Shown here piece after piece: positions 1 through 64,000 of a stretch of DNA of 64,000 nucleotides. The stretch covers positions 5,896,204-5,960,203 of the forward strand of contig NZ_JHEG04000001.1 in assembly GCF_000760695.4 (NCBI RefSeq). The letters run 5' to 3'. The first letter of the stretch is position 1, and the number at the start of each line of letters is the position of its first letter. This DNA comes from Tolypothrix bouteillei VB521301 (GTDB lineage: Bacteria > Cyanobacteriota > Cyanobacteriia > Cyanobacteriales > Nostocaceae). The position numbers and the translations under genes are program-made. Below the pieces are notes generated by a model. That model made no database searches and was not told the DNA's origin. It saw only the letters and a list, made by a program, of their open reading frames with translations.

Positions 1-17
1 AGAATGGAATGCAAGCC

Positions 18-34
18 CCGTCCTTCTAGGACGG
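18..34. repeat. IS end hairpin (tnpA side)
   Basis: CCGTCCTTCTAGGACGG is a perfect palindrome with a 3-nt loop that overlaps the last codons of the tnpA remnant. IS200/IS605 transposases recognise such subterminal hairpins. Confidence 0.6.
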
Positions 35-467
35 CTTTTCTTGATTTCTAATGTATTGCGTTAGTATTTCAATTGGCGCACCTCCAACGGATACAGCAAA
101 ATAACTGGGACTCCATAAAGCTGCGCGTGTTGCCGGGGGGATACTCCCCCCGGCAAACTCGCGCAGCTTTATGGGGCTTTATGTATCCAGCTTGTCCATA
201 ACGACGACTAGAAACACCTTTTAAGGCATTAACAATTTGAGAAATAGACAATTTAGGCGGATATTCGATAAGTGCATGAACATGATTGTCTTCACCGTTG
301 AACTCAATCACTTCAAAATCCATCTTCTTGGCTACTTCATTAAACGAGTTTTTAATCAATTCAAGACTTTCGGACGTGAAGACAGACATACGATATTTGG
401 TAACACAGACCAAATGAATCTTAAGGTCTGTAACACTATGTCTTTCACGGCGAAACTGGCTTGTCAT
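26..467 (-). pseudogene. tnpA: IS200-type Y1 transposase TnpA, interrupted
   Basis: The first 95 or so residues match the Y1 HUH transposase: the HUH-like motif HVHALIEYPP and then SSRRYGQAGYIKP. The family continuation (LWSPSYFAVSVGGAPIEI, ending QEKPS) is present but in another frame, reading to a stop at 26-28. Between the two lies a GC-rich palindrome of about 62 bp at 113-174. The continuous frame therefore reads junk and stops at 69, losing the C-terminal part that normally carries the catalytic tyrosine helix. Loss of function is inferred. Confidence 0.75.
113..174. repeat. 62-bp GC-rich palindrome inside tnpA
   Basis: The outer arms (CCATAAAGCTGCGCG at 113-127 and its complement at 160-174) and inner arms (TTGCCGGGGGG at 130-140 and its complement at 146-156) form one long hairpin with a tiny loop. 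It sits where tnpA should continue directly. It looks like a small hairpin element inserted with a short duplication of the flanking tnpA sequence. Confidence 0.7.
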
Positions 468-518
468 GTTTTGTAGATCAAAGTATAATTGTCTTACAGA
501 CCAATTATAACACTGTCA

Positions 519-1706
519 GTGAAAGCCAGATACCAGTTCCGATTCTACCCGACAGACCAACAGCAACAGCTTTTAGCTCAGTTGTTTGGTTGTGTTCGTG
601 TGGTTTGGAACGATGCTCTTGCTATCTGTAAGCAGTCTGAAAAGCTACCGAGTAACAACGACTTGCAAAAGTTAGTGATTACGCAAGCCAAAAAAACTGA
701 GAAGCGGTCATGGTTGTCTGATGTTTCTAATATTCCATTGCAGCAATCTGTAGCTGATTTAGGAGTCGCCTACAAAAACTTTTTTGATTCACTTAAAGGT
801 AAGCGGAAAGGTAAAAAAGTTGGCAGTCCTAAATTCAAAAAGAAGACTGCACGACAATCAGCACGATTTAGAATTGGTGGTTTTTCTATCAAAGGAGATA
901 AAGTATATTTAGCCAAAATTGGTAATATTAAGCCTATTTTGTCTAGAAATTTACCCTCAACTCCATCAAGTGTAACAGTCATTAAAGATTGTGCAAATCG
1001 TTATTTTCTCAGCTTTGTTGTAGAGGTGGAACCTGTTCAATCCGATGCCAAAAACCAAAGTATTGGTATTGATTTGGGAATTAAAACCTTTGCAGTTATG
1101 AGCAATGGAGAGAAAGCAATAAGTCCCGATTACTCAAAGAAAGACCGCAAAATTCGCAATCTACAACGTCAGCTAGCAAGACAACAAAAAGGTTCTAAAC
1201 GTCGTGAGCGTACCCGTCTAAGAATTGCCAAAAAACACAACAAACAAGCAGATACTCGCCAAGATTTCCTACACAAGCTATCAACCAAAGTGGTTAGTGA
1301 AAACCAAACTATTATTTTGGAAGATTTGAATGTGTCAGGGATGGTTAAAAATCGCCAGTTAGCAAGAGTGATTAGTTTACAGGGATGGAGAGAATTTCGG
1401 GTATTTTGTGAAGCTAAGGCTGAAAAACTTAACCGAGACTTCAGAGTAATTAATAGATGGGAGCCTACTAGTCAAACTTGCTCTTGCTGTGGGTATCGTT
1501 GGGGCAAAATTGATTTGTCTGTTCGCTCAGTACTTTGTTTAAGTTGTCGTACTGAGCAGGATAGAGATGAGAATGCAGCTAAAAATATAGAAATGGTCGG
1601 CATGGGGCATCGGCACGACCTTAAACGGACGGGGAGTGATTGTCAGACTACTTCGGTAGCTATTTGCTGTGAGCCGTCAAGAATCACCGACCCTTTAGGG
1701 CGGTGA
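519..1706 (+). CDS. tnpB: TnpB, RNA-guided nuclease of IS605 element
   Basis: This is a TnpB of about 395 residues. The RuvC-like acidic residues are visible in GIDLGIKTF, in IILEDLN and in RDENAAKNI, with a zinc ribbon (CSCCG...CLSC) between the last two. The GTG at 519 (protein begins MKARYQFRFYP) fits the family better than the upstream TTG at 489. The gene runs into the terminal hairpin at 1685-1705, as is usual when the guide (omega) RNA overlaps the 3' end. TnpB proteins are RNA-guided DNA nucleases that help the IS persist at its site. No key residue appears to be missing. Confidence 0.9.
   Translation: MKARYQFRFYPTDQQQQLLAQLFGCVRVVWNDALAICKQSEKLPSNNDLQKLVITQAKKTEKRSWLSDVSNIPLQQSVADLGVAYKNFFDSLKGKRKGKKVGSPKFKKKTARQSARFRIGGFSIKGDKVYLAKIGNIKPILSRNLPSTPSSVTVIKDCANRYFLSFVVEVEPVQSDAKNQSIGIDLGIKTFAVMSNGEKAISPDYSKKDRKIRNLQRQLARQQKGSKRRERTRLRIAKKHNKQADTRQDFLHKLSTKVVSENQTIILEDLNVSGMVKNRQLARVISLQGWREFRVFCEAKAEKLNRDFRVINRWEPTSQTCSCCGYRWGKIDLSVRSVLCLSCRTEQDRDENAAKNIEMVGMGHRHDLKRTGSDCQTTSVAICCEPSRITDPLGR
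1685..1705. repeat. IS right-end hairpin
   Basis: CACCGACCCTTTAGGGCGGTG folds on itself and overlaps the tnpB stop codon. By analogy with characterised IS605 elements it is the right-end transposase site and probably the end of the omega RNA scaffold. Confidence 0.55.
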
Positions 1707-1771
1707 GTATGTCAAATAGTGCTGTCATATTTACTGACCAAGATAGTAGTAGAGTTGTTATTCAGTTCAAG

Positions 1772-1954
1772 ATGTCTCGCACGTTTTCTCTAAAAACACC
1801 TACAACCGCTTTTCAAGTTTTAGTTGCTGGAGTTGCAGCCAGTCTTTTTGCATCTGGACTTTTAACCCAAGCGATGTTGAAGTATCCGAACAAAACGCCA
1901 GACTGGTATTTTGAAAAAGTCATCTACGATCTAGAGCGCGATCGCCATGCATAA
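1772..1954 (+). CDS. small one-helix membrane protein, unknown
   Basis: This protein of about 60 residues starts MSRTFSLKTP, with a hydrophobic segment (FQVLVAGVAASLFASGLL) followed by a polar tail ending ERDRHA. An upstream ATG at 1703 would add residues encoded across the IS end, which argues for the inner start. Only a single membrane span can be claimed. It may be the surviving part of a gene whose 5' end was replaced by the insertion sequence. Confidence 0.5.
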   Translation: MSRTFSLKTPTTAFQVLVAGVAASLFASGLLTQAMLKYPNKTPDWYFEKVIYDLERDRHA

Positions 1955-2101
1955 AGGTCACTGGTTATAGCACGGTAAAGATTGAGCCAAACCAGTGCTC
2001 ATAGGTCGTTGCGTTTCACTTGTTGATGAGACAAGGAAGACAAGGGAGAGGGGGGAGACAAGGGAGATGTATGAACGTAACTTGGTGTCACGCCAGTACT
2101 G

Positions 2102-2563
2102 CTAAATGAGAACTCCTGCTAGGCTCAAACACCCGATTGCTAAAGTCATGGCTAACGCCCGTCCCACGATCGCGCTGTCCCATCGGTTTTGGAGGGCGCG
2201 AATATCTTCCGGAACCTTCCCCAACTCTAAAGCTTCCTTCATTTTTTGGTTGACGGGCTTAGCCACAGTTAAATACAAGCTCAATTGAATCAATAATCCG
2301 GCTAATGCAATCAACGCTAGCGAGCTTGGACTTGTCCCAATCTTGGTAACAATTGCAAAGCTGAGGGTCGCTAGCATTCCAAGTATGCCGAACACGGGCA
2401 TTCGAGTATCTGCTATTTTATGCAAATTTCCTATAACATTTGCGATCGCACCATCGTGACTTGCTGCTAAAGCAGGACGACCTATCACCGCAAAGAAAAC
2501 ATCAACTCCATAAACTACACCAGCTGACAGAAGGCTCAATATCAATAATGCATTAACCAACAT
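2102..2563 (-). CDS. DUF1772-like membrane protein
   Basis: A 153-residue protein with four hydrophobic stretches: the N-terminus, around residues 60-75, around 80-100, and the C-terminus. The layout and the central KPVNQKMKE segment resemble DUF1772-type membrane proteins, which have no firm function. It overlaps the upstream epimerase gene by 11 bp, so the two are surely co-transcribed and under the same TetR operator. Confidence 0.65.
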   Translation of the reverse strand: MLVNALLILSLLSAGVVYGVDVFFAVIGRPALAASHDGAIANVIGNLHKIADTRMPVFGILGMLATLSFAIVTKIGTSPSSLALIALAGLLIQLSLYLTVAKPVNQKMKEALELGKVPEDIRALQNRWDSAIVGRALAMTLAIGCLSLAGVLI

Positions 2564-3440
2564 AAGATCCTCCTTTCAATTCATCCAGTAATGATTGAGT
2601 TTGGGGTTTCCAACCCAAAAGGTTTCTAGCCTTAGCGCCACTAACCCATTGATCTAGAGCAAGCGCATCAGCAAAGGTACCCATTGCATTTCGAGCTTCT
2701 TCCAATACCCACGATTGAATTTGACCCGGTATTCCAGCTGCGTAACTTGCGGCTTCAGCAATCTCCCGTAATGTCATAACCTGGTCATCGGCTGCAATAA
2801 ATAATGACCCTGCTGTTGCTTTCTCCAGTGCTAGAACATAACAACGTGCTAAATCATCTACATGCACGAGCGTCCAGCGATTTTCTCCTGTACCCACAAA
2901 TTGCACGACGCCATACTGACGACCTGCTTGCACTAGCATTGCTACAATCCCTCCTCCTCGACCGTAAACTAGCGCTGGTCGAATCACGATGGTGCGAATT
3001 TGATTTTCTCGTGCTGCTAAAACCCGTGACTCAAGCTGGGATCTCCAGGCAATCAGAGGAGTTGGATTGAGGGGAGTCTCTTCATTGGCAATGCGATCGC
3101 CCGTGTTGCCCAACAACCAAGTACCTGTTGTGTAAATGAACGTTTTGCCTGTCCCATCTAGGGCTTTGAGAAACGTTTCTACAGCCAATTGTTCGGTGCT
3201 TGCCATCTGCTCGTCGCCTGTAGATGCTGCATGAATGACCGCATCCACCTGTCTGGCTGCTTGAACTAAAGTTTCAGGTTGCATCAAATCTCCATACAGA
3301 TGTCGAACTCCAAGAGACTCTAGCTTTTGAGCAGAAGCATTTGAGCGCACTAGACCAGTCACTTCATGTCCAGCCGATTGCAGGGCATTTACAATCGCAC
3401 TGCCAATGTATCCCGTTCCTCCCGTAACTAAAACATTCAT
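2553..3440 (-). CDS. NAD-dependent epimerase/dehydratase (atypical SDR)
   Basis: A Rossmann-fold SDR of about 295 residues. The nucleotide loop GGTGYIGS lies near the start and NmrA/epimerase-like segments follow (VIHAAS, RPALVYGRGGG). ATG 3440 (MNVLVTGGTGY) is chosen over an upstream ATG because only the former puts the glycine loop at the usual position. Its start lies about 25 bp downstream of a palindrome shared with the divergent-type TetR gene, suggesting repression by that regulator. The substrate is unknown. Confidence 0.8.
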   Translation of the reverse strand: MNVLVTGGTGYIGSAIVNALQSAGHEVTGLVRSNASAQKLESLGVRHLYGDLMQPETLVQAARQVDAVIHAASTGDEQMASTEQLAVETFLKALDGTGKTFIYTTGTWLLGNTGDRIANEETPLNPTPLIAWRSQLESRVLAARENQIRTIVIRPALVYGRGGGIVAMLVQAGRQYGVVQFVGTGENRWTLVHVDDLARCYVLALEKATAGSLFIAADDQVMTLREIAEAASYAAGIPGQIQSWVLEEARNAMGTFADALALDQWVSGAKARNLLGWKPQTQSLLDELKGGSYVG

Positions 3441-3463
3441 GATATAGTGTCTCCTGAAATTAG

Positions 3464-3479
3464 TTGGTTGACCAACCAA
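3464..3479. promoter_or_regulatory. putative TetR operator 1
   Basis: TTGGTTG-AC-CAACCAA, an inverted repeat with 7-bp arms just upstream of the epimerase start. The same arms recur at the start of the TetR gene with a 6-bp spacer. Confidence 0.55.
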
Positions 3480-3545
3480 ATTAAATCAAAAAAAGAGAAG
3501 GTTCCTTGTGTATCAGACTAAATATAGAGAACTTGTGGACATTTT

Positions 3546-4133
3546 TTAATCTTTCCTCAATTGCGATGCAAACATCTCGAATAGAGCCCGGTAGGCACTC
3601 TCTAAATCGAAATCTGGATCTGCCAATTTTTGTAGAGCAAGTCCATCAAATGCTGCCAGTAAAACAGATGCCATTGCCTCTGGATTGGCGATCGCATCTC
3701 CCGCAATCTGGCGCACCAGACGAGTAATGCACTGTCTCCCTGTTGAGAGCATGACCCGAACTGCGTCATGAAAGTTAACGTTGCGTAGCCCTAAAGTAAA
3801 AAGCTCGCACCGCAACCGAAACCATTCTGGTTCATCAACCACTCGTTGCTTTGGCTCGGTAAACGTCTTCTCCAGCAATTGCTCCGGAGATAGCGTATTA
3901 CACCACCGTTCAACCTCCTTCACGTATTGTTCTCCCGCTGCATACAGCACTTCCTGCAACAGTTGATCCTTACTACTGAAGTAGTAGTGAATCAAGCCAG
4001 GAGCAACCCCCGCTGCATTTGCAATTTCTTTCATTGTTGCAGCGTCGTATCCTTCCCGTGCTAGAAGCTTGTAGGCTGCACAGACAATAAGCGAACGATT
4101 ATTTGCAGTCTTTGAAGCAGTTTTTTTGCTCAC
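3546..4133 (-). CDS. TetR/AcrR-family repressor
   Basis: About 195 residues with a TetR N-terminal helix-turn-helix (ATMKEIANAAGVAPGLIHYYFSS) and a helical ligand domain. GTG 4133 is taken as the start. A TTG at 4157 would add eight residues but lies inside the palindromic operator. The gene reads in the same direction as the epimerase/DUF1772 pair below it and likely controls both that pair and itself. Confidence 0.85.
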   Translation of the reverse strand: MSKKTASKTANNRSLIVCAAYKLLAREGYDAATMKEIANAAGVAPGLIHYYFSSKDQLLQEVLYAAGEQYVKEVERWCNTLSPEQLLEKTFTEPKQRVVDEPEWFRLRCELFTLGLRNVNFHDAVRVMLSTGRQCITRLVRQIAGDAIANPEAMASVLLAAFDGLALQKLADPDFDLESAYRALFEMFASQLRKD

Positions 4134-4139
4134 CGATCT

Positions 4140-4163
4140 ATTTGGTTGGTCGTACAACCAAAT
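4140..4163. promoter_or_regulatory. putative TetR operator 2
   Basis: ATTTGGTTG-N6-CAACCAAAT, a perfect 9-bp inverted repeat just upstream of the regulator's GTG. It shares the TTGGTTG/CAACCAA arms with the site at 3464-3479. This suggests autoregulation. Confidence 0.6.
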
Positions 4164-4323
4164 AGTAGATCGATTATGGCCCTATTGGCAACACGGAGAG
4201 AACAATATTTTTTGTGACAAAATTAGGCTTGTATATGCGGATATCTTTGTATAAGTGCCATACCAGACGTTTGCCATGCGTGATATACATGACACAGAAT
4301 AACTATCTTAAGTGCTGATAAAT

Positions 4324-4785
4324 ATGACCAGAGTTGAACTATTGTCTGATAAGGATATTGACTATAATAGGCTGCGCGATCTGCTAGCAACGTTCAAATG
4401 GAAAGAAGCTGATGAAGAAACAGCGTCTGCAATGTTAAAGGCGGCTGGTAGGGAGATGCAAGGCTGGTTAGATACTGAAGCAATTAGTAAATTTCCTTGT
4501 ACTGATTTAAGAACAATCAATCAACTCTGGGAGCGCTATTCAAAGGGACATTTTGGTTTTAGCGTGCAGAAACGAATTTACCATGAGGTAGGAGGAGATT
4601 TAGAGAACTGGGGTAAGCTCGTCGGATGGCGTGAAGGAGATACCTGGTTAGATTATTCAAAGTTGATTTTTGATATCCATGCGCCTTGCGGTCACCTACC
4701 TGCGAAGTTTCCACGCTTTACAGTTGGTTGGGGATGGTGGTTTGGTCCTTTTATGGTTGAAAGAATCACCGAGTGTAATTTGTAA
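4324..4785 (+). CDS. GUN4 domain protein
   Basis: A compact GUN4 domain fills the protein of about 153 residues: DYNRLRDLLATFKWKEAD, then FPCTDLRTINQLWERYS, FGFSVQKRIY and WLDYSKLIF. The GUN4 fold binds porphyrins. The true Gun4 assists Mg-chelatase, but cyanobacteria also have many stand-alone GUN4 paralogues of unknown role, and this short protein is more likely one of those. An upstream GTG at 4312 would add four residues. Confidence 0.8.
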   Translation: MTRVELLSDKDIDYNRLRDLLATFKWKEADEETASAMLKAAGREMQGWLDTEAISKFPCTDLRTINQLWERYSKGHFGFSVQKRIYHEVGGDLENWGKLVGWREGDTWLDYSKLIFDIHAPCGHLPAKFPRFTVGWGWWFGPFMVERITECNL

Positions 4786-4824
4786 TATCTAACACGCCCC
4801 ATTCGTTCTGAGAGATAAAAAGCT

Positions 4825-5163
4825 ATGCATCCGGGTCTGATTGCTGTACTACTTCTGCTGTTTTTAGGACCACCTTTATGGATAAGCTACCAAGCATTCA
4901 TCAGATTGGGCTGCACGTGGATGTTGCTGTTGCTACCTTTAGCCTGGTTTGTTGGGCTGCTATTTGGTGCGATCGCCGCTATGGTTCTCACTGGCTTGCT
5001 AGAGTGGCTGAGCAATCGCAACCTACCACCTGCAGAGGCGGGATCGATGGGTGGGGTTGCATGGCTTGGTATATGGCTGGTTGGAGCATTGATACTGAGT
5101 CCTCTTTGTGCAGCCATCTTTACCTGGTTAACTGCAAAGTTGTTATTCCACTTAAGAGCTTGA
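4825..5163 (+). CDS. small integral membrane protein, unknown
   Basis: 112 residues with three predicted spans: near the N-terminus, residues 30-60 and the C-terminal third. No family is recognised. A second ORF in another frame covers much of the same DNA, but the hydrophobic frame chosen here has the more protein-like composition. Confidence 0.5.
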   Translation: MHPGLIAVLLLLFLGPPLWISYQAFIRLGCTWMLLLLPLAWFVGLLFGAIAAMVLTGLLEWLSNRNLPPAEAGSMGGVAWLGIWLVGALILSPLCAAIFTWLTAKLLFHLRA

Positions 5164-5272
5164 GGCGCTACCAACAACAGCTAGACAGCAAACATTGTAA
5201 CATCTGGCTCAGGTGACGCACAGGTACAGAGGTGCTGATGTAAATTGAATAATAAACGATCCCAAAGCCCCT

Positions 5273-6751
5273 ATGCTCACTCAAGACAAACAACAACGCA
5301 ACTGGAAACCCATCATCAAGCAGTTTGAAGCAGTACTCGGCAAAAATGGCGTGGTGCAACGTCGTGAAGAACTGATTACTTATGAATGTGATGGGCTCAC
5401 GAGCTACCGCCAACGCCCTGCTATTGTAGTACTGCCAAGAACAACAGAACAAGTGGCAGAGGTTGTGAAGATATGCGATCGCAATTCCATCCCGTTCATT
5501 GCTAGAGGTTCCGGTACTGGCTTATCTGGCGGTGCATTACCTGTTGAAGATTGCGTGTTAATTGTTACTTCTTTAATGCGGCAAATTCTTAATATTGATT
5601 TAGAAAATCAACGTGTAGTCGTACAGCCAGGAGTCATTAACAATTGGGTGACGCAAGCAGTGAGTGGTGCTGGTTTTTACTACGCCCCCGATCCCTCCAG
5701 TCAAATTATTTGTTCGATAGGTGGGAACGTAGCAGAAAATTCTGGAGGAGTGCATTGTCTGAAGTACGGTGTCACCACCAACCACGTTTTGGGGTTAAAA
5801 ATCGTCACTCCTGAAGGTTCAATTGTGGATTTGGGAGGGCAAATACCCGAAATGCCCGGTTACGATTTGACAGGGATCTTTGTTGGTTCTGAGGGAACTC
5901 TTGGAATCGCCACGGAAATTACTTTGCGAATTCTCAAAAGCGCAGAATCCATTTGCGTACTTCTTGCAGATTACACGAGTATAGAAGCAGCTGGGGCTAG
6001 CGTTTCCGATATCATCAGTGCGGGGATCATTCCTGGTGGTATGGAAATTATGGACAATCTTAGTATTAACGCAGTTGAAGATGTTGTAGCAACCAATTGT
6101 TACCCCCGTGATGCTGCGGCTATTTTAATTGTTGAAATTGATGGTTTGGCTGTAGAAGTTGCAGAAAACAAACAGCGAATAGCAGAAATTTGTAAAAATA
6201 ATGGTGCGCGGAACATTGCGAGCGCGAGCGATCCAGAACAACGCTTAAAATTGTGGAAAGGACGAAAAGCAGCTTTTGCAGCAGCAGGGCATTTAAGCCC
6301 TGATTATTACGTCCAAGATGGAGTGATTCCCCGGACTCAGTTACCCTATGTGCTGGGAGAAATAGAAGCATTAAGTCAAAAGTACGGTTATCGCATTGCC
6401 AATGTTTTTCATGCTGGCGATGGCAATCTTCATCCACTGATTTTGTTTGATAACTCAATTCCTGGTGAGTTAGAAAAGGTAGAAGAAGTTGGAGGAAAAA
6501 TTCTTAAACTTTGCGTTCAAGTCGGTGGCAGTATTTCTGGAGAACATGGCATCGGTGCAGAAAAAAGGTGCTATATGCCAGAAATGTTTACTGAAGTTGA
6601 TTTAGAAACCATGCAATGGGTAAGGCAAACTTTCAATCCTAAAGGTTTAGCAAATCCAGGTAAAATTTTCCCCACACCCCGTACCTGTGGTGAAGCCGCT
6701 AATGCTATGGGCGATTTAGCTAAGAAGTTTGAGGGAGTGGAACGGTTTTAG
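5273..6751 (+). CDS. glcD: FAD-linked oxidase, glycolate oxidase subunit GlcD-like
   Basis: 492 residues, the normal GlcD length. The N-terminal FAD-binding (PCMH) domain shows IARGSGTGLSGGALP and later IGGNVAENSGG. The C-terminal cap domain ends with HAGDGNLHPL and SGEHGIGAEKR, both typical of the GlcD/D-lactate dehydrogenase family. It oxidises a 2-hydroxy acid, probably glycolate or D-lactate, in photorespiratory or lactate metabolism. No glcE or glcF lies next to it. Confidence 0.9.
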   Translation: MLTQDKQQRNWKPIIKQFEAVLGKNGVVQRREELITYECDGLTSYRQRPAIVVLPRTTEQVAEVVKICDRNSIPFIARGSGTGLSGGALPVEDCVLIVTSLMRQILNIDLENQRVVVQPGVINNWVTQAVSGAGFYYAPDPSSQIICSIGGNVAENSGGVHCLKYGVTTNHVLGLKIVTPEGSIVDLGGQIPEMPGYDLTGIFVGSEGTLGIATEITLRILKSAESICVLLADYTSIEAAGASVSDIISAGIIPGGMEIMDNLSINAVEDVVATNCYPRDAAAILIVEIDGLAVEVAENKQRIAEICKNNGARNIASASDPEQRLKLWKGRKAAFAAAGHLSPDYYVQDGVIPRTQLPYVLGEIEALSQKYGYRIANVFHAGDGNLHPLILFDNSIPGELEKVEEVGGKILKLCVQVGGSISGEHGIGAEKRCYMPEMFTEVDLETMQWVRQTFNPKGLANPGKIFPTPRTCGEAANAMGDLAKKFEGVERF

Positions 6752-7382
6752 CTTTGTAGTTGCAATGGATTTGCTAAAAGCCAACTACGAATGAATTATC
6801 AGTAGGGCTGGCAATGCTAGTACAAAAAGGCTGAAGGAGCCCCTCCGGTTATGTCCTTACGGAGACGCTACGCGTTGCGAAGCTATACCCGCAACGGCTT
6901 ACGCCCTCCCTTGTTCGCCCTCCCTTGTTCGCCAGTCGCCAGGGCGCGGGAAACCCGCCTACTTTCCCTGAACTCACCAGTTCCCAAGGCGCGGGAAACC
7001 CGCCTGCTTTCCCTGGGCTCACCGCCTGCGCGGGCTAATTAGATGCATCTTTATAAGAAATGGTATAGATAGAGAATTCAGTAACTTTACTGAGTGAGCA
7101 AGATATAGAAATCGCTAAGATTTAGCATTAGTTAAAAGGAATAAAGCTTTAAGTAGTAAGGAGTTTATATAAAAGTCATAAATAATTCCTGGAAAATTTG
7201 AAGTGCTTTAGGGCGGGTATTGACCACCCCACTACCAATACTGCAAGGGCTGAGAAGATTGTCGCATGAGACAAGCACCTTTGTGCAGGGGTTGTAGGGG
7301 AGGAAAAAACGCTCTTTCCGACAAGTATTGACCCCACTAAGTATAATTCATAAATTAAATAAAATATCTATACAAAACAGTT
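6752..7382. repeat. gene-free stretch with dispersed palindromic repeats
   Basis: 6853-7040 carries a repeat seen elsewhere in the window (GGAGACGCTACGCGTTGCG... and GGCGCGGGAAACCCGCCT twice); related copies lie near 23290, 26760-26870, 31440-31540 and 44090-44620. The reading frame through 6851-7042 is only repeat. 7043-7382 is AT-rich with no recognisable gene. Confidence 0.6.
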
Positions 7383-8228
7383 ATGAATGAAATACCATTT
7401 TTTACCTTAGTAATATTAGAACTGGGATTTTTTATTTGGTTTTCTCGGAAAAAAACTATCCTTCAAGCAATACTTTTTAGTATTCTCGTAGCTACTATTA
7501 CCTTATTTGCACGCCTGTTTCAATTAACATTGTTAGCAATTTTCTTTGTTAATTTCACTATTTTATTAGCAATACTAATTTTTTTTATTGGATTATCTTG
7601 GTCTGTTGTTTACCTCGTCAAAAGATGGCAACAAAGGCGTTATACTTCTATTCCTCTCGCAATCATTTTATTTTCATGGATTTTATCAAGTTATATTTCT
7701 CCCGTTCAAGTAGAGTTTTTACTATATGCTAAAACTCGTAATGGCATAGTTTCAGAGCTCGCAACAGGAAAGCTCATACCAAAGCCTTTATCAGCAGCAG
7801 ACATAAGAAGACGAACCCCTAATGAAAAACCTCCTACTGCTGCTCAAGTGAACAATTTTACAAGTTTATGGCGAAATAATTTATTAGGATGTGATGGGCT
7901 GGGTATGCCAAGGCAAATAAAGTTGCCACGGGGCTTGCTCACTTCCACAGGTAGAAATGCAGTTTCTGTTCTTCGCAAAGATGCTAAAGCCTTAGTGGTA
8001 AAATTTTTGGTTAGTAGCTACGGTTTGGGGGATGGAGACAACAGTTTTATATATAGTTCTGACAAAACTTTAGATATACCAGCTAAAACTACCATTCAAA
8101 ATTACGATCGCAATTCCTCAACTTCTCAAAAAGCAATTGACATTCAAACCGCTTTATGCAGTCAAGAGCATTTTTTTCATGCGGAACAAATAGCAAAGAA
8201 TTGGTTTTTTGTGAGCGCGGGATACTAG
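7383..8228 (+). CDS. membrane protein of unknown function
   Basis: 281 residues. The first 110 hold about four hydrophobic segments, and the rest is a soluble domain with conserved-looking LWRNNLLGCDG and a late SSYGLGDGDN motif. No family is recognised. The low GC content resembles the AT-rich flanks on both sides. Confidence 0.55.
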   Translation: MNEIPFFTLVILELGFFIWFSRKKTILQAILFSILVATITLFARLFQLTLLAIFFVNFTILLAILIFFIGLSWSVVYLVKRWQQRRYTSIPLAIILFSWILSSYISPVQVEFLLYAKTRNGIVSELATGKLIPKPLSAADIRRRTPNEKPPTAAQVNNFTSLWRNNLLGCDGLGMPRQIKLPRGLLTSTGRNAVSVLRKDAKALVVKFLVSSYGLGDGDNSFIYSSDKTLDIPAKTTIQNYDRNSSTSQKAIDIQTALCSQEHFFHAEQIAKNWFFVSAGY

Positions 8229-8613
8229 TAGTACAAAAAGTTTAAAGTATAAAATCAAGGTTTCTATATAGCCAGCCTTCCAGGGATTTGTAATGTGTAC
8301 TTGTGTTTGCCGTGGTATACTAAGCTGTCAGCATAAAGAGTTGTATGGTTAGAGAATTTAGGAAAAGATTTGATGTCAAAAAAAGAATCAAACATGAAGT
8401 AACTGCTTGGTAGGAATAGTTAATAAATCTTTTTTGCCTAAAGTTCAAATACGTTATTAAAGCTACAAAAAATACTGATAATTTTATGATATTTTAAAAA
8501 AGATTTGTAAATATTTTATTCAACCTATTGCAAAAATCATTTCTTCCGATAATACCTAAGAAGTATGCAGTAGGAGAACAACTTCCGCCGCTCGCGATCG
8601 CCGTATAATTCAA
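8229..8613. other. AT-rich intergenic region
   Basis: 385 bp with no credible reading frame, hairpin or RNA gene. One HIP1-like octamer occurs near 8596, just upstream of the hydrolase start. Confidence 0.5.
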
Positions 8614-9861
8614 ATGTACCGTTTTATTCACCAAAAGTTCAATTATTTTATTGTTTTAGGGTTAATCCTGAGTTTATTTCTATTTTCTTCACCTTCTACC
8701 TCAGTTTCTTCTCAAAATGAAAGTTATTCACAGCAACAAGAAATTAGAGGTGTTTGGTTAACTAATGTGAGTAGCGGTGTCTTGTTTGTTCCTTGGGGTA
8801 TTAATCGTGCTTTAAACCAACTTTCATCTCTCAAATTTAACACGATTTATCCTGTTGTTTGGAATAGGGGGCACACTTTTTATAAAAGTCAACTTCTTAA
8901 AAAAGAGATAGGACAAGAAACTCAACCTTTACTGGGGATAATACACGGTGGTAGAGATATTTTAGCAACAATCGCACAGCTTGCCTCTCAAAAAAAGTTA
9001 CGTGTCATTCCCTGGTTTGAGTACGGGTTGATGTTACCTTCTCAATCAGAATTAGCAAGACAGCATCCTGATTGGCTAACAACTCAACTCTCCGGTGCTG
9101 AATTGCTAGATGACACTCTTCATAATGTTGGAACAAGTCAATCACAACCATCTTTTTGGCAAAAGTTAATCAGTACAAGTACAATTAGAAAGCAAGTTTG
9201 GTTAAATCCCCTGCATCCAGAAGTAAAAGAGTTTATTAAAGGATTAATTTTAGAAGTCGTTACAAATTATGATATTGATGGAATTCAATTAGATGACCAT
9301 TTTGGAATGCCAGTCAAGTTAGGTTACGATGCCTTCACGATCGCTCTTTATCAACAAGAACATCAGGGGAAAAAACCACCATCCGATCCTTTTGACTCAG
9401 AGTGGATGCGCTGGCGTTCTGACAGGATAACTGTTTTTATGCAAGAAATTGTGAGTGCTGTCAGAAATGTGAAACCTAACATGAAAATATCATTGTCTCC
9501 TAACTCACACAGATTTTCGTATAAATACTATTTACAAGATTGGAATACTTGGGTAAAAACAGGTTTGGTAGATGAGTTGGTTTTACAAGTGTATCGCAAT
9601 GACAAAAACAGTTTTTTAGCTGAGCTCTCACAACCAGAAGTGCAAAATGCTCGCCTCACAATTCCAGTGAGTGTAGGAATATTAACTGGAATTTGGAATA
9701 ATCCAGTTAATATCCAGCAAATTACAGAACAGGTTAAGGTTGTGAGGGAGCAAAACTTTAATGGTGTTTCCTTTTTTTACTGGGAAAGTTTGTGGAGTTA
9801 TTTGACTCCCGACTCTCCACGACAGCGCCGCAAAGCTTTTTTGGAATGTTTCCAGCGTTAG
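8614..9861 (+). CDS. secreted glycoside hydrolase-like protein (GHL10/DUF187)
   Basis: 415 residues. An N-terminal hydrophobic signal segment (residues 10-30) precedes a TIM-barrel domain beginning EIRGVWLTNV and containing YPVVWNRG, VIPWFEYG and the acidic active-site-like IDGIQLDDHFG. This is the glycosyl hydrolase-like 10 family, common in cyanobacterial envelopes. The sugar substrate is unknown. Confidence 0.85.
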   Translation: MYRFIHQKFNYFIVLGLILSLFLFSSPSTSVSSQNESYSQQQEIRGVWLTNVSSGVLFVPWGINRALNQLSSLKFNTIYPVVWNRGHTFYKSQLLKKEIGQETQPLLGIIHGGRDILATIAQLASQKKLRVIPWFEYGLMLPSQSELARQHPDWLTTQLSGAELLDDTLHNVGTSQSQPSFWQKLISTSTIRKQVWLNPLHPEVKEFIKGLILEVVTNYDIDGIQLDDHFGMPVKLGYDAFTIALYQQEHQGKKPPSDPFDSEWMRWRSDRITVFMQEIVSAVRNVKPNMKISLSPNSHRFSYKYYLQDWNTWVKTGLVDELVLQVYRNDKNSFLAELSQPEVQNARLTIPVSVGILTGIWNNPVNIQQITEQVKVVREQNFNGVSFFYWESLWSYLTPDSPRQRRKAFLECFQR

Positions 9862-9892
9862 AAAAGAAAATTTACGATTAGATAACAGTTTG

Positions 9893-10456
9893 ATGCAATC
9901 AGAGAAATTCACATTACAATGGGCGATCGCCACTTTTGGTGGTTTTCTGTTAAGTTTGTTATTGATTGAAATTGGTGAGAAATCAGATATTAATGTCTTG
10001 CAAGGGACTGTAGGTGGTTTAATCGTTGCATTACCTCAAGCTTTCGTTCTGAGAACACGCCTGAAAAACCCTTGGTTGTGGGTGTGGTCAAGCCTTGCTG
10101 GTTGGGTTTTTGTGACCACCGCAGGAATTGGTGCTGTTGGTTGGATGGTACTGTCAACCCAAGTTCTTGTCCTCAGAGTTTTTTACGGCGTGCTTCTAGG
10201 GACAATTGCGGGATTCAGTATGGGTTTGGCTCATTGGTTTGTCATCCAACAATATAGCCCTCTAGCAGTACAATGGGTGTCGATCAGTGCGGTTAGTTGG
10301 GCGCTTGGAGTGGGGATTGGTTCGGCTGTAGGCGGTATACTGTATCAATTGACGCAGTTATTTTTAGGCGAAGTGGTTGGTTTGGCTGTGACCTGGTTTG
10401 TAGTAGCTGTCTTCACAGGTATCTATGGTGCCAAAATTTTCAGGTGCTGGGATTGA
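9893..10456 (+). CDS. polytopic membrane protein, unknown
   Basis: 187 residues from ATG 9893 (a TTG at 9890 is also in frame). About five glycine-rich transmembrane segments cover the whole chain (FGGFLLSLLLIEIG, AGFSMGLAHWFVI, GVGIGSAVGGILY). It starts about 30 bp after the hydrolase gene and may be co-transcribed with it. No function is known. Confidence 0.6.
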   Translation: MQSEKFTLQWAIATFGGFLLSLLLIEIGEKSDINVLQGTVGGLIVALPQAFVLRTRLKNPWLWVWSSLAGWVFVTTAGIGAVGWMVLSTQVLVLRVFYGVLLGTIAGFSMGLAHWFVIQQYSPLAVQWVSISAVSWALGVGIGSAVGGILYQLTQLFLGEVVGLAVTWFVVAVFTGIYGAKIFRCWD

Positions 10457-10910
10457 GAATACGCATTCTCTCTATTCAAGCAACAGATGGAAATCCCCGT
10501 TGTCTGTACGTCGTAGCTTTGTTAAGGGGGAGCGTTTATCGCCAACCCCTGGAGAAACAGTATAAAAATTATTAGAAAATTATTAAATATTGTAAATATT
10601 CTGAGCAACCTCTTATCTACGTAAAGGCAATGTGTGCAACAATTAGATACTGCAGAAATTTTAAAAAATGAATCTTAGTAATTAGTATAAACTGGTCAAC
10701 CTGCTTTTTCTCTGTTTAGGGGACACATTTTATTCTAAGCAATAGCTTGGTCATGTTCTTCATACAAAGTAGCGACAGATACAAAGTATCAACAAGCAAA
10801 AGCTAAAAATCTTTTGCTGTAGTTTTGGTGCAAAAATGCGTTTTCTAGCAGTCTATCTATGATAGGGAGCGCTTAGTGTAGTATCGGCAACACCAGATAA
10901 GGTCTCTCGC
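10457..10910. other. intergenic region
   Basis: 454 bp holding no supported gene. Short frames here overlap the end of the preceding gene out of frame. The promoter of the downstream kinase should lie in its last 150 bp, but no clear consensus can be named. Confidence 0.4.
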
Positions 10911-12296
10911 ATGAGTATCAATTCATCAGAATCAACTGTAGAGTTAACACAACTGCCACCAGCAGTTCGTCATCGAGTCCTAAATCCAGATAAAAAACAC
11001 AGCAACCAGCAGTTTACACCTAGAATTCACGATTCTGTTGTGCAGTATCAAACTCAAAGGGAGTCCCTACTAGAAGCGATCGCACAACGTATTTGTCGCT
11101 CTGAGACTTTGAATACTATTCTCAATGAGACGGCGAGAGATCTCAGACGGTTTTTAGGATGCGATCGCATACTCATTTACCGATTGGAATCAAACACGAG
11201 TGGCTTTATAGCCGTAGAAGCAAGTGTCACCCCTGATAGTTTACTGGGAACAGCGATCGCAGATCCTTGCTTTGGGGAAAAATATGCAGAACGATACAAA
11301 CGACGTGGTATTCAAGTTATAGAAGACATATATGCAGCAGGGTTAGCACCGTGCTACATCGATCTGCTCAATTCAATGGAAGTACGAGCTAATATAGTAG
11401 TCCCGATTCTCTTTAAGCAACAATTGTGGGGATTGCTAACGGCTCAACAAAGCTACAGACCCCGTCAATGGCAACAAACAGAAATAGACTTGCTCAAACA
11501 AGCCACAACACACTTAGAAATTGCCATACAACAGGCCCAATTGCAACAGCAAGTGGAGAACTTACAAGTTCAGCTTGAAGTGCAAAAGCAAGAATCAGAA
11601 AAACTAGAACGTTTAAAACAAGAGTTTCTCAGAACACTTTCTCACGAACTCAAAACGCCAATCACCAGTATTCATTTGGCAATCCAAACAATAGAAAGTG
11701 TTCTCAAGCAAGAAGGGCTGCTTGAGGTAGAAATGATTCCCCAGCTATTACAGATCCTTCAGAAAGAGTGTCGGCGAGAAAGTAAGTTAATTGACGATTT
11801 ATTATCACTGACATATTTAGAAGCAGAAATCGAACCTTTGACTTTAATTTTGATCGATTTACAAACCTGGCTTCCGGCGATCGTTGAGCCGTTCCAAGAA
11901 CTTGTATGTTGTCAGCAACAGCAGTTAAATCTAAATATAGCTAACGATATTCCTATATTAGAAACAGAAATCGCGGACTTGGAACGTATTCTTACAGAAC
12001 TCTTAAAGAACGCTTGTAAATTTACCCCCGCAGGTGGAACCATTACAGTATCTGCTTTCAAGACAGCAGATACAGTGGTGCTTAGCGTAAGTAATTCCGG
12101 AGCAGAAATTACAGCCCTCGAGCAACTGAAAATTTTTGACCCCTTTTATCGCATTCCCAATGACGATCCGTGGAAATACAGCGGAACCGGATTGGGGCTA
12201 GCTTTAGTGCAAAAACTAGCGAAACACATGGGAGCATTCATTGATGTAGAAAGTACATCACATCAAACGACTTTCACACTGAGATTTCCATACTAA
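10911..12296 (+). CDS. GAF-domain sensor histidine kinase
   Basis: 461 residues. A phytochrome-type GAF domain (about 55-210; LRRFLGCDRILIYRLE, VVPILFKQQLWGLLTAQQ) leads through a coiled coil (215-240) into HisKA (FLRTLSHELKTPITS) and an HATPase domain (N box ELLKNACKFTPAGG, G box YSGTGLGLALVQ). The GAF shows the APCYIDLL segment but no CH pair of the usual bilin-binding type, so a chromophore is uncertain. No response regulator is adjacent. Confidence 0.88.
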   Translation: MSINSSESTVELTQLPPAVRHRVLNPDKKHSNQQFTPRIHDSVVQYQTQRESLLEAIAQRICRSETLNTILNETARDLRRFLGCDRILIYRLESNTSGFIAVEASVTPDSLLGTAIADPCFGEKYAERYKRRGIQVIEDIYAAGLAPCYIDLLNSMEVRANIVVPILFKQQLWGLLTAQQSYRPRQWQQTEIDLLKQATTHLEIAIQQAQLQQQVENLQVQLEVQKQESEKLERLKQEFLRTLSHELKTPITSIHLAIQTIESVLKQEGLLEVEMIPQLLQILQKECRRESKLIDDLLSLTYLEAEIEPLTLILIDLQTWLPAIVEPFQELVCCQQQQLNLNIANDIPILETEIADLERILTELLKNACKFTPAGGTITVSAFKTADTVVLSVSNSGAEITALEQLKIFDPFYRIPNDDPWKYSGTGLGLALVQKLAKHMGAFIDVESTSHQTTFTLRFPY

Positions 12297-12541
12297 AACA
12301 GATCTCTATCCCTTCCGATATCAAGCACAGCTTGAACTTCTACCAGGGACAGCTATCTAGATTGATGTCATCGGAAATACTCTTCATCTTCGCATACAAC
12401 CCGACCTGGCTCGAAGAGCGCAACTCATTGCTATTATGCTTGGCAAAACTACGAGACAGCGGACATCATAGAATGCTAACAGAATTATGCTAATTAGGTA
12501 AATATAGTAATCAACCCTATCATTTAGGCTAAACTAAGCAT

Positions 12542-13084
12542 ATGCCAAATTTAGAAAGTGTTACAATTCATCAATTTAGAGGGTTGCGAGATCTGAATTT
12601 AGATAATCTCGGACGGATTAACCTGCTTGTTGGTATTAACAATTCAGGGAAAACTAGTGTTCTTGAAGCACTAGCTATTTATTGCCATCCATTAGATATT
12701 AGAGTTTGGATTAGCACTGCACGTCAGCGAGAACAGGAAAGTAGAATACAGCGTACTTCGCCTCTTGATGCACTTCAATGGTTATTTACACGTAATTCTG
12801 CTTCCGATGGTGAGGGAAAAGAATCTACAATTCATACTGAACTTCTTCAAAACTCTTTTAGATGGCTAGTTAAGTGGTGTAAAGAAATGGATATACAACT
12901 ATTTGCAACTACCCATAGTCTTGAGGCTGTAGATGCTTTATTACAAGTAACCGAAGTTGAATCTGAACAGAATTTAGTACTTTATCGTCTAGAGCCAAAA
13001 GAATCGAAGACAAAAGTAATTAGACATGATTGGAATAGATTAAGACGTTTACGAGAAGATTTGGGTCAGGAGGTCCGTTGGTGA
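12542..13084 (+). CDS. AAA (OLD/RecF-like) ATPase with internal deletion
   Basis: 180 residues. The N-terminus is a typical AAA_15/OLD start (VTIHQFRGLRDLNL, P-loop GINNSGKTS) and the C-terminus the typical end with the H-motif FATTHSLEAVDALL. Family members are about 350-400 residues. Here the whole middle, including the ABC-like signature and Walker B, is missing although the frame stays open. It is translationally coupled to the next gene (GTGA overlap). It is probably a decayed ATPase half of a two-gene nuclease/defence pair. Confidence 0.7.
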   Translation: MPNLESVTIHQFRGLRDLNLDNLGRINLLVGINNSGKTSVLEALAIYCHPLDIRVWISTARQREQESRIQRTSPLDALQWLFTRNSASDGEGKESTIHTELLQNSFRWLVKWCKEMDIQLFATTHSLEAVDALLQVTEVESEQNLVLYRLEPKESKTKVIRHDWNRLRRLREDLGQEVRW

Positions 13085-13872
13085 ATCGCCAGTGTGCTTT
13101 GATAGGAGTTGAAGGGAATCACGATCAAGCTTTTTTATCTACGATATTGTGTAAGTTACTTGGTTTCTCTGAGTTTAAAGGTACCATAGCAGACTTAGAA
13201 CCACTTTGGCGTAAATTCGTCCCCGTATATCCTACAAAAAGTGGAAAGCTATATACAAGACTTCCTATGCCATCAATTTTGTACAATGACACTTTATCAG
13301 TCGCTATATATGTAGGAGAAGGGAGTAATTTAATTGAAAATCTAACTACTAAATTAACTGATATTTCTGATTATTCTAGTTCTCTATTGGCTTTTGGTAT
13401 CGTAATTGATGCTGATAAGAAGTTACCTGCTGAAATAGCACAGAAGTATCATGATAGTTTTAAAGAATATTTTGCTGATTTTCCTAACACAGTTAGCAAT
13501 AACGGTTCTGTGATAGAAAGTGTGCCTAGATTGGGAATATATATATTGCCAAATAATAGAACTCAGGGTGTGCTTGATACTTTAATATGTATTTGTGGAG
13601 AAGTAGCTTATCCAGAATACATGAAAAGGGCAACATTTTATGTAAATCAATTTTCTTCAGAAGAAATAAGTCTGTTGAAATGGAAACCTTTTGATAAAGA
13701 AAAGGCTATAGTTGCCACAGTTACAAGTGTTCTCAAGCCTGGTAAAACGAATACAACAAGTATTAAAGATGACAAATGGATTAGTGCTCAAACTGAACAA
13801 CAACTTCCAGAACTTCAGAATTTAACTGACTTTTTGAGGAAACTACTAAATTTAGAAATTACTCCTAAGTAG
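13081..13872 (+). CDS. TOPRIM-like partner of the ATPase (DUF3226-like)
   Basis: 264 residues beginning with CALIGVEGNHDQAFL, which fits the glutamate-bearing first strand of a TOPRIM-like fold, and later FGIVIDADKK, an acidic DxD-type strand. GTG 13081 follows a strong AGGAGG seven bases upstream and overlaps the ATPase stop. ATPase/TOPRIM pairs act in anti-phage or DNA-repair roles. The function here is inferred, and the damaged partner suggests the system is no longer working. Confidence 0.55.
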   Translation: MNRQCALIGVEGNHDQAFLSTILCKLLGFSEFKGTIADLEPLWRKFVPVYPTKSGKLYTRLPMPSILYNDTLSVAIYVGEGSNLIENLTTKLTDISDYSSSLLAFGIVIDADKKLPAEIAQKYHDSFKEYFADFPNTVSNNGSVIESVPRLGIYILPNNRTQGVLDTLICICGEVAYPEYMKRATFYVNQFSSEEISLLKWKPFDKEKAIVATVTSVLKPGKTNTTSIKDDKWISAQTEQQLPELQNLTDFLRKLLNLEITPK

Positions 13873-13942
13873 GCGCTTGAATGAAAATGTCATAATTTCC
13901 CCTCGTTGGGAGTCACTGGTGATACTAAATTTCCTAAAAAGA

Positions 13943-13991
13943 ATGAAAGAAGATAAATTTTTTATTCTTCATCCTTCATTCTTTTTTAATC
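13943..13991. terminator. hairpin terminator between convergent genes
   Basis: GAATGAAaGAAGA and its complement TTCTTCatcCTTCATTC flank an AT-rich loop and are followed by TTTTTT. It sits between the TOPRIM-like gene (+) and the end of hypE (-). Confidence 0.5.
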
Positions 13992-15090
13992 AACAAATCC
14001 TTGGCAATTGCTCGCCAACCAACATATCAACAATGCGTTCAGTACCAAAAACAGTTTTTAACAAGACGACGCCCGAAGGAGAAGAAGCCACTTCGCCAAC
14101 GATACAAGCATCTTTACCTGCTGGGTGAGACTGCATAGCAGATAACACTATATCTGCTTTCTCTCGTCTTACAACTACCACTAATTTACCTTCATTTGCC
14201 AGATACAACGGGTCTAAACCCAAGATTTCACAAACACCCTTAACTTCTTCACGCACTGGTAAAGCTTGCTCGTGAAGACGAATACCTACTTGCGAACTGA
14301 CAGCAAACTCATTTAATACCGTGGCTAAACCACCTCGCGTGACATCTCGCATGGCGCGAACATCAGGACAGACACTCAAGATAGTATCAACTAAACCGTT
14401 TAAAGGCTGACAGTCACTTTCAATGTGAGTGTCTAAAGCTAATTCTCCACGAGCAATTAAAATAGCTGTGCCATGATTTCCCAATTCACCATTGACAATT
14501 ACCACATCTCCTGGTTGAAGATTGCGAGCAGAGATGCTAACTCCTACTGGAATCACACCAATACCAGCAGTATTAATAAACAGTTTATCTGCAGCACCAC
14601 GATGCACAACTTTTGTATCACCTGTCACAATTTTTATACCAGCTTCTTTAGCAGCAACTTGCATACTATCAGCAACACGCCGTAAAGTTTCTACAGCCAG
14701 CCCTTCTTCTAAAATCACACCGCAACTGAGATACAAGGGTTTAGCACCACTCATGGCTAAATCGTTGACTGTCCCATTAACAGCCAATTTGCCAATATCG
14801 CCACCGGGAAAAAACAAAGGATCGACAACATAAGAATCTGTCGTGAAAGCCAGTCTATCTCCCTGTTGTAATAAATTGGCTAAATTAAAACTCGCTTGAT
14901 CTTCTAATTCAGAAAGAATAGGATTATCAAAACTTTTCACAAAGATATCGTCAATCAAATCGTGCATAGCAGTACCACCACTACCATGTGCGAGGGTAAT
15001 GTGGGTATCTGTTACTGTAACCGGGCGGCGAAACAATTGGACTTTTGGACTGAAGGAATGCTGTCCTGAATTTGCCGGGGAAAAATTCAT
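13990..15090 (-). CDS. hypE: hydrogenase maturation factor HypE
   Basis: 366 residues of the PurM/ThiL-like fold. The ATP-binding start ITLAHGSGGTAMHDLI, the MTGDTKVV and RDVTRGGLATVLNEFA motifs and the terminal PRIC are all present. The last cysteine takes the carbamoyl group from HypF and is dehydrated to the thiocyanate that supplies CN to the NiFe centre. It is separated from hypD by a monooxygenase and a HicAB module, unlike the contiguous hyp operon of Nostoc PCC 7120. Confidence 0.95.
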   Translation of the reverse strand: MNFSPANSGQHSFSPKVQLFRRPVTVTDTHITLAHGSGGTAMHDLIDDIFVKSFDNPILSELEDQASFNLANLLQQGDRLAFTTDSYVVDPLFFPGGDIGKLAVNGTVNDLAMSGAKPLYLSCGVILEEGLAVETLRRVADSMQVAAKEAGIKIVTGDTKVVHRGAADKLFINTAGIGVIPVGVSISARNLQPGDVVIVNGELGNHGTAILIARGELALDTHIESDCQPLNGLVDTILSVCPDVRAMRDVTRGGLATVLNEFAVSSQVGIRLHEQALPVREEVKGVCEILGLDPLYLANEGKLVVVVRREKADIVLSAMQSHPAGKDACIVGEVASSPSGVVLLKTVFGTERIVDMLVGEQLPRIC

Positions 15091-15162
15091 ATTAAATGAT
15101 GTTTAATATTGTAACTTGGTAAATTGTTCTGCTCTCATTCCCAGTCAGGGATTGGGAACGAG

Positions 15163-16350
15163 TTACGGGTGATGAAGAACAAACGATGAAGAGTTAGAAA
15201 GCCCCAAACGGTTGCTCAACGTCACTCCTAAAACTCTCAGGTAATTCCCTAAAGCCAATTGAGTCATTTCCCAACTTTTAAGCGCTTCTACCACATCAGT
15301 GCGAGCTTCCTGTAACTCTTGTGCTAGTTCAACAGCATTTGTAACAGCTTTGGAAATACCAGCATCTGTATGAGGACGGATCGCAAATGCTGCATCACCG
15401 ATCAAACACACTCGTCCGAAAGCCATACGAGGTACTGACAGATCGTAGATTGGCTGAATCAAAGGTTTTTCTGTCAGTTCAAACAAATGCTGAAATACTG
15501 CAGGTAAACTCTTCTTTGCCTCCAGACGGCGCTGTTGCATGATTTTTTCTGTGACTTGTGCTTGAGGCCAGTAAAATTTTTGTACAGCATCTTGGCTGTT
15601 ACCCATCACTTCAGGTAATTCTTCTACAGGAACATTAAAGTACCAAAGCCAGTTAAAGCGCCGCTTTCCGACCTCTAGTTCCCCATTCGGTCCCGGTACT
15701 AAATAACAAATAGCTTGCATACCAGGACCGTTGTAGAATGTAAAGTTATGAGCCAAAAATTCTGCAACTTCAGGCAAAGGAACGCTTTCATCGATCGTTC
15801 CCCGCCATGCAACATAGCCCGCGTATTGCGGAACGGTATCTCGTAGCAGTTGCTGACGAATGGTAGAACCCAAACTGTCAGCCTCAATCAACAGATCGCA
15901 CTCCTCTTGTTGCCCATCTTTCAAGCGTACCTTGACGCAGTTGTCACTCTGTTCAAAACTAACAACTTGGTTGTCTTGATGGTAAAACTCATTTGGGAAA
16001 CTTTTCCTGAGTTGATGGTGAAGCATATCCCAGGAAATCATAACTTGTGGTATTGCTTCTTCCCAAATTATGCTGCCATCAATTGATAGAAACTGTTGCT
16101 TCTCAGACAGAACACCCGTTGCTTCTGTTGCAGCAATACCATGTTCAAAGAAAAAGCGACTCATTTCCAATTGGACAATAGAACCAGCTCCCCAACTTTG
16201 CAAAACATCAGGCAAGTGTTCAAAAATTCTCACATGACAGCCAATGCGATGCAGTGCTAAGCCAGCACACAAACCACCCACCGAACCACCAGATATAATG
16301 ACGCGCAAAGGTTGAGAATTTCGATCCGCGAAGCCCTGATTATCTGACAT
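15163..16350 (-). CDS. FAD-dependent aromatic-ring monooxygenase
   Basis: 395 residues with the group A flavoprotein signature: dinucleotide loop ISGGSVGGLCAGLALHRIG at the N-terminus, the central DLLIEADSLGSTIR (a variant DG motif), and GRVCLIGDAAFAIRPHTDAG for the FAD ribityl region. It resembles hydroxypyridine/hydroxynicotinate monooxygenases, but the substrate cannot be told. It lies between hypD and hypE in the same direction and has no evident link to hydrogenase maturation. Confidence 0.8.
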   Translation of the reverse strand: MSDNQGFADRNSQPLRVIISGGSVGGLCAGLALHRIGCHVRIFEHLPDVLQSWGAGSIVQLEMSRFFFEHGIAATEATGVLSEKQQFLSIDGSIIWEEAIPQVMISWDMLHHQLRKSFPNEFYHQDNQVVSFEQSDNCVKVRLKDGQQEECDLLIEADSLGSTIRQQLLRDTVPQYAGYVAWRGTIDESVPLPEVAEFLAHNFTFYNGPGMQAICYLVPGPNGELEVGKRRFNWLWYFNVPVEELPEVMGNSQDAVQKFYWPQAQVTEKIMQQRRLEAKKSLPAVFQHLFELTEKPLIQPIYDLSVPRMAFGRVCLIGDAAFAIRPHTDAGISKAVTNAVELAQELQEARTDVVEALKSWEMTQLALGNYLRVLGVTLSNRLGLSNSSSFVLHHP

Positions 16351-16620
16351 GGGGTTATATATTTAAGCTCTTCGATAGAGTATAGTACCTTTAGATGAAA
16401 TAGCAATCCTTTGAAGAAAACTTAAACATTTAGCTGTCAAATACTAATCCAGCAATTACGGAACTCAGGAGCAATGGCATCTAGATTCGGAGATTGTAGA
16501 GGCAATAAGAAATACTCGAAATAAAGCGATCGCCTGCTAGCAAGAACAATGCTTATGGGGGCTTCCGTAGTAACCGAATGCAACCACTGCTTCAATTGGT
16601 AATTGATTGAATGCAATAGT
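16351..16620. other. intergenic region before hicA
   Basis: No gene is seen. The stretch should contain the divergent promoters for the monooxygenase (-) and hicAB (+). Confidence 0.4.
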
Positions 16621-16642
16621 GTAACTAATTTTAGTTACACAA
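16621..16642. promoter_or_regulatory. putative HicB operator
   Basis: GTGTAACTAA-TT-TTAGTTACAC is a perfect 10-bp inverted repeat, 44 bp upstream of the hicA start. HicB antitoxins with a C-terminal DNA-binding domain repress their own operon at such palindromes. Confidence 0.6.
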
Positions 16643-16686
16643 AGCCGGTTTTGGCAGATAATGGAAGTAAGCAATCTGGAGTTGCT

Positions 16687-16941
16687 ATGACCCGTAGAGA
16701 GAAATTGATTGAGCGGTTTCTCCGTCGTCCTAAAGATTTTACCTGGGAGGAGTTGGTCAGCGTGCTTTCTGGGTTTGGTTTTGAAGAAGTCAGCACGGGA
16801 AAGACTGGAGGATCGAGGCGGCGTTTTCTCAATGATGCAGGAGTAGTTGTAACATTACACAAACCCCATCCTCAAAATATTCTTAAACGGTATCAAATTG
16901 AACAAATTATTGAGATTCTCCAGAGGGAGGAGTTGTTATGA
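16687..16941 (+). CDS. hicA: HicA-family mRNA interferase toxin
   Basis: 84 residues from ATG 16687 (MTRREKLIERFLRRPKDFTW). The double-stranded RNA-binding-like fold of HicA shows FGFEEVSTGKTGGSRRRF and the catalytic histidine in VVTLHKPHP. A longer frame from 16603 would read through the operator palindrome and is rejected. Its stop overlaps the hicB start (ATGA), the usual toxin-antitoxin coupling. Confidence 0.88.
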   Translation: MTRREKLIERFLRRPKDFTWEELVSVLSGFGFEEVSTGKTGGSRRRFLNDAGVVVTLHKPHPQNILKRYQIEQIIEILQREELL

Positions 16942-17291
16942 ATGACATGATGCAATACAAAGATTATTTCGGATCTATTCACTATAACGATGAAGATAAA
17001 ATTTTCTACGGACAGGTGGAATATATCCGTAGTTTAATTAGTTTTGAGGGGGAAGATGTGGTTAGTCTAAGAGCTAGTTTTGAGGAAGCAATTGATGATT
17101 ATTTAGCTCTTTGTGAGGAAAAAGGAATTGAACCAGAGAAGCCGTTTAAGGGTAGTTTTAATGTCCGTGTAGGTAGCCAACTTCATCGTCAAGCAGCATT
17201 ATTTGCCCAACGCCGAGGAATGAATCTCAATAAGTTGGTGACGGATGCACTCGAACGCTATCTGAAGGCAGAATCGTTAGAAAATGTTTGA
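16938..17291 (+). CDS. hicB: HicB-family antitoxin
   Basis: 117 residues. The N-terminal partial RNase H-like domain (YFGSIHYNDEDKIFYGQV, then VVSLRASFEEAIDDYLALCEEKG) is followed by a ribbon-helix-helix-like tail (FNVRVGSQLHRQAALFAQRRGMNLNKLV). It neutralises HicA and probably binds the palindrome at 16621-16642. Its 3' end overlaps the convergent hypD end by 15 bp. Confidence 0.9.
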   Translation: MNDMMQYKDYFGSIHYNDEDKIFYGQVEYIRSLISFEGEDVVSLRASFEEAIDDYLALCEEKGIEPEKPFKGSFNVRVGSQLHRQAALFAQRRGMNLNKLVTDALERYLKAESLENV

Positions 17292-18428
17292 GGTCTTTTC
17301 TAGCTCTACCATCCCTTTCCCAACCATCTTTGAAAAGCGACCATACTTGTAGTATGCCGCACAAGCACCTTCAGAAGACACCATGCAAGTCCCGATCGGT
17401 GTTTCTGGAGTGCAAGCTGTACCAAAGACTTTACATTGCCATGGCTTTAAAACTCCTTTGAGAATTTCCCCACACTGACAAGCCTTGTGGTCAGCAACTT
17501 TAAGATTGGGGACGGGAAATTTTAATTCTGCATCAAATTGAGCGTAGTCAGAACGAATTTTTAAGCCAGAATATGGGAGATCTCCTAACCCACGCCACTC
17601 AAAATTTTCTCGCACTTCAAAAACTTCGTTCATCGCTGCGATCGCTACAGAATTTCCTGTTTTTTCTACAAATCGATTGTATTGATTTTCTACTTCACAA
17701 CGATTTTCTAGAATTTGTTGTAATAGCATCCAAACCGATTGAAAAATATCTAAAGGTTCAAACCCGGAAATAACAATTGGTTTATAATACTTTTGACAAA
17801 TAAACTCATACGGGTCAGTACCTATAACCATACTGACATGACCGGGACCGACAAAACCATCTAGTTGTAAATCTGGATTATCTAATAATGCTTTTAGAGC
17901 AGGAATCACAAGGACGTGATTGCAAAACATACTAAAGTTATTGATTTCTTCAGATGCTGCTTGCAAAAGAGTCAAAGCTGTACTGGGGGCTGTTGTTTCA
18001 AAGCCTAAAGCAAAGAAAACAATCTCTTTGTCAGGGTTATCCCTAGCGATTTGTAAACTGTCTAAAGGCGAATAAACCATACGGATATCCGCACCTCGTG
18101 CTTTGGCTTGCAACAAACTTGATTTTGAACCGGGGACTCGCATTGTGTCGCCAAAGGTCGCTAAAATGACATTGGGATTTTGGCTGATAGCAATAGCATC
18201 ATCTAGTTTTCCCTTTGGCATTACACAGACAGGACAACCAGGACCGTGAATTAATTCAATAGTTTTAGGTAAAATGTCCTCAATACCGTATTTAAAAATA
18301 GAATGAGTATGTCCGCCACAAATTTCCATAATCTTGACGGGCTTTTTTAGCTGTTGCGATAATTTTTCAATTTCTTTGAGCAAAGATAAAGCTTTTCTCG
18401 GTTCTCTGAATTCATCAACGTATTTCAT
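17277..18428 (-). CDS. hypD: hydrogenase maturation factor HypD
   Basis: 383 residues. It shows the conserved EICGGHTHSIFKYG, the HGPGCPVCVMP redox cysteines, GFEPLD, and C-terminal cysteines (KACQCGEILKG, FGTACTPETPIGTC) that hold the Fe-S cluster. With HypC it carries the iron on which CN and CO are assembled. It is read after hypC across a short gap of heptamer-like TTATTGG repeats. Confidence 0.96.
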   Translation of the reverse strand: MKYVDEFREPRKALSLLKEIEKLSQQLKKPVKIMEICGGHTHSIFKYGIEDILPKTIELIHGPGCPVCVMPKGKLDDAIAISQNPNVILATFGDTMRVPGSKSSLLQAKARGADIRMVYSPLDSLQIARDNPDKEIVFFALGFETTAPSTALTLLQAASEEINNFSMFCNHVLVIPALKALLDNPDLQLDGFVGPGHVSMVIGTDPYEFICQKYYKPIVISGFEPLDIFQSVWMLLQQILENRCEVENQYNRFVEKTGNSVAIAAMNEVFEVRENFEWRGLGDLPYSGLKIRSDYAQFDAELKFPVPNLKVADHKACQCGEILKGVLKPWQCKVFGTACTPETPIGTCMVSSEGACAAYYKYGRFSKMVGKGMVELEKTSNIF

Positions 18429-18480
18429 AAGGGTTAGTTCTTGGTTATTAGTTATTGGTTATTAGTAGAATAATTAATCA

Positions 18481-18732
18481 CTAATTATTAACAAAATTTG
18501 CCAGTTCTTCTAAGAGTTGGATTGTTTGGGCTGCTTCTTGTTCGTTAATTCTACTCATGGCAAAACCAACGTGGACAAGTACCCAATCTCCAACACACGA
18601 TTGAACTGGGTGGTGTTCGTCCACAATACAAGCAATATTGACTTGGCGCTTTACACCAGCAATATCAACAACAGCTAATTTTTTTTCAATATCTGTGATT
18701 TCTGTAATTTGACCGGGGATTCCCAAACACAT
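18481..18732 (-). CDS. hypC: hydrogenase maturation chaperone HypC
   Basis: 83 residues beginning MCLGIPGQITEI. Cys2, exposed after Met removal, is the residue that contacts HypD and the large-subunit precursor. The longer frame from 18849 is rejected because it buries this cysteine. It lies downstream of hypF and upstream of hypD, the standard order. Confidence 0.95.
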   Translation of the reverse strand: MCLGIPGQITEITDIEKKLAVVDIAGVKRQVNIACIVDEHHPVQSCVGDWVLVHVGFAMSRINEQEAAQTIQLLEELANFVNN

Positions 18733-18837
18733 TTTGTTTTCCTTTTTTTGTAGGTTAGGGTGCAATACTGCAAGCTGAGAATTTTGGTGTAAACTTAACA
18801 AAATATTTATAAATGTTGGGTTTCGTTCCTCAAACGC

Positions 18838-18946
18838 CACATCGCTCAACGGGGGGAACCCTCCGCAGTTGCTTCAACGGGGGGAACCCCCGCAACGCAC
18901 TGCTCTCCGCACGGCGCTGCTCTCCGCACGCGAGTGGCTCCCCAAC
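18838..18946. repeat. GC-rich hairpin repeats between hypF and hypC
   Basis: Two copies of CAACGGGGGGAACCC..CGCA and a doubled CTGCTCTCCGCACG segment fill the gap. They are unrelated in sequence to the TAATGGC heptamers but are likewise short, GC-rich and hairpin-forming. Confidence 0.55.
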
Positions 18947-21414
18947 CTACGTGTTTTGTAAAGAAGCTGCTGCGATCGCAGCTTGTCCTAGTGATAATCC
19001 TCCATCATTTGTTGGAACCAAACTATGAGTTAGAACTTTGAAATTTAATGCTTTTAATTTTACAGTCACTTGTTCTAATAAAATTTTATTTTGAAAAACT
19101 CCTCCACTAAGAGCGACACACTTAATGTCATGTTTATGACAAATTAAGTTAATTGTTTCTACAATAAGATTAGCTAATCCCAAATGAAATTTAGCGGCGA
19201 TAATTGATGGCTTCACTTGCTGTTGTAAATCATCTAGTAAAGCTTTCCACATCGGATGGGGATTTATATGATAGAGGTTATCAACCGTTTCAATTGTGAA
19301 AGAATAACCAATTGTTGTGGAAGAACTCTCTAAAATAGTGCGATAAGCTGGAAGCTTAACGGCTGAAGCCGTATCGCAAGCAGCTTCCATTTCTACTGCT
19401 GCTTGTCCTTCATAACTACATTTTTCTTGACAAATCCCAATAGCAGCAGCAACTGCATCAAATAAACGACCAACTGATGAGGTTTTAGGAGAATTAATTT
19501 GTTTTTCTATAACTTGATTGAGAAGCTTTAAAGGTTTTTTGTCTAAAAAATTAATAATTTCTAAATTTCCGTAATTTTGTTTTAAATCTTCCCAAGAAAA
19601 GCAAGAGATTAATTGAGCGTAGGTATTACGCCACGGTTCTTTGATGGCTTGCTTTCCACCAATCATAGCGACTGGTTTAAATGTTGCCAATCGTTTAAAT
19701 TGGCGGTAATCTGCTAAAAGAAATTCTCCCCCCCAGAGTGTGCCATCACCACCGTAACCCAATCCATCAAAAGCAACACCTAAAATAGGGGGAGAATCAA
19801 TCGGTACACCGTTCTCTACCATACAAGCAGCAATGTGAGCGTGGTGATGCTGAATGTATAGTAAGGGTACAGTTGTGCTGTACCCATATTGATGAACTGA
19901 AGCCAGTTCTTTACCAAGTTTTGCAGACAAGTATTCAGGATGCAGATCGACAGCGATCGCTTCTGGTTTATACTCAAATAAATTCAAGTATAAATTCAGC
20001 ATATCCTGATAAGCACGGAAAGCAACTGCATTTTCTAGATCTCCCAAATGTTGGGATACGATCGCTTTTGTGTCTTGCAATAGACAAAAGGTATTTTTCA
20101 ACTCACTGCCCATTGCTAAAATCTGTGGAACACGATTAAAACCTGGTGGTAAATGGATAGGTGCTGGTGCATAGCCTCTAGCACGCCGAACAATTTGCAC
20201 TTTATTGCCTACAACCCTCACTACTGAATCATCAACCCGGTTAACAATTTGCCGATTGTGGAAGAGAAAATAATCAGCAATTTTTCCCAACTTCTCACGC
20301 GCTTCATCATTATCAATACACTGTGGTTCATCAGACAAATTGCCACTAGTTAAGACAATCGGACGGTTCATCCGCTTAAGAATGAGATGGTGAAGCGGGG
20401 TATAAGGAAGCATAAAGCCAAGGGTATTTTGCCCCAGTGCTACAGAAGGTGCTATGCGGCTTGGAGTGTAAGTTTTTTTTTGGCTGTCCAACTTGCGATG
20501 TTGGTGATTCTTCCACTTCCTCTTTCACCCTCATCACCTGATGAAGCTTCAAGCAACACAATAGGAGCTGCGGGACTTTCAAGTAATTCTCTTTCCTGGA
20601 TACTAGGAGTGCAGTATTCTTCAACGACAGCCATATCTCGTGCCATCAAAGCAAAAGGCTTGCTTTCGCGTCCTTTGCGCTGACGCAGTTTTTGCACTAC
20701 AGTTTCATTGGTAGCATCGCAAGCTAGGTGAAATCCTCCTAAACCCTTAATGGCGACAATCTCACCTTTTTGCAATAAGGTACAAACAGAATCAATATCG
20801 TCTAGCATAGAAAACATAGAACTTGTTATTGGTTTACCATCAGAACGTTCTAACCAAGCGTTAGGACCGCAGACATGACAGGCTGCGGGTTGAGCGTGAA
20901 AGCGTCGATTATTGACATCCTTATACTCGCGAGAACAATCCGAGCACATGGTAAAAGCATTCATGCTTGTATTGTTACGGTCATAAGGAATGGCACGAAT
21001 AATACTCAAGCGGGGACCGCAATGAGTGCAGTTTGTGAAGGGATAGCGATACCAACGGCTGAAGGGATCGAGGGTTTCTGCTTTGCATTGCGGACAAGTA
21101 GCAGCATCAGGGGCAATTTCGGTGTTCACCCTGTCACTCACACTGCCAGAAATCACAAAGTCGTCGAATTGAAATTCGCCTTGATAACGCTTGCGCGTTA
21201 ATATATTAATTTTTGCTAATGGAGGGCATTCTTTCTGTAATTTGTGGACAAATTCGTCTATTGATTCTTGTTTTCCAGATACCCGAACCAAGACTCCTTG
21301 ACCATCATTACGAACATCGCCGCACAAACCACAAGCTTTGGCAAGGCGATATACTGTAGGTCGAAACCCAACTCCTTGTACAGTACCGCAAATTCTAATT
21401 TCTTCAAAGTTCAT
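18947..21414 (-). CDS. hypF: carbamoyltransferase HypF, split by a frameshift
   Basis: Two overlapping frames together give a full HypF. The first (from 21414, overlapping the NHL gene by 11 bp) has the acylphosphatase domain (CGTVQGVGFRPTVYRLA), two zinc fingers (CPQCKAE...CTHCGPR, CSDC...CHVCGP) and the YrdC domain (AIKGLGGFHLACDATN). The second has the Kae1-like domain (HHHAHIAACM, GVAFDGLGYGGDGTLWGG, ALSGGVFQNKILLE). The switch falls at nine A (20473-20481 on the given strand): the first frame stops at 20452, and one extra A or a -1 slip restores the protein. The run is in a poorly conserved linker rich in E, G and S. Sequencing error, mutation and slippage all remain possible. Confidence 0.85.
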
Positions 21415-22600
21415 AGTCCAAGTGCCATAACATAATTCGGTTGTTTCCTGAGTCAGCGATGACCGCTGTATTGCCACATACCTTCACTCCGTAACACCAA
21501 TTCAGGCTATCTCGCGTTGGCAATCCATAATCGCGATTTTCACCTTTGCTGTGAAAATCCAATTGTCCGGCGATCGCATCACTCCTCACCCCTTGTAAAG
21601 CCATTATTGGCTCTGTCTCAGTCCATCCCAATAACCGGGAATTAGCAGTATCTGCCACTAACAACCACTTCCCTACAGAAGCCACACCATACGGCATACT
21701 CAGACTATGAGCGCTGGGAAAATAAACCCCTTGATTCATTTCTACTGAATCAAAAGTTTTTTGTCCTAACACGACTGTACAAGGAGCATTGTTTTCTGTT
21801 GGCATTCCCTGCCAAATCATCACCCGATTGTTACCTGCGTCTGTGACAACCAGATTGTCTCCCCAAAAGGTGATATCGTGGCACCAACGCATACTGGATG
21901 CAGAAGGAGAACCACCACCATTTTCATTGCGGGCTATCATATCTGGTTGTCCCAATACTAGATCGGCAGGCTGACCGTTTTCTTCGGGGATCTGATACCA
22001 AACTAAAACTCTTCGATTTCCAGTATCAGTTACAAACAGCCTTCCTTGATGGTAAAAAACTCCATAACACCAATTCAAGGTATGACCCGCTGCTTGTTGA
22101 TTTCCCCGATTTGGTTGATTTTCAGTAAAGCAAGCTTGACCTAGCACAATATCTGCTGGAACATTATTATCCTCTGGCAATTTTTTCCAGATTAAAACCC
22201 GGTGGTTCCAAGCATCTGCTACCGCCAATCCTTCCCCACAAGCACAAATACCCGTTGGAACACTTAGAGTTGCCCTTCCAACTTCGCCTTTCGCATTTTG
22301 TCCTTCATGGTTAAAATCTGGTTGTCCAATGACCCAATCTGCTTTTTGACCATCTTCAGTTGGTTTGTTGCGCCATCCTAACAAACGATGATGCCCTGTA
22401 TCTGATACCCACAAAGGTCCTGTTTCCGATATTAAACAGGCACCACGAGGACCAAACATTTCTTGTCTGCTAGGTGCAACAGGCATTGCTAATTGCCCAG
22501 GTTCCAGACTTTTTCCCAAAATGACTTGAGCACCTTTAGGCGAAAGGAGTAAGCTGTTGGCAATCTCTGTTTCTTTTGGCGTGCTTGTTGGTGCTATCAC
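21404..22600 (-). CDS. NHL-repeat beta-propeller protein of the extended hyp operon
   Basis: 398 residues made of NHL-type blades, each with a VxDTGNHR-like core (WVSDTGHHRLLGW, AVADAWNHRVLIW, FVTDTGNRRVLVW, VVTDAGNNRVMIW, IADSGNNRIMLW). A homologue sits just before hypF in the extended hyp operon of Nostoc PCC 7120. It is thought to help mature the hydrogenase small subunit, but no activity is established. It overlaps hypF by 11 bp, so the two are translationally coupled. Confidence 0.85.
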   Translation of the reverse strand: MIAPTSTPKETEIANSLLLSPKGAQVILGKSLEPGQLAMPVAPSRQEMFGPRGACLISETGPLWVSDTGHHRLLGWRNKPTEDGQKADWVIGQPDFNHEGQNAKGEVGRATLSVPTGICACGEGLAVADAWNHRVLIWKKLPEDNNVPADIVLGQACFTENQPNRGNQQAAGHTLNWCYGVFYHQGRLFVTDTGNRRVLVWYQIPEENGQPADLVLGQPDMIARNENGGGSPSASSMRWCHDITFWGDNLVVTDAGNNRVMIWQGMPTENNAPCTVVLGQKTFDSVEMNQGVYFPSAHSLSMPYGVASVGKWLLVADTANSRLLGWTETEPIMALQGVRSDAIAGQLDFHSKGENRDYGLPTRDSLNWCYGVKVCGNTAVIADSGNNRIMLWHLDYEL

Positions 22601-22762
22601 TAAAACCCTTTAAAGTTAGGAGTTTAAACTTCATCAAATCTATTGTGACAAGTTGTCGATCGGTTGACTTGCCAGTATGACCGAAAAAAGGATAAAGGGT
22701 AAAGTATAAAGGATGAAACGCTCGATCGATGGAGTCTACTTCATACTTCACACTTCATACTT

Positions 22763-22987
22763 TTACTTTAGCTTGAGGTCTCTAAGGAGAAGCGGCATAA
22801 TTAAGCCACCTATAAAACTCGATATCGGAACTGACATCCAAAGACTCACATTTGCTTGTGCAAACAAGAATAGTATAAGCGCACTGATACCAATACCGAA
22901 TGAAGTTTGCTGTACAAAGTACATAGGGTCCCGCAATAGCTTCCCCTTAAAAAACAATCGGGCTGTAAACCAGCCTATCTCTAACAT
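22763..22987 (-). CDS. small membrane protein B, copy 1 (hup-associated)
   Basis: 74 residues: a short amphipathic start (MLEIGWFTARLFFKGKLLRD), a YF(V/I)(Q/K)Q motif, two transmembrane segments and a basic end (LLLRDLKLK). It follows protein A by 8 bp with a good GGAGGGG ribosome site. It is about half identical to the copy at 29281-29505 beside the second hupSL. Counterparts exist in the extended hyp operon of Nostoc PCC 7120 as proteins of unknown role. Confidence 0.8.
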   Translation of the reverse strand: MLEIGWFTARLFFKGKLLRDPMYFVQQTSFGIGISALILFLFAQANVSLWMSVPISSFIGGLIMPLLLRDLKLK

Positions 22988-22995
22988 AACCCCTC

Positions 22996-23262
22996 CTAAA
23001 AACTCCTCAACAAATCTATGACTATGAGTGCTAGAACAACTCCAGGAATCACACCAGCCGGACCAAATAAACCACCAAGTAGAGCAGAGAACTGATAGCC
23101 AATATCGCGTCCAGCCAACAACATTCCTCCTATAGCCCCAGCAATCATAGATATAATTGTTGCTACTAAAAACCAAACAAATCCAGTTGTTAGATCTAAT
23201 TCATCAGTTATTAAACTTGTGAATACTTCTCTGACTGAAGGATTGGTTAGAAAGTTTGTCAT
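22996..23262 (-). CDS. small membrane protein A, copy 1 (hup-associated)
   Basis: 88 residues from MTNFLTNPSVREVF. It has two transmembrane segments around the conserved core GGMLLAGRDIGYQFSALLG and then LFGPAGVIPGV. The same core occurs in the copy at 29553-29810. The longer frame from 23340 starts in repeat DNA and is rejected. With B it forms a two-gene unit that sits divergently upstream of each hupSL copy. A role as membrane partner of HupSL is inferred only from this arrangement. Confidence 0.8.
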   Translation of the reverse strand: MTNFLTNPSVREVFTSLITDELDLTTGFVWFLVATIISMIAGAIGGMLLAGRDIGYQFSALLGGLFGPAGVIPGVVLALIVIDLLRSF

Positions 23263-23282
23263 GGTTGTGTCCTTGCTAACAG

Positions 23283-23388
23283 CTAATGGTGAGTCCAGCC
23301 CTGGAGGCGGGTTTCCCGCGCCCTGGGGACTGGCGAACAAGGGAGGGCTAATGGCTAATAGCTATTAGCCATTAGCCATTAGCAATTC
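23283..23388. repeat. palindromic cassette plus heptamer repeats
   Basis: GGAGGCGGGTTTCCCGCG..CTGGGGACTGGCGAAC, followed by TAATGGC/TTAGCCA heptamers facing each other. The array includes the last codons and stop of the TPR gene. Confidence 0.65.
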
Positions 23389-24318
23389 ATTTATTATTTG
23401 CGCTTGTTCTAGCTGTCCGTATTGGGTGAAAATATTCAAAGCTTCTTCATAATATGCATTTGCTTTTGCAAGATTTTGAGGATTTCCAGATTCTGGTTTA
23501 TCTAAATCATCTGGTAAATTTAATAGAGCGTTAGCTTTATTAGAAATTGTATTAGCATATTCAAGAGGTGTGTCTTGACGATCGCGTACTTTTAATGCTT
23601 CGTCATAGGCAGCTAGAGCCCGTAAAATATTATCTATCGGATGTGTACTTGGTAAATACTGTAAAGCATTACCAAGATTGTTGTATAACATTGCATATTC
23701 TCTAGGATGGTCTATCAGTCGAATATGCTTGAGTGCTTCCTCAAAGGTTTGTACAGCTAAGCCTTGATATAAGTATTGCCGTTCTGACGTAACAGGCATT
23801 GACAGGTATGCGATCGCAATATTATTGTGTAAAATTGCATATTCTTGCGGGTATTCTTGACAAGTAAATACTTGCAATGCCTCCTGGTAAATTTGGATGC
23901 TGTCAGTTGAGCGTGCTAAGTTAAAAGGTACGAGGGATTGTAACACCAACCCTAAATTCATTTGGGCTTCTGCCACTTCCTCTGGTAAAGCAAGCTGCTG
24001 CAAAATTGGGATTGCCTCTTCTAATTGTTCTTTTGCTTCTAACAGTAATTGCGCCCCAACGTCAGGAATCGCTTTTAAAGTACTTGCCATTCCTGCATTT
24101 GCTCTAGCTTTCCACAGCAAATGCTCCTCAGCACATAGATCGCGTGCCTGGTTGTACAATGACAGAGCATTCCACAAATCTTGAGTAGCTTTTGGCTTTT
24201 TTTGAAAGCCCTGAGCCATTTCAATGAGCATTTGAATTTTTTCTAGGGTTGATGCTGGAGACGAAGCCAGGACATCCATTGCTGCTTTTACTGCTGAATC
24301 TGTTATGCTAGGGGTCAT
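23365..24318 (-). CDS. TPR protein of the extended hyp operon
   Basis: 317 residues, nearly all helical, with several TPR-like units containing EYAxxxNNxxxAxxxLP (YAILHNNIAIAYLSMP, YAMLYNNLGNALQYLP, YANTISNKANALLNLP). A TPR gene occupies the same place in the extended hyp operon of Nostoc PCC 7120. It is the first gene of the minus-strand unit TPR-A-B-NHL-hypF-hypC-hypD. The last residues (ELLMANG) and the stop codon are made of TAATGGC heptamers. Confidence 0.82.
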   Translation of the reverse strand: MTPSITDSAVKAAMDVLASSPASTLEKIQMLIEMAQGFQKKPKATQDLWNALSLYNQARDLCAEEHLLWKARANAGMASTLKAIPDVGAQLLLEAKEQLEEAIPILQQLALPEEVAEAQMNLGLVLQSLVPFNLARSTDSIQIYQEALQVFTCQEYPQEYAILHNNIAIAYLSMPVTSERQYLYQGLAVQTFEEALKHIRLIDHPREYAMLYNNLGNALQYLPSTHPIDNILRALAAYDEALKVRDRQDTPLEYANTISNKANALLNLPDDLDKPESGNPQNLAKANAYYEEALNIFTQYGQLEQAQIINELLMANG

Positions 24319-25709
24319 AAATCATTCAAACGTCAAACTTTAAACAAAAATCAAAATTTGACTGTTTACAAGTACAATTTGTAACAGTCGGCTACTTTAC
24401 TAGAGCGAATTATTAGGTATTGTTACTCACCTCACACCTGACCAACTCACACCTTTCTTATGGATTGTTATCTTGACCCTTTTAAGTTTCACAGGTAAAA
24501 GATATGATGCTTCCATAAGATGGAAGTTTACCCCAAGGACACAGCATATTTGTGATACATAAAAGAAACACTATTTCCCCAACACCAGATTGTAAATGTG
24601 TTTCTTGAGGCTTTACGCAATTGAATCACTTAAAACAGAAAGTCTCTTCTAAAAGGAGTCGCCTGAGTTTCCTCAAAAGTTCGGCGATGAAGAGTTCTTT
24701 TCTTCCAATATAAAACACTTTTTTCTCTCAAATGTGAAAGTGTTTTATAAATATTTATTATAATGTTTTTTGGAAAAATTTATATTTTTTGATGGTTTTA
24801 GAGAATTTCCGAAACCATAAAAATTTGTTAAGAAAACTAAAATTGACTGAATCGATAAACGAACGAAAGCTATTTTATTTTAAGCACAATCATTTAAAAT
24901 TTAAATTTATCTAGTGTAACAATGCTCGCTCTCATCCTAGATGTTAGGTAGCGATTGCCGAAACAAACAAAATTGTATTAGATTAGAATTGACATAAATA
25001 TGTAAAAAAATAACTAAATTAACCGGAGACAAAGTTATTGTTTCTAAAAAACTCAGTATGGATACGAAAAAGCCGTACCCATACATAGAGATGAATATAA
25101 TGATGCAATTGCTCATATATTAGCTTGAAACAGTAAAAGAAGATGTTATCTTATAACTTTTCCGGTTGATTATAGATATTTTTTGTTCACAAGTTATAAA
25201 ATTTATGTAAATAATAAACAGTAGAATTAAACAATACACGAGATGATATAGCAATCCTATTTAAGATCCGAACAAGAGAGTAAGGGAGATAAGGAGGACA
25301 AGGAAGATAAGGAAGAGGTGTTTGTAACTCCTATATGGACTGCTATATAGAGCAACTCTATAAGCGTTGCTCAAAACCCCGAACTTCTAAAGAATACAGA
25401 GTCGGGTAATGCAATTTGCAAGACTCTGGCTTGCTTGAATAGCTGGAGGCGTAGGGGATAGTCATTACCAACCTTACTTCGCTGGCTCAGTTAGTCAGCT
25501 GGATCTCTCGCTCGAGTGGCTCCGCTTGAAAATGCGGACTCCGAAGCTCTGCTTCACACGGGTATACGATCGCAGGAGATCGAGGATAAGTCTATCGTTA
25601 ACCAACAGCATCCTTTAAGAAGTCAAAAATCTGAAAACTCAATATGTTATACAGTATAAACATTTTATGCTTTCCGCTTCATACTTTATACTTTTTTACT
25701 AAATAGCAA
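24319..25709. promoter_or_regulatory. 1.4-kb divergent control region, hyp operon / hupSL copy 1
   Basis: No gene is supported. It must hold the promoters of the TPR/hyp operon (-) and hupS1 (+). No perfect NtcA site (GTA-N8-TAC) was seen; GTAACAGTCGGCTAC near 24378 has N9 spacing. 24700-25000 is very AT-rich. 25268-25320 is purine-rich (GGGAGATAAGGAGGACAAGG). 25630-25690 has a GTTATACAGTATAAAC palindrome and a TATACT-like -10 just before hupS1. Confidence 0.4.
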
Positions 25710-26672
25710 ATGGCTAACTTATTATGGCTGCAAGGTGGTGCTTGTTCGGGCAACACGATGTCATTTCTCAATGCTGAAGCACCAACGGTTTGCGACCTCA
25801 TCACTGACTTTGGTATTAACGTACTTTGGCATCCGTCTCTAGGTTTGGAACTCGGTACAAACTTGCAAACAATGCTGTGGCAATGCCTTTTAGGAAAAAT
25901 TTCCATAGATATTCTTGTCTTTGAAGGCACAGTTATTAATGCACCAGATGGAACTGGGGAGTGGAACCGTTTTGCCGACCGTCCCATGAAAGACTGGTTG
26001 CGCGATCTATCACAAGTAGCCAACACTGTTGTTGCAGTGGGAGACTGCGCCTGTTGGGGAGGAATACCAGCAATGACACCCAATCCCAGTGAATCTACAG
26101 GATTGCAGTTTCTCAAACGTCAAGAAGGCGGGTTTTTAGGTAAAGACTTTCGCGCTAAATCGGGATCGCCCGTTATCAATATTCCTGGATGTCCAGCCCA
26201 TCCTGATTGGATTACTCAAATATTAGTTGCGATCGCGACAAATCGAATTGGCGATTTAGTTCTTGACGAACTACACCGTCCCCAAACCTTCTTCAACACT
26301 TATACCCAAACAGGCTGCACTCGCAATATCCATTTTGCTTACAAAGCGTCTACCACCGAATTTGGTCAGCGTAAAGGATGCTTGTTTTACGACTTAGGAT
26401 GTCGCGGACCGATGACCCATTCTTCTTGCAACCGCATTTTATGGAATCGAGTCTCCTCCAAAACCCGTGCGGGAATGCCATGTTTGGGTTGTACCGAACC
26501 AGAATTTCCCTTCTACGATCTCAAGCCAGGAACAGTATTTAAGACGCAAACAGTCATGGGAGTTCCTAAAGACTTACCGACAGGAGTTAATAAGAAAGAC
26601 TACGCCCTACTCACTCTTGTTTCAAAAGACACTATGCCAGCATGGGCAGAAGATGATTTTTTTACGATTTAG
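25710..26672 (+). CDS. hupS: uptake [NiFe]-hydrogenase small subunit, copy 1
   Basis: 320 residues without a twin-arginine signal, as in cyanobacterial HupS. Fe-S ligands are visible in GGACSGN, GDCACWGG, NIPGCPAHPDW, CTRNIHF and the GCLFYDLGC/MPCLGC region. HupS passes electrons from the HupL active site. Compared with copy 2, residue 115 is Cys instead of Thr, two residues after proximal-cluster ligand C113, and the first two-thirds are clearly diverged. It is separated from hupL by 291 bp of repeats. Confidence 0.96.
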   Translation: MANLLWLQGGACSGNTMSFLNAEAPTVCDLITDFGINVLWHPSLGLELGTNLQTMLWQCLLGKISIDILVFEGTVINAPDGTGEWNRFADRPMKDWLRDLSQVANTVVAVGDCACWGGIPAMTPNPSESTGLQFLKRQEGGFLGKDFRAKSGSPVINIPGCPAHPDWITQILVAIATNRIGDLVLDELHRPQTFFNTYTQTGCTRNIHFAYKASTTEFGQRKGCLFYDLGCRGPMTHSSCNRILWNRVSSKTRAGMPCLGCTEPEFPFYDLKPGTVFKTQTVMGVPKDLPTGVNKKDYALLTLVSKDTMPAWAEDDFFTI

Positions 26673-26963
26673 TTAATGGCTAATGGCTAATGGCTAATGG
26701 CTAATGGCTAATGGCTAATGGTTAATGGCTAATGGCTAATGGCTAATGGCTAATGGCTAATGGTGAGTCCAGAGAAAGCAGGCGGGTTTCCCGTGGTAGG
26801 GGACTGACGTATAGCCCTGCGGGCATAGCTTCGAATCGCGCAGCGTCTCCGTAAGGAGATAGGGCTGATGGCTAGTACAAAACTGGCAATTAACTATTAG
26901 CTATTAGCCATTAGCTATTAGCTATTAGCTATTAGCTATTAGCAATTTATACAGGAGACAAAA
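26673..26963. repeat. hupS1-hupL1 intergenic repeat array
   Basis: About a dozen TAATGGC heptamers begin 2 nt after the hupS stop. A palindromic cassette follows (GGCGGGTTTCCCG, then GGGCATAGCTTCG..GTCTCCGTAAGGAGA), then inverted TTAGCTA/TTAGCCA heptamers. The two heptamer arrays are complementary and can form a long stem in the mRNA. Similar hairpins are known between hupS and hupL in Nostoc strains. Confidence 0.8.
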
Positions 26964-28559
26964 ATGACAATCCAAACATTAGATATTTCTCCCGTTGGGA
27001 GAGTTGAAGGCGATTTAGATGTTCGCGTAGATATAGAAGATGGGTATGTAGTTAACGCTTGGACTCATGCCGAACTTTTTCGCGGGTTTGAAGTTATTTT
27101 ACGGGGAAAAGACCCTCAAGCTGGATTAATTGTGACACCTCGCGTCTGCGGTATCTGCGGTGCTTCCCACTTAACGAGTGCTGCTTGGGCATTAGATACA
27201 GCATGGGGAACGGAGGTTCCGCGCAATGCAATTTTGGCAAGGAATTTGGGTCAAATTGTTGAAACTATTCAAAGTATTCCCCGTTACTTTTACGGTCTAT
27301 TTGCAATTGACTTGACCAACAAAAAGTACCAGCAAAGTTCTTTTTACGAAGAAGCATGCAGGCGCTTTGCGGCGTTTACTGGCAAATCTTACGAGCTTGG
27401 TATTACAATTTCCAGCAAACCAGTAGAAATTTACGCCCTTTTTGGCGGTCAATGGCCACATTCTAGCTACATGGTTCCTGGTGGTGTGATGTGCGCCCCT
27501 ACCCTAACGGACATTACCCGTGCTTGGTCAATTCTTGAATATTTCCGCACCAATTGGTTGGAACCAGTATGGTTGGGTTGTTCTTTAGAACGTTACGAAC
27601 AAATCAACACCTATGAAGACTTCATGGTTTGGTTGGAAGAAAACCCAAACCATGCCAATTCTGACTTGGGTTTTTACTGGCGTATGGGTTTGGATATTGG
27701 TTTGGATAAATATGGTGCAGGTGTAGGTAAGTATGTAACTTGGGGTTACCTACCTCACGAGTCAAAATACCAAAAACCAACAATAGAGGGACGAAATGCA
27801 GCCTTAATTATGAAGAGTGGGGTATATGATAGTTTTAATGATACCCATACTTCTACGGATTGTGGTGTTGTTAGAGAAAATACAACTCACTCTTGGTATG
27901 ACGAAGGAACAGAAGACATTCACCCATTTAACCGCACAACCAAACCTATTAAAAAAAATATCAAAGATTTTCAAGGGAAATATTCTTGGTCCACAGCAGT
28001 ACGTCATAAAGAATACGGACGGTTAGAAGCCGGAGCACTTGCACGCCAGTTAGTCGCAGGTGGCAAACATGGTGAATCTTGGCAGCATTATGACGGATTT
28101 ATTCTTAATGTATTTAAGCAGTTGGGCGGTGCAAGTATTCATTTACGTCAACTCGCACGCGTTCATGAAATGGTCAAGTTGTATCGACAAGCAGAACACT
28201 GTCTGCGTGAGTTCCGGTTAAACGACCCTTGGTATATTAAACCTAAAGAAAAAGACGGACAGGGTTGGGGCGCAACAGAAGCAGCAAGAGGTGCTTTGTG
28301 TCACTGGCTACACATTGAAGGTGGTAAGATTAAAAATTACCAAATTATGGCTCCCAGTACCTGGAATATAGGACCTCGCGATGCTGAAGGGATACGCGGA
28401 CCTATTGAAGAAGCTTTGGTTGGAACACCTATATTGGACTCAACCGATCCAGTAGAAGTTGGTCACGTAGCGCGATCGTTTGATTCTTGTCTTGTTTGTA
28501 CCGTTCACGCTCACGACGCAAAAACGGGTCAAGAACTCGCACGTTTTCGGACAGCATAA
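26964..28559 (+). CDS. hupL: uptake [NiFe]-hydrogenase large subunit, copy 1
   Basis: 531 residues, uninterrupted (no xisC element as in Anabaena PCC 7120). The NiFe ligands are C62/C65 in RVCGICGASH and C509/C512 in DSCLVCTVH, followed by a 16-residue tail that a HupW-type protease would remove after H515. Next to the first cysteine pair this copy has ASHLTSAAW where copy 2 has the usual GSHLTCASW. An AGGAGA ribosome site, identical in both copies, lies 5 bp upstream. It should bind NiFe(CN)2CO and oxidise H2. Confidence 0.96.
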   Translation: MTIQTLDISPVGRVEGDLDVRVDIEDGYVVNAWTHAELFRGFEVILRGKDPQAGLIVTPRVCGICGASHLTSAAWALDTAWGTEVPRNAILARNLGQIVETIQSIPRYFYGLFAIDLTNKKYQQSSFYEEACRRFAAFTGKSYELGITISSKPVEIYALFGGQWPHSSYMVPGGVMCAPTLTDITRAWSILEYFRTNWLEPVWLGCSLERYEQINTYEDFMVWLEENPNHANSDLGFYWRMGLDIGLDKYGAGVGKYVTWGYLPHESKYQKPTIEGRNAALIMKSGVYDSFNDTHTSTDCGVVRENTTHSWYDEGTEDIHPFNRTTKPIKKNIKDFQGKYSWSTAVRHKEYGRLEAGALARQLVAGGKHGESWQHYDGFILNVFKQLGGASIHLRQLARVHEMVKLYRQAEHCLREFRLNDPWYIKPKEKDGQGWGATEAARGALCHWLHIEGGKIKNYQIMAPSTWNIGPRDAEGIRGPIEEALVGTPILDSTDPVEVGHVARSFDSCLVCTVHAHDAKTGQELARFRTA

Positions 28560-28739
28560 TTACAAAAAAAGGGAACAGGGAACACAGAGTTAAGAGTTCC
28601 TTGTCACCTCGAGCCGGTGGCTCCGCTTGGAAATACTTGATTGGGAGGCGGAGCCTTGCACTCTGCATTCTGTACCAGAGACTCGGAGCATGAGAATGGC
28701 TCTGCTAGATCCCCCACTTTTAAAACATCATCTAACCAA

Positions 28740-29222
28740 TCAATGAACTGCGATAACGTGGGTAATTTCAGGACAAGATGTTTTTATTGCCTGTTCGATG
28801 CTTTGAGATAATGTGAGATTGGAAGCCGGACAATGACCGCAAGCTCCTATTAATTTTACTTCCACCGTGTCTGGTGGTTTAATAGCAACTAGTTGGACAT
28901 CTCCATTATGGCTTTTTAACCCCGGACGGATTTGCTCAAGAGCTTCTTGAATGCGTTGTGATAAAGGTGGTACAGGGGGTTTTATCAGTTCGTGATACAG
29001 CAAGACTCCATATACGACTTCATCTTGAACCGCATTGCGTAGCGCTGCCATGGATTCTTGCTTAACACTTTTAATTAAACGTGTCAAAGCTTCTTTGTGT
29101 AAAGCTTCAATTGCTCGTTTTAAACCTGCGGCTACTCCTCTTTGGGTTTCATCCCATTCAGCAATAATTGCTTCAAATCTGCTGATTTCTGTAACTAATT
29201 CTTCAAGTGTTTCTTGAGTCAT
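28740..29222 (-). CDS. NifU C-terminal-like Fe-S scaffold protein
   Basis: 160 residues. A helical N-terminal half precedes a NifU-type thioredoxin-like domain with LKSHNGDVQLVAI and the cluster-binding CGHCPAS pair. A homologue belongs to the extended hyp operon of Nostoc PCC 7120 and is proposed to supply Fe-S clusters to HupS. Here it lies between the two hupSL copies rather than with the other hyp genes, and directly precedes protein B copy 2's end on the same strand. Confidence 0.85.
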   Translation of the reverse strand: MTQETLEELVTEISRFEAIIAEWDETQRGVAAGLKRAIEALHKEALTRLIKSVKQESMAALRNAVQDEVVYGVLLYHELIKPPVPPLSQRIQEALEQIRPGLKSHNGDVQLVAIKPPDTVEVKLIGACGHCPASNLTLSQSIEQAIKTSCPEITHVIAVH

Positions 29223-29280
29223 GTATACTTTCTTCTGGCTTCTTAATTGTTAACGGTTAACCGATCGCTAACAATTTCAC

Positions 29281-29505
29281 TTACTGCATTTTGAAGTCTT
29301 TGAAGAGGAAAGGCATTATTATACCTGTCAGTAAGCTAGAGGCTGCAACTGCTACTAATAACGGTACTTTCACTAATACTAGTGAGACTAACACTAACGA
29401 ACTTATAATACTTGCGAACGCGATTTGTTTGATAAAATAGATAGGATCGCGAAATAATTTTCCTTTGAAGAACAATTTAGCAGAAAACCATGCAATCTGA
29501 AACAT
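29281..29505 (-). CDS. small membrane protein B, copy 2 (hup-associated)
   Basis: 74 residues, the same length as copy 1. It shares FFKGKL(F/L)RDP(I/M)YF, two transmembrane segments and the basic end FKDFKMQ. It lies downstream of A copy 2. Conservation is strongest in the amphipathic start, suggesting a contact site. Confidence 0.78.
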   Translation of the reverse strand: MFQIAWFSAKLFFKGKLFRDPIYFIKQIAFASIISSLVLVSLVLVKVPLLVAVAASSLLTGIIMPFLFKDFKMQ

Positions 29506-29552
29506 TATGTCTCCTTTTAACAGTAATCAGTAACCAAATAATTACCTATTTG

Positions 29553-29810
29553 TCAATTCAGTAAAATCTTCAGTACAGCTAGCCCTACAATGACACCAGG
29601 AATAACACCTGCAGGGCCTAACAAACTGCCAAGTGTAGCAGAAAATTGATAACCAAATTCTTTGCCTGCTAACAGCATTCCACCAAGAGCGCCACCAACA
29701 AGAGATAGGAGAAGTCCTATGCAAAGTAACAAAAAATCTCCTATCAAGTTAACATCACCTGATATTAAACTAGAAAATAAATCTGTCATACTGCTTAATG
29801 CTTCTCTCAA
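29553..29810 (-). CDS. small membrane protein A, copy 2 (hup-associated)
   Basis: 85 residues (an inner start at 29789 is possible). The core GGALGGMLLAGKEFGYQFSA and the LLGPAGVIPGV turn match copy 1 almost exactly, while the N-terminus differs. The pair A2-B2 stands in the same divergent position relative to hupS2 as A1-B1 does to hupS1. Confidence 0.78.
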   Translation of the reverse strand: MREALSSMTDLFSSLISGDVNLIGDFLLLCIGLLLSLVGGALGGMLLAGKEFGYQFSATLGSLLGPAGVIPGVIVGLAVLKILLN

Positions 29811-30461
29811 ACAATAAAGCTCTATTTTTTTAGAAATACCATAACAAAAATTTATTTAAAAGGTCTCATGAATACCTCATCTAAATTTCCTATAAGAAAT
29901 TTTATTGACAAATATTTTTTTATTTTTAATTGATACAAAAGCTATGACAGTACGAAATGATGATTTAGACTCTTTCATCTCAGATGTTATACTGCTACTT
30001 AAGGTCAAACAAGAAGATGGAAATCCCACCAACTAATAAATCTGTCCATTTAGCATGCAGTAGAAAGCTACTGACACCTGTATAAATTCAAGATTTGAAA
30101 CTATGCGATCGCAAAAACAACGCGATCGATAAGAGGTTTCAGTGCCTTGTCATAGTTTGATGAATTTTGGAGCGATCGTAAAGCATTATGCTGCAAAATA
30201 ATTCATAATATAAAGATAAATGTTGGTCAGCAGCTACGGCTCTCAGGCAGTTTCGCTAAGTCTTGTTCTAAAAAATTTTTATAGGTAATGTGTCCGTACT
30301 TGGCATAATTTCCTCGCTGTTTGAGAGGCTTGGATCTTCAACGCCACTTCTCGACCCAAGCCTCTTTTTCATACATTCTTACTTACCAAACTGTTTTCGT
30401 TGAGACTCCACTGAACCAATCATTTCAGCCATGTATTGTCGGCAATAAAAATACACCACAG
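29811..30461. promoter_or_regulatory. control region of hupSL copy 2
   Basis: 651 bp with no gene. It contains a CAGTAG-AAAG-CTACTG palindrome (30058-30073), several GATCGC motifs near 30105-30180, a possible CATAAT -10 box at 30304 and a strong terminator-like hairpin at 30324-30369. A frame extending hupS2 back to 30321 reads through that hairpin and is not the real start. Confidence 0.45.
30324..30369 (+). terminator. terminator-like hairpin in the hupS2 leader
   Basis: AGAGGCTTGG pairs with CCAAGCCTCT (30356-30365) across a 22-nt loop, and T's follow to 30369. No gene on this strand ends before it, and hupS2 starts 93 bp further on. It may be a transcription attenuator or the end of a short leader RNA. 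Confidence 0.6.
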
Positions 30462-31424
30462 ATGACTAACGTACTCTGGTTGCAAGGTGGTGCCTGTTCG
30501 GGCAACACCATATCATTTTTAAATGCTGAAGAACCTACAGTCTGCGATTTAATCGCTGATTTCGGCATTAAAGTCCTATGGCATCCATCTTTAGGTCTGG
30601 AACTAGGCGATCGCTTGCAGGCGCTTTTACGGGACTGTATTTCTGGAAAAATTCCTCTTGATATATTAGTCTTTGAAGGTAGTGTAGTCAATGCTCCCAA
30701 CGGAACAGGTAACTGGAATCGGTTTGCCGAGCGTCCTATGAAAGATTGGCTGCTCGATTTATCAAAAGTTGCTAAATTTGTTGTAGCAGTAGGAGACTGC
30801 GCGACCTGGGGAGGAATACCAGCCACTGCTCCCAATCCCAGCCAATCGCAGGGATTGCAGTTTCTCAAACGGCAAAAGGGTGGTTTTTTAGGAACAGAAT
30901 ATCGATCTCAAGCAGGTCTTCCAGTCATTAATATCCCTGGATGTCCAGCTCATCCTGACTGGATTAGCCAAATATTAGTTGCGATCGCAACAGGGCGTTT
31001 GAGCGACATAACCCTTGACGAATTCAACCGCCCGCAAACATTTTTCAAAAGTTTTACACAAACAGGTTGTACCCGTAACGTCCATTTTGCCTATAAAGCA
31101 TCAGTTGCAGAGTTTGGTCAGCGCAAAGGATGCTTGTTCTACGACTTAGGATGTCGCGGTCCCATGACTCATTCTTCATGTAACCGTATTTTATGGAACC
31201 GAGTCTCCTCCAAAACCCGTGCGGGAATGCCATGTTTGGGGTGTACCGAACCAGAATTCCCCTTCTACGACCTCGAACCAGGAACAGTGTTTAAGACACA
31301 AACCCTGATGGGAGTTCCTAAAGATATACCCCCAGGAATGAAAAGGCAAGACTATGCTTTTCTTACCGTTGTCGCTAAGAACATGGTACCTACCTGGGCA
31401 GAAGAAGATATTTTTACAGTTTAG
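30462..31424 (+). CDS. hupS: uptake [NiFe]-hydrogenase small subunit, copy 2
   Basis: 320 residues from ATG 30462 (MTNVLWLQGGACSG), the same length as copy 1. The same Fe-S ligand motifs are present, here with the common GDCATWGG. The C-terminal third (FGQRKGCLFYDLGCRGPMTH to MPCLGCTEPEFPFYDL) is almost identical to copy 1 at the DNA level while the middle is diverged. By its motifs this is the more conventional of the two copies. Confidence 0.96.
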   Translation: MTNVLWLQGGACSGNTISFLNAEEPTVCDLIADFGIKVLWHPSLGLELGDRLQALLRDCISGKIPLDILVFEGSVVNAPNGTGNWNRFAERPMKDWLLDLSKVAKFVVAVGDCATWGGIPATAPNPSQSQGLQFLKRQKGGFLGTEYRSQAGLPVINIPGCPAHPDWISQILVAIATGRLSDITLDEFNRPQTFFKSFTQTGCTRNVHFAYKASVAEFGQRKGCLFYDLGCRGPMTHSSCNRILWNRVSSKTRAGMPCLGCTEPEFPFYDLEPGTVFKTQTLMGVPKDIPPGMKRQDYAFLTVVAKNMVPTWAEEDIFTV

Positions 31425-31635
31425 TTAATGGCTAATGGTGAGACCAGCCCTGTAGGCGGGTTTCCCGCCGTAGGGGACTGGTGAGACCAGCCCTGCAGGC
31501 GGGTTTCCCGCCGTAGGGGACTGGCGAACCCGAAGGGCGAACCCGAAGGGCTAATGGCTAGTAAAAAACTGGCAATTAACTATTAGCAATTAGCTATTAG
31601 CAATTAGCTATTAGCAATTTATACAGGAGACAAAA
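31425..31635. repeat. hupS2-hupL2 intergenic repeat array
   Basis: Same plan as in copy 1 but with fewer heptamers. Two tandem GAGACCAGCCCTG..GGCGGGTTTCCCGCC cassettes (31440-31530), a doubled GGCGAACCCGAAG, then TTAGC(A/T)A heptamers up to the hupL ribosome site. The flanking bases are the same as in copy 1; the repeat content is not. Confidence 0.8.
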
Positions 31636-33231
31636 ATGACAATCCAAACATTAGATATATCCCCCGTTGGGAGAGTCGAGGGCGATTTAGATGTTCGCGT
31701 AGATATAGAAGATGGGTATGTAGTTAACGCTTGGACTCATGCCGAACTTTTTCGCGGGTTTGAAATTATTCTCCGAGGTAAAGACCCCCAAGCAGGATTA
31801 ATTGCAACTCCTCGTATTTGCGGTATTTGCGGTGGTTCTCACCTGACTTGTGCATCGTGGGCATTAGATACAGCATGGGGAACGGAAGTTCCACGCAATG
31901 CAATTTTGGCAAGGAATTTGGGTCAAATCGTTGAAACTATTCAAAGCATTCCTCGCTACTTTTACGGTTTGTTTGCGATCGATCTTACGCATAAAAAGTA
32001 CCAGCAAAGTTCTTTTTACGAAGAAGCATGCAGGCGCTTTGCGGCGTTTACTGGCAAATCTTACGAACTCGGTGTCACAATTTCTGGCAAGCCAGTAGAA
32101 ATTTATGCATTACTGGGAGGACAGTGGCCACATTCTAGCTACATGGTTCCTGGTGGTGTGATGTGCGCCCCTACCCTAACGGATATTACCCGTGCTTGGT
32201 CAATTCTTGAATATTTCCGCACCAATTGGTTGGAACCAGTATGGTTGGGTTGTTCTTTAGAACGTTACGAACAAATTAAAACCTATGAAGACTTCATGGT
32301 TTGGTTAGAAGAAAACCCAAATCATGCCAATTCTGACTTGGGTTTTTACTGGCGTATGGGTTTGGATATTGGTTTGGATAAATATGGTGCAGGTGTAGGT
32401 AAGTATGTAACTTGGGGATATTTACCTCATGAAGATAAGTACCAAAAGCCTACAATTGCCTCGCGTAATGCTGCCATGATTATGAAGAGTGGAGTGTATG
32501 ACAGTTTTAGCGATACTCACACTCTCATGGATCATACCTTTGCTCGCGAAAATACCGCTCACGCCTGGTATGACGAAGGAACAGAAGATATTCATCCTTT
32601 CAATCGCGTAACTCAACCAATTGAGCAGAACGACAAAGACTTTGAAAATGCTTACTCTTGGTCAACTGCAGTCCGTCATCAAGACTATGGGCGTTTGGAA
32701 GCTGGAGCACTTGCCCGTCAGTTAGTAGCAGGTGGCACACATGGGGAATCTTGGCAGCATTACGATGGATTTATCTTGAGTGCATTCAAAGCAATGGGTG
32801 GAGCAAGTACTCACCTACGTCAGCTTGCACGAGTGCATGAAATTGTCAAGTTGTACCGACAAGCAGAACATTGCTTGCGTGAGTTCCGATTAAATGACCC
32901 TTGGTATATTAAACCCACGGAGAAAGACGGACGCGGTTGGGGTGCAACAGAAGCAGCACGGGGTTCTCTATGCCATTGGGTGGAATTAGAAAATGGCAAG
33001 ATAAAAAACTACCAAGTGATTGCTCCCACAACTTGGAACGTAGGACCGAGAGATGCTCAAGGGGTACGCGGACCTATTGAAGAAGCTTTGATTGGAACGC
33101 CTATTGTGGATTCTAGCGATCCTATTGAAGTTGGACACGTAGCGCGATCGTTTGACTCTTGTCTCGTTTGTACCGTTCATGCTCATGATGCAAAAACGGG
33201 TCAAGAACTCGCACGTTTTCGGACAGCATAA
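31636..33231 (+). CDS. hupL: uptake [NiFe]-hydrogenase large subunit, copy 2
   Basis: 531 residues, uninterrupted. The first NiFe motif is RICGICGGSHLTCASW and the second DSCLVCTVH, with the same cleavable 16-residue tail as copy 1. DNA identity with copy 1 is patchy: nearly complete in the first 100 bp, around 32124-32419 and in the last 120 bp, much lower between. It is followed by a strong hairpin at 33234-33282. Confidence 0.96.
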   Translation: MTIQTLDISPVGRVEGDLDVRVDIEDGYVVNAWTHAELFRGFEIILRGKDPQAGLIATPRICGICGGSHLTCASWALDTAWGTEVPRNAILARNLGQIVETIQSIPRYFYGLFAIDLTHKKYQQSSFYEEACRRFAAFTGKSYELGVTISGKPVEIYALLGGQWPHSSYMVPGGVMCAPTLTDITRAWSILEYFRTNWLEPVWLGCSLERYEQIKTYEDFMVWLEENPNHANSDLGFYWRMGLDIGLDKYGAGVGKYVTWGYLPHEDKYQKPTIASRNAAMIMKSGVYDSFSDTHTLMDHTFARENTAHAWYDEGTEDIHPFNRVTQPIEQNDKDFENAYSWSTAVRHQDYGRLEAGALARQLVAGGTHGESWQHYDGFILSAFKAMGGASTHLRQLARVHEIVKLYRQAEHCLREFRLNDPWYIKPTEKDGRGWGATEAARGSLCHWVELENGKIKNYQVIAPTTWNVGPRDAQGVRGPIEEALIGTPIVDSSDPIEVGHVARSFDSCLVCTVHAHDAKTGQELARFRTA

Positions 33232-33233
33232 AT

Positions 33234-33282
33234 AATCTCACGCAAAGTTGTCCTTAGCGCCTTGGTGACTTTGCGTGAGATT
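33234..33282. terminator. hairpin after hupL2
   Basis: AATCTCACGCAAAGT pairs perfectly with ACTTTGCGTGAGATT (33268-33282) over a 19-nt loop. No T-run follows, so it may be a 3'-end stabiliser or a dispersed repeat rather than a simple intrinsic terminator. Confidence 0.5.
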
Positions 33283-33311
33283 CTCTTCCTTACACTTACA
33301 TTGGTGAACCC

Positions 33312-33752
33312 GTGACAGAACCAACATTACACAAGTATCTTTTACACCTGAATGATGAAGCACTGCAAGAATTTACCCAATGGTGTATCTTAGAACAAGC
33401 AATAGCAGCAGGATATGAATTTACTCCCGATTTACAAAAGTTAGAAAATCTTTCCCCACAAGACTTTATTCAAGAACTTATCAGTCAATTTTTAGAGGTC
33501 ACAAGGAACTCAATAGAAGGTGGTTTAGCTATTCTCTTAGCAGGAAAACAAGCTGACCAACATGCTTTACCGGGGGTGGGAACTTTAGTTGAGTTTATTT
33601 CGTTATACGTCCTGTATTTAGTTCCAAAAGGAAAGAACAACACTTTACCTCCAGACGAGAAATTAGCTGAAGCATTGAAAGAGCAATTGGCAAAGTTGTA
33701 TGAGATCGGTCATAAAAATGGTGTAGATATTAAAGCGCTTCCACAAATTTAG
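33312..33752 (+). CDS. hypothetical protein downstream of hupL2
   Basis: 146 residues, soluble and mostly helical (LHKYLLHLNDEALQEFTQWCILEQAIAAGYEFTPD). It starts 80 bp after hupL2 on the same strand and could be read through the hairpin. No family with known function is recognised, and there is no cysteine motif that would suggest a metal or Fe-S role. Confidence 0.6.
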   Translation: MTEPTLHKYLLHLNDEALQEFTQWCILEQAIAAGYEFTPDLQKLENLSPQDFIQELISQFLEVTRNSIEGGLAILLAGKQADQHALPGVGTLVEFISLYVLYLVPKGKNNTLPPDEKLAEALKEQLAKLYEIGHKNGVDIKALPQI

Positions 33753-33762
33753 GAAATCCCTA

Positions 33763-33925
33763 GGGAGCATCCCAATGTGGGAAAAAGACGTTTGCGATTT
33801 CAATCGCAGCTACACAGGCGCTCGTCCTTAAGACAAGGACTTCTTATTAAGTCCACCTACGTGGACTTTGTTTGTATAGACGCGATTTTAATCGCCCGAT
33901 GTTTTTTCCAAATGGGGATGCTCCC
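33763..33925. mobile_element. MITE-like element with 24-bp terminal inverted repeats
   Basis: GGGAGCATCCCAATGTGG.. at the left and ..CCAAATGGGGATGCTCCC at the right are imperfect inverted repeats enclosing about 115 bp. The interior has two smaller palindromes (GCGATTTCAATCGC, AAGTCCACCTACGTGGACTT) and no coding capacity. This is the form of a non-autonomous miniature transposon. Confidence 0.6.
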
Positions 33926-34025
33926 TTTGTATACCCTCTGAATAGAATTCGGAGAGCAATAGTACATCGATTGAAAATCAATTATAAAATTTCTATAGGT
34001 CGGCATTCAGCTATATCATTCTCAA

Positions 34026-34298
34026 TCAAAAATTATTAATTTCTTTCAACAAAATATCTCCTAACACTTGCCAGGTTTTGGGACCAACAATACCATCAAC
34101 ATTTAGACCAACTTTTTCCTGAAAACGCATGACAGCTTGTCGTGTTGTCTCGTCAAAATTTCCAGATAATGCATGGGAGGGCAATTCTTTTAGAACTACT
34201 AAAAGCTCTTGCACCAATGTGACACCGTAGTAAATTCCCTCATTGTCACTATCACCTTTTCGCAAGGTTAGCATTATTGTTTCCTCGGTTGAAACCAT
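34026..34298 (-). CDS. peptidoglycan-binding-domain protein
   Basis: 90 residues forming a single PG_binding_1 domain: LRKGD at the start, then GNFDETTRQAVMRFQEKVGLNVDGIVGPKTWQVLG, the signature of this three-helix wall-binding fold. There is no signal peptide or catalytic domain, so it may be a stand-alone adaptor or a remnant. Confidence 0.75.
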   Translation of the reverse strand: MVSTEETIMLTLRKGDSDNEGIYYGVTLVQELLVVLKELPSHALSGNFDETTRQAVMRFQEKVGLNVDGIVGPKTWQVLGDILLKEINNF

Positions 34299-34773
34299 TC
34301 CATTTACTTCTTTTATTCTTTAATTAGAAATAATTGATTGTGTGCTTCTTCATACTTGTGAATCATGAGTACAAAGTTAGTTTGGATCTCATTGACAAAT
34401 ACAAAACTTAAATTTACTCAATCTGCTATATTTTGTCCCTAGTCTTGGGTTGAGGTTTTACCTATCCCTTGGGTGAGGTTATTACCTGTACTTTTGGCTA
34501 AGTTCCTACTGAAAGAGGACTGGAGATTTGTTAAGACAGGTTCAATAATGTACCTGGTATTCAAAACTTGCTATATTGATAATCGTTCCAAAAAATATCC
34601 CTTGAGCGATCGCTAAATTCCCAATTGGCAATCCATTCTTTGTTAACTACATTATTTTATTTAAAATTTCAATCATTTTTATTTATCGTTTTAATAAAAA
34701 AACAAAATTGATTTTATTTATAATGGTTTTTAGACTGAAATTAATTAGAGAAACTGATTTAACAAAAACAATT
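34299..34773. other. intergenic region with short direct repeats
   Basis: 475 bp without a gene. 34443-34505 carries about three imperfect 24-nt repeats of the form CTTGGGTTGAGGTTTTACCT. A HIP1 site lies near 34607. 34640-34720 is AT-rich and probably contains the promoter of the next gene. Confidence 0.4.
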
Positions 34774-35046
34774 ATGAGCAAGATACTCACTCCAACAAGT
34801 GAAAGCGAGCAACCAGTCACTTCAAACACGCTAAAAAAAGGTAAAACTCATCTTTCCTGTATGGAACTTGTTATCAAACACATACGTTCTAGACCATACA
34901 CAAGTGCTTTGTTAGTGAAAGATATCAATTTGTACGGCTCAGCGGCTGTTAGCAGATGTTTAAAAAAGCTCAAAGATGAAGGTTTGATAGATCGTATATG
35001 GGATCAAAGAAAAATGTGCTTTGTTTATTACAATGTCAAGCTTTGA
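34774..35046 (+). CDS. small winged-helix-like regulator
   Basis: 90 residues from MSKILTPTSE. The C-terminal two-thirds look like a winged helix: HIRSRPYTSALLVKDIN, then the recognition-helix-like GSAAVSRCLKKLKDEGLID and a wing (RKMCFVYYNV). It stands alone between hupSL and hupW and has its own terminator. A link to hup regulation is only positional. Confidence 0.5.
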   Translation: MSKILTPTSESEQPVTSNTLKKGKTHLSCMELVIKHIRSRPYTSALLVKDINLYGSAAVSRCLKKLKDEGLIDRIWDQRKMCFVYYNVKL

Positions 35047-35091
35047 TAGTGTTATAGTAGAGCTACATTTGACGTATTCCTAGCAAAAGTC

Positions 35092-35134
35092 CTGTTGAGG
35101 TTCCCATTCAAAATATCCCTCAACAGTCATTTTT
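35092..35134 (+). terminator. rho-independent terminator
   Basis: CTGTTGAGG pairs with CCTCAACAG (35118-35126) and a T-run follows at 35130-35134. It ends the winged-helix gene and separates it from hupW. Confidence 0.7.
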
Positions 35135-35279
35135 GGCTGTTAGAAGCGGCTAGCTATCATACCAAGATTTTTTAAGCTTGCTCTGATTGTAGCCAATGGC
35201 TAGCGTATATTGTTGGTAGTGCCGACCCACTTCATGGCAAACGCTCGGTACAAGCTAAATGTTAATTTAGTACTGTTTA

Positions 35280-35747
35280 ATGTTTACCATTATAGGTTGT
35301 GGAAATCTTAATCGTAGCGATGATGCTGTAGGCGTAATCATTGCTCAAAAGTTACAGCAATATCTTATCCAACATCCCCATCCTCAAGTGAGAGTTTATG
35401 ATTGCGGTACAGCAGGGATGGAAGTGATGTTTCAAGCAAGAGGTAGCAAAAAATTAATGATTCTGGATGCTAGCTCCACGGGTTCCGAACCGGGAGCTAT
35501 TTTTAAAGTTCCAGGAGAAGAACTCGAAGCGTTACCAGAACCGAGCTATAACTTACATGATTTTCGTTGGGACAATGCACTGGCTGCGGGTAGGAAAATT
35601 TTCAAAGAAGACTTTCCTGAAGAAGTCACAGTTTATTTAATAGAAGCAGAAAATCTGGATTTTGGTTTTGAGTTAAGTTCTACAGTCAAATCTTCTGCTG
35701 AAGTAGTTTTTCAAGAAATTATTTCTATAATTCAGCGATCGCAGTAA
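35280..35747 (+). CDS. hupW: HupL-specific maturation endopeptidase HupW
   Basis: 155 residues of the HybD/HyaD hydrogenase protease family. IIGCGNLNRSDDAVGV at the start bears the first nickel-binding acid (GxGNxxxxDDxxG), YDCGTAGMEVM the next, and LHDFRWDNAL the late histidine. The protease cuts the C-terminal tail of HupL after nickel insertion. Only one protease gene is seen for the two HupL copies, whose tails are identical. Confidence 0.92.
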   Translation: MFTIIGCGNLNRSDDAVGVIIAQKLQQYLIQHPHPQVRVYDCGTAGMEVMFQARGSKKLMILDASSTGSEPGAIFKVPGEELEALPEPSYNLHDFRWDNALAAGRKIFKEDFPEEVTVYLIEAENLDFGFELSSTVKSSAEVVFQEIISIIQRSQ

Positions 35748-35895
35748 AACTTTTAGGAACATTCACGCCACAGTTTTCCGAAACGGCGTAAGGAGTCAAT
35801 GACTTGGCACAATCGGTCAATTCAAACACCATTAGAAAGCATACCTTGGAACTGTAAGTCAAAACGCTTTGTATTAAAAAATAAAGGGAGTTATG

Positions 35896-36702
35896 ATGAA
35901 TCGCTTACAGTTTGTCAGAACCACAGGCGCTTTGTTTATTCTTTTCTCCGTTTCAATTAATGTGCCTTTCTGGTTGCTAACTCAAAACTTTGAGTATGAC
36001 GATATCCTACGCAAACCTACTGACTACGTTTTAACTCAGTTTCATGCAGGTGGAACCGAACTGATTTTAACGTGGTTTTTCTTTGCCGCGATCGCATTGT
36101 TATTCATCCCTGCTTGTACCCTTCTCCAAAAAGTGTTGCAGTGCGAAGATACGCCATACCTAACGACCGCTACCCTAATGGGGGCTATTTCCAGCGTGCT
36201 ACAGTCAATTGGGCTAATGCGTTGGGTGTTTGTTATTCCCTTGTTAGCTAAATTATATGTCGATCCATCTGCAAGTGACACAACCCGTGCAGCAGTTGTT
36301 GTCGTTTACCAAGCGGTTCATCAATATGGCGGTGTGGTTATTGGCGAGCATCTAGGACAAATACTGCTAGTCGGTTGGACATTAGGCGTTAGTATGGCAA
36401 TGTTGCGATCGCCCCTGTTCAAGCGTTGGGTTGGTTGGATGGGAATCATGACAGTTCCCTTATGGATTCTAGGACAAAGCGAGATGTTTGCTACAATAAT
36501 CTCCTCAACACCTGTATTAGAAACAGCTTCAATCGGATTCATGCTTTGGGAAGTTTGGCTCATCGTGGTAGGAGTTTCTTTACTACGAGTTAATAAACGC
36601 CGATTGGCTGTCGAAAAGTCTAGTCTTGAAAACGATCGAGTTTCTACAACTTTAAACAAGCAGTACAGTACCTCAAACCTCTCATCAAATAGAGCTAGCT
36701 AG
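35896..36702 (+). CDS. DUF4386-like membrane protein
   Basis: 268 residues from ATG 35896, which is better spaced from GGGAG at 35886 than the ATG three bases before. Six or so transmembrane segments and the LIGxxxxxxF-like start resemble DUF4386 proteins. The function is unknown. The tail after residue 235 is polar and low-complexity. Confidence 0.65.
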   Translation: MNRLQFVRTTGALFILFSVSINVPFWLLTQNFEYDDILRKPTDYVLTQFHAGGTELILTWFFFAAIALLFIPACTLLQKVLQCEDTPYLTTATLMGAISSVLQSIGLMRWVFVIPLLAKLYVDPSASDTTRAAVVVVYQAVHQYGGVVIGEHLGQILLVGWTLGVSMAMLRSPLFKRWVGWMGIMTVPLWILGQSEMFATIISSTPVLETASIGFMLWEVWLIVVGVSLLRVNKRRLAVEKSSLENDRVSTTLNKQYSTSNLSSNRAS

Positions 36703-37098
36703 TAAGCTGTTGTGCTTATAGTTCTTAAGCTTCCTCTCTCAACGGGAGAGAGGACTACCTCCTTCAGCCAGCCACGCAAGACCGAGCCTCGTAAGCTGCA
36801 TTCCCAGGCTGAGCCTGGGAACGAGAGAAAGCTCCTCCCTCTCCCAGTGGGAGAGGGGGTTGGGGGTGAGGGAGTTCTTCCTTCAGTCATGGGAAGCGGA
36901 GTCCAAGCACGAGAAAGGAAGAGAATTTGTAGTACCCATCACATAAGAAATCCTTGCTTAAGATAGATGCTAAGTTACTTCTTAAAGAGATATATCAAGC
37001 TATATGAAGAATTTAAGCTAAAAATTCTTTTTTTTGAGGATATCAGCTCCATTGGTGCATTTTTTACCGCTATCCCTCTCAAAGTAACTTATAAAGGT
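36703..37098. other. intergenic region with dispersed palindromes
   Basis: Contains TTCCCAGGCTGAGCCTGGGAA and CCTCTCCCAGTGGGAGAGG, both palindromes widespread in cyanobacterial gaps. No gene is supported up to the S-layer protein start; a frame opening at 36967 lacks a plausible start region. Confidence 0.5.
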
Positions 37099-38748
37099 AT
37101 GTATAAAAAGATGCATTGGACAACTAAAAGTGCGGCTCTAATTGCGTTAGGCGTGGCGAGTGTAGCCGTAGCTCCCAAATTGATTTCTGCTCCAGTTTCC
37201 GCACAGGTCAGTGCTCCTACTGTCGCTCAGAACACGAACTTCCCTGATGTTAGCTCGAATTACTGGGCGCAACCGTTTATTCAAGCCCTAGCAGCAAGAG
37301 AAATCATTGTTGGCTTTCCTGACGGTACCTACAGACCCGATCAGCCAGTCACTCGTGCTGAATTCGCTGCGATGATTCAAAAAGCTTTCAACCAGAACCA
37401 AGTCCGACAGTTAGCCCAGGGCGGTTTTAGAGACGTTCCTTCTGGTTATTGGGGAGCTTCTGCAATTCGGGAAGCATATGAAACTGGATTTATGTCAGGC
37501 TACCCAGGAAATTTGTTTTTGCCAAACGAGCGAATTCCTAAAGTACAGGCAATTGTATCCCTCGCAAGCGGTCTGGGTTTAACCGGAAGCAGTACTTCAA
37601 CAGAGCAGATTCTCACAACTTACTATACAGATGCCAGCACTATTCCAAGTTATGCCGTAAGTAGTGTCGCAAGTGCAACACAAGCTAATCTTGTCGTCAA
37701 CTATCCAAATATAAATGTACTCAATCCCCTTGTAGCCTTAACACGTGCGGAAGCCGCAGCACATTTATATCAAGCTTTGGTTAGATTGGGACAGTTACAA
37801 CCTATTCCTGGCAATGTAGCAGCTGCTAGTTATATTGTGGGTAGGACAGCTGGTGATAGCACGGCAAACAACCAAGATATTGTGTCCCTGGCTGGGGCGA
37901 GTGGTTCTTTTACGGTTCTGACTTCTTTATTAAAGTCAGCAGGTTTAGCCGATACTTTACAACAACAGGGTCCTTACACTGTTTTTGCTCCAACAGATGA
38001 GGCATTTGCCGCTGTGCCTCAATCCACTTTACAACAGTTACAACAGCCAGAAAACAGAGAAACACTCATCAAAATTTTGAGATACCACGTGGTTCCTAGG
38101 GCGATCGCAACCAGCGAACTTAAGAGTGGAAATATAGAAACCGCCGAAGGTCAAACTCTCAATCTCAAAGTTAATTCCACTACCAATCAAATCACAGTCA
38201 ACAACGCCAGTGTTATTCAGTCCGGCGTTCAAGCAAGCAACGGTGTTATTTATCCTATCAACCAAGTTCTCATTCCATCTGGTTTGAGTCTAAATCAAAA
38301 GCCACGGAATGGAGGAGATAATATTACGCCAGGAAGAGCAACTCGCGGTGTCTCTAGCTACATTGGAGTTGGTGGGAATATTGGTTTGGGTGGTGATTCA
38401 GCCCTTGCTGAAGGTAACTTTGCAGTTGTCAGCAAAATTGGACTGACACGATTCATCTCTGTCAGACCATCGGTAGTTATTGGAGATGACACTGTTGTTT
38501 TAGTTCCTATTTCCTTCGACTTTGCCCAGCGCTCCACAAATGCTCTCAACAACACTTTTGGTATAGCTCCTTACATAGGAGCTGGTGTTGCTATTGAAAC
38601 TAGCGATGACGCTGATGTTGGCTTCCTCCTCTCTGGGGGTGTGGACGTACCATTAGGTCGTCGATTTACGTTAACGGGTGCTGTCAATGCAGCTTTTCTG
38701 GATGATACTGATGTAGGGCTTGTACTGGGAGTTGGTTTCAATTTCTGA
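37099..38748 (+). CDS. SLH-fasciclin outer-envelope protein
   Basis: About 549 residues from MYKKMHWTTKS (ATG 37111 is also possible). A signal peptide ends near PVSAQ. Three SLH repeats follow (FPDVSSNYWAQPFIQALAAR, FRDVPSGYWGASAIREA, YTDASTIPSYAV), then a fasciclin domain (FTVLTSLLKSAGL, GPYTVFAPTDEAFA, YHVVPRAI). A glycine-rich C-terminal domain ends GLVLGVGFNF, the aromatic end typical of outer-membrane beta strands. It is likely anchored in the outer membrane/peptidoglycan space with an adhesive fasciclin module. Confidence 0.85.
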   Translation: MYKKMHWTTKSAALIALGVASVAVAPKLISAPVSAQVSAPTVAQNTNFPDVSSNYWAQPFIQALAAREIIVGFPDGTYRPDQPVTRAEFAAMIQKAFNQNQVRQLAQGGFRDVPSGYWGASAIREAYETGFMSGYPGNLFLPNERIPKVQAIVSLASGLGLTGSSTSTEQILTTYYTDASTIPSYAVSSVASATQANLVVNYPNINVLNPLVALTRAEAAAHLYQALVRLGQLQPIPGNVAAASYIVGRTAGDSTANNQDIVSLAGASGSFTVLTSLLKSAGLADTLQQQGPYTVFAPTDEAFAAVPQSTLQQLQQPENRETLIKILRYHVVPRAIATSELKSGNIETAEGQTLNLKVNSTTNQITVNNASVIQSGVQASNGVIYPINQVLIPSGLSLNQKPRNGGDNITPGRATRGVSSYIGVGGNIGLGGDSALAEGNFAVVSKIGLTRFISVRPSVVIGDDTVVLVPISFDFAQRSTNALNNTFGIAPYIGAGVAIETSDDADVGFLLSGGVDVPLGRRFTLTGAVNAAFLDDTDVGLVLGVGFNF

Positions 38749-38754
38749 TCGGGT

Positions 38755-38822
38755 TAGTTGTTAGTTGTTGGTTGTTGGTTTTTGATAGCTACTAACCACT
38801 AACCACTAACCAGCAACTACTA
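38755..38822. repeat. heptamer hairpin between convergent genes
   Basis: TTAGTTGTTGGTTG repeats face CCACTAA x3, giving a long imperfect hairpin between the ends of two convergent genes. It probably acts as a bidirectional transcript end. Confidence 0.55.
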
Positions 38823-38823
38823 A

Positions 38824-39204
38824 CTATGCCCTATTCCGATAAACAGACAGTTCGTCAACTCTCATTTCAAAAGGCATTCCCTGTCCTTTTGGCGGACAAA
38901 CGCGAATTTTAGCACTGCTAACAACTTTGTGCAGTAATTCTGCCATATTTGTTAACTGTTGCAAAATCCGCCAATTTGTGATTTGGTCGGTACATTCAAT
39001 AACTAAAGTCAAACCAGTTGCCTGAGAGGTGACATACCACCTACAAGCTGCTAATAAATCTTGGATGTTGCGATCGCATCCTTCATAAAAATATCTACTA
39101 ATAGAATATTCAAGCTGCTGTCGTAAAATAATATCTGCTGATGTTACTTGAACGGGATGTGAATCTTCCTCATGCCAGAAATGCTTTCTCTTCATCTTCC
39201 TCAT
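38824..39204 (-). CDS. hypothetical protein in a SagB-like operon
   Basis: 126 residues with no recognised family. It is basic at the start (MRKMKRKHF), helical in the centre, and ends VDELSVYRNRA. It begins 16 bp after the dehydrogenase gene, so it is very likely in the same transcript. Confidence 0.55.
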   Translation of the reverse strand: MRKMKRKHFWHEEDSHPVQVTSADIILRQQLEYSISRYFYEGCDRNIQDLLAACRWYVTSQATGLTLVIECTDQITNWRILQQLTNMAELLHKVVSSAKIRVCPPKGQGMPFEMRVDELSVYRNRA

Positions 39205-39220
39205 TCCTTGATTGTTTCAT

Positions 39221-40507
39221 CTATTGACCAATTACCAACGTGTAGAGAATATCTTTCTTTGTTTCTAGAAAATCGCTAGTTTCGTCATCATAGAAAGCGC
39301 CAATACCACTACACTGAATTCCCCAATAATTGCTAAATAAATATACCCTTTGCCCTAAAAAACCTGCAATTTGCATTGCAGTTTGATAGTTGCTGTAATT
39401 AGATACAAGAAACAATGTTACAGCACTATGTTTGACAAGAGATTGGTTTACGCACAAGTATCCTACCTTGTCACTAAAATCACCTATTTTTATCTGGCGA
39501 TTTCGGTAGTACAAACCGGGGGATATTCCTTCAACTCTGTTAACAACAGAATAAATTTCTATCTCCTCAAAACTTTCTGTTGGTATTGCTTTTTCCACTT
39601 CTTGCAAAATACTACAGAAAACGCTTGCAGAGATAGATCCTTTAAGAAAACGTCGGCTAGAACGCCTGTTCCAAACAGTTTGGAAAAACTTTTCCTTGTC
39701 AAAGCTGAACTGCGGGTATTCCAGTTGCTTTTGGGGACTTGCCTGCGAAGCAGTTTCTATATAGCCATCTTCAATAAATTTACTGGCTTCAAAATAATCA
39801 GTTCCGCAGACAAAAGGAACTTTTAGCCTGAGGTGTCTGACCTTTTTTGCTTGGAACTCACCAGAAATGGCACAAGCTGTAATAAACTCTTTATTCTCAA
39901 AGCCTAAGTCTAAATTGAGAGCGAGTTTATCAAAATCAAAAATAAGTTGGATATCTTTGTTGTGAAAGTAAGCTGAGGCTGCGATAGCACCTAAATGATG
40001 ACCGCTATCTAAAAAGCAGTACCTCACACCTCTGTCTTGATATTTCCAACTAGACCTATAATAAACGCAACTGATTAAAAAAATGAATCCATTGATACTA
40101 TTATTTGGTGAAATATAACTTTCTAATCCATCATCAATCAACTCATAAATAAGAGTTAGACAATGATTGGCAACTTCAAGATGGTAGATACCGTCAATTA
40201 TTCCTTCAATTCCCCGTATCTGGACATAAATCTCGGTAGGATAAAGAGCGCCAGCTGATGGATTAACTCGCAACTTGTATGGGGTATCTTGATAATTTTT
40301 CTCAAAAGTTATAGCACTTGTTAGCCAAATAAATGAATGAATTGGATTGTTGGTATCTAGTTTCAACCGCCTGTAAAACTTTGGATAACGTTTAAACTGA
40401 GAAGGTTGGGTAGATGCATCCACATAGTTTGGATTTGTCAGCACCGAAACATATGAGTGTTTTGTAGCGTCGTGGTAATTCTTACCTACTCTTTTGCTGG
40501 CTGGCAT
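39221..40507 (-). CDS. SagB/ThcOx-type nitroreductase-fold dehydrogenase
   Basis: 428 residues with two nitroreductase-like halves. The first has RVNPSAGALYPTEIYVQIRG and GIYHLE, the classic SagB flavin-binding region. The second begins WNRRSSRRFLKGSISASVF and ends with a shorter FMN-type domain. Such enzymes oxidise thiazolines/oxazolines in modified peptides, but many cyanobacterial members stand without a known peptide. No cyclodehydratase is near. It overlaps the ankyrin gene by 26 bp, so the two are coupled. Confidence 0.8.
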   Translation of the reverse strand: MPASKRVGKNYHDATKHSYVSVLTNPNYVDASTQPSQFKRYPKFYRRLKLDTNNPIHSFIWLTSAITFEKNYQDTPYKLRVNPSAGALYPTEIYVQIRGIEGIIDGIYHLEVANHCLTLIYELIDDGLESYISPNNSINGFIFLISCVYYRSSWKYQDRGVRYCFLDSGHHLGAIAASAYFHNKDIQLIFDFDKLALNLDLGFENKEFITACAISGEFQAKKVRHLRLKVPFVCGTDYFEASKFIEDGYIETASQASPQKQLEYPQFSFDKEKFFQTVWNRRSSRRFLKGSISASVFCSILQEVEKAIPTESFEEIEIYSVVNRVEGISPGLYYRNRQIKIGDFSDKVGYLCVNQSLVKHSAVTLFLVSNYSNYQTAMQIAGFLGQRVYLFSNYWGIQCSGIGAFYDDETSDFLETKKDILYTLVIGQ

Positions 40508-40973
40508 TTTTCAAAATTCTTAAAACGTCTACATTACTAGCAAAATCGATTGCTTTATAATCATCCAAATTCTTTAGATCTAGATCTGGATTGTGTGTCA
40601 AAAGCAACTTGACAACTTCTGTCTTTCCGGATGATGCTGCATACATTAAGACAGTTGCACCGTTATCGTTTTGATTGTTAATATCAATTTTTACAGATAG
40701 CAACAACTCAATTAATTGATAGCGATCGCCAAAACAAGCAAACCACAGAGCATTATTTCCATCATTGTTTCTAGAATTTACATCTGCACCTGCTTCTATC
40801 AATTCCTTAACAACTGATTCAACACCTTCTCTAGTTGCTTTCATTAAAGCTGTATCACCATTTTCACCACGACTATCTAAATTCTGAGTGCTGTAGCCTT
40901 TTACCATCATCCATTGACGAGTTGTTTCACTTAAAGAAGACTGCATACTCATTTTTGATTTTTTGACTTCCAA
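40482..40973 (-). CDS. ankyrin-repeat protein
   Basis: 163 residues with three to four ankyrin repeats (GDTALMKATREGVESVVKEL, GNNALWFACFGDRYQLIELL, GATVLMYAASSGKTEVVKLL, then YKAIDFASN). It is the first gene of a three-gene unit with the SagB-like enzyme and the 126-residue protein, and would serve for protein contacts within it. Confidence 0.85.
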   Translation of the reverse strand: MEVKKSKMSMQSSLSETTRQWMMVKGYSTQNLDSRGENGDTALMKATREGVESVVKELIEAGADVNSRNNDGNNALWFACFGDRYQLIELLLSVKIDINNQNDNGATVLMYAASSGKTEVVKLLLTHNPDLDLKNLDDYKAIDFASNVDVLRILKNASQQKSR

Positions 40974-41242
40974 TCGTGCTTATTTCATATTTTTACATAA
41001 ATTCTAAAATTTTATTTTTTGGAAAAATATTATATTTGAAAAGTTTCTCAATTAATTATGTAATATGTCTAACTTATAAAAGAAGTATTTACTATCTTAA
41101 AGAAACCAATCTGAGATAAGTCTAATACTTCAAAATTCATTCTACAGATAGAAAACCGACCTACTCCATAGATAGAAGATTGAAACAACAATAACAGATA
41201 AGTTTTCATCAGAAAGCCAACACCTACTGGATGGTAAGAACT

Positions 41243-42010
41243 ATGCACAATCAGACACAATTCATCAAAAATTTTGTTGGCAGCTTTCTGGGAGTCGCTG
41301 GCATAAGTGCTGTGATTGCTTTTCCTACCATAGGACAAGCCAACATCAACCCTGGTTCTTCTGAAAACTCCGAGCATTCTATCCTTGCTCAGAAGACTCC
41401 AGGTACAGCAAACCCTGCTCCTGGCTCTACAAATCGTACTGGTTCGCCAGCTAACATAGACCAAGAATTTGTGACTCAGGCAGGGCAAAGTGACCAGTTT
41501 GAGATCCAGACAAGTCAACTAGCTCTTCAACGTGCAAAAAGCCCTGAGGTGAAAAAATATGCACAACAGATGATTAACGAGCATAAAAATTCCACCCAAC
41601 AATTGAGAAAAATATCTCAACAGAAGGGTTACAAACTACCAACATCTGTAGGTGATGCAAATAGATCCTTATTGACGCAAGTTACAAATGCGACTGGTAC
41701 AAATTTTGACCAAGCATACATGCAAGCACAGGTGGCAGCTCACAGGAAAACTTTAGCGAATTACCAAAACTACATTAGCAATGGGACAGACGCTGAGCTA
41801 AAAGCCTTTGCTAATAAAATTGCGCCAGTTGTTGCCAATCACCTCAATATGGCACAGAGCATGGTAGGAAACTCAGGTGATTCTGGTTCCAGTTCCGGAA
41901 CTTCTCCTAGCGGTAATACACCCGGTACAACTAGACCTACTACGAACACTCCAAACACGGGAACTCCAGGTACGGGAACGACTCGTCCGGCACCAAATCC
42001 AGAGCGTTAA
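41243..42010 (+). CDS. secreted DUF4142 protein
   Basis: About 255 residues from MHNQTQFIKNF. A signal segment ends near IGQANI. The DUF4142 domain (ferritin-like helices) is seen in FVTQAGQSDQFEIQTSQLAL, VKKYAQQMINEHKNSTQQL and FANKIAPVVANHL. The last 50 residues are a Gly/Thr/Pro-rich linker. A cell-envelope location is likely; the role is unknown. Confidence 0.8.
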   Translation: MHNQTQFIKNFVGSFLGVAGISAVIAFPTIGQANINPGSSENSEHSILAQKTPGTANPAPGSTNRTGSPANIDQEFVTQAGQSDQFEIQTSQLALQRAKSPEVKKYAQQMINEHKNSTQQLRKISQQKGYKLPTSVGDANRSLLTQVTNATGTNFDQAYMQAQVAAHRKTLANYQNYISNGTDAELKAFANKIAPVVANHLNMAQSMVGNSGDSGSSSGTSPSGNTPGTTRPTTNTPNTGTPGTGTTRPAPNPER

Positions 42011-42058
42011 GAGGTTAAGGGGTTAGGGAATAGGGTATGTTTTCCTACTCCCAACCTT

Positions 42059-42718
42059 TTACTTTTTCCGAGCAACAATCTGAAAAAGATGCCAATATTT
42101 ATCTTCTCCAAGAGCCGTTTTTCCAGGGTGTTCTTCTTCATCAAGTATCTCTATTTCAAAAGGTTGCAGTAACGCTTCCACTTGTAGGCGCGTATGATAA
42201 CTAATGGTTGGAAAAACAGCCCAAGAGTCGCGATCGCCAAACAATTGTCCGCAAAATCTCCCTCTCGATCTTAAGGATGAAGTTATTTTGTCCCATAACT
42301 GAGGGAAATGTTCCGGCGAACAAAACGGCAGTGAAAAACTAGCGTTTACCATATCTACAGACTCTGGTAAAGTCACATATTCAAAGCGACTTATGAGAGT
42401 TTCTAAGAGTTGGTGATTGATATCCGGACGGTTCAACAGTCTTGTTATGGCTTCCGCTTGACCATCAACAGCTAAAACTCGCCAACCCCGACGCAACAGT
42501 TCCACTGTATCTCTTCCTTCCCCACAACCCAGATCGACTGCAAATTGTGATGCTCGTGTATGTGTTGTGCTATTTTCAAAGCTTTCCAATTCAAAATTTG
42601 CAAGGGCTGTCAGTAAGGTGTCTCGGGGAGAACGACCCACAACAGCATCATAATAAGCAGACCACCGATGCTCAAAAACTTCTGGAGAGCGATCGTTGTT
42701 TGAGCTTAACATAAGCAA
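42059..42718 (-). CDS. SAM-dependent methyltransferase
   Basis: 219 residues with the class I SAM fold: motif I FAVDLGCGEGRDTVELL, then VLAVDGQAEAI (acidic ribose loop) and VDMVNASFSLPFC. It is similar to TehB-type methyltransferases. The substrate is unknown. Confidence 0.85.
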   Translation of the reverse strand: MLMLSSNNDRSPEVFEHRWSAYYDAVVGRSPRDTLLTALANFELESFENSTTHTRASQFAVDLGCGEGRDTVELLRRGWRVLAVDGQAEAITRLLNRPDINHQLLETLISRFEYVTLPESVDMVNASFSLPFCSPEHFPQLWDKITSSLRSRGRFCGQLFGDRDSWAVFPTISYHTRLQVEALLQPFEIEILDEEEHPGKTALGEDKYWHLFQIVARKK

Positions 42719-43146
42719 TTTAGAATCCCTATAAATAAAGCTGAAATTTTAATTGTATAAATATTTCTATACCCGAACCAAAAATGCTATTAGCAAGCAA
42801 ATTATACCAGCTTTCCAATACTTAGGTTGTCAATGGGAAAAGTTTCGTAATTGAGTCATGAAGCTCCACGACTAGCTGGATTTTAAGTAAAATTACAGAA
42901 AGACATTATTAGTTATTCTAGTAAATTTACGGAAGACCGCGATCGTGGTAGAGAGTTAGTATTAATTTGTTAGAATAAAAAAAATAAAAATACAGTATAA
43001 AAGTTAGCGATCGCCACGCTATCAAAGAAAAGTTTTCCTATCTTGGATGTGAGATGAGCATTTAGACAAAGGCGTAAGGAAAAAGGTAGTTATTATACCT
43101 TTTTCCTTCTTCCTTTTTATACTCTTTTCATCAGTCACTAGTTACT
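42719..43146. other. intergenic region downstream of the nif operon
   Basis: No gene. 43076-43108 holds the perfect inverted repeat AAGGAAAAAGGTA / TACCTTTTTCCTT, a second possible transcript end. The rest is AT-rich with two HIP1-like sites. Confidence 0.45.
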
Positions 43147-43188
43147 AAAAACTCTCCCACCCTGTTGTTGAGATCCAGAGTGGGAGAG
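43147..43188 (-). terminator. nif operon rho-independent terminator
   Basis: Read on the minus strand, CTCTCCCAC pairs with GTGGGAGAG (arms at 43180-43188 and 43152-43160) and is followed by TTTTT. It lies 16 bp beyond the fdxH stop and closes the nifD-to-fdxH transcript. Confidence 0.85.
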
Positions 43189-43203
43189 CCGCAAGTGTGA
43201 GAT

Positions 43204-43503
43204 CTATACCAAGTAAGGTTCTTGGTGAGTCTTAATTGTGCAGTTAGAACGTGGGTAGGTTACACAAAGCAGAGCAAACCCTTGTCCTACTTGCTCGTCA
43301 TCCAAGAATGTTTGATCGGATTGGTCGATTTCACCTTCAACCACTTTTCCAACGCAGCTAGAGCAAGCACCTGAGTGACAAGAGAAAGGCAAATCAATAC
43401 CTTGTTCTCCTGCTGCGTCTAGGATAGTAGTTTCTTCATCGACTTCAATTGTGGTATCAAGATTTTCCTTCTTGTTGATCAGTCTAACTTGATAAGTAGC
43501 CAT
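43204..43503 (-). CDS. fdxH: heterocyst [2Fe-2S] ferredoxin FdxH
   Basis: 99 residues from [10 protein letters not shown]; a longer frame from 43563 adds an unlikely leader. Plant-type cluster ligands are in CHSGACSSC and the later LLCVTYP. FdxH donates electrons to nitrogenase reductase in heterocysts. It is the last gene of the operon, directly before the terminator. Confidence 0.93.
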
Positions 43504-43599
43504 TTTCCAAATCCTCGCACACTCGGTACACAATGGTTTTATGGCTTCAAGGGTGTTTGCCAATTCATAATTTATAATTCATAATTCATAAATTACGAA

Positions 43600-43971
43600 T
43601 TATTTACAGGGTGTACCTGCGGATGAGCAGTCAACTGTTTTAAAAGACTTTCCACAACCGCAAGTTTCTGTGGCATTGGGGTTGATAAATTTAAAGCCGC
43701 TTTCCATCACCCCATCCACAAAATCAACAATCATGCCTTCCAACAGCGGCGCACTATTGGCATCAACGTAAATCAGCACTTTACCTTCTTGGCTGACTAC
43801 ATCATCTGGTTGTGGCTTACTAGTAATTTCCATTGCATACTCATAGCCACTGCAACCGCCATCTTTGACAGAGATGCGGATACCTTTAGTTGGTGTAGTT
43901 GTTTCTGGGTTGGACCCTCGCAGTAATGCTCGCAGGTGAAATTCTGCTTTTTCTGTTAAAGTCACAGTCAT
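43600..43971 (-). CDS. hesB: HesB-type A-type Fe-S carrier
   Basis: 123 residues of the IscA/HesB fold. The three ligands sit in KDGGCSGYEYAM and TCGCGKSF. It passes Fe-S clusters to nitrogenase-related proteins. It is cut off from hesA by 651 bp of repeats although they belong to one operon. Confidence 0.92.
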   Translation of the reverse strand: MTVTLTEKAEFHLRALLRGSNPETTTPTKGIRISVKDGGCSGYEYAMEITSKPQPDDVVSQEGKVLIYVDANSAPLLEGMIVDFVDGVMESGFKFINPNATETCGCGKSFKTVDCSSAGTPCK

Positions 43972-43975
43972 TGAA

Positions 43976-44622
43976 TATTCTCCTTAATTGCTAGTTGCTA
44001 ATTGCTAATTGCTAATTGCTAATTGCTAATTGCTAATTGCTAATAGTTATTAGCTGTTAGCCATTAGCTGTTAGCCCTCCCTTATATCTCAGGAGCGGAG
44101 ACGCTTTGCGATGCGAAGCTATGCCCGCAAGGGCTATATGCAAGTTGCCAGGGTGCAGGAAACCCGCTTACAGCACTGGTCTCACTGCCTGCTTTTTCTG
44201 GACTCACCATTAGCCATTAGCTATTAGCCCTTCGGGTTCGCCAGTTCCCTACGGCGGGAAACCCGCCTGCAGGACTGGACTCACCATTAGCCATTAGCCA
44301 TTAGCCATTAGCTATTAGCCATTAGCCATTAGCCCTTCGGGTTCGCCAGTTCCCTACGGCGGGAACCCCGCCTGCAGGACTGGACTCACCATTAGCCATT
44401 AGCCATTAGCCATTAGCTATTAGCCATTAGCCATTAGCCCTTCGGGTTCGCCAGTTCCCTACGGCGGGAAACCCGCCCGCAGGACTGGACTCACCATTAG
44501 CCATTAGCCATTAGCCATTAGCTATTAGCCATTAGCCATTAGCCCTTCGGGTTCGCCAGTTCCCTACGGCGGGAAACCCGCCTGCAGGACTGGACTCACC
44601 ATTAGCCATTAGCTATTAGCCA
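43976..44622. repeat. 105-bp tandem repeats and heptamers between hesA and hesB
   Basis: Four units of exactly 105 bp (CCCTTCGGG starts at 44228, 44333, 44438 and 44543), each a GGCGGGAAACCCGCC palindrome cassette plus TTAGCCA heptamers; 105 is fifteen heptamers. 43985-44060 has eight or so TTGCTAA heptamers, and 44093-44140 a GGAGACGCTTTGCG..GAAGCTATGCCCGCAAGG cassette. No coding sequence. Confidence 0.85.
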
Positions 44623-45420
44623 TTAACGATCCGCCATTAATGTTTCCATCGGCGTAGATTGTGAGTATCGCCAAGGAGCATTGTTACCACAGACCGGACA
44701 AGAGCGATCGCGATAAGAACGACGTTTGGCAAACTCCATTCGAGACAAGTCTATGGTCAGCAATTGCGATAACAGAGGTTGACTTAACCCAGTGATCAAC
44801 TTGATGGCTTCCAACGCACTTAAACAAGCTAGCGTGCCAGAAACAGCACCCAGAACTGAAAAACCGCGTCTATCCCAATCAGGCTTTTCAGGGAACAAGC
44901 AAGACAAGCAAGGAGTCACACCGGGAATAATCGTTGTAAGATATGCCTCCATTCCATCCATTGCTGCTTCCACCATAGGCTTACGCCAGCGCACGCAAGC
45001 TTCATTTAGCAGATCGCGCTCTGTAAAGTTATGAGCGCAATCAAGAGCCATATCAGCTGATTGTACTAAGGAATCCACATTTTCCGGAGTGATATATTCA
45101 TGCACTGCTTCTATAACAACATCAGGATTGATAGCTTCTAGAGTTTCTTTTGCTTTGAATACTCTTGGCTTACCTACCCAATCATGAGTCATAAGAACTT
45201 GACGATTCATGTCGTCAAGTCGCAGGTCACCACCACGAACAAGAATCAGCCGCCCAACGCCAGCTACCGCAAGGTATAGCGCCGCTGTACCGCCCAATCC
45301 TCCTACACCGGTAACTAGAACTGTCGCTGACTTGAGGCGCTTCTGTGCTGTTTCTCCAAAATTAGGAAGCATCATTTGGCGACGATAGCGTTCTAATTCG
45401 GTAGGCGTTAGGTTTATCAC
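44623..45420 (-). CDS. hesA: HesA, ThiF/MoeB-like activating protein
   Basis: 265 residues. The E1-like nucleotide loop GVGGLGGTAALYLA, the DDMNRQVLM segment and two zinc cysteine pairs (CLSC, CPVC) define the ThiF/HesA family. HesA is needed for full nitrogenase activity, probably in metallocluster supply. It lies 10 bp after nifW. The repeat array starts at its stop codon, and the last residues (LMADR) look repeat-derived. Confidence 0.92.
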   Translation of the reverse strand: MINLTPTELERYRRQMMLPNFGETAQKRLKSATVLVTGVGGLGGTAALYLAVAGVGRLILVRGGDLRLDDMNRQVLMTHDWVGKPRVFKAKETLEAINPDVVIEAVHEYITPENVDSLVQSADMALDCAHNFTERDLLNEACVRWRKPMVEAAMDGMEAYLTTIIPGVTPCLSCLFPEKPDWDRRGFSVLGAVSGTLACLSALEAIKLITGLSQPLLSQLLTIDLSRMEFAKRRSYRDRSCPVCGNNAPWRYSQSTPMETLMADR

Positions 45421-45430
45421 TTTTTACCTC

Positions 45431-45748
45431 CTAATCAGAAGTGATTTCTGTCAGCGTAACTACATTTTTGGGCTTCTCATTAAACACTTTGAACAGCTTT
45501 TGTTCTTGGGGTGTTGAAGCGAGAAATACCTGATAAGCTTGTTGTAGCGCCTCACAATATTTACTTAACCGTTCCAGATCGCTGAGGTCAGTATAATTAT
45601 TATCAATTTCCCCAATCAATTGAGAAAACTTTTTCAAAATATGCAGGCGATTGACATTAACAACCTTTTGATCGTAAGGCAGTCCAAAAAAGTCAAAATA
45701 TTCCTCTGCTTGTACAATTTCTTTGAATTTACTATAATCCCAGGTCAT
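45431..45748 (-). CDS. nifW: nitrogenase-stabilising protein NifW
   Basis: 105 residues with the NifW pattern (FKEIVQAEEYFDFFGLPYDQKVVNVNRLHILKKF in short). NifW associates with NifDK and protects it from oxygen. Its start overlaps the previous stop (ATGA). Confidence 0.92.
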   Translation of the reverse strand: MTWDYSKFKEIVQAEEYFDFFGLPYDQKVVNVNRLHILKKFSQLIGEIDNNYTDLSDLERLSKYCEALQQAYQVFLASTPQEQKLFKVFNEKPKNVVTLTEITSD

Positions 45749-45975
45749 TGTCCCTGCTCCAGTTTTTTTAGCTGTTGCTTGAGTTCATCTAATTGATGAA
45801 AAATTTCATAAGTAGCGGCTGCAACATCCATCAGTTGTTGGTAATCTGTAGGCAAACCTTCAGCTAGATCGTGCAAGTCCATTTTCATTTGACCTGCTTT
45901 ACTATTGAGCCGTTTTATTTGAGTTTTTAAATCCTCAATACTAGTTGTTTCACTACCAGTTTGGGCCATCGGCAT
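45745..45975 (-). CDS. DUF683/CCE_0567-like nif protein
   Basis: 76 residues (a start two codons later is possible). It forms a helical hairpin with IEDLKTQIKRLNSKAGQMKMDLHD and a second helix ending QLKKLEQ. This small family always lies next to nifX/nifW in cyanobacterial nif operons; the role is unknown but probably metal-related. Confidence 0.88.
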   Translation of the reverse strand: MPMAQTGSETTSIEDLKTQIKRLNSKAGQMKMDLHDLAEGLPTDYQQLMDVAAATYEIFHQLDELKQQLKKLEQGQ

Positions 45976-46169
45976 CTCCCGTAATATTGGATTTTGAAAC
46001 GCACCCTCAACGCTGATATTTTTCTTGATTATCTGCGTACAGTCGTGTTAAGGGTGCGGTTGCTATTTTTGTAACAGATATAACGAATGATTTATCTGTC
46101 TCCTTAAAAGATATCTCATCCATCAATCTTGTTATGTTATTCGTTGTCAAAATCCCAAAAATTAACTCT

Positions 46170-46646
46170 TTAGATTTTGCTGACCTCAGGGTAACTTTTT
46201 GCTAGTTCAACTCCTTTTTGAACTAATTTTTCACCCTCTTCTGACAATTTTTCTAAGGAGTCAAACCCAAAACGGTGAGCGTCTCTTAAAGTTTTAACAA
46301 CTAATAAAAGACGACCGGAAAAGACTAAAGCCCAGCCAAAACCTTCATGGCTTAAATCAACGACTACTTGAGATAGCAAACCTGTTTCTTGTTCAATACA
46401 AGCAGCTACAGCACGGTAAAATACCATAATCCGTGACACAGTCATCGGTTCAACCTCACCCTCAACAGGTATTTCCCGTTTCTTTTGTTTGCTAACAACA
46501 TAAGGTTTCAGCAATAAGTCATCTGACCAATTGCGAAAAGTGCCATAACTGTCTTGACCTCGAATTTGCTGCACTATTGCCTTAAGAAAAGGTGAGTTTA
46601 AAATATCGGCTGCAGCCGTTCCGTTGACGCTATTAGATACACTCAT
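46170..46646 (-). CDS. NifX-associated protein (DUF269)
   Basis: 158 residues with the DUF269 pattern (LLLKPYVV, ISRIMVFYRAVAACIEQETG-like helix, FGWALVFSGRLLLV). It overlaps nifX by 4 bp. It probably acts in FeMo-cofactor handling with NifX. Confidence 0.92.
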   Translation of the reverse strand: MSVSNSVNGTAAADILNSPFLKAIVQQIRGQDSYGTFRNWSDDLLLKPYVVSKQKKREIPVEGEVEPMTVSRIMVFYRAVAACIEQETGLLSQVVVDLSHEGFGWALVFSGRLLLVVKTLRDAHRFGFDSLEKLSEEGEKLVQKGVELAKSYPEVSKI

Positions 46647-47056
46647 ACAGCAGCTTCCTCTTCTAATTCATTCTCAAAACTTTGGGGATTTTCCTGTAGC
46701 GCTTTACGCAACCAAGGTGGCGGGCTTCCGTTTAAAGTTTGTACTAAATTGTTCAAAACATCAGCGATCGCATCTTCTTCAGAACGTGCTTTGACTGGAG
46801 TCACACCTTTTTTGATTAACTTAGCAGCAGCAGTAGCACCAATCGCAGCAACGTAAACAAGTTTGCACTCAACTAATGCATCAATTTTTGGCCCGAGTTT
46901 ATCTTCATTGCCATCTTGTTTGAGATTACCATCAAACTTAAGAGTTTCCAGAAACTCATATCCATCTTTTGAGACTTCATACACATCAATCTCTTTTGAC
47001 CAGCCAAAATGAGCATTAATATGTATTCTGTCACTAGTTGTGAAAGCAACTTTCAT
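46643..47056 (-). CDS. nifX: FeMo-cofactor carrier NifX
   Basis: 137 residues of the NifX/NifB-C-terminal fold: MKVAFTTSDRIHINAHFGW and VYVAAIGATAAAKLIKKGV. NifX holds cofactor precursors between NifB, NifEN and NifH. It is separated from nifN by 180 bp of heptamers. Confidence 0.94.
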   Translation of the reverse strand: MKVAFTTSDRIHINAHFGWSKEIDVYEVSKDGYEFLETLKFDGNLKQDGNEDKLGPKIDALVECKLVYVAAIGATAAAKLIKKGVTPVKARSEEDAIADVLNNLVQTLNGSPPPWLRKALQENPQSFENELEEEAAV

Positions 47057-47236
47057 CCTTGTTCTCCTCTCATCATATTAGCTAATAGCTAATAGCTAAT
47101 AGCTAATTGTTAATAGCTAATTTAGTTTTTATTAGCCATTAGCCATCAGCCATCAGTCATCAGCCATTAGCCATTAGCCATCAGCCATTAGCCATTAGCC
47201 ATTAGCCATTAGCCATTAGCCATTAGCCATTAGCCA
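47057..47236. repeat. heptamer array between nifN and nifX
   Basis: About twenty 7-bp units: TTAGCCA (with CATCAGC variants) next to the nifN stop, and AATAGCT units on the nifX side, able to pair with each other. The nifN stop and its last codon (TGC TAA) are themselves part of the array. Confidence 0.85.
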
Positions 47237-48571
47237 TTAGCAAGTTACTAACTCTCTCAACTGGTGAGCTTTGGCTTCTTCCTCTTCCATAAAGATATTG
47301 GCCAGATCGAACAGAATCTCGAGAGTACCTCGGTAACCTACTTTTGTATACAAACCGTTACCCAAACGGTCAAAAATGGGAATACCTTGACGGTAAATAG
47401 GAACGCCCAAACGCTTTGCGATCGCAACACTATGAGAATTTCCAATTAGCAAATCGGAACCAACAGCCAGTTGCTCAAAATCTTCTAAATCGCCTACAGT
47501 CACGCTATTTATAGGAAGTTTTTCCAACAGAGGAGAACGAGTTGTTGTCACTGCTGCGTGAATTTCAGCACCCATGGATTGTAAAAAATAAACTGTTGAA
47601 CCGAGTAAATCCGGTTCTAGTGCTAGAGACACTCGCTTGCAACCAAAGAAAAAATGAGTATCTAACATAGCATCTTGTAACTGACGGCGTTGGCGGCGGT
47701 ATTTTTCTGGTACCGCAGTCCCACTCACATCTGACAATGCTTGTAAGAAGTTATCAACTGGTTCTAATCCCGTCAGTTCGCCAAAAACTTCATAGGGAAT
47801 GTTAAAGCGATCGTGCAGAATTTTTGCTGCACCCCGCATACTTTCACCTAAAGCTAAAGTGAATGCAGAATTACCAATTTCTCTCAATTCTGCTAAACTT
47901 GTACCCTTAGCTGTAATTGCACTATAAGAATCTTCCAAATGACCATCCAAAGATGCAGCCAGATCCGGTACAACAATGGGTTGCAGTCCAAAAGCAGCGA
48001 CAATCTCTTTGATCTCCTCAACATCCCCAGGAGTAAAAGCAGAACTTGGCAGAATTGCAATTTGCATGGGATGGGGATTTTGCTCATCACTTTTTTGAGC
48101 CAGTTCTCGGACAATGCTCTCTACAGCAGCAGCATATCCATCTTGCAAAGAACCTTTAAAATCTGGAGAGGAGACCAAGACAACTGGTAAGCTATCTAAC
48201 TCTGGGTGACGTTTGCGAATACCCCTAAGAATGTGGGGCATGTCATCCCCTCTGGTTTCCGTCAGTGCAGTCGTACACAAACCAATGACATCTGGCTTCA
48301 ATCTTTCTGCTAGAGTCAAAATAGCTTGTTCAACATTTTCCTCTCCACCCAGTATCGTGCTGACTTCCGACATTGCTGTCGTTGACAGGGGAATTGTTTC
48401 AGAAAAATGCTTCACCAATAAAGACTTAGCAAAAGCAGTACAGCCTTGAGAACCGTGGAATAGTGGTATCATCCCCTTCAAGCCCAACAAAGCTAGAGCA
48501 GCACCCAAAGGTTGGCTGAGTTTCAAAGGATTTACTGCAACTGACGAATTGGTAACAGTCACGATCGCCAT
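47237..48571 (-). CDS. nifN: FeMo-cofactor scaffold subunit NifN
   Basis: 444 residues of the nitrogenase component-1 family: NPLKLSQPLGAALALLGL, GSQGCTAFAKSLLVKHF and STILGGEENVEQAI. With NifE it forms the tetramer on which FeMo-cofactor matures. It starts 1 bp after the nifE stop. The final Cys comes from repeat DNA and is probably not functional. Confidence 0.96.
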   Translation of the reverse strand: MAIVTVTNSSVAVNPLKLSQPLGAALALLGLKGMIPLFHGSQGCTAFAKSLLVKHFSETIPLSTTAMSEVSTILGGEENVEQAILTLAERLKPDVIGLCTTALTETRGDDMPHILRGIRKRHPELDSLPVVLVSSPDFKGSLQDGYAAAVESIVRELAQKSDEQNPHPMQIAILPSSAFTPGDVEEIKEIVAAFGLQPIVVPDLAASLDGHLEDSYSAITAKGTSLAELREIGNSAFTLALGESMRGAAKILHDRFNIPYEVFGELTGLEPVDNFLQALSDVSGTAVPEKYRRQRRQLQDAMLDTHFFFGCKRVSLALEPDLLGSTVYFLQSMGAEIHAAVTTTRSPLLEKLPINSVTVGDLEDFEQLAVGSDLLIGNSHSVAIAKRLGVPIYRQGIPIFDRLGNGLYTKVGYRGTLEILFDLANIFMEEEEAKAHQLRELVTC

Positions 48572-48572
48572 T

Positions 48573-49469
48573 TTAGATGACCTCCTTTAAAGAAGAGGGG
48601 GAGACAAGGGGAAGGGGAGAAGGGGGGATAACAGAGGAAGAAATTTCTCCCTCTCCTGTTTTTTCCCAAGGTGCAGGCTTACGGACTTGTTCCCACACAG
48701 GGCTATAAACGGCTTCATACAATTCTCTTGCCATTTCTAACATTCCTGTATAGCCAGCATAAGGGTGATGGCGTTCTTGGTTGATATGTAGAAAAGGAAT
48801 TCGAGCTTTTAAGGCGGTGTACTGATTTCGTCCCCCAGCAATTAACATATCAGCTTTAGTTTCTTTAATAATTCGCAAGAGTTCTTTGGGACTTTCTTGT
48901 TCCAACATGATGCCATCTTGACCCAACAACTTTTTGATGCGGGCTTTGTCTTCTTCCGTGCTTTTTCTGGTACTTGTAGCGACAACTTCCATTCCCAAGT
49001 CTTTAGCTGCAGAAATGATAGACCAACTCTTAACGCCTCCGGTGTAGAGAACGATACGCTTTCCTTTTAATTTCTCACGATAGGGAGCCAGTGCTACATC
49101 AAGAGCAGCTGTTTCTTCTGCAATCAGCTTTTCAGTACGCTCTTGTAAATCCGCATCGCCTATCTTTGCAGCAATATTCCGCAGACAGCGGTTCATATCT
49201 TCTACACCATAGAATGATTCTTCCGTGTAGGGGATGCCATAGCGCTCTGCCATTTTTGTTGCCATATTGAGCAGCGCTTTGGAGCAAATCATCACGTTGA
49301 GTTTAGCTCGGTGAGCGTAACAAATTTCTTGATACCGAGCATCACCTGTAATTTTTGATAAGACTCTGATACCTAATTTTTGAAAAAGTGGCAAAACACT
49401 CCACATTTCGCCTGCAACATTATATTCGCCAATAAGATTAATGTCATAAGGTGTAGTATACTCTGGCTC
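48573..49469 (-). CDS. nifE: nifE 3' segment (interrupted gene)
   Basis: Codons for EYTTPYDINLIGEYNVAGE and the following 277 residues (MWSVLPLFQKLGIRV to the stop) form the C-terminal 60% of NifE, including GGVKSWSIISAAKDLG and AGGRNQYTALKARIPF. There is no native start; upstream the frame runs into element DNA and a stop at 49506. The C-terminus goes beyond the usual ...RKPAPW by about 26 Ser/Pro-rich residues encoded by a purine-rich repeat. A NifE C-terminal fragment alone could not work as a scaffold. Confidence 0.93.
   Translation of the reverse strand, partial: EPEYTTPYDINLIGEYNVAGEMWSVLPLFQKLGIRVLSKITGDARYQEICYAHRAKLNVMICSKALLNMATKMAERYGIPYTEESFYGVEDMNRCLRNIAAKIGDADLQERTEKLIAEETAALDVALAPYREKLKGKRIVLYTGGVKSWSIISAAKDLGMEVVATSTRKSTEEDKARIKKLLGQDGIMLEQESPKELLRIIKETKADMLIAGGRNQYTALKARIPFLHINQERHHPYAGYTGMLEMARELYEAVYSPVWEQVRKPAPWEKTGEGEISSSVIPPSPLPLVSPSSLKEVI
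49453..49469. other. nifE element end (3'-nifE side)
   Basis: GTAGTATACTCTGGCTC, containing the nifE half of the rebuilt site (GTAGTA arm at 49453-49458) and the putative crossover TC at 49468-49469. Confidence 0.6.
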
Positions 49470-49906
49470 AAATGAACGCTTTTTACCACATATAAATGGG
49501 ATCGCCTACAAAATACCCTATAATGTACTCCGGCATAACATTAGCTAAAATCCACGCAACAAAAAGACTTCACCGATTGCATTGCTTGCGGTGATGGAGT
49601 GAATTGCAGTGTCGGGTGCAGTCGTCAACTTCTGGAAGTAAAGCATGAATATTCCGTATCGCTTGCATAAAAGAGAGCCTGCAAATGCTTTCACATTCAC
49701 GCTCCTTAGCATAAGACTTTTGTCAATACAGTTTTTTGCAACTGAGTCTGCGCGATCGAGCATTTGATCGTGCAAGAAAAGACAACGACGAACTTTTACT
49801 TTCAACTTTATATTCTAAGCAATACCTGCATAGGTCAGGCAGCGCCAGAAATACACACCAGTGTAACTCCTTTGACAATTCGCAATTCTAACTCAGGTAA
49901 GTACTC
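49470..49906. other. element left flank, no supported gene
   Basis: 437 bp. A minus-strand frame at 49545-49805 (86 codons) has no homology-like features, no ribosome site and biased composition, so it is not called. The region just before 49907 should hold a promoter for the secreted protein gene. Confidence 0.4.
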
Positions 49907-50521
49907 ATGAAAAAAGCTTTGATTGCTGCTTCCACGCTATTTGCTAGTGTAGAAATTTTGACACTGGTACATCTGCCAGTCATGGCGCTCCCCAAACCGA
50001 GTGTTCGAGTAAGTCAAGCGGTACAAGCACCCCTTCCCCCTAACTCTACAATTCAATCCCCCACGCCAGCCCTTGGGTTTGGTTTAGCAGATGGTACGCC
50101 TGTCAAAGTAAAATTTAAGCAAACAATTTCTTCTAAAACGGCTAAAGAAAACGATACGGTAGAGTTTGAAGTGTCTGAAAATGTTTTGGTGGGTAATGCA
50201 GTCGTCATTGCAAAAGGCGCGATCGCAAAGGGTATAGTCACAAGAGCAAGACGCTCTGGAATGTTGGGTCGAAAAGGAAAGCTGAATGTAGCGCTCAAAG
50301 AAGTCACTTTAGTCAGTGGCGAACGCATTTCTATTCGAGCAGAGCAAAAAAGCGGTGGTGGGACATCTGGAGGAGTCATTGCAGCAGCCGCAGTACTAAC
50401 TCCGTTGGCTTTATTATTTAAAGGTAAGAATAGAACTTATGAAGCAGGTACTGAGGTTCAAGCCTTTGTGGATGGCAACTTTGCGCTTGACCGAAATAAG
50501 TTTAAAACAAACTTAAGGTAA
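49907..50521 (+). CDS. secreted beta-rich protein, element cargo
   Basis: 204 residues. A signal peptide (MKKALIAASTLFASVEILTL) precedes a domain with DGTPVKVKFKQTISSKTAKENDTVEFEV, VVIAKGAIAKGIVTRAR and MLGRKGKLNVALKEV. This is a widespread family of uncharacterised envelope proteins with a short hydrophobic stretch near the end. It has no evident link with nitrogen fixation or excision. Confidence 0.65.
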   Translation: MKKALIAASTLFASVEILTLVHLPVMALPKPSVRVSQAVQAPLPPNSTIQSPTPALGFGLADGTPVKVKFKQTISSKTAKENDTVEFEVSENVLVGNAVVIAKGAIAKGIVTRARRSGMLGRKGKLNVALKEVTLVSGERISIRAEQKSGGGTSGGVIAAAAVLTPLALLFKGKNRTYEAGTEVQAFVDGNFALDRNKFKTNLR

Positions 50522-50689
50522 AAAATGAGTTTCATATTATCTTTATGTCTATCTCTCCAAAATCCCGCTAAAGTTTTGTTATTTGATTAATTCGATACCT
50601 AAAATTTGCATCTACTTCAGCATAATTGCTTGTTGCCTTGAGTAAGTTATCATAACCGAGCGCGAACGCTCCCAGTCCAATTTACACCC

Positions 50690-51022
50690 ATGCATCTCCA
50701 AAACCAGCAATTAGAAGACCGCAACAATTGTAATTTGAGAAAGCAGAACTGGTTACAATTGTTGCTGTTTTGTAGCACATTAACACTGTCAGGCACATCC
50801 GTTTGCGCTCAGATTACCCCGGATAACACATTAGGAGCAGAAAGTTCTTTCATCAGACCCAATATTTTCATCAACGGAGCAAATGGAGATCGCATTGAAG
50901 GTGGTGCTAGACGAGGAGACAATCTCTTTCACAGCTTCAGTCAATTCAATATTAATAACGGACAAAGGTCCCCGAAGAAAATTAATGAGGAAGAAGCGAG
51001 GATTGTGCAATGGATACCTTAG
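50690..51022 (+). pseudogene. truncated filamentous-haemagglutinin (TPS) protein
   Basis: 110 residues. After a signal segment ending SVCA it starts a two-partner-secretion domain: QITPDNTLGAESSF, IEGGARRGDNLFHSFSQFNI. Normal members continue for hundreds of residues; here the match stops at NNGQR and the frame ends 18 codons later. It is a decayed adhesin gene in the element. Confidence 0.75.
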
Positions 51023-51558
51023 AACACTATCGCCATTTCTTGGAATATGTGAAAGAAACATTAAAACTATTTATATATGTTCATCTTCTAAAGCATTATT
51101 TTCAAGTTTTGTACTAAAAGGCAAAGTATCAAAACCTAAATTTTTAATGCAATAATTGAGGTTTCAACTTCTGTATTATTAATTGTTTCTCGATTGATTT
51201 TCAAAAATATGTGAAAACATTTCACATATGTATCCTCATTCAAAAAAATATAAATTTTAATTATATATAAAGCAATTTATAACACTTGATTTTACGTAGT
51301 CTTTAATTGGATCGCCTTTGAGAAAAAAGTTTGTCATTCATTGACCATAAAATCAAGTGTTGCCAATATCACATTATAAAAACCTTTTAATCTTATTTAT
51401 TCTTGCGCTTCATCTTGAAAAAAAATTGGCATTAACCTAGCATTGAATAACAAATTTTGGGTGTATTTGCAGATTATTAGTAGTCAAACGGCTTCTTAAG
51501 TATATAAGTATAAGAGCCATAAAAAACAAAGAACTAGTAGTATACCCTCGCTGTAAAT
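51023..51558. other. AT-rich gap with two inverted repeats
   Basis: No gene. 51207-51229 is a perfect ATATGTGAAA-ACA-TTTCACATAT palindrome. 51281-51294 and 51348-51361 are a perfect 14-bp inverted pair (AACACTTGATTTTA) enclosing 53 bp, possibly a tiny non-autonomous insertion. Confidence 0.55.
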
Positions 51559-53286
51559 ATGTCAATCACACGCCTGCGAACTTTTTTAACTACCAAAAGG
51601 CATAAATCTCAAATTATATTTTGGTTCGGTTTAAGTCTGATTTTTGCAATTATTTATAGTCTTTTAGAGCTAAAGCAGGCATTCAGTAGTGCCTACGTAG
51701 TACAAGATGATGCGCGGGTATATGTATCTTGGATGCAAAGATTTTTAGAATCAGACTTTCTGCCAAATGATTTGCTTGCCGATTATTTTCAATCCGTCAC
51801 ACCATTTGGATATGCTGCTCTTTATCGACTCATAGCATCTGTGAGTATCGATCCACTTTACTCAAGCAAAATCCTGCCACTCTTGTTGCTTTTGCCGACA
51901 ACTAGCTACTGTTTTGCCGTTTCTATGCAGATATTACCAGTGCCAGCCGTAGGATTTCTGACTACACTGCTGTTTAGTCAAAATCTGGTAATGAGAGATG
52001 ATTTAGTCTCGGCTACGCCTAGATCTTTTATTTACTTGCTGTTTCTAGCGTTTGTGTACTATTTACTGCGAGGTAATGCACTTCTATGTCTGGGCGCGAT
52101 CGCACTATCTGGATTGTTTTACCCACCATTATTGTTTATCTTATCTGGAATCTTAATCTTGAGGTTATGGCATTGGCAAGACAAGCTCCCCCGTTTATCC
52201 CGGAATCGCCGAGATTACATATTTAGCATGACTGGGCTAGGGCTTGCCTTGATTATGATGCTACCTTATGCCTTAAGTTCTTCCGAATATGGTTCTGTAG
52301 TTGCACCAAATGCAGTTAGAGCATTACCAGAATTTTCTGAAACAGGACGGATACCCTTTTTTGATAACAATCTCGTCCAGTTTTGGCTATTGGGACAGCA
52401 CAGCGGTCTTCTGGCAAATGTATTAGAACATCCACTATCCTCAATTGGTTTTTTATTACCAATACTGCTGCGCCATCCCGAACGCTTTCCTTTAGTTAAA
52501 CGAGTAACCAGCAATATTAGACTTTTACCAAAGATTGCACTGGTATCTGTAGGGATGTTTTTTGCTGCTCATTTTACGCTTTACAAGCTATTTGCGCCCG
52601 CCCGTTATACGCGATATACACTCAAGTTTGTCATCATTCTAGCTGCCGGAATCGCGATCGCAGCGATACTAGATGCAGTTTTTCGCACGAGCAAGAAGTC
52701 CGCTCACGTTCCAGAGCATCGACAGTTTTTAGCCTTCGGGTTAACAGTCTTATTAGGAACTACCCTTGTGTTTTATCCTCTATTATTGTCACACTTTCCA
52801 AACAGCAATTACATCAAAGGTGAAGCACCAGTCATATATGAGTTTTTTCGGAAAACCCCGAAAGATATTCTCATTGCTGGGTTATCACCTGAAACAGACA
52901 ATCTGCCAACATTTTCTCATCGATCTATCTTGGTTGGTTGGGAATATGCAGTTCCTTACCATACGATATATGCCAGCAAAATTAGACAACGAGCGACCGA
53001 TCTCATTCGCGCTCAATATACTCAAAATTTGGTAGAAGTTCAAAATTTTATTCAAAAGTATGGGGTAGATTTTTTCCTGCTAGATCGCACAGCATTTACA
53101 CCTGAATACATCAAAACAAATCCTTGGCTGAAACAATGGCAGTTCATAGCAAAAGATATTTTAGCTACACTAGAGCAGGGAAATACCCCAGCTATACTCA
53201 GCACGCTGAAGCGTTGTTCTGTAGAAGAGACTGAAACATTGATTGTACTCCAGGCAAAATGTGTGACAACTCAGAATTTATCTTGA
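51559..53286 (+). CDS. polytopic membrane protein, GT-C glycosyltransferase-like
   Basis: 575 residues with about ten transmembrane segments and a soluble C-terminal domain (from residue 430, PKDILIAGLSPETDNLPTFS). Early in the first loop is VVQDDARVYVSWMQRFL, an acidic motif in the place where GT-C transferases have their catalytic Asp. It is therefore perhaps a lipid-linked sugar transferase, but this is a fold-level guess. It is the largest cargo gene of the nifE element. Confidence 0.6.
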   Translation: MSITRLRTFLTTKRHKSQIIFWFGLSLIFAIIYSLLELKQAFSSAYVVQDDARVYVSWMQRFLESDFLPNDLLADYFQSVTPFGYAALYRLIASVSIDPLYSSKILPLLLLLPTTSYCFAVSMQILPVPAVGFLTTLLFSQNLVMRDDLVSATPRSFIYLLFLAFVYYLLRGNALLCLGAIALSGLFYPPLLFILSGILILRLWHWQDKLPRLSRNRRDYIFSMTGLGLALIMMLPYALSSSEYGSVVAPNAVRALPEFSETGRIPFFDNNLVQFWLLGQHSGLLANVLEHPLSSIGFLLPILLRHPERFPLVKRVTSNIRLLPKIALVSVGMFFAAHFTLYKLFAPARYTRYTLKFVIILAAGIAIAAILDAVFRTSKKSAHVPEHRQFLAFGLTVLLGTTLVFYPLLLSHFPNSNYIKGEAPVIYEFFRKTPKDILIAGLSPETDNLPTFSHRSILVGWEYAVPYHTIYASKIRQRATDLIRAQYTQNLVEVQNFIQKYGVDFFLLDRTAFTPEYIKTNPWLKQWQFIAKDILATLEQGNTPAILSTLKRCSVEETETLIVLQAKCVTTQNLS

Positions 53287-53421
53287 ACTAGAGTCAGTAA
53301 CTAAGCCTCGCAATTTCCATCGAAGCTAGAATGTTAAAATGAGAGCGCTTATGCTGGATGAGTTAGAATCAGCATAGCGTACATTCGCTACATTATCGGT
53401 CTGAAATCCCAGCTTACAACT

Positions 53422-53784
53422 ATGCAAGTTACCTTCGATTTGCCTGATGATTTTGTTGCCCGGTTGCGTCCACTTGAAGACAAACTGCCACAAATTTTAG
53501 AGTTGGGATTGCGAGAACTTAATGCGAGTGGTCAGAGTGAATTTTCTGGTGTAGCTGAAGTACTGGAATTTCTAGCCAGTCTCCCCACTCCAGAAGCCAT
53601 TATTGCCTTACGTCCTTCTAAAACCCTACAAGCTCAGATTTCTGCTCTGCTGGAGAAAAATCATACTGTAGGTTTGACATCTACAGAAGAACAGTTATGG
53701 CAAGGGTATCAGTACCTGGAACATATTGTGAGAATGGCTAAGGCTAGAGCATTCTTAAAGCTCAAGGAAGTTCAAGGGAAATGA
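53422..53784 (+). CDS. small helical protein, possible antitoxin-like partner
   Basis: 120 residues: MQVTFDLPDDFVARLRPLEDKLPQI-type start, ELGLRELNA, then a long helix with VRMAKARAFLKLK. Similar proteins are common in cyanobacteria and, from memory, often precede an HNH or PIN nuclease. An overlapping ATGA here begins a frame MSTTYI... that stops after 17 codons, as if the partner gene had been cut off. Confidence 0.5.
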   Translation: MQVTFDLPDDFVARLRPLEDKLPQILELGLRELNASGQSEFSGVAEVLEFLASLPTPEAIIALRPSKTLQAQISALLEKNHTVGLTSTEEQLWQGYQYLEHIVRMAKARAFLKLKEVQGK

Positions 53785-53990
53785 GTACGACCTACATTTC
53801 TGGTATACTGCAAACAACAAATAGTTTCGGTCTTGTTTCTTGATACTAATAAGCTATTGTTGCCGAATCATAGCCATGACAGGGCTAGCATTTGAGATGT
53901 GCTTACTATGAGTATGATGTTTATTCGTTCGCTGTTAACAGAAAAGTTTCAACCAATAAATAAGCTAAAAACATCGCTACAGAATGTTTT

Positions 53991-54257
53991 ATGGCTTCAG
54001 ATCGTTCTCAAAAAGTTCTAAAAATGCTTAATGACAGGTTACTCGAAGCTTATGAAAGATACTATGGAAATTTGAAGATTGGTGATATGTCTCCTAAAGA
54101 ATTCATCAAAACCTATGGATGTATAGAGGATAGACTTAATAGCAATTTAAAATTGGAAGTTACAACCTCTTCTGAATCTACTTCAACTTCCTCTACAAAC
54201 TCAGCTAGTACCGATCGCAGTTCCGAGTCATCTAATGACTCCCAAAATGTAGCTTAA
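53991..54257 (+). CDS. short chimeric reading frame, doubtful
   Basis: 88 residues. The first 51 (MASDRSQKVLKMLNDRLLEAYERYYG..) look like a small helical domain. From about codon 52 the frame is the antisense of a recombinase 3'-end copy, giving the Ser/Thr-rich tail ESTSTSSTNSASTDRSS. The natural C-terminus is therefore lost or replaced. Confidence 0.35.
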   Translation: MASDRSQKVLKMLNDRLLEAYERYYGNLKIGDMSPKEFIKTYGCIEDRLNSNLKLEVTTSSESTSTSSTNSASTDRSSESSNDSQNVA

Positions 54258-54336
54258 TAAGCAATAGCTGTTGTCCTCTTGGCATTTTCAAAGGTATCCC
54301 TATCTACAATCCGAGCGGGGATTGATAGGGTACTAC
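54142..54336 (-). pseudogene. remnant of a second serine-recombinase 3' end
   Basis: About 195 bp closely matching the last part of the recombinase gene at 54956-55170 (shared GCAATTTAAAA, GTTACAACC, TCTGAATCTA, ATTGATAGGGTACTA stretches) on the same strand. Its frame is broken by stops. It points to an earlier or duplicated recombinase. Confidence 0.75.
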
Positions 54337-54437
54337 TCCCTTAAATCCTTCATAACTGAAGGGCTGTTCATCCGGGTGACACTTCATAAAAGTTTTAGTC
54401 TACATTTTGGTTTTGCAGAAAAATGGATAAAGTCGAG

Positions 54438-54887
54438 CTAAGAATCTTTGTTTTTAGCAATAACCCAGCTTAAGACATTTAATACAGCAAATAAACTTGC
54501 ACCTGCTTCACCTATATCAACAAGGATACTCTCTCCGGATTTTATTTTTATATTTATTTCTTGAGTTTGGCTTTTAAATGATGCTCCTATGCGAAACATT
54601 TCTTCTTTATTAATATCTGCGCTTTTCATTATTTCGTAATATAAACTATTCCGCTTTTGATTAACTTCCCAGACGAATCTTTTGTTTGTAATTAAGCACC
54701 AATGATGGACGCTTAGAAAATTTAATATAGATGGTTTTTCGTCCGTTTCTAAAGCCACTTCATGCAGCACATAATTTTTTGTTTCATTCGGAAAACTTTT
54801 GAAGGACATAATAACTTTGCTATTGATTTTCTTCCGAACAAAAATAGAAGATATTATATCGGAATCTAATATTTTTTTGCTGCTCAT
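54438..54887 (-). CDS. hypothetical protein between recombinase copies
   Basis: 149 residues, no recognised family. It has a central beta-rich part (VHHWCLITNKRFVWEVNQKR, resembling PH-like/bPH folds) and a hydrophobic C-terminal helix (ASLFAVLNVLSWVIAK). It lies just downstream of the recombinase, on the same strand, with its own ATG. Confidence 0.5.
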   Translation of the reverse strand: MSSKKILDSDIISSIFVRKKINSKVIMSFKSFPNETKNYVLHEVALETDEKPSILNFLSVHHWCLITNKRFVWEVNQKRNSLYYEIMKSADINKEEMFRIGASFKSQTQEINIKIKSGESILVDIGEAGASLFAVLNVLSWVIAKNKDS

Positions 54888-54944
54888 AATTGTTTTACTA
54901 TTTCTATAACTTTATGATTGGTTCGCGTGACAGTCAAACCATAT

Positions 54945-56342
54945 CTAGAAATGAATCGCGGATGGCAATTTAAAACTAGGAGTTACAACCCCTTCTGAAT
55001 CTATTTCAACTTTCTCGACAAATTCAGCTAGTGCAGCTCGCAATACCGCGTCATCCAATGATTCCCAGAACTTAGCTTGAGACGCAATGACGATTTTCCT
55101 CTTAGCATTCTCAAAAGTATCCGGATCGACTATTCTACTTGGGGTTGATAGGGTACTAATAGTCGCTTCTATTTTTGCGATCGCTTGAATTATGTCTGGG
55201 TTAGAACTCCGCAGCCCTCGCAAAACCGACAATTCATTGGTTAACTTTTCTATTTGCTTGGTATGAATGACTTGTGTTGTCGCTGATTGATTTTCTAAAT
55301 GCTCGATTAATTTGGGTGCATATTCGCATAAAGCTGCGATCGTCTTCGCTATAATTTCCCGCAATCGAGTACATTTTGAATTTTTGCAGTGATATTTTCC
55401 CGGTTTATTGTAATTCACGCAGCGCATATACTCAGTTCTCGTTTTATGTCGGGAAAAGTTACGATACATACCTCCTTCACAATGGCTGCACTTAATTAAG
55501 CCTGCAAGCGGATAGTCGCCACGTGTTGATTTTGTCGAACTCCGATACCTCCTATTTGCCGACAATTTTTGTTGAATTGCGTCTACAGTGGCTGAAGTAA
55601 TCAGGGCTTCGTGAGTATTAAAATTGATTATTGGTTCTCGATTAATACCTTTTTTCTTTTTTATGAAATAAGCTGTATGTCCTTGTAAAGCAAGGTTTTT
55701 TACCCAATCTCGCAAGCCTGCAACAGTAAAAACTATTTCGTATTCATTATAAATGTAATTACATACATCTTTTAGCGATCGCATTTCCAAAATTAGCTCT
55801 ATAATAATTTTTGCTAGTTCAAAATAGGTTTTTCCAGATTTTTCGTGAATATTTTTATTAGGGGTTAAACGCTGATTTTCATCTTTGGCATATCCAAATG
55901 GAGGAACGCAAAACTTTAATTGCTGCCGAAAATACTCGTTTCCTTGTTTAACCCGTTGGGATAATAGCCTTGATTCAAACTCAGCAAGCCCGGACATCTG
56001 GTTAATACTAAACCATCCAAAGGGGCTGTTTGGATCGACAGGTGCATCGAGTACCCGTAGATTGACATTATGCCTGACAAAAATGTCGATTGTCTTGTGA
56101 ATAGTAATCACACTTCTACCCAAGCGATCGACACGAGTTATGATAATTTCGTCAACTTGGTTTTGTTGTACCAACTTCAGCAACTCATTAAATTGTTTTC
56201 TAGCATCGTTGCGTCCCGACTCAATATCAATCAAAACTTCCATTGCACCCGCTGCTTTTAATCTGGCTATTTGCTGATTGAGTGCGTCAAACTCCTCTGC
56301 TTGTTCTTGGGTGCTCACGCGGGCGTAACCGTAAACTCTCAT
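54945..56342 (-). CDS. large serine recombinase of the nifE element (XisF-like)
   Basis: 465 residues. The catalytic resolvase domain starts MRVYGYARVSTQEQ (Ser10 in the position of the nucleophile) and has IITRVDRLGRS. A recombinase domain, a zinc ribbon (CSHCEGGMYRN...MRCVNYNKPGKYHCKNSKC) and a coiled coil (residues 350-395) follow. This is the large-serine-recombinase plan of XisF of the fdxN element. Its start codon lies 64 bp from the element end, as for phage integrases beside attP. It probably excises the element in heterocysts. Confidence 0.92.
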   Translation of the reverse strand: MRVYGYARVSTQEQAEEFDALNQQIARLKAAGAMEVLIDIESGRNDARKQFNELLKLVQQNQVDEIIITRVDRLGRSVITIHKTIDIFVRHNVNLRVLDAPVDPNSPFGWFSINQMSGLAEFESRLLSQRVKQGNEYFRQQLKFCVPPFGYAKDENQRLTPNKNIHEKSGKTYFELAKIIIELILEMRSLKDVCNYIYNEYEIVFTVAGLRDWVKNLALQGHTAYFIKKKKGINREPIINFNTHEALITSATVDAIQQKLSANRRYRSSTKSTRGDYPLAGLIKCSHCEGGMYRNFSRHKTRTEYMRCVNYNKPGKYHCKNSKCTRLREIIAKTIAALCEYAPKLIEHLENQSATTQVIHTKQIEKLTNELSVLRGLRSSNPDIIQAIAKIEATISTLSTPSRIVDPDTFENAKRKIVIASQAKFWESLDDAVLRAALAEFVEKVEIDSEGVVTPSFKLPSAIHF

Positions 56343-56374
56343 GAGAATTTGTTCAAATCAATCCCAAAATAATA

Positions 56375-56965
56375 TCACAAAAGGTGTTGTTGTAAGTGGT
56401 TGGGTTCACGTGTACCTACTACATAATCTAATAGAGCTTCACCTGCAAGGCGGTTGCCAAAATTCTTGCTACCAATGAAACCTGGAGCATTAACGGGGAT
56501 AACAGGGGTGTTGATTTTCTCTCCAGCCGTTTTACACACTGCATCTAAATCTTCACCAATGAGAGCGGTGACACAGGTAGAGTAAACAAAGATAGCAGCA
56601 GGATGGTAGCGCTTTTCAATTTCCAAAATAGCTTTATATAACTTTTTCCCTCCACCAAAGATGACATCAGTTTCATCCATATCGGTGGTAAAGCCAGTCC
56701 TGTACAGCATTGGACCGGAAGAAAAACTACCGCGACTTCCCCAAGAATTACCAGAACAAGCGATCGGTCCGTGAACTAAATGAGCGGCATCGGTAATAGG
56801 TACTAGAGCAATCATAGCACCATCAAAAGCACAACCCCCTTGAGCAGCACCCGGTTTGGGTAATTGCGAACAAGACTTGTTTTTCTTGTCTCCATGCTTG
56901 TTTTTATTGTGTTCGCAACCGGGCTGAGTTAGCAACTCGTTAATTTTACTTTGGTTAATTTTCAT
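56375..56965 (-). CDS. nifE: nifE 5' segment (interrupted gene)
   Basis: 196 codons, of which the first 188 are NifE: the [12 protein letters not shown] and [15 protein letters not shown] motifs and [16 protein letters not shown] hold the cysteines that bind the NifE-side cluster. The last eight (NHLQQHLL) and the stop come from element DNA. After excision it would join the segment ending at 48573. Alone it is a fragment without the cofactor-holding C-terminal domains. Confidence 0.93.
56406..56422. other. nifE element end (5'-nifE side)
   Basis: TCACGTGTACCTACTAC: putative crossover TC at 56406-56407 and TACTAC arm at 56417-56422, the mirror of the GTAGTA arm at 49453-49458 and at the same 10-bp distance. 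Confidence 0.6.
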
Positions 56966-56984
56966 TTGATTCCTCGCGCAGGAT

Positions 56985-57071
56985 AGGATGGATAGTGTCT
57001 AATAGCTAATGGCTGATGGCTAATGGCTAATGGTTAATAGTAACGCACGATTAGCAATTAGCTATTAGCCA
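56985..57071. repeat. heptamer array between Mo-nitro_C gene and nifE
   Basis: TAATGGC/TTAGCCA heptamers in both orientations. The upstream gene's last codons TGC TAA are part of the array, as in nifN. Confidence 0.8.
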
Positions 57072-57398
57072 TTAGCAAATATATTTCGTAATATCTTCTC
57101 CACATTCATCAGCTAAATAAGATAAAGCACGGAAACGCAAAGCAACAAACTCGTCATACAAAGGATTGAGTTTACAAAGCGGCGGAATGTGGAAAGTACG
57201 TCCAAATAATTTAATATCTCGCTCAAACGGACAACAGCAAGGAATCAGTTGACAAAGAAGATGAGCGAGGCGAGCATTTCTAATTTGAATTTTATCTACC
57301 AAACGGCGCAAAGGATATAAAATATCAAAGGAGCCAGATTTTTTGTTGTTTGGTGGATGATAGTTTGGATGAGTGTGGGTGTGATTTACAGTTTCCAT
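57072..57398 (-). CDS. Mo-dependent nitrogenase family protein (Mo-nitro_C)
   Basis: 108 residues: RLVDKIQIRNARLAHLLCQLIPCCCPFERDIKLFG followed by IPPLCKLNPLYDEFVALRFRALSYL, the pattern of the Mo-nitro_C family found beside nif genes in cyanobacteria. The cysteine row (CCCPFE) suggests metal binding. It lies between nifK and nifE in the operon; its job is unknown. Confidence 0.85.
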   Translation of the reverse strand: METVNHTHTHPNYHPPNNKKSGSFDILYPLRRLVDKIQIRNARLAHLLCQLIPCCCPFERDIKLFGRTFHIPPLCKLNPLYDEFVALRFRALSYLADECGEDITKYIC

Positions 57399-57454
57399 AA
57401 TAGATGATGGTAAAAATGTAAAAGAAAAAGGAAAAAGAAAAGTGATTGGGGATT

Positions 57455-57540
57455 GTTCGTAGTTAGTGGTTAGTGGTTATTAGAGAATTTAATCAACTAC
57501 TAACGACTAACTACTGACTGCTAACCACTAACCATTAATC
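57455..57540. repeat. heptamer hairpin after nifK
   Basis: TTAGTGG units face CCACTAA units on both sides of a short AT stretch, forming a stem between nifK and the next gene. Such stems may protect the nifHDK message or separate it from the rest. Confidence 0.6.
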
Positions 57541-57583
57541 TTTTCCTTTTCCTTTCTTGGCACGTCGCAGGCTAACGCAATTC

Positions 57584-59122
57584 CTAGCGAATCAAGTCGA
57601 AGGAGATATCGGTCTTACCAGTAATGTTGGTGTTGCGATCCAACTCATCCAGAAGTGTGTTAACAACCCAGTTGAGTAGGTTTAAACCACCTTGGTAACC
57701 AACAGTTGGGTAGCGGTGCAAGTGGTGGCGATCGAAGAGAGGATAACCAATCCGTACCATTGGGATCTTGGTATCGCGCCACAGGTACTTACCGTAGGAG
57801 TTACCTACGAAGAAGTCTACAGGTTCAGTGAACAAGAGACTGCGTAGATGCCACAAGTCTTTTTGAATCCAAACAGTAGCTTGCTTACCGAAGGGGCTAG
57901 CGCTGAGGATTGCTTCCATTTCTTTCTTGAATTCGTTATCGCCATTGTTGCAGAGGATGTGTACTGGTTCAGCACCTAACTCCAACAAGAAGCTAACTAC
58001 ACTAATGATTAAATCTGGATCGCCGTAAATTGCGAACTTCTTGCCATGAATCCAAGCATAGGAGTCTGTCATGGCATCTACCAAGCGTCCCCGTTCGATT
58101 TCTAATTCTTCAGGGATAGGCTTACCAGTTAATTCTGACAGTGTCATTAAGAATTCATCAGTGCCTTTAACGCCCCAAGGACGCAATACCTTGGTTTGTT
58201 GACCCCACTTTTCTTTGACATACTCTTGTGTCTTTTGAGTGGAGTATCCTTGTAAGAACACGGTTCCATTTGCATTAATGGAATCAGCCGCATCTTCTAG
58301 CTTGGTACCACCTGGGTACATATTGTACTCACCGTTGTTTGGTGAATCCAAATAATCGCTGTTATCAGCCAGGATAGTATGGTCAATTCCCATCAAGCCC
58401 AGAATCCGCTTGATTTCGCGGTTGTTACCAGTGTAGGTATCAAATCCAGGAACAAAGTTCAGCTTGCCGTTGGTGGTATTTTTCTTCTTACCTTCTGTCA
58501 AATTAGACAGAATTCCCTTCATCATGTTGTCGTAGCCAGTGATGTGAGAACCAACGAAGCTAGGAGTGTGAGCAAAAGGTACGGGGAAATCCTGGGGAAT
58601 TGCATCTGCATTCTTAGCATTACCAATGAACGCGCCCAAGTCATCACCGATAACTTCTGCCATACAAGTGGTGCTGACAGCAATCATTTTTGGCTTGTAA
58701 AGTTGGTAAGCAACTTGCAAACCTTCAATCATGTTGTTTAAACCACCGAATACTGCAGCATCTTCTGTCATAGAAGAAGAAACGGCGGAGAACGGCTCTT
58801 TGTAATGACGGCTGAGGTGAGTACGGAAATAAGCAACGCAACCTTGAGAACCTTGTACAAAAGGTAAAGTACCTTCAAAACCAGCAGCAGCAAAAATAGC
58901 TCCTAAGGGTTGGCAACCTTTTGCAGGGTTAACTGTTAACGCTTCACGAGCAAAGTTCTTTTCACGGTACTCCCAGCTTTTTGTCCACTCAGAAACCCGT
59001 TCTACTTCTTCGTCGCTGTGTCCGCCTTCAAACTGTTCTCTTTTGTTCTTGAATAACTCTTGGTATTCTGGTTGTTGGAACAGCTCTGCGTGGTCTTTAA
59101 TTTGTTCTGGATTCTGAGGCAT
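57584..59122 (-). CDS. nifK: nitrogenase MoFe protein beta subunit NifK
   Basis: 512 residues, complete and uninterrupted. The P-cluster cysteines are in NPAKGCQPLGA, GSQGCVAYFRTHLSRH and STTCMAEVIGDDLG. A GGAGA ribosome site lies upstream of ATG 59122. With NifD it forms the MoFe protein. Confidence 0.97.
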   Translation of the reverse strand: MPQNPEQIKDHAELFQQPEYQELFKNKREQFEGGHSDEEVERVSEWTKSWEYREKNFAREALTVNPAKGCQPLGAIFAAAGFEGTLPFVQGSQGCVAYFRTHLSRHYKEPFSAVSSSMTEDAAVFGGLNNMIEGLQVAYQLYKPKMIAVSTTCMAEVIGDDLGAFIGNAKNADAIPQDFPVPFAHTPSFVGSHITGYDNMMKGILSNLTEGKKKNTTNGKLNFVPGFDTYTGNNREIKRILGLMGIDHTILADNSDYLDSPNNGEYNMYPGGTKLEDAADSINANGTVFLQGYSTQKTQEYVKEKWGQQTKVLRPWGVKGTDEFLMTLSELTGKPIPEELEIERGRLVDAMTDSYAWIHGKKFAIYGDPDLIISVVSFLLELGAEPVHILCNNGDNEFKKEMEAILSASPFGKQATVWIQKDLWHLRSLLFTEPVDFFVGNSYGKYLWRDTKIPMVRIGYPLFDRHHLHRYPTVGYQGGLNLLNWVVNTLLDELDRNTNITGKTDISFDLIR

Positions 59123-59402
59123 TGATGTTCTCCAAGCTTGCTGGGTTATATGTTTTAGGGGTTGAGGATTGGGGGTTGGGGATTAGGATTGGGGATTGAG
59201 GTATGAGTTCTTCCCCCTTGTCTTCCTTGTCTCCCTACTCCCTATCCCCCAGTCAGGTACTACCTGAGAATACTTAGTGAAAGAAGGGCTGTTACCTCAT
59301 CTTTACCCTTGTTCCCAAGCTCAGCCTGGGAATTTATTAGTTGAGGCTCCGCCTCATCTTTGGTTACCAAGCTGTTAACTTGGTAACCGATCGCTCTAGA
59401 AA
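59123..59402. other. nifD-nifK gap
   Basis: 280 bp without a gene; it contains a TTCCC-AAGCTCAGCC-TGGGAA-like palindrome near 59312 and G/T-rich GGATTGGGG repeats near 59160-59200. Confidence 0.5.
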
Positions 59403-59544
59403 TTAAGCGCTAACTTTAGCTTTAGCAGTTTCTTTTTTCCAAGGAGTTGGAATAATATCCCAAGTGGGGCTGTTGAGAGCTAAATCCATATCACGAGCAA
59501 AAACTGCGAAACCGTCATAACCGTGATAAGGACCGGAGTAATTC
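59403..59544 (-). CDS. nifD: nifD 3' end (interrupted gene)
   Basis: Only the last 46 codons of Nif[21 protein letters not shown].. to the stop at 59403. Upstream of TAC TCC the NifD match ends and the nifD element begins. The rest of nifD must lie beyond the window end. Confidence 0.93.
59534..59544. other. nifD element direct-repeat copy
   Basis: CGGAGTAATTC, i.e. GAATTACTCCG on the coding strand, one base different from the 11-bp GGATTACTCCG at which XisA recombines in Anabaena PCC 7120. The partner copy lies outside the window. Confidence 0.8.
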
Positions 59545-59662
59545 TGTTTATGCTTTAATATATTTTAGCTGTGTAATGTTTGCTGCAAGCAATGTCAAAG
59601 CTAAACAGTGTTTGCGGGTAACACATTTATTTTTAGACTAAATTTAGGCTAAAGACACCCAA

Positions 59663-61081
59663 ATGGAAAAACAGGGTATTGACAAATATCAGCAAGCTTT
59701 TGAAGACTTAGAGCCAATTTCATCGACTGATGGTAGTTTTCTTGGCTCAAGTCTGCAAGCACAGCAACAAAGAGAGCATATGCAAAATAAAGTATTACTG
59801 GAATTAGAGAAAGTTAATCAGCGTTTGAAGTTGGCAAAGACAAAGGTGACAATTCGGGAATCAAACGGAAGCTTGCAGTTACGTGCTACGTTACCAATTA
59901 AACCGGGAGATAAAGATACAAAGGGAACCGGAAGAAAGCAATACAATCTCAGTTTAAATATTCCAGCTAACTTAGATGGGTTGAAAACTGCTGAGGAAGA
60001 AGCATACGAATTAGGGAAGTTAATTGCAAGGCATAGCTTTCAATGGACTGATAAATATTTAGGAAATGAAGCTATTAAGAAAAGTTTCAAGACAATAGGA
60101 GAATTACTGGAAAAATTTGAAGAGGAGTATTTTAAAACACACAAACGAACAACAAAAAGCGAACATACTTTTTTTTATTACTTTTCTCGAACAAAACGAT
60201 TTACAAATCCTTTGGATTTAGCTTCTCCAGAAAATTTGGTAGCATCCGTTGAAAAAATTGATAAAGAATGGGCAAGATATAATGCAGTTCGTGCGATCTC
60301 AGCTTTTTGTCTAACTTTTAAAATTGACATTGATTTATCGAAATATTCCAAAATACCTGAGTGTAATTCCCGTAAGATACCTTCAGATGAAGAAATATGT
60401 ATGGGAATTTTAAAATTTGAAGATTACTTAAAGAATAGGGGAAATCAAGTCAACCAAGATGTCAAAGATAGCTGGCAACTTTGGCGCTGGACTTATGGAA
60501 TGCTAGCGGTTTTTGGTTTGCGACCGAGAGAACTTTTTACAAATCCCGATATTGATTGGTGGTTAAGTCAAGAAAACCTAGACTTGACATGGAAAGTTCA
60601 TAAAGATTGTAAAACGGGAGAGAGACAAGCATTGCCATTACACAAACAATGGATTGAAGACTTTGATTTAAGAAACCCAAAATATGTAGAGATGTTGGCA
60701 ACGGCTATTAGCAAGAAAGATAAGAATAATTACGCAGAGACAACCGCATTAACTCAAAGAGTAAGTTGGTGGTTTCGTAAAATAGGATTGGATTTTAAGC
60801 CCTACGATTTACGTCATGCTTGGGCGATTCGGGCGCATATTCTGGGAATCCCAATTAAAGCAGCGGCGGATAATTTAGGTCATAGCGTGCAAGTTCATAC
60901 TCAAACTTATCAGCGTTGGTTCTCGTTGGATATGAGGAAGTTAGCGATTAATCAAGCGTTGAGTAAGAGAAATGAACTGGAGTTTATTCGGGAGGAAAAT
61001 GCTAAGTTGAGGATGGAAAATGAGAAGTTAAAGCTAGAGATTGAAAAGTTGAAAATGGAGTTGCTTTATAAGCGGAGTTGA
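59663..61081 (+). CDS. xisA: tyrosine recombinase XisA (nifD element excisase)
   Basis: 472 residues of the tyrosine recombinase family: first arginine in LRPRELF, the H-x-x-R box in YDLRHAWAIRAH and the catalytic tyrosine in VHTQTYQRWF. A leucine/lysine-rich coiled coil ends the protein (RMENEKLKLEIEKLKMEL). XisA excises the nifD element during heterocyst formation. It is on the strand opposite to nifD. Confidence 0.94.
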   Translation: MEKQGIDKYQQAFEDLEPISSTDGSFLGSSLQAQQQREHMQNKVLLELEKVNQRLKLAKTKVTIRESNGSLQLRATLPIKPGDKDTKGTGRKQYNLSLNIPANLDGLKTAEEEAYELGKLIARHSFQWTDKYLGNEAIKKSFKTIGELLEKFEEEYFKTHKRTTKSEHTFFYYFSRTKRFTNPLDLASPENLVASVEKIDKEWARYNAVRAISAFCLTFKIDIDLSKYSKIPECNSRKIPSDEEICMGILKFEDYLKNRGNQVNQDVKDSWQLWRWTYGMLAVFGLRPRELFTNPDIDWWLSQENLDLTWKVHKDCKTGERQALPLHKQWIEDFDLRNPKYVEMLATAISKKDKNNYAETTALTQRVSWWFRKIGLDFKPYDLRHAWAIRAHILGIPIKAAADNLGHSVQVHTQTYQRWFSLDMRKLAINQALSKRNELEFIREENAKLRMENEKLKLEIEKLKMELLYKRS

Positions 61082-61212
61082 AACACAAAGCAACATTGAT
61101 GATTGCAAAAATAACTTCATGTGTTTCCTTGCGATCGCTATTCGCAATATTCGTTATTGTGCAAAATCCACTCATCTAAAATTCAAAATAGCAAAACCTG
61201 CAACTTGAGCGC

Positions 61213-63354
61213 TTATTGTGTTTGTTGCGACTCTTTACCCTCTGTGCGAAATTGCCACATCATGAAAGCAAAAATGTCAGATCTTTCTTGGAAACGTTGC
61301 ATTTTGGTCGATCCAACACCATGTCCCGCTTCACAGTCAATGCGGAGTAAAACAGGTTTGCCACTGGCTGACGCCGCTTGAACGCGTGCTGCAAATTTGG
61401 TTGATTGCCAAGGTTCGCAGCGCGTGTCAGTCATGCCGTGTATAATCATCATTGCTGGATAATGAATGCCATCTTCAATATGCAAAAAAGCGTCCATTTC
61501 ATAAAGAGCTTTGAATCCAGCGAGACTCTTACAACTTCCAAATTCACGAATGTTGTTGACTCCGTTGGGAGTGGTTTCAAAACGTACTGGATTTAAAGCA
61601 CCGACTCGTAGTATTGCCACAGCAAACAAGTCGGGACGCTCGGTGATGGCTCTACCGATCGCAATACCACCTGCGCTGAATCCTTCAACTGCTAGCTTAA
61701 AACGCGAAGTGTAGTTATTTTCGATGAGATACTCAGCACAAGCAATCAAATCTTTCCAAGTATTCGGTTTGGTTTGTTGAAATCCAGCCCGATACCACTC
61801 TTCCCCTTTTTCACCACCACCGCGCACATGGGCAAATGCGGCAATTCCGCCTTTCTCGTACCATGCATAATCTTGATGTTGATAGGGTAGATAGAGAGAA
61901 AACCCATAAGCTCCATAACCATTTAGCCAACAAGGATTTGAGCCATCAAGCTTAATTCCTTTTTTGTAGATAATTGACATTGGCACCCATGTCCCATCAT
62001 GCGATCGCACTTCAACTTCTTCAACAATTAAATCATCCGGTGCATCATATTTCCCTTTTGGTTGTAGAAGAATCTCCACAAACGTTTTTGTTTTCGGATT
62101 GTATTCGTAGATGCTGTTAGATCTCGTCCAAGAAGCCATTGTTAACAGAATCCCATCTACTCTAGAATCATTTTTTGACAATCTTGCGTCATTGCCAAAA
62201 AAATCCACCGTTCCATCAAAAGGAAGTTCTAGTTCTGTCGCTGTACCACCGTAAGGAATGCGAATCACTTTATCGCTTCCACCACCATCCATCAGTACGT
62301 AGAGTGCATCAGTAGCTGCAAATATGTTGTTTGCGGTTCTATCACTTTGCGCTAAGACAAGTTCAGCTTTTGAAAGCTCGGGGTTTTCTAATGAAGTTTT
62401 GACAATCTTGTAACGAGGTGCATTTTTATGTGTGACCAAGTATAACTCTTCTCCATGCACCTCAAAGATGAGGACTTCATCTGATATGTCACAAACCTTC
62501 TTCCACTCCGGTGCGCCACGATGAAATGAATCAAGAGTAGCAACATAAAGGTCGATTTCTTTCTGCGTACCGTAAAGAACGACTGCAAATAGGTAGTCAG
62601 AATTGGGGACAGTAACGATAAATGGAGATGCTACGGGCGAAACACTCACGCTTGGGGAGATTTCATGTCCGAGTATAACTTTATCTTCTGTGATATCAGT
62701 GCCAAGCCTGTGCAAATAGACTTTGCTCATTTGATACTTTTCAGTGACTGCCATACCTTCTTTCATCTCCTGGTAACGAGTGTAGAAGAATGACTGACAA
62801 TCGGGTAACCAAGTCCCAATCCAATGTATCCGAGATATTGGTCGATCTACATCTTCTAAGGTTGCGGTATCAATTGTGTACAGCGAAGTCTCTTCCGAGC
62901 CGCTAGCTGCAATCCCATAAATGACATATCTACCATCCCACGATGGCATGAAGCGATTAATTGCGTGTGGCTTACCTGTTTCTCTAATAAATTTGTCAGG
63001 ATCGACCAAAAGAATTTCGTCACCGTCTGTGCTGCTATGCATATATAACTTCCACACATCGTCTTGCGCTCCACATTTAAGGTAAAAAACTTTGCCGTTG
63101 ACAACCCGCAAAACACAGTTCACCTTGGACACAATGGAAGCGTCTAATTCTATCATGCGAGTGAGAAAGGCATCGCGCTCGGGTAGTTCTGCAAGGCTGT
63201 GGCTTGTAAAATCAGCTTGCGCTTTTACCCACTTCTGTACCTCTTCATCTTTGAAGTTTTCCATGTAACGGTAATTGTCCGTTACCTTTGTGCCGAAGTA
63301 GTCGTCTGTGACAGGTGTAACTGGCGCAACGGGTGGCTTGAGTTTTTCAGTCAT
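61213..63354 (-). CDS. prolyl oligopeptidase (S9A), nifD-element cargo
   Basis: About 713 residues from MTEKLKPPVAP, the usual length. A seven-bladed propeller (DDYRYMENF-like start at residue 20) caps a C-terminal alpha/beta hydrolase with the nucleophile in VEGFSAGGIAIG, Asp in GMTDTRCEPW and His in CEAGHGVGST. It cleaves short proline peptides in the cytoplasm. It appears intact and converges on xisA. There is no evident role in excision. Confidence 0.92.
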   Translation of the reverse strand: MTEKLKPPVAPVTPVTDDYFGTKVTDNYRYMENFKDEEVQKWVKAQADFTSHSLAELPERDAFLTRMIELDASIVSKVNCVLRVVNGKVFYLKCGAQDDVWKLYMHSSTDGDEILLVDPDKFIRETGKPHAINRFMPSWDGRYVIYGIAASGSEETSLYTIDTATLEDVDRPISRIHWIGTWLPDCQSFFYTRYQEMKEGMAVTEKYQMSKVYLHRLGTDITEDKVILGHEISPSVSVSPVASPFIVTVPNSDYLFAVVLYGTQKEIDLYVATLDSFHRGAPEWKKVCDISDEVLIFEVHGEELYLVTHKNAPRYKIVKTSLENPELSKAELVLAQSDRTANNIFAATDALYVLMDGGGSDKVIRIPYGGTATELELPFDGTVDFFGNDARLSKNDSRVDGILLTMASWTRSNSIYEYNPKTKTFVEILLQPKGKYDAPDDLIVEEVEVRSHDGTWVPMSIIYKKGIKLDGSNPCWLNGYGAYGFSLYLPYQHQDYAWYEKGGIAAFAHVRGGGEKGEEWYRAGFQQTKPNTWKDLIACAEYLIENNYTSRFKLAVEGFSAGGIAIGRAITERPDLFAVAILRVGALNPVRFETTPNGVNNIREFGSCKSLAGFKALYEMDAFLHIEDGIHYPAMMIIHGMTDTRCEPWQSTKFAARVQAASASGKPVLLRIDCEAGHGVGSTKMQRFQERSDIFAFMMWQFRTEGKESQQTQ

Positions 63355-63541
63355 ATCTTGTGTTTCTTCAGAAGATGCGATCTGAGTTAAATGTATCTCA
63401 AATAACCGACGCACGCTGAGTCCGATCTTTACAACCCCAATCGAACAGTTTAAGAAGCAGAAAATTCTTATTGTTGGGTTTATAAGAAATTGATACTATT
63501 AACAAAGTGGGCGATTAAAGTACCAGAATGGTAAAAGCATT

Positions 63542-64000
63542 ATGGCAAAGCGTAAAAAAAACAACCTAGAGTGGATGAAACAAACGCTTGAACTAAAACC
63601 AGATCATCACTGGGAAGGTCCACCAGGTTACAAAATCTTTGTGGCAGATCGGGGAGCAGTTCGTTTCAATGTACCGCAGGATTGGGCTTTTGAGCCACAA
63701 GAAAAATCATTTAAGTTCTTTGATAAAAAACCACCCGATGAGGATTGTTGTCTGGAAGTCTCTTTCAATCGCCTACCACCCCACGACTGGAGTCTGTTTC
63801 CACTAAAATCGACTCTGAAGAAAGTTGTAGAAAATGAAACTCGCAATGTCATTGCCAAGGGAGAAATAATTACCGTCAAGCGCCAAACTGCCAAGATTGT
63901 CTGGACAGAGATTAAGTTCATCGACACCCAGGCGGAACCAAGGGAAGCTTTCTCGCGGACTTGCATTGGTTTGGGATCGAACATTCAGTGCTTGATTACG
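63542..64000 (+). CDS. hypothetical protein, runs off the window
   Basis: 153 codons from ATG 63542, open to the end. It begins MAKRKKNNLEWMKQTLELKP and continues PPGYKIFVADRGAVRFNVP, reading like a small beta-rich soluble protein. No family is recognised. It is the third gene of the visible nifD element. Confidence 0.6.
   Translation, partial: MAKRKKNNLEWMKQTLELKPDHHWEGPPGYKIFVADRGAVRFNVPQDWAFEPQEKSFKFFDKKPPDEDCCLEVSFNRLPPHDWSLFPLKSTLKKVVENETRNVIAKGEIITVKRQTAKIVWTEIKFIDTQAEPREAFSRTCIGLGSNIQCLIT

Follow-up and report, generated by a model that had tools for sequence, protein, structure and literature searches.

nifE of Tolypothrix bouteillei VB521301 is interrupted by an element of the heterocyst type, which very probably is excised by its own serine recombinase so as to join nifE. 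This reading draws on the anatomy of the locus, an intact recombinase, an in-frame product, the symmetry of the att sites, conservation and selection, all of them read from sequence. The element belongs to an already published kind: the survey by Hilton, Meeks and Zehr (2016; PMC4874684) includes two nifE elements (one variant) and found that each of its 22 ortholog groups has elements with serine recombinases, which bears out an earlier note on this DNA that had named nifE as a known site of such elements. The present element shares with those two the gene, a recombinase within the element, a flanking direct repeat and a heterocyst-forming cyanobacterial host; the att-site architecture and the inversion reading given below are absent from most of the text of that account (PMC4874684). 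What is new is a discrete recombinase group, its attachment site, purifying selection on the nifE halves and the recombinase, and the placement of the recombinase gene.

In the window, by which we mean the whole stretch of 64,000 nucleotides that was analysed, nifE lies in two parts on the minus strand with element genes between them (Table 1). An in-silico cut after the core GA shared by both junctions removed 6,938 bp, matching the 6.94-kb interruption of the earlier note, and left NifE as one frame of residues 1-456 (100% identical to its parts by construction), so that the same-strand, in-frame rejoining held as well. The predicted joined junction reads ...CGTGAGCCAGAG... The note had given the first half as residues 1-188; the split stands, and the true length is about 187, the 196-aa ORF running on into element sequence at its end. 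The TIGR01283 nifE profile is covered from 2 to 193 by the first ORF and from 211 to 459 by the second as listed, and each part falls under the whole-protein cut-off because it is only part of the protein. For the PCR suggested across 49300-56600, the computed product after excision is 363 bp instead of about 0.5 kb. One gene in two same-strand parts that rejoin in frame across a shared direct repeat, with its own xis recombinase close to the element end, is the anatomy of a heterocyst interruption element. Searches for tRNA genes and Rfam families gave none at default or gathering thresholds. Mis-assembly of the window is unlikely: both nifE halves share a strand within a contig of 9.49 Mb, and nifE is split likewise in G034, a genome of the same genus.

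Table 1. Features of the split nifE locus, in window positions.
Feature	Position	Strand	Remarks
nifN, directly downstream of nifE	47237..48571	-	TIGR01285, 611 bits, cut-off 327
nifE second part	48573..49466	-	from proline after residue 187
nifE interruption element	49468..56405	.	6,938 bp between cut points; in-silico cut at shared core
attR	49468..49492	-	16-nt arm TATGTGGTAAAAAGCG, 7-nt spacer, core GA (49468-49469)
Cargo ORF, 204 aa	49907..50521	+	without family match
Cargo ORF, 110 aa	50690..51022	+	TPS secretion domain fragment (below Pfam cut-off)
Cargo ORF, 575 aa	51559..53286	+	membrane-like by eye; without family match
Cargo ORF, 120 aa	53422..53784	+	without family match
Cargo ORF, 88 aa	53991..54257	+	without family match
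Recombinase C-terminus, decayed duplicate	54119..54334	-	residues 396-464, 68% identical, one stop
Cargo ORF, 149 aa	54438..54887	-	without family match
Large serine recombinase, 465 aa	54945..56342	-	XisF model; named XisE here (our label)
Promoter-like site	56369..56396	-	CTTACA-16-TATTAT, TG before second hexamer; overlaps attL arm
nifE first part, 196-aa ORF	56375..56965	-	true NifE down to 56406
attL	56383..56407	-	core GA (56406-56407), 7-nt spacer, 16-nt arm CACTTACAACAACACC
nifK, intact, upstream of nifE	57584..59122	-	TIGR01286, 911 bits, cut-off 427
C-terminal part of nifD, following the nifD element	59403..59540	-	identified by eye from residues
Tyrosine recombinase of nifD element	59663..61081	+	Phage_integrase below Pfam cut-off, no NCBIfam match

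A large serine recombinase had been ascribed to the element, and profile searches agreed: the protein scored 493.3 bits against NF041201 (recomb_XisF; cut-off 375), and its domains PF00239, PF07508 and PF13408, those of large serine integrases, were all above their cut-offs. It aligns with gamma-delta resolvase through the resolvase motifs YARVST and DRLGR, and its ATG lies 63 bp inside the attL cut. Phage large serine integrases act on attP and attB sites with a central dinucleotide. The nifE element has in common with them the resolvase, recombinase and zinc-ribbon domains, symmetric attP arms and a non-palindromic two-base core; unlike them, it is predicted to restore a host gene, and a scan of the element proteins recognised no phage genes.

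XisF of the fdxN element of Nostoc sp. PCC 7120 is likewise a large serine recombinase, and NF041201, named for it, covers the nifE protein. In the fdxN element XisF sits with XisH and XisI, whereas the present recombinase lies in a different gene, and whole-genome searches gave no match to XisH or XisI within the nifE element; elsewhere in the genome XisH matched only partially (three places) and XisI near full length (three places). Excision of the fdxN element requires both proteins, according to the 2016 survey (PMC4874684), and their lack of a match was counted against excision. Among the matches listed, proteins outside the nifE group reach no more than 46% identity to it, a comparison that leaves PCC 7120 XisF aside. 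The nifD element in the same operon also splits a nif gene; unlike the nifE element, it has a tyrosine recombinase, which we take to be XisA-type, with its gene antisense to nifD, and its direct repeat is 9 bp or longer. Its end lies about 3.1 kb away (59534 versus 56405), which agrees with the picture of two recombinase classes on one operon 3 kb apart. The pairing of a serine with a tyrosine element in a single nif operon is already known from the fdxN and nifD elements of Nostoc 7120.

The att site consists of imperfect 16-bp inverted arms flanking GA. All 21 attL/attR pairs, from 20 genomes (G112, with two attL sites, counted twice), rejoin nifE in frame, and GA is common to every pair. 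Centred on GA, the attP arms matched at 11.1 of 16 positions, where shuffles gave 4.85 (highest of 1000: 6.43) and 16 other centres tried gave at most 7.29, the arm positions having been picked after the sequences had been seen. Such symmetry about a two-base core, seen across the 21 pairs, is that of large serine integrase sites. The window's own attP has 9 of 16 symmetric positions, under the mean of the 21 pairs, which was counted against excision, as was the short run shared by its attL and attR: TGA alone at the core (GAA versus GAG adjoining), the shortest among the 21 pairs. In relatives this run reaches 12 bp. Between the two junction regions of the window no exact direct repeat reaches 12 bp; the longest, of 10 bp, lies away from the junction.

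Recombinases of the group are 77-96% identical and the next match stands at 46%, the group being defined by this identity gap among the best 120 of 165 matches rather than by a tree. A group recombinase was found in 21 of 192 family genomes, and the same 21 were found with nifE split at the same codon, in a survey that re-searched 26 genomes for nifE, judged unbroken nifE elsewhere from the best E-value, and is blind to a split copy that is masked by an intact second nifE and has no group recombinase. Within this count, G084 had no nifE_C match and was judged on its first half alone; G083, whose two recombinases stand at 43%, was excluded from the group, and G107 and G170, with partial nifE matches taken as contig edges, from the split count. 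In G161 nifE is split at another position, G040 gave no nifE match in the family survey, and the recombinase of G085 is split over two frames. All 17 loci with 77-90% identical recombinases in other genomes have a nifE half within about 0.35 kb, and the association is therefore not due to chance; beside two loci with recombinases at 36-39% identity there was no nifE half. Chance insertion unrelated to the recombinase is ruled out by the co-occurrence of recombinase and split.

Comparison with G034 (taken as S. hofmannii PCC 7110) gave dN/dS values of 0.052 for nifE_N, 0.099 for nifE_C and 0.054 for the recombinase, at dS of 0.31-0.36, indicating that purifying selection acts on both nifE halves and on the recombinase. 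The earlier note had held that a second intact nifE with the split copy silent would undo its reading. An intact orphan paralogue is indeed present (C1:8302438-8303712; 462-aa frame; 516.7 bits, cut-off 505.1; 60% identical to the main NifE); the split halves show purifying selection. The paralogue retains six of the nine main-copy cysteines (aligned positions 45, 70, 131, 144, 236 and 248; not 17, 32 and 281) and adjoins a nifH gene above the TIGR01287 cut-off. These features of the paralogue would suit a fixed, dead insertion, with nifE permanently broken and tolerated through the orphan NifE or through loss of nitrogen fixation. We consider such an insertion highly improbable, given dN/dS values of 0.05-0.10 at dS near 0.3, the lack of any other nifN, nifD or nifK in the genome by PF00148 search, and two relatives (G036 and G065) whose nifE is split and in which no intact NifE paralogue was found at E <= 1e-60. 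The two remaining PF00148 matches belong to protochlorophyllide reductase (subunits B and N); a complete second nif or vnf cluster was not found in this search, just the orphan nifE with nifH. The claim that NifEN cannot be active before the excision is likely to be right, though not strictly, because of this intact paralogue, which could relax the need for excision and was counted against it.

On the excision reading, the recombinase would bind attL, between the nifE first half and the element, and attR, between the element and the nifE second half, cut both at the central GA and swap the ends. The exchange would join nifE in frame and free the element as a 6.94-kb circle bearing attP, whose predicted junction reads ...TTTGAACCCAAC... 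Recombinase-mediated excision, as first proposed, is supported as far as a sequence can test it, by the intact recombinase, the in-frame pairs (21/21), the att site, co-occurrence and selection. By analogy with known elements, it would take place in differentiating heterocysts. There is a slim chance that excision occurs not, or not only, there, being leaky or stress-driven in vegetative cells, hormogonia or akinetes: a sigma70-like promoter candidate stands in front of the recombinase, and elements in genes and organisms without a heterocyst role appear in the 2016 survey (PMC4874684), whereas nifE sits in the nif operon with the nifD element and, in A. variabilis, nifB1, nifU1 and nifE1 have heterocyst-specific promoters (PMC4284476).

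The recombinase ORF lies on the nifE strand, 32 bp behind the first-part ORF, and may thus be read from the nif operon after loss of the nifD element. Read-through would provide at least part of its transcription; in a relative, the nif transcript reaches nifK-nifE only once XisA has removed the nifD element. In 20 of 21 genomes the recombinase gene follows nifE_N directly and shares its strand, unlike the xis genes of the 2016 survey, of which 70 of the 93 placed are oriented against the interrupted gene (PMC4874684). In A. variabilis, nifK1 and nifE1 are described as having no promoter in front of them, nifKENXW transcripts as almost lost when xisA is missing, and nifE1 as carrying a weak internal promoter of its own (PMC4284476). 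That internal promoter, together with the promoter-like site before the recombinase, means that read-through need not supply the enzyme. The site is weak on its own, since the search found one where 1.6 were expected in shuffles; 17 of 21 attL sites have a TATNAT at 26-31 nt past the core. We judge the chances evenly balanced that excision is real and the recombinase is expressed solely through a promoter of its own, independently of nifD excision and with no ordered cascade, a sub-question compatible with excision itself.

Unexpectedly, the nifE halves lie on opposite strands in 7 of 13 genomes that have both on one contig, so that DNA would need flipping, not cutting out alone, to mend nifE. 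Inversion in silico at the same sites joined nifE and restored the gene order in all five genomes tested, with one deletion in addition in three; the other two of the seven, G156 and G163, have their nifK first parts on other contigs. The whole nifE_C-nifN-nifX-nifW-hesAB-fdxH block is reversed in G036 (Calothrix sp. NIES-3974) and in G065 (taken as Calothrix sp. PCC 6303), where a single attL-attR inversion joins nifE, restores the order and deletes nothing. G019, G103 and G148 have a nifK element that interlocks with the nifE element, and the nifK_C-nifE_N block between the two is reversed; here an inversion and a deletion, in either order, yield the same product and restore nifK and nifE. 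The 2016 survey ascribed opposite-strand cases of interruption elements in general to mis-assembly (PMC4874684); for the present relatives this cause is made unlikely. We think it likely that the recombinase group goes beyond excision, with programmed inversion restoring nifE in several relatives; the bold counterpart in the window would be an ordered cascade, in which XisA excision lets the nif transcript reach the nifE recombinase.

All in all, these results define precisely, and in testable form, the att site of a recombinase group that is linked to a single gene. They also indicate that the germ-line genome keeps the scaffold gene for the FeMo-cofactor in a broken state, and not the structural genes alone. 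The position of the recombinase makes the order of the nif rearrangements, and whether nifE excision depends on nifD excision, directly testable. If the opposite-strand arrangements are real, some heterocysts must unscramble their nif cluster by inversion as well as by deletion, which would be a bacterial counterpart of the way ciliates unscramble genes.

On its minus strand the window carries one half of a nif cluster, the downstream one, whose last three genes we take to be hesA, hesB and fdxH from family and position. Both parts of nifE matched TIGR01283. An in silico cut after the GA dinucleotide common to both junctions removed 6,938 bp and restored a single frame encoding NifE 1-456. Thus, the interruption of nifE by an insert of about 6.94 kb, proposed in an earlier note, was borne out, length included. 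The nifD element is here only about 5.8 kb, with the repeat ATTACTCCG at position 59534 and at genome position 5961499 (window 59534-64000 and extracted locus L005); its counterpart in A. variabilis is larger, at 11 kb.

Features of the nif cluster and of the nifE insert in the window
Feature	Coordinates	Strand	Remark
nifD C-terminal part	59403-59540	-	
nifK	57584-59122	-	
nifE first part	56375-56965	-	
Recombinase of the insert	54945-56342	-	
nifE second part	48573-49466	-	separated from the first part by the insert
nifN, nifX, NifX-associated gene, nifW		-	after nifE second part, in that order

The open reading frame between the nifE parts matched the XisF model NF041201 (493.3 bits versus a cut-off of 375) and contains resolvase, recombinase and zinc-ribbon domains; its residues 1-136 align with gamma-delta resolvase, including the YARVST and DRLGR motifs. 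Relatives were found at 19 loci of GTDB genomes, 17 of them with 77-90% identity. All 17 adjoin a nifE half, the first in 16 cases and the second in one (L014), and no nifE match was found beside the two loci whose recombinase is 36-39% identical. Among the 120 of 165 protein matches listed, at least 40 recombinases, one of them a half-length piece, showed at least 77% identity and the next only 46%, a gap that sets the nifE recombinases apart as a discrete group among those matches. A remnant of a second recombinase C-terminus (68% identical, one stop) lies within the element at 54119-54334, and a similar match was seen in locus L007 (13573-13821). In genome G085 (L023, L125) two separate frames encode the recombinase, one covering residues 1-231 and the other 226-460, and therefore this copy may be inactive.

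The recombination site was analyzed in 21 attL/attR pairs from 20 genomes, second nifE halves being added to the first. All 21 pairs rejoin in frame at the identical codon. In every pair attL and attR have a run in common that includes GA, and nothing beyond GA is shared by all 21. Because GA differs from its reverse complement, the site has a defined direction. The left arm of attR and the right arm of attL form an inverted repeat, which in genome G133 reads GGTGTTGTTGTAAACG-N7-GA-N7-CGTTTACAACAACACC and is symmetric at 16/16 positions. With arm length and distance picked once the sequences had been inspected, these attP-type arms averaged 11.1 of 16 symmetric positions over the 21 pairs, centred exactly on GA, compared with 4.85 for shuffled arms (maximum 6.43 in 1000 trials) and at most 7.29 at 16 neighbouring centres. 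Scores were 7.4 for the joined attB, 3.8 for attL and 4.3 for attR; the window's own arms are symmetric at 9/16 positions.

The group recombinase was present in 21 of 192 family genomes, G083 (recombinase at 43%) being left out, and these are also the 21 genomes in which nifE was split at the window's codon. For the latter count 26 genomes were re-searched, unbroken nifE was judged elsewhere by best E-value, and G084 was assessed by its first half alone. Recombinase and NifE distances correlated across 19 genomes (r = 0.62, a value reached in 0/5000 permutations), in line with largely vertical descent. Compared with G034 (presumably S. hofmannii PCC 7110), of the same genus as the window organism, dN/dS was 0.052 in nifE_N, 0.099 in nifE_C, 0.054 in the recombinase gene and 0.064 in nifN, all at dS of 0.31-0.36; nifK gave 0.077 at dS 0.15, and xisA 0.096. 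A dead insert does not fit the low values of the nifE halves and recombinase.

Other insertions were also seen. G161 (C1:6378039-6389352; L131-L132) has a second nifE insertion site near codon 158, where the gene is divided by about 9.9 kb with a tyrosine recombinase 50% identical to the window's XisA and the 12-bp direct repeat ATTATTCCAGTT. G098 (L126-L128) shares the window's nifE site and core; its element measures 29.3 kb and has the recombinase gene next to nifE_C, in the opposite orientation. A further interruption, near residue 429 of nifK, adjoins another serine recombinase, which is 24-28% identical (L007, L008, L010-L013, L015, L016, L018, L022, L023); by eye in three genomes, the att arms of this interruption resemble inverted repeats as well, TGATAGCCAACGCATT / AATGCGTTTGCTATCA around GTTCAC.

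Both nifE halves lie on one contig in 13 of the 21 genomes, on different contigs in seven, and in one the second half is missing. Among the 13, the halves share a strand in six (G000, G034, G053, G085, G098, G123) and lie on opposite strands in seven (G019, G036, G065, G103, G148, G156, G163), an arrangement that cannot be mended through simple excision. Gene maps of five opposite-strand genomes followed two plans. In G036 (presumably Calothrix sp. NIES-3974; L104-L107) and G065 (presumably Calothrix PCC 6303; L108-L110) the whole nifE_C to fdxH block is reversed, and a single in silico inversion at the GA cores (29,045 and 15,754 bp, respectively) joined the NifE frame and gave the order nifK-E-N-X-W-hesAB-fdxH. 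In G019 (L101-L103), G103 (L111-L113) and G148 (L114-L116) a nifK_C-nifE_N block with its own recombinase at each end is reversed between nifK_N and nifE_C. Here, in silico inversion at one gene plus deletion at the other yielded the identical product in either order, NifK 1-512 and NifE 1-456 in one frame each, with gene order restored. These steps alone do not give a functional cluster, because the nifD element is still present in all five genomes and, in G036, a further tyrosine element continues to interrupt nifK.

Opposite-strand halves could also arise by mis-assembly, the likely explanation that Hilton et al. give in their survey (PMC4874684) for seven such cases over all genes. Consistent with it, G019 and G148 contain an inverted repeat with diverged copies (151 bp at 87% and 185 bp at 83%, respectively), one in each of the two elements, located where an inversion could start, in evolution or in assembly, and G103 and G036 have shorter ones. 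However, G019, G103 and G148 share their gene order; within their elements the main pieces compared match at 87-97%, stops are absent from all pieces, and dN/dS is below 0.13 in 20 of 21 values, the other being 0.22. Moreover, 55 kb of G065 contained just one inverted repeat of at least 30 bp, a 51-bp palindrome; a second nifK was absent from G036, G065 and G019 (E <= 1e-28), and another NifE from G036 and G065 (E <= 1e-60). Mis-assembly is therefore unlikely. The matches listed from the open-licence literature (titles and starts of abstracts) contained no description of nif-gene inversion in heterocysts, and excerpts of PMC3542288 and PMC4907049 no such claim.

The earlier note had also held that active NifEN needs the excision. 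This is likely rather than proven, because the same genome contains an intact nifE-like gene (contig C1:8302438-8303712), 60% identical to the window's nifE, yet no second nifD, nifK or nifN was found in it. The orphan gene lies far from the nif cluster, adjoining a nifH that scores over the TIGR01287 cut-off and near a gene for a molybdate-binding protein (region L004:8117-12998). Two other hits of the genome search were rejected as protochlorophyllide reductase B and N.

The recombinase ATG lies 32 bp behind the first-part nifE reading frame on the same strand, and in 20 of 21 genomes, G098 (other end) being the exception, the recombinase follows nifE_N on one strand, directly or within a few hundred bases. 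According to the survey of Hilton et al., 23 xis genes are oriented in this way and 70 in reverse (PMC4874684). Excerpts on A. variabilis report that nifK1 and nifE1 have no upstream promoter, and that nifKENXW transcripts almost disappear in a xisA mutant (PMC4284476). Counting against an order with nifD first are a promoter-like site overlapping the window's attL arm, although not above shuffles, the recurrence of its TATNAT 26-31 nt behind the core in 17/21 attL sites, and the weak promoter within A. variabilis nifE1 mentioned in the same excerpts (PMC4284476). The recombinase orientation behind nifE_N, together with the A. variabilis promoter and xisA-mutant data, suggests that excision of the nifD element may come first and then switch on the nifE recombinase.
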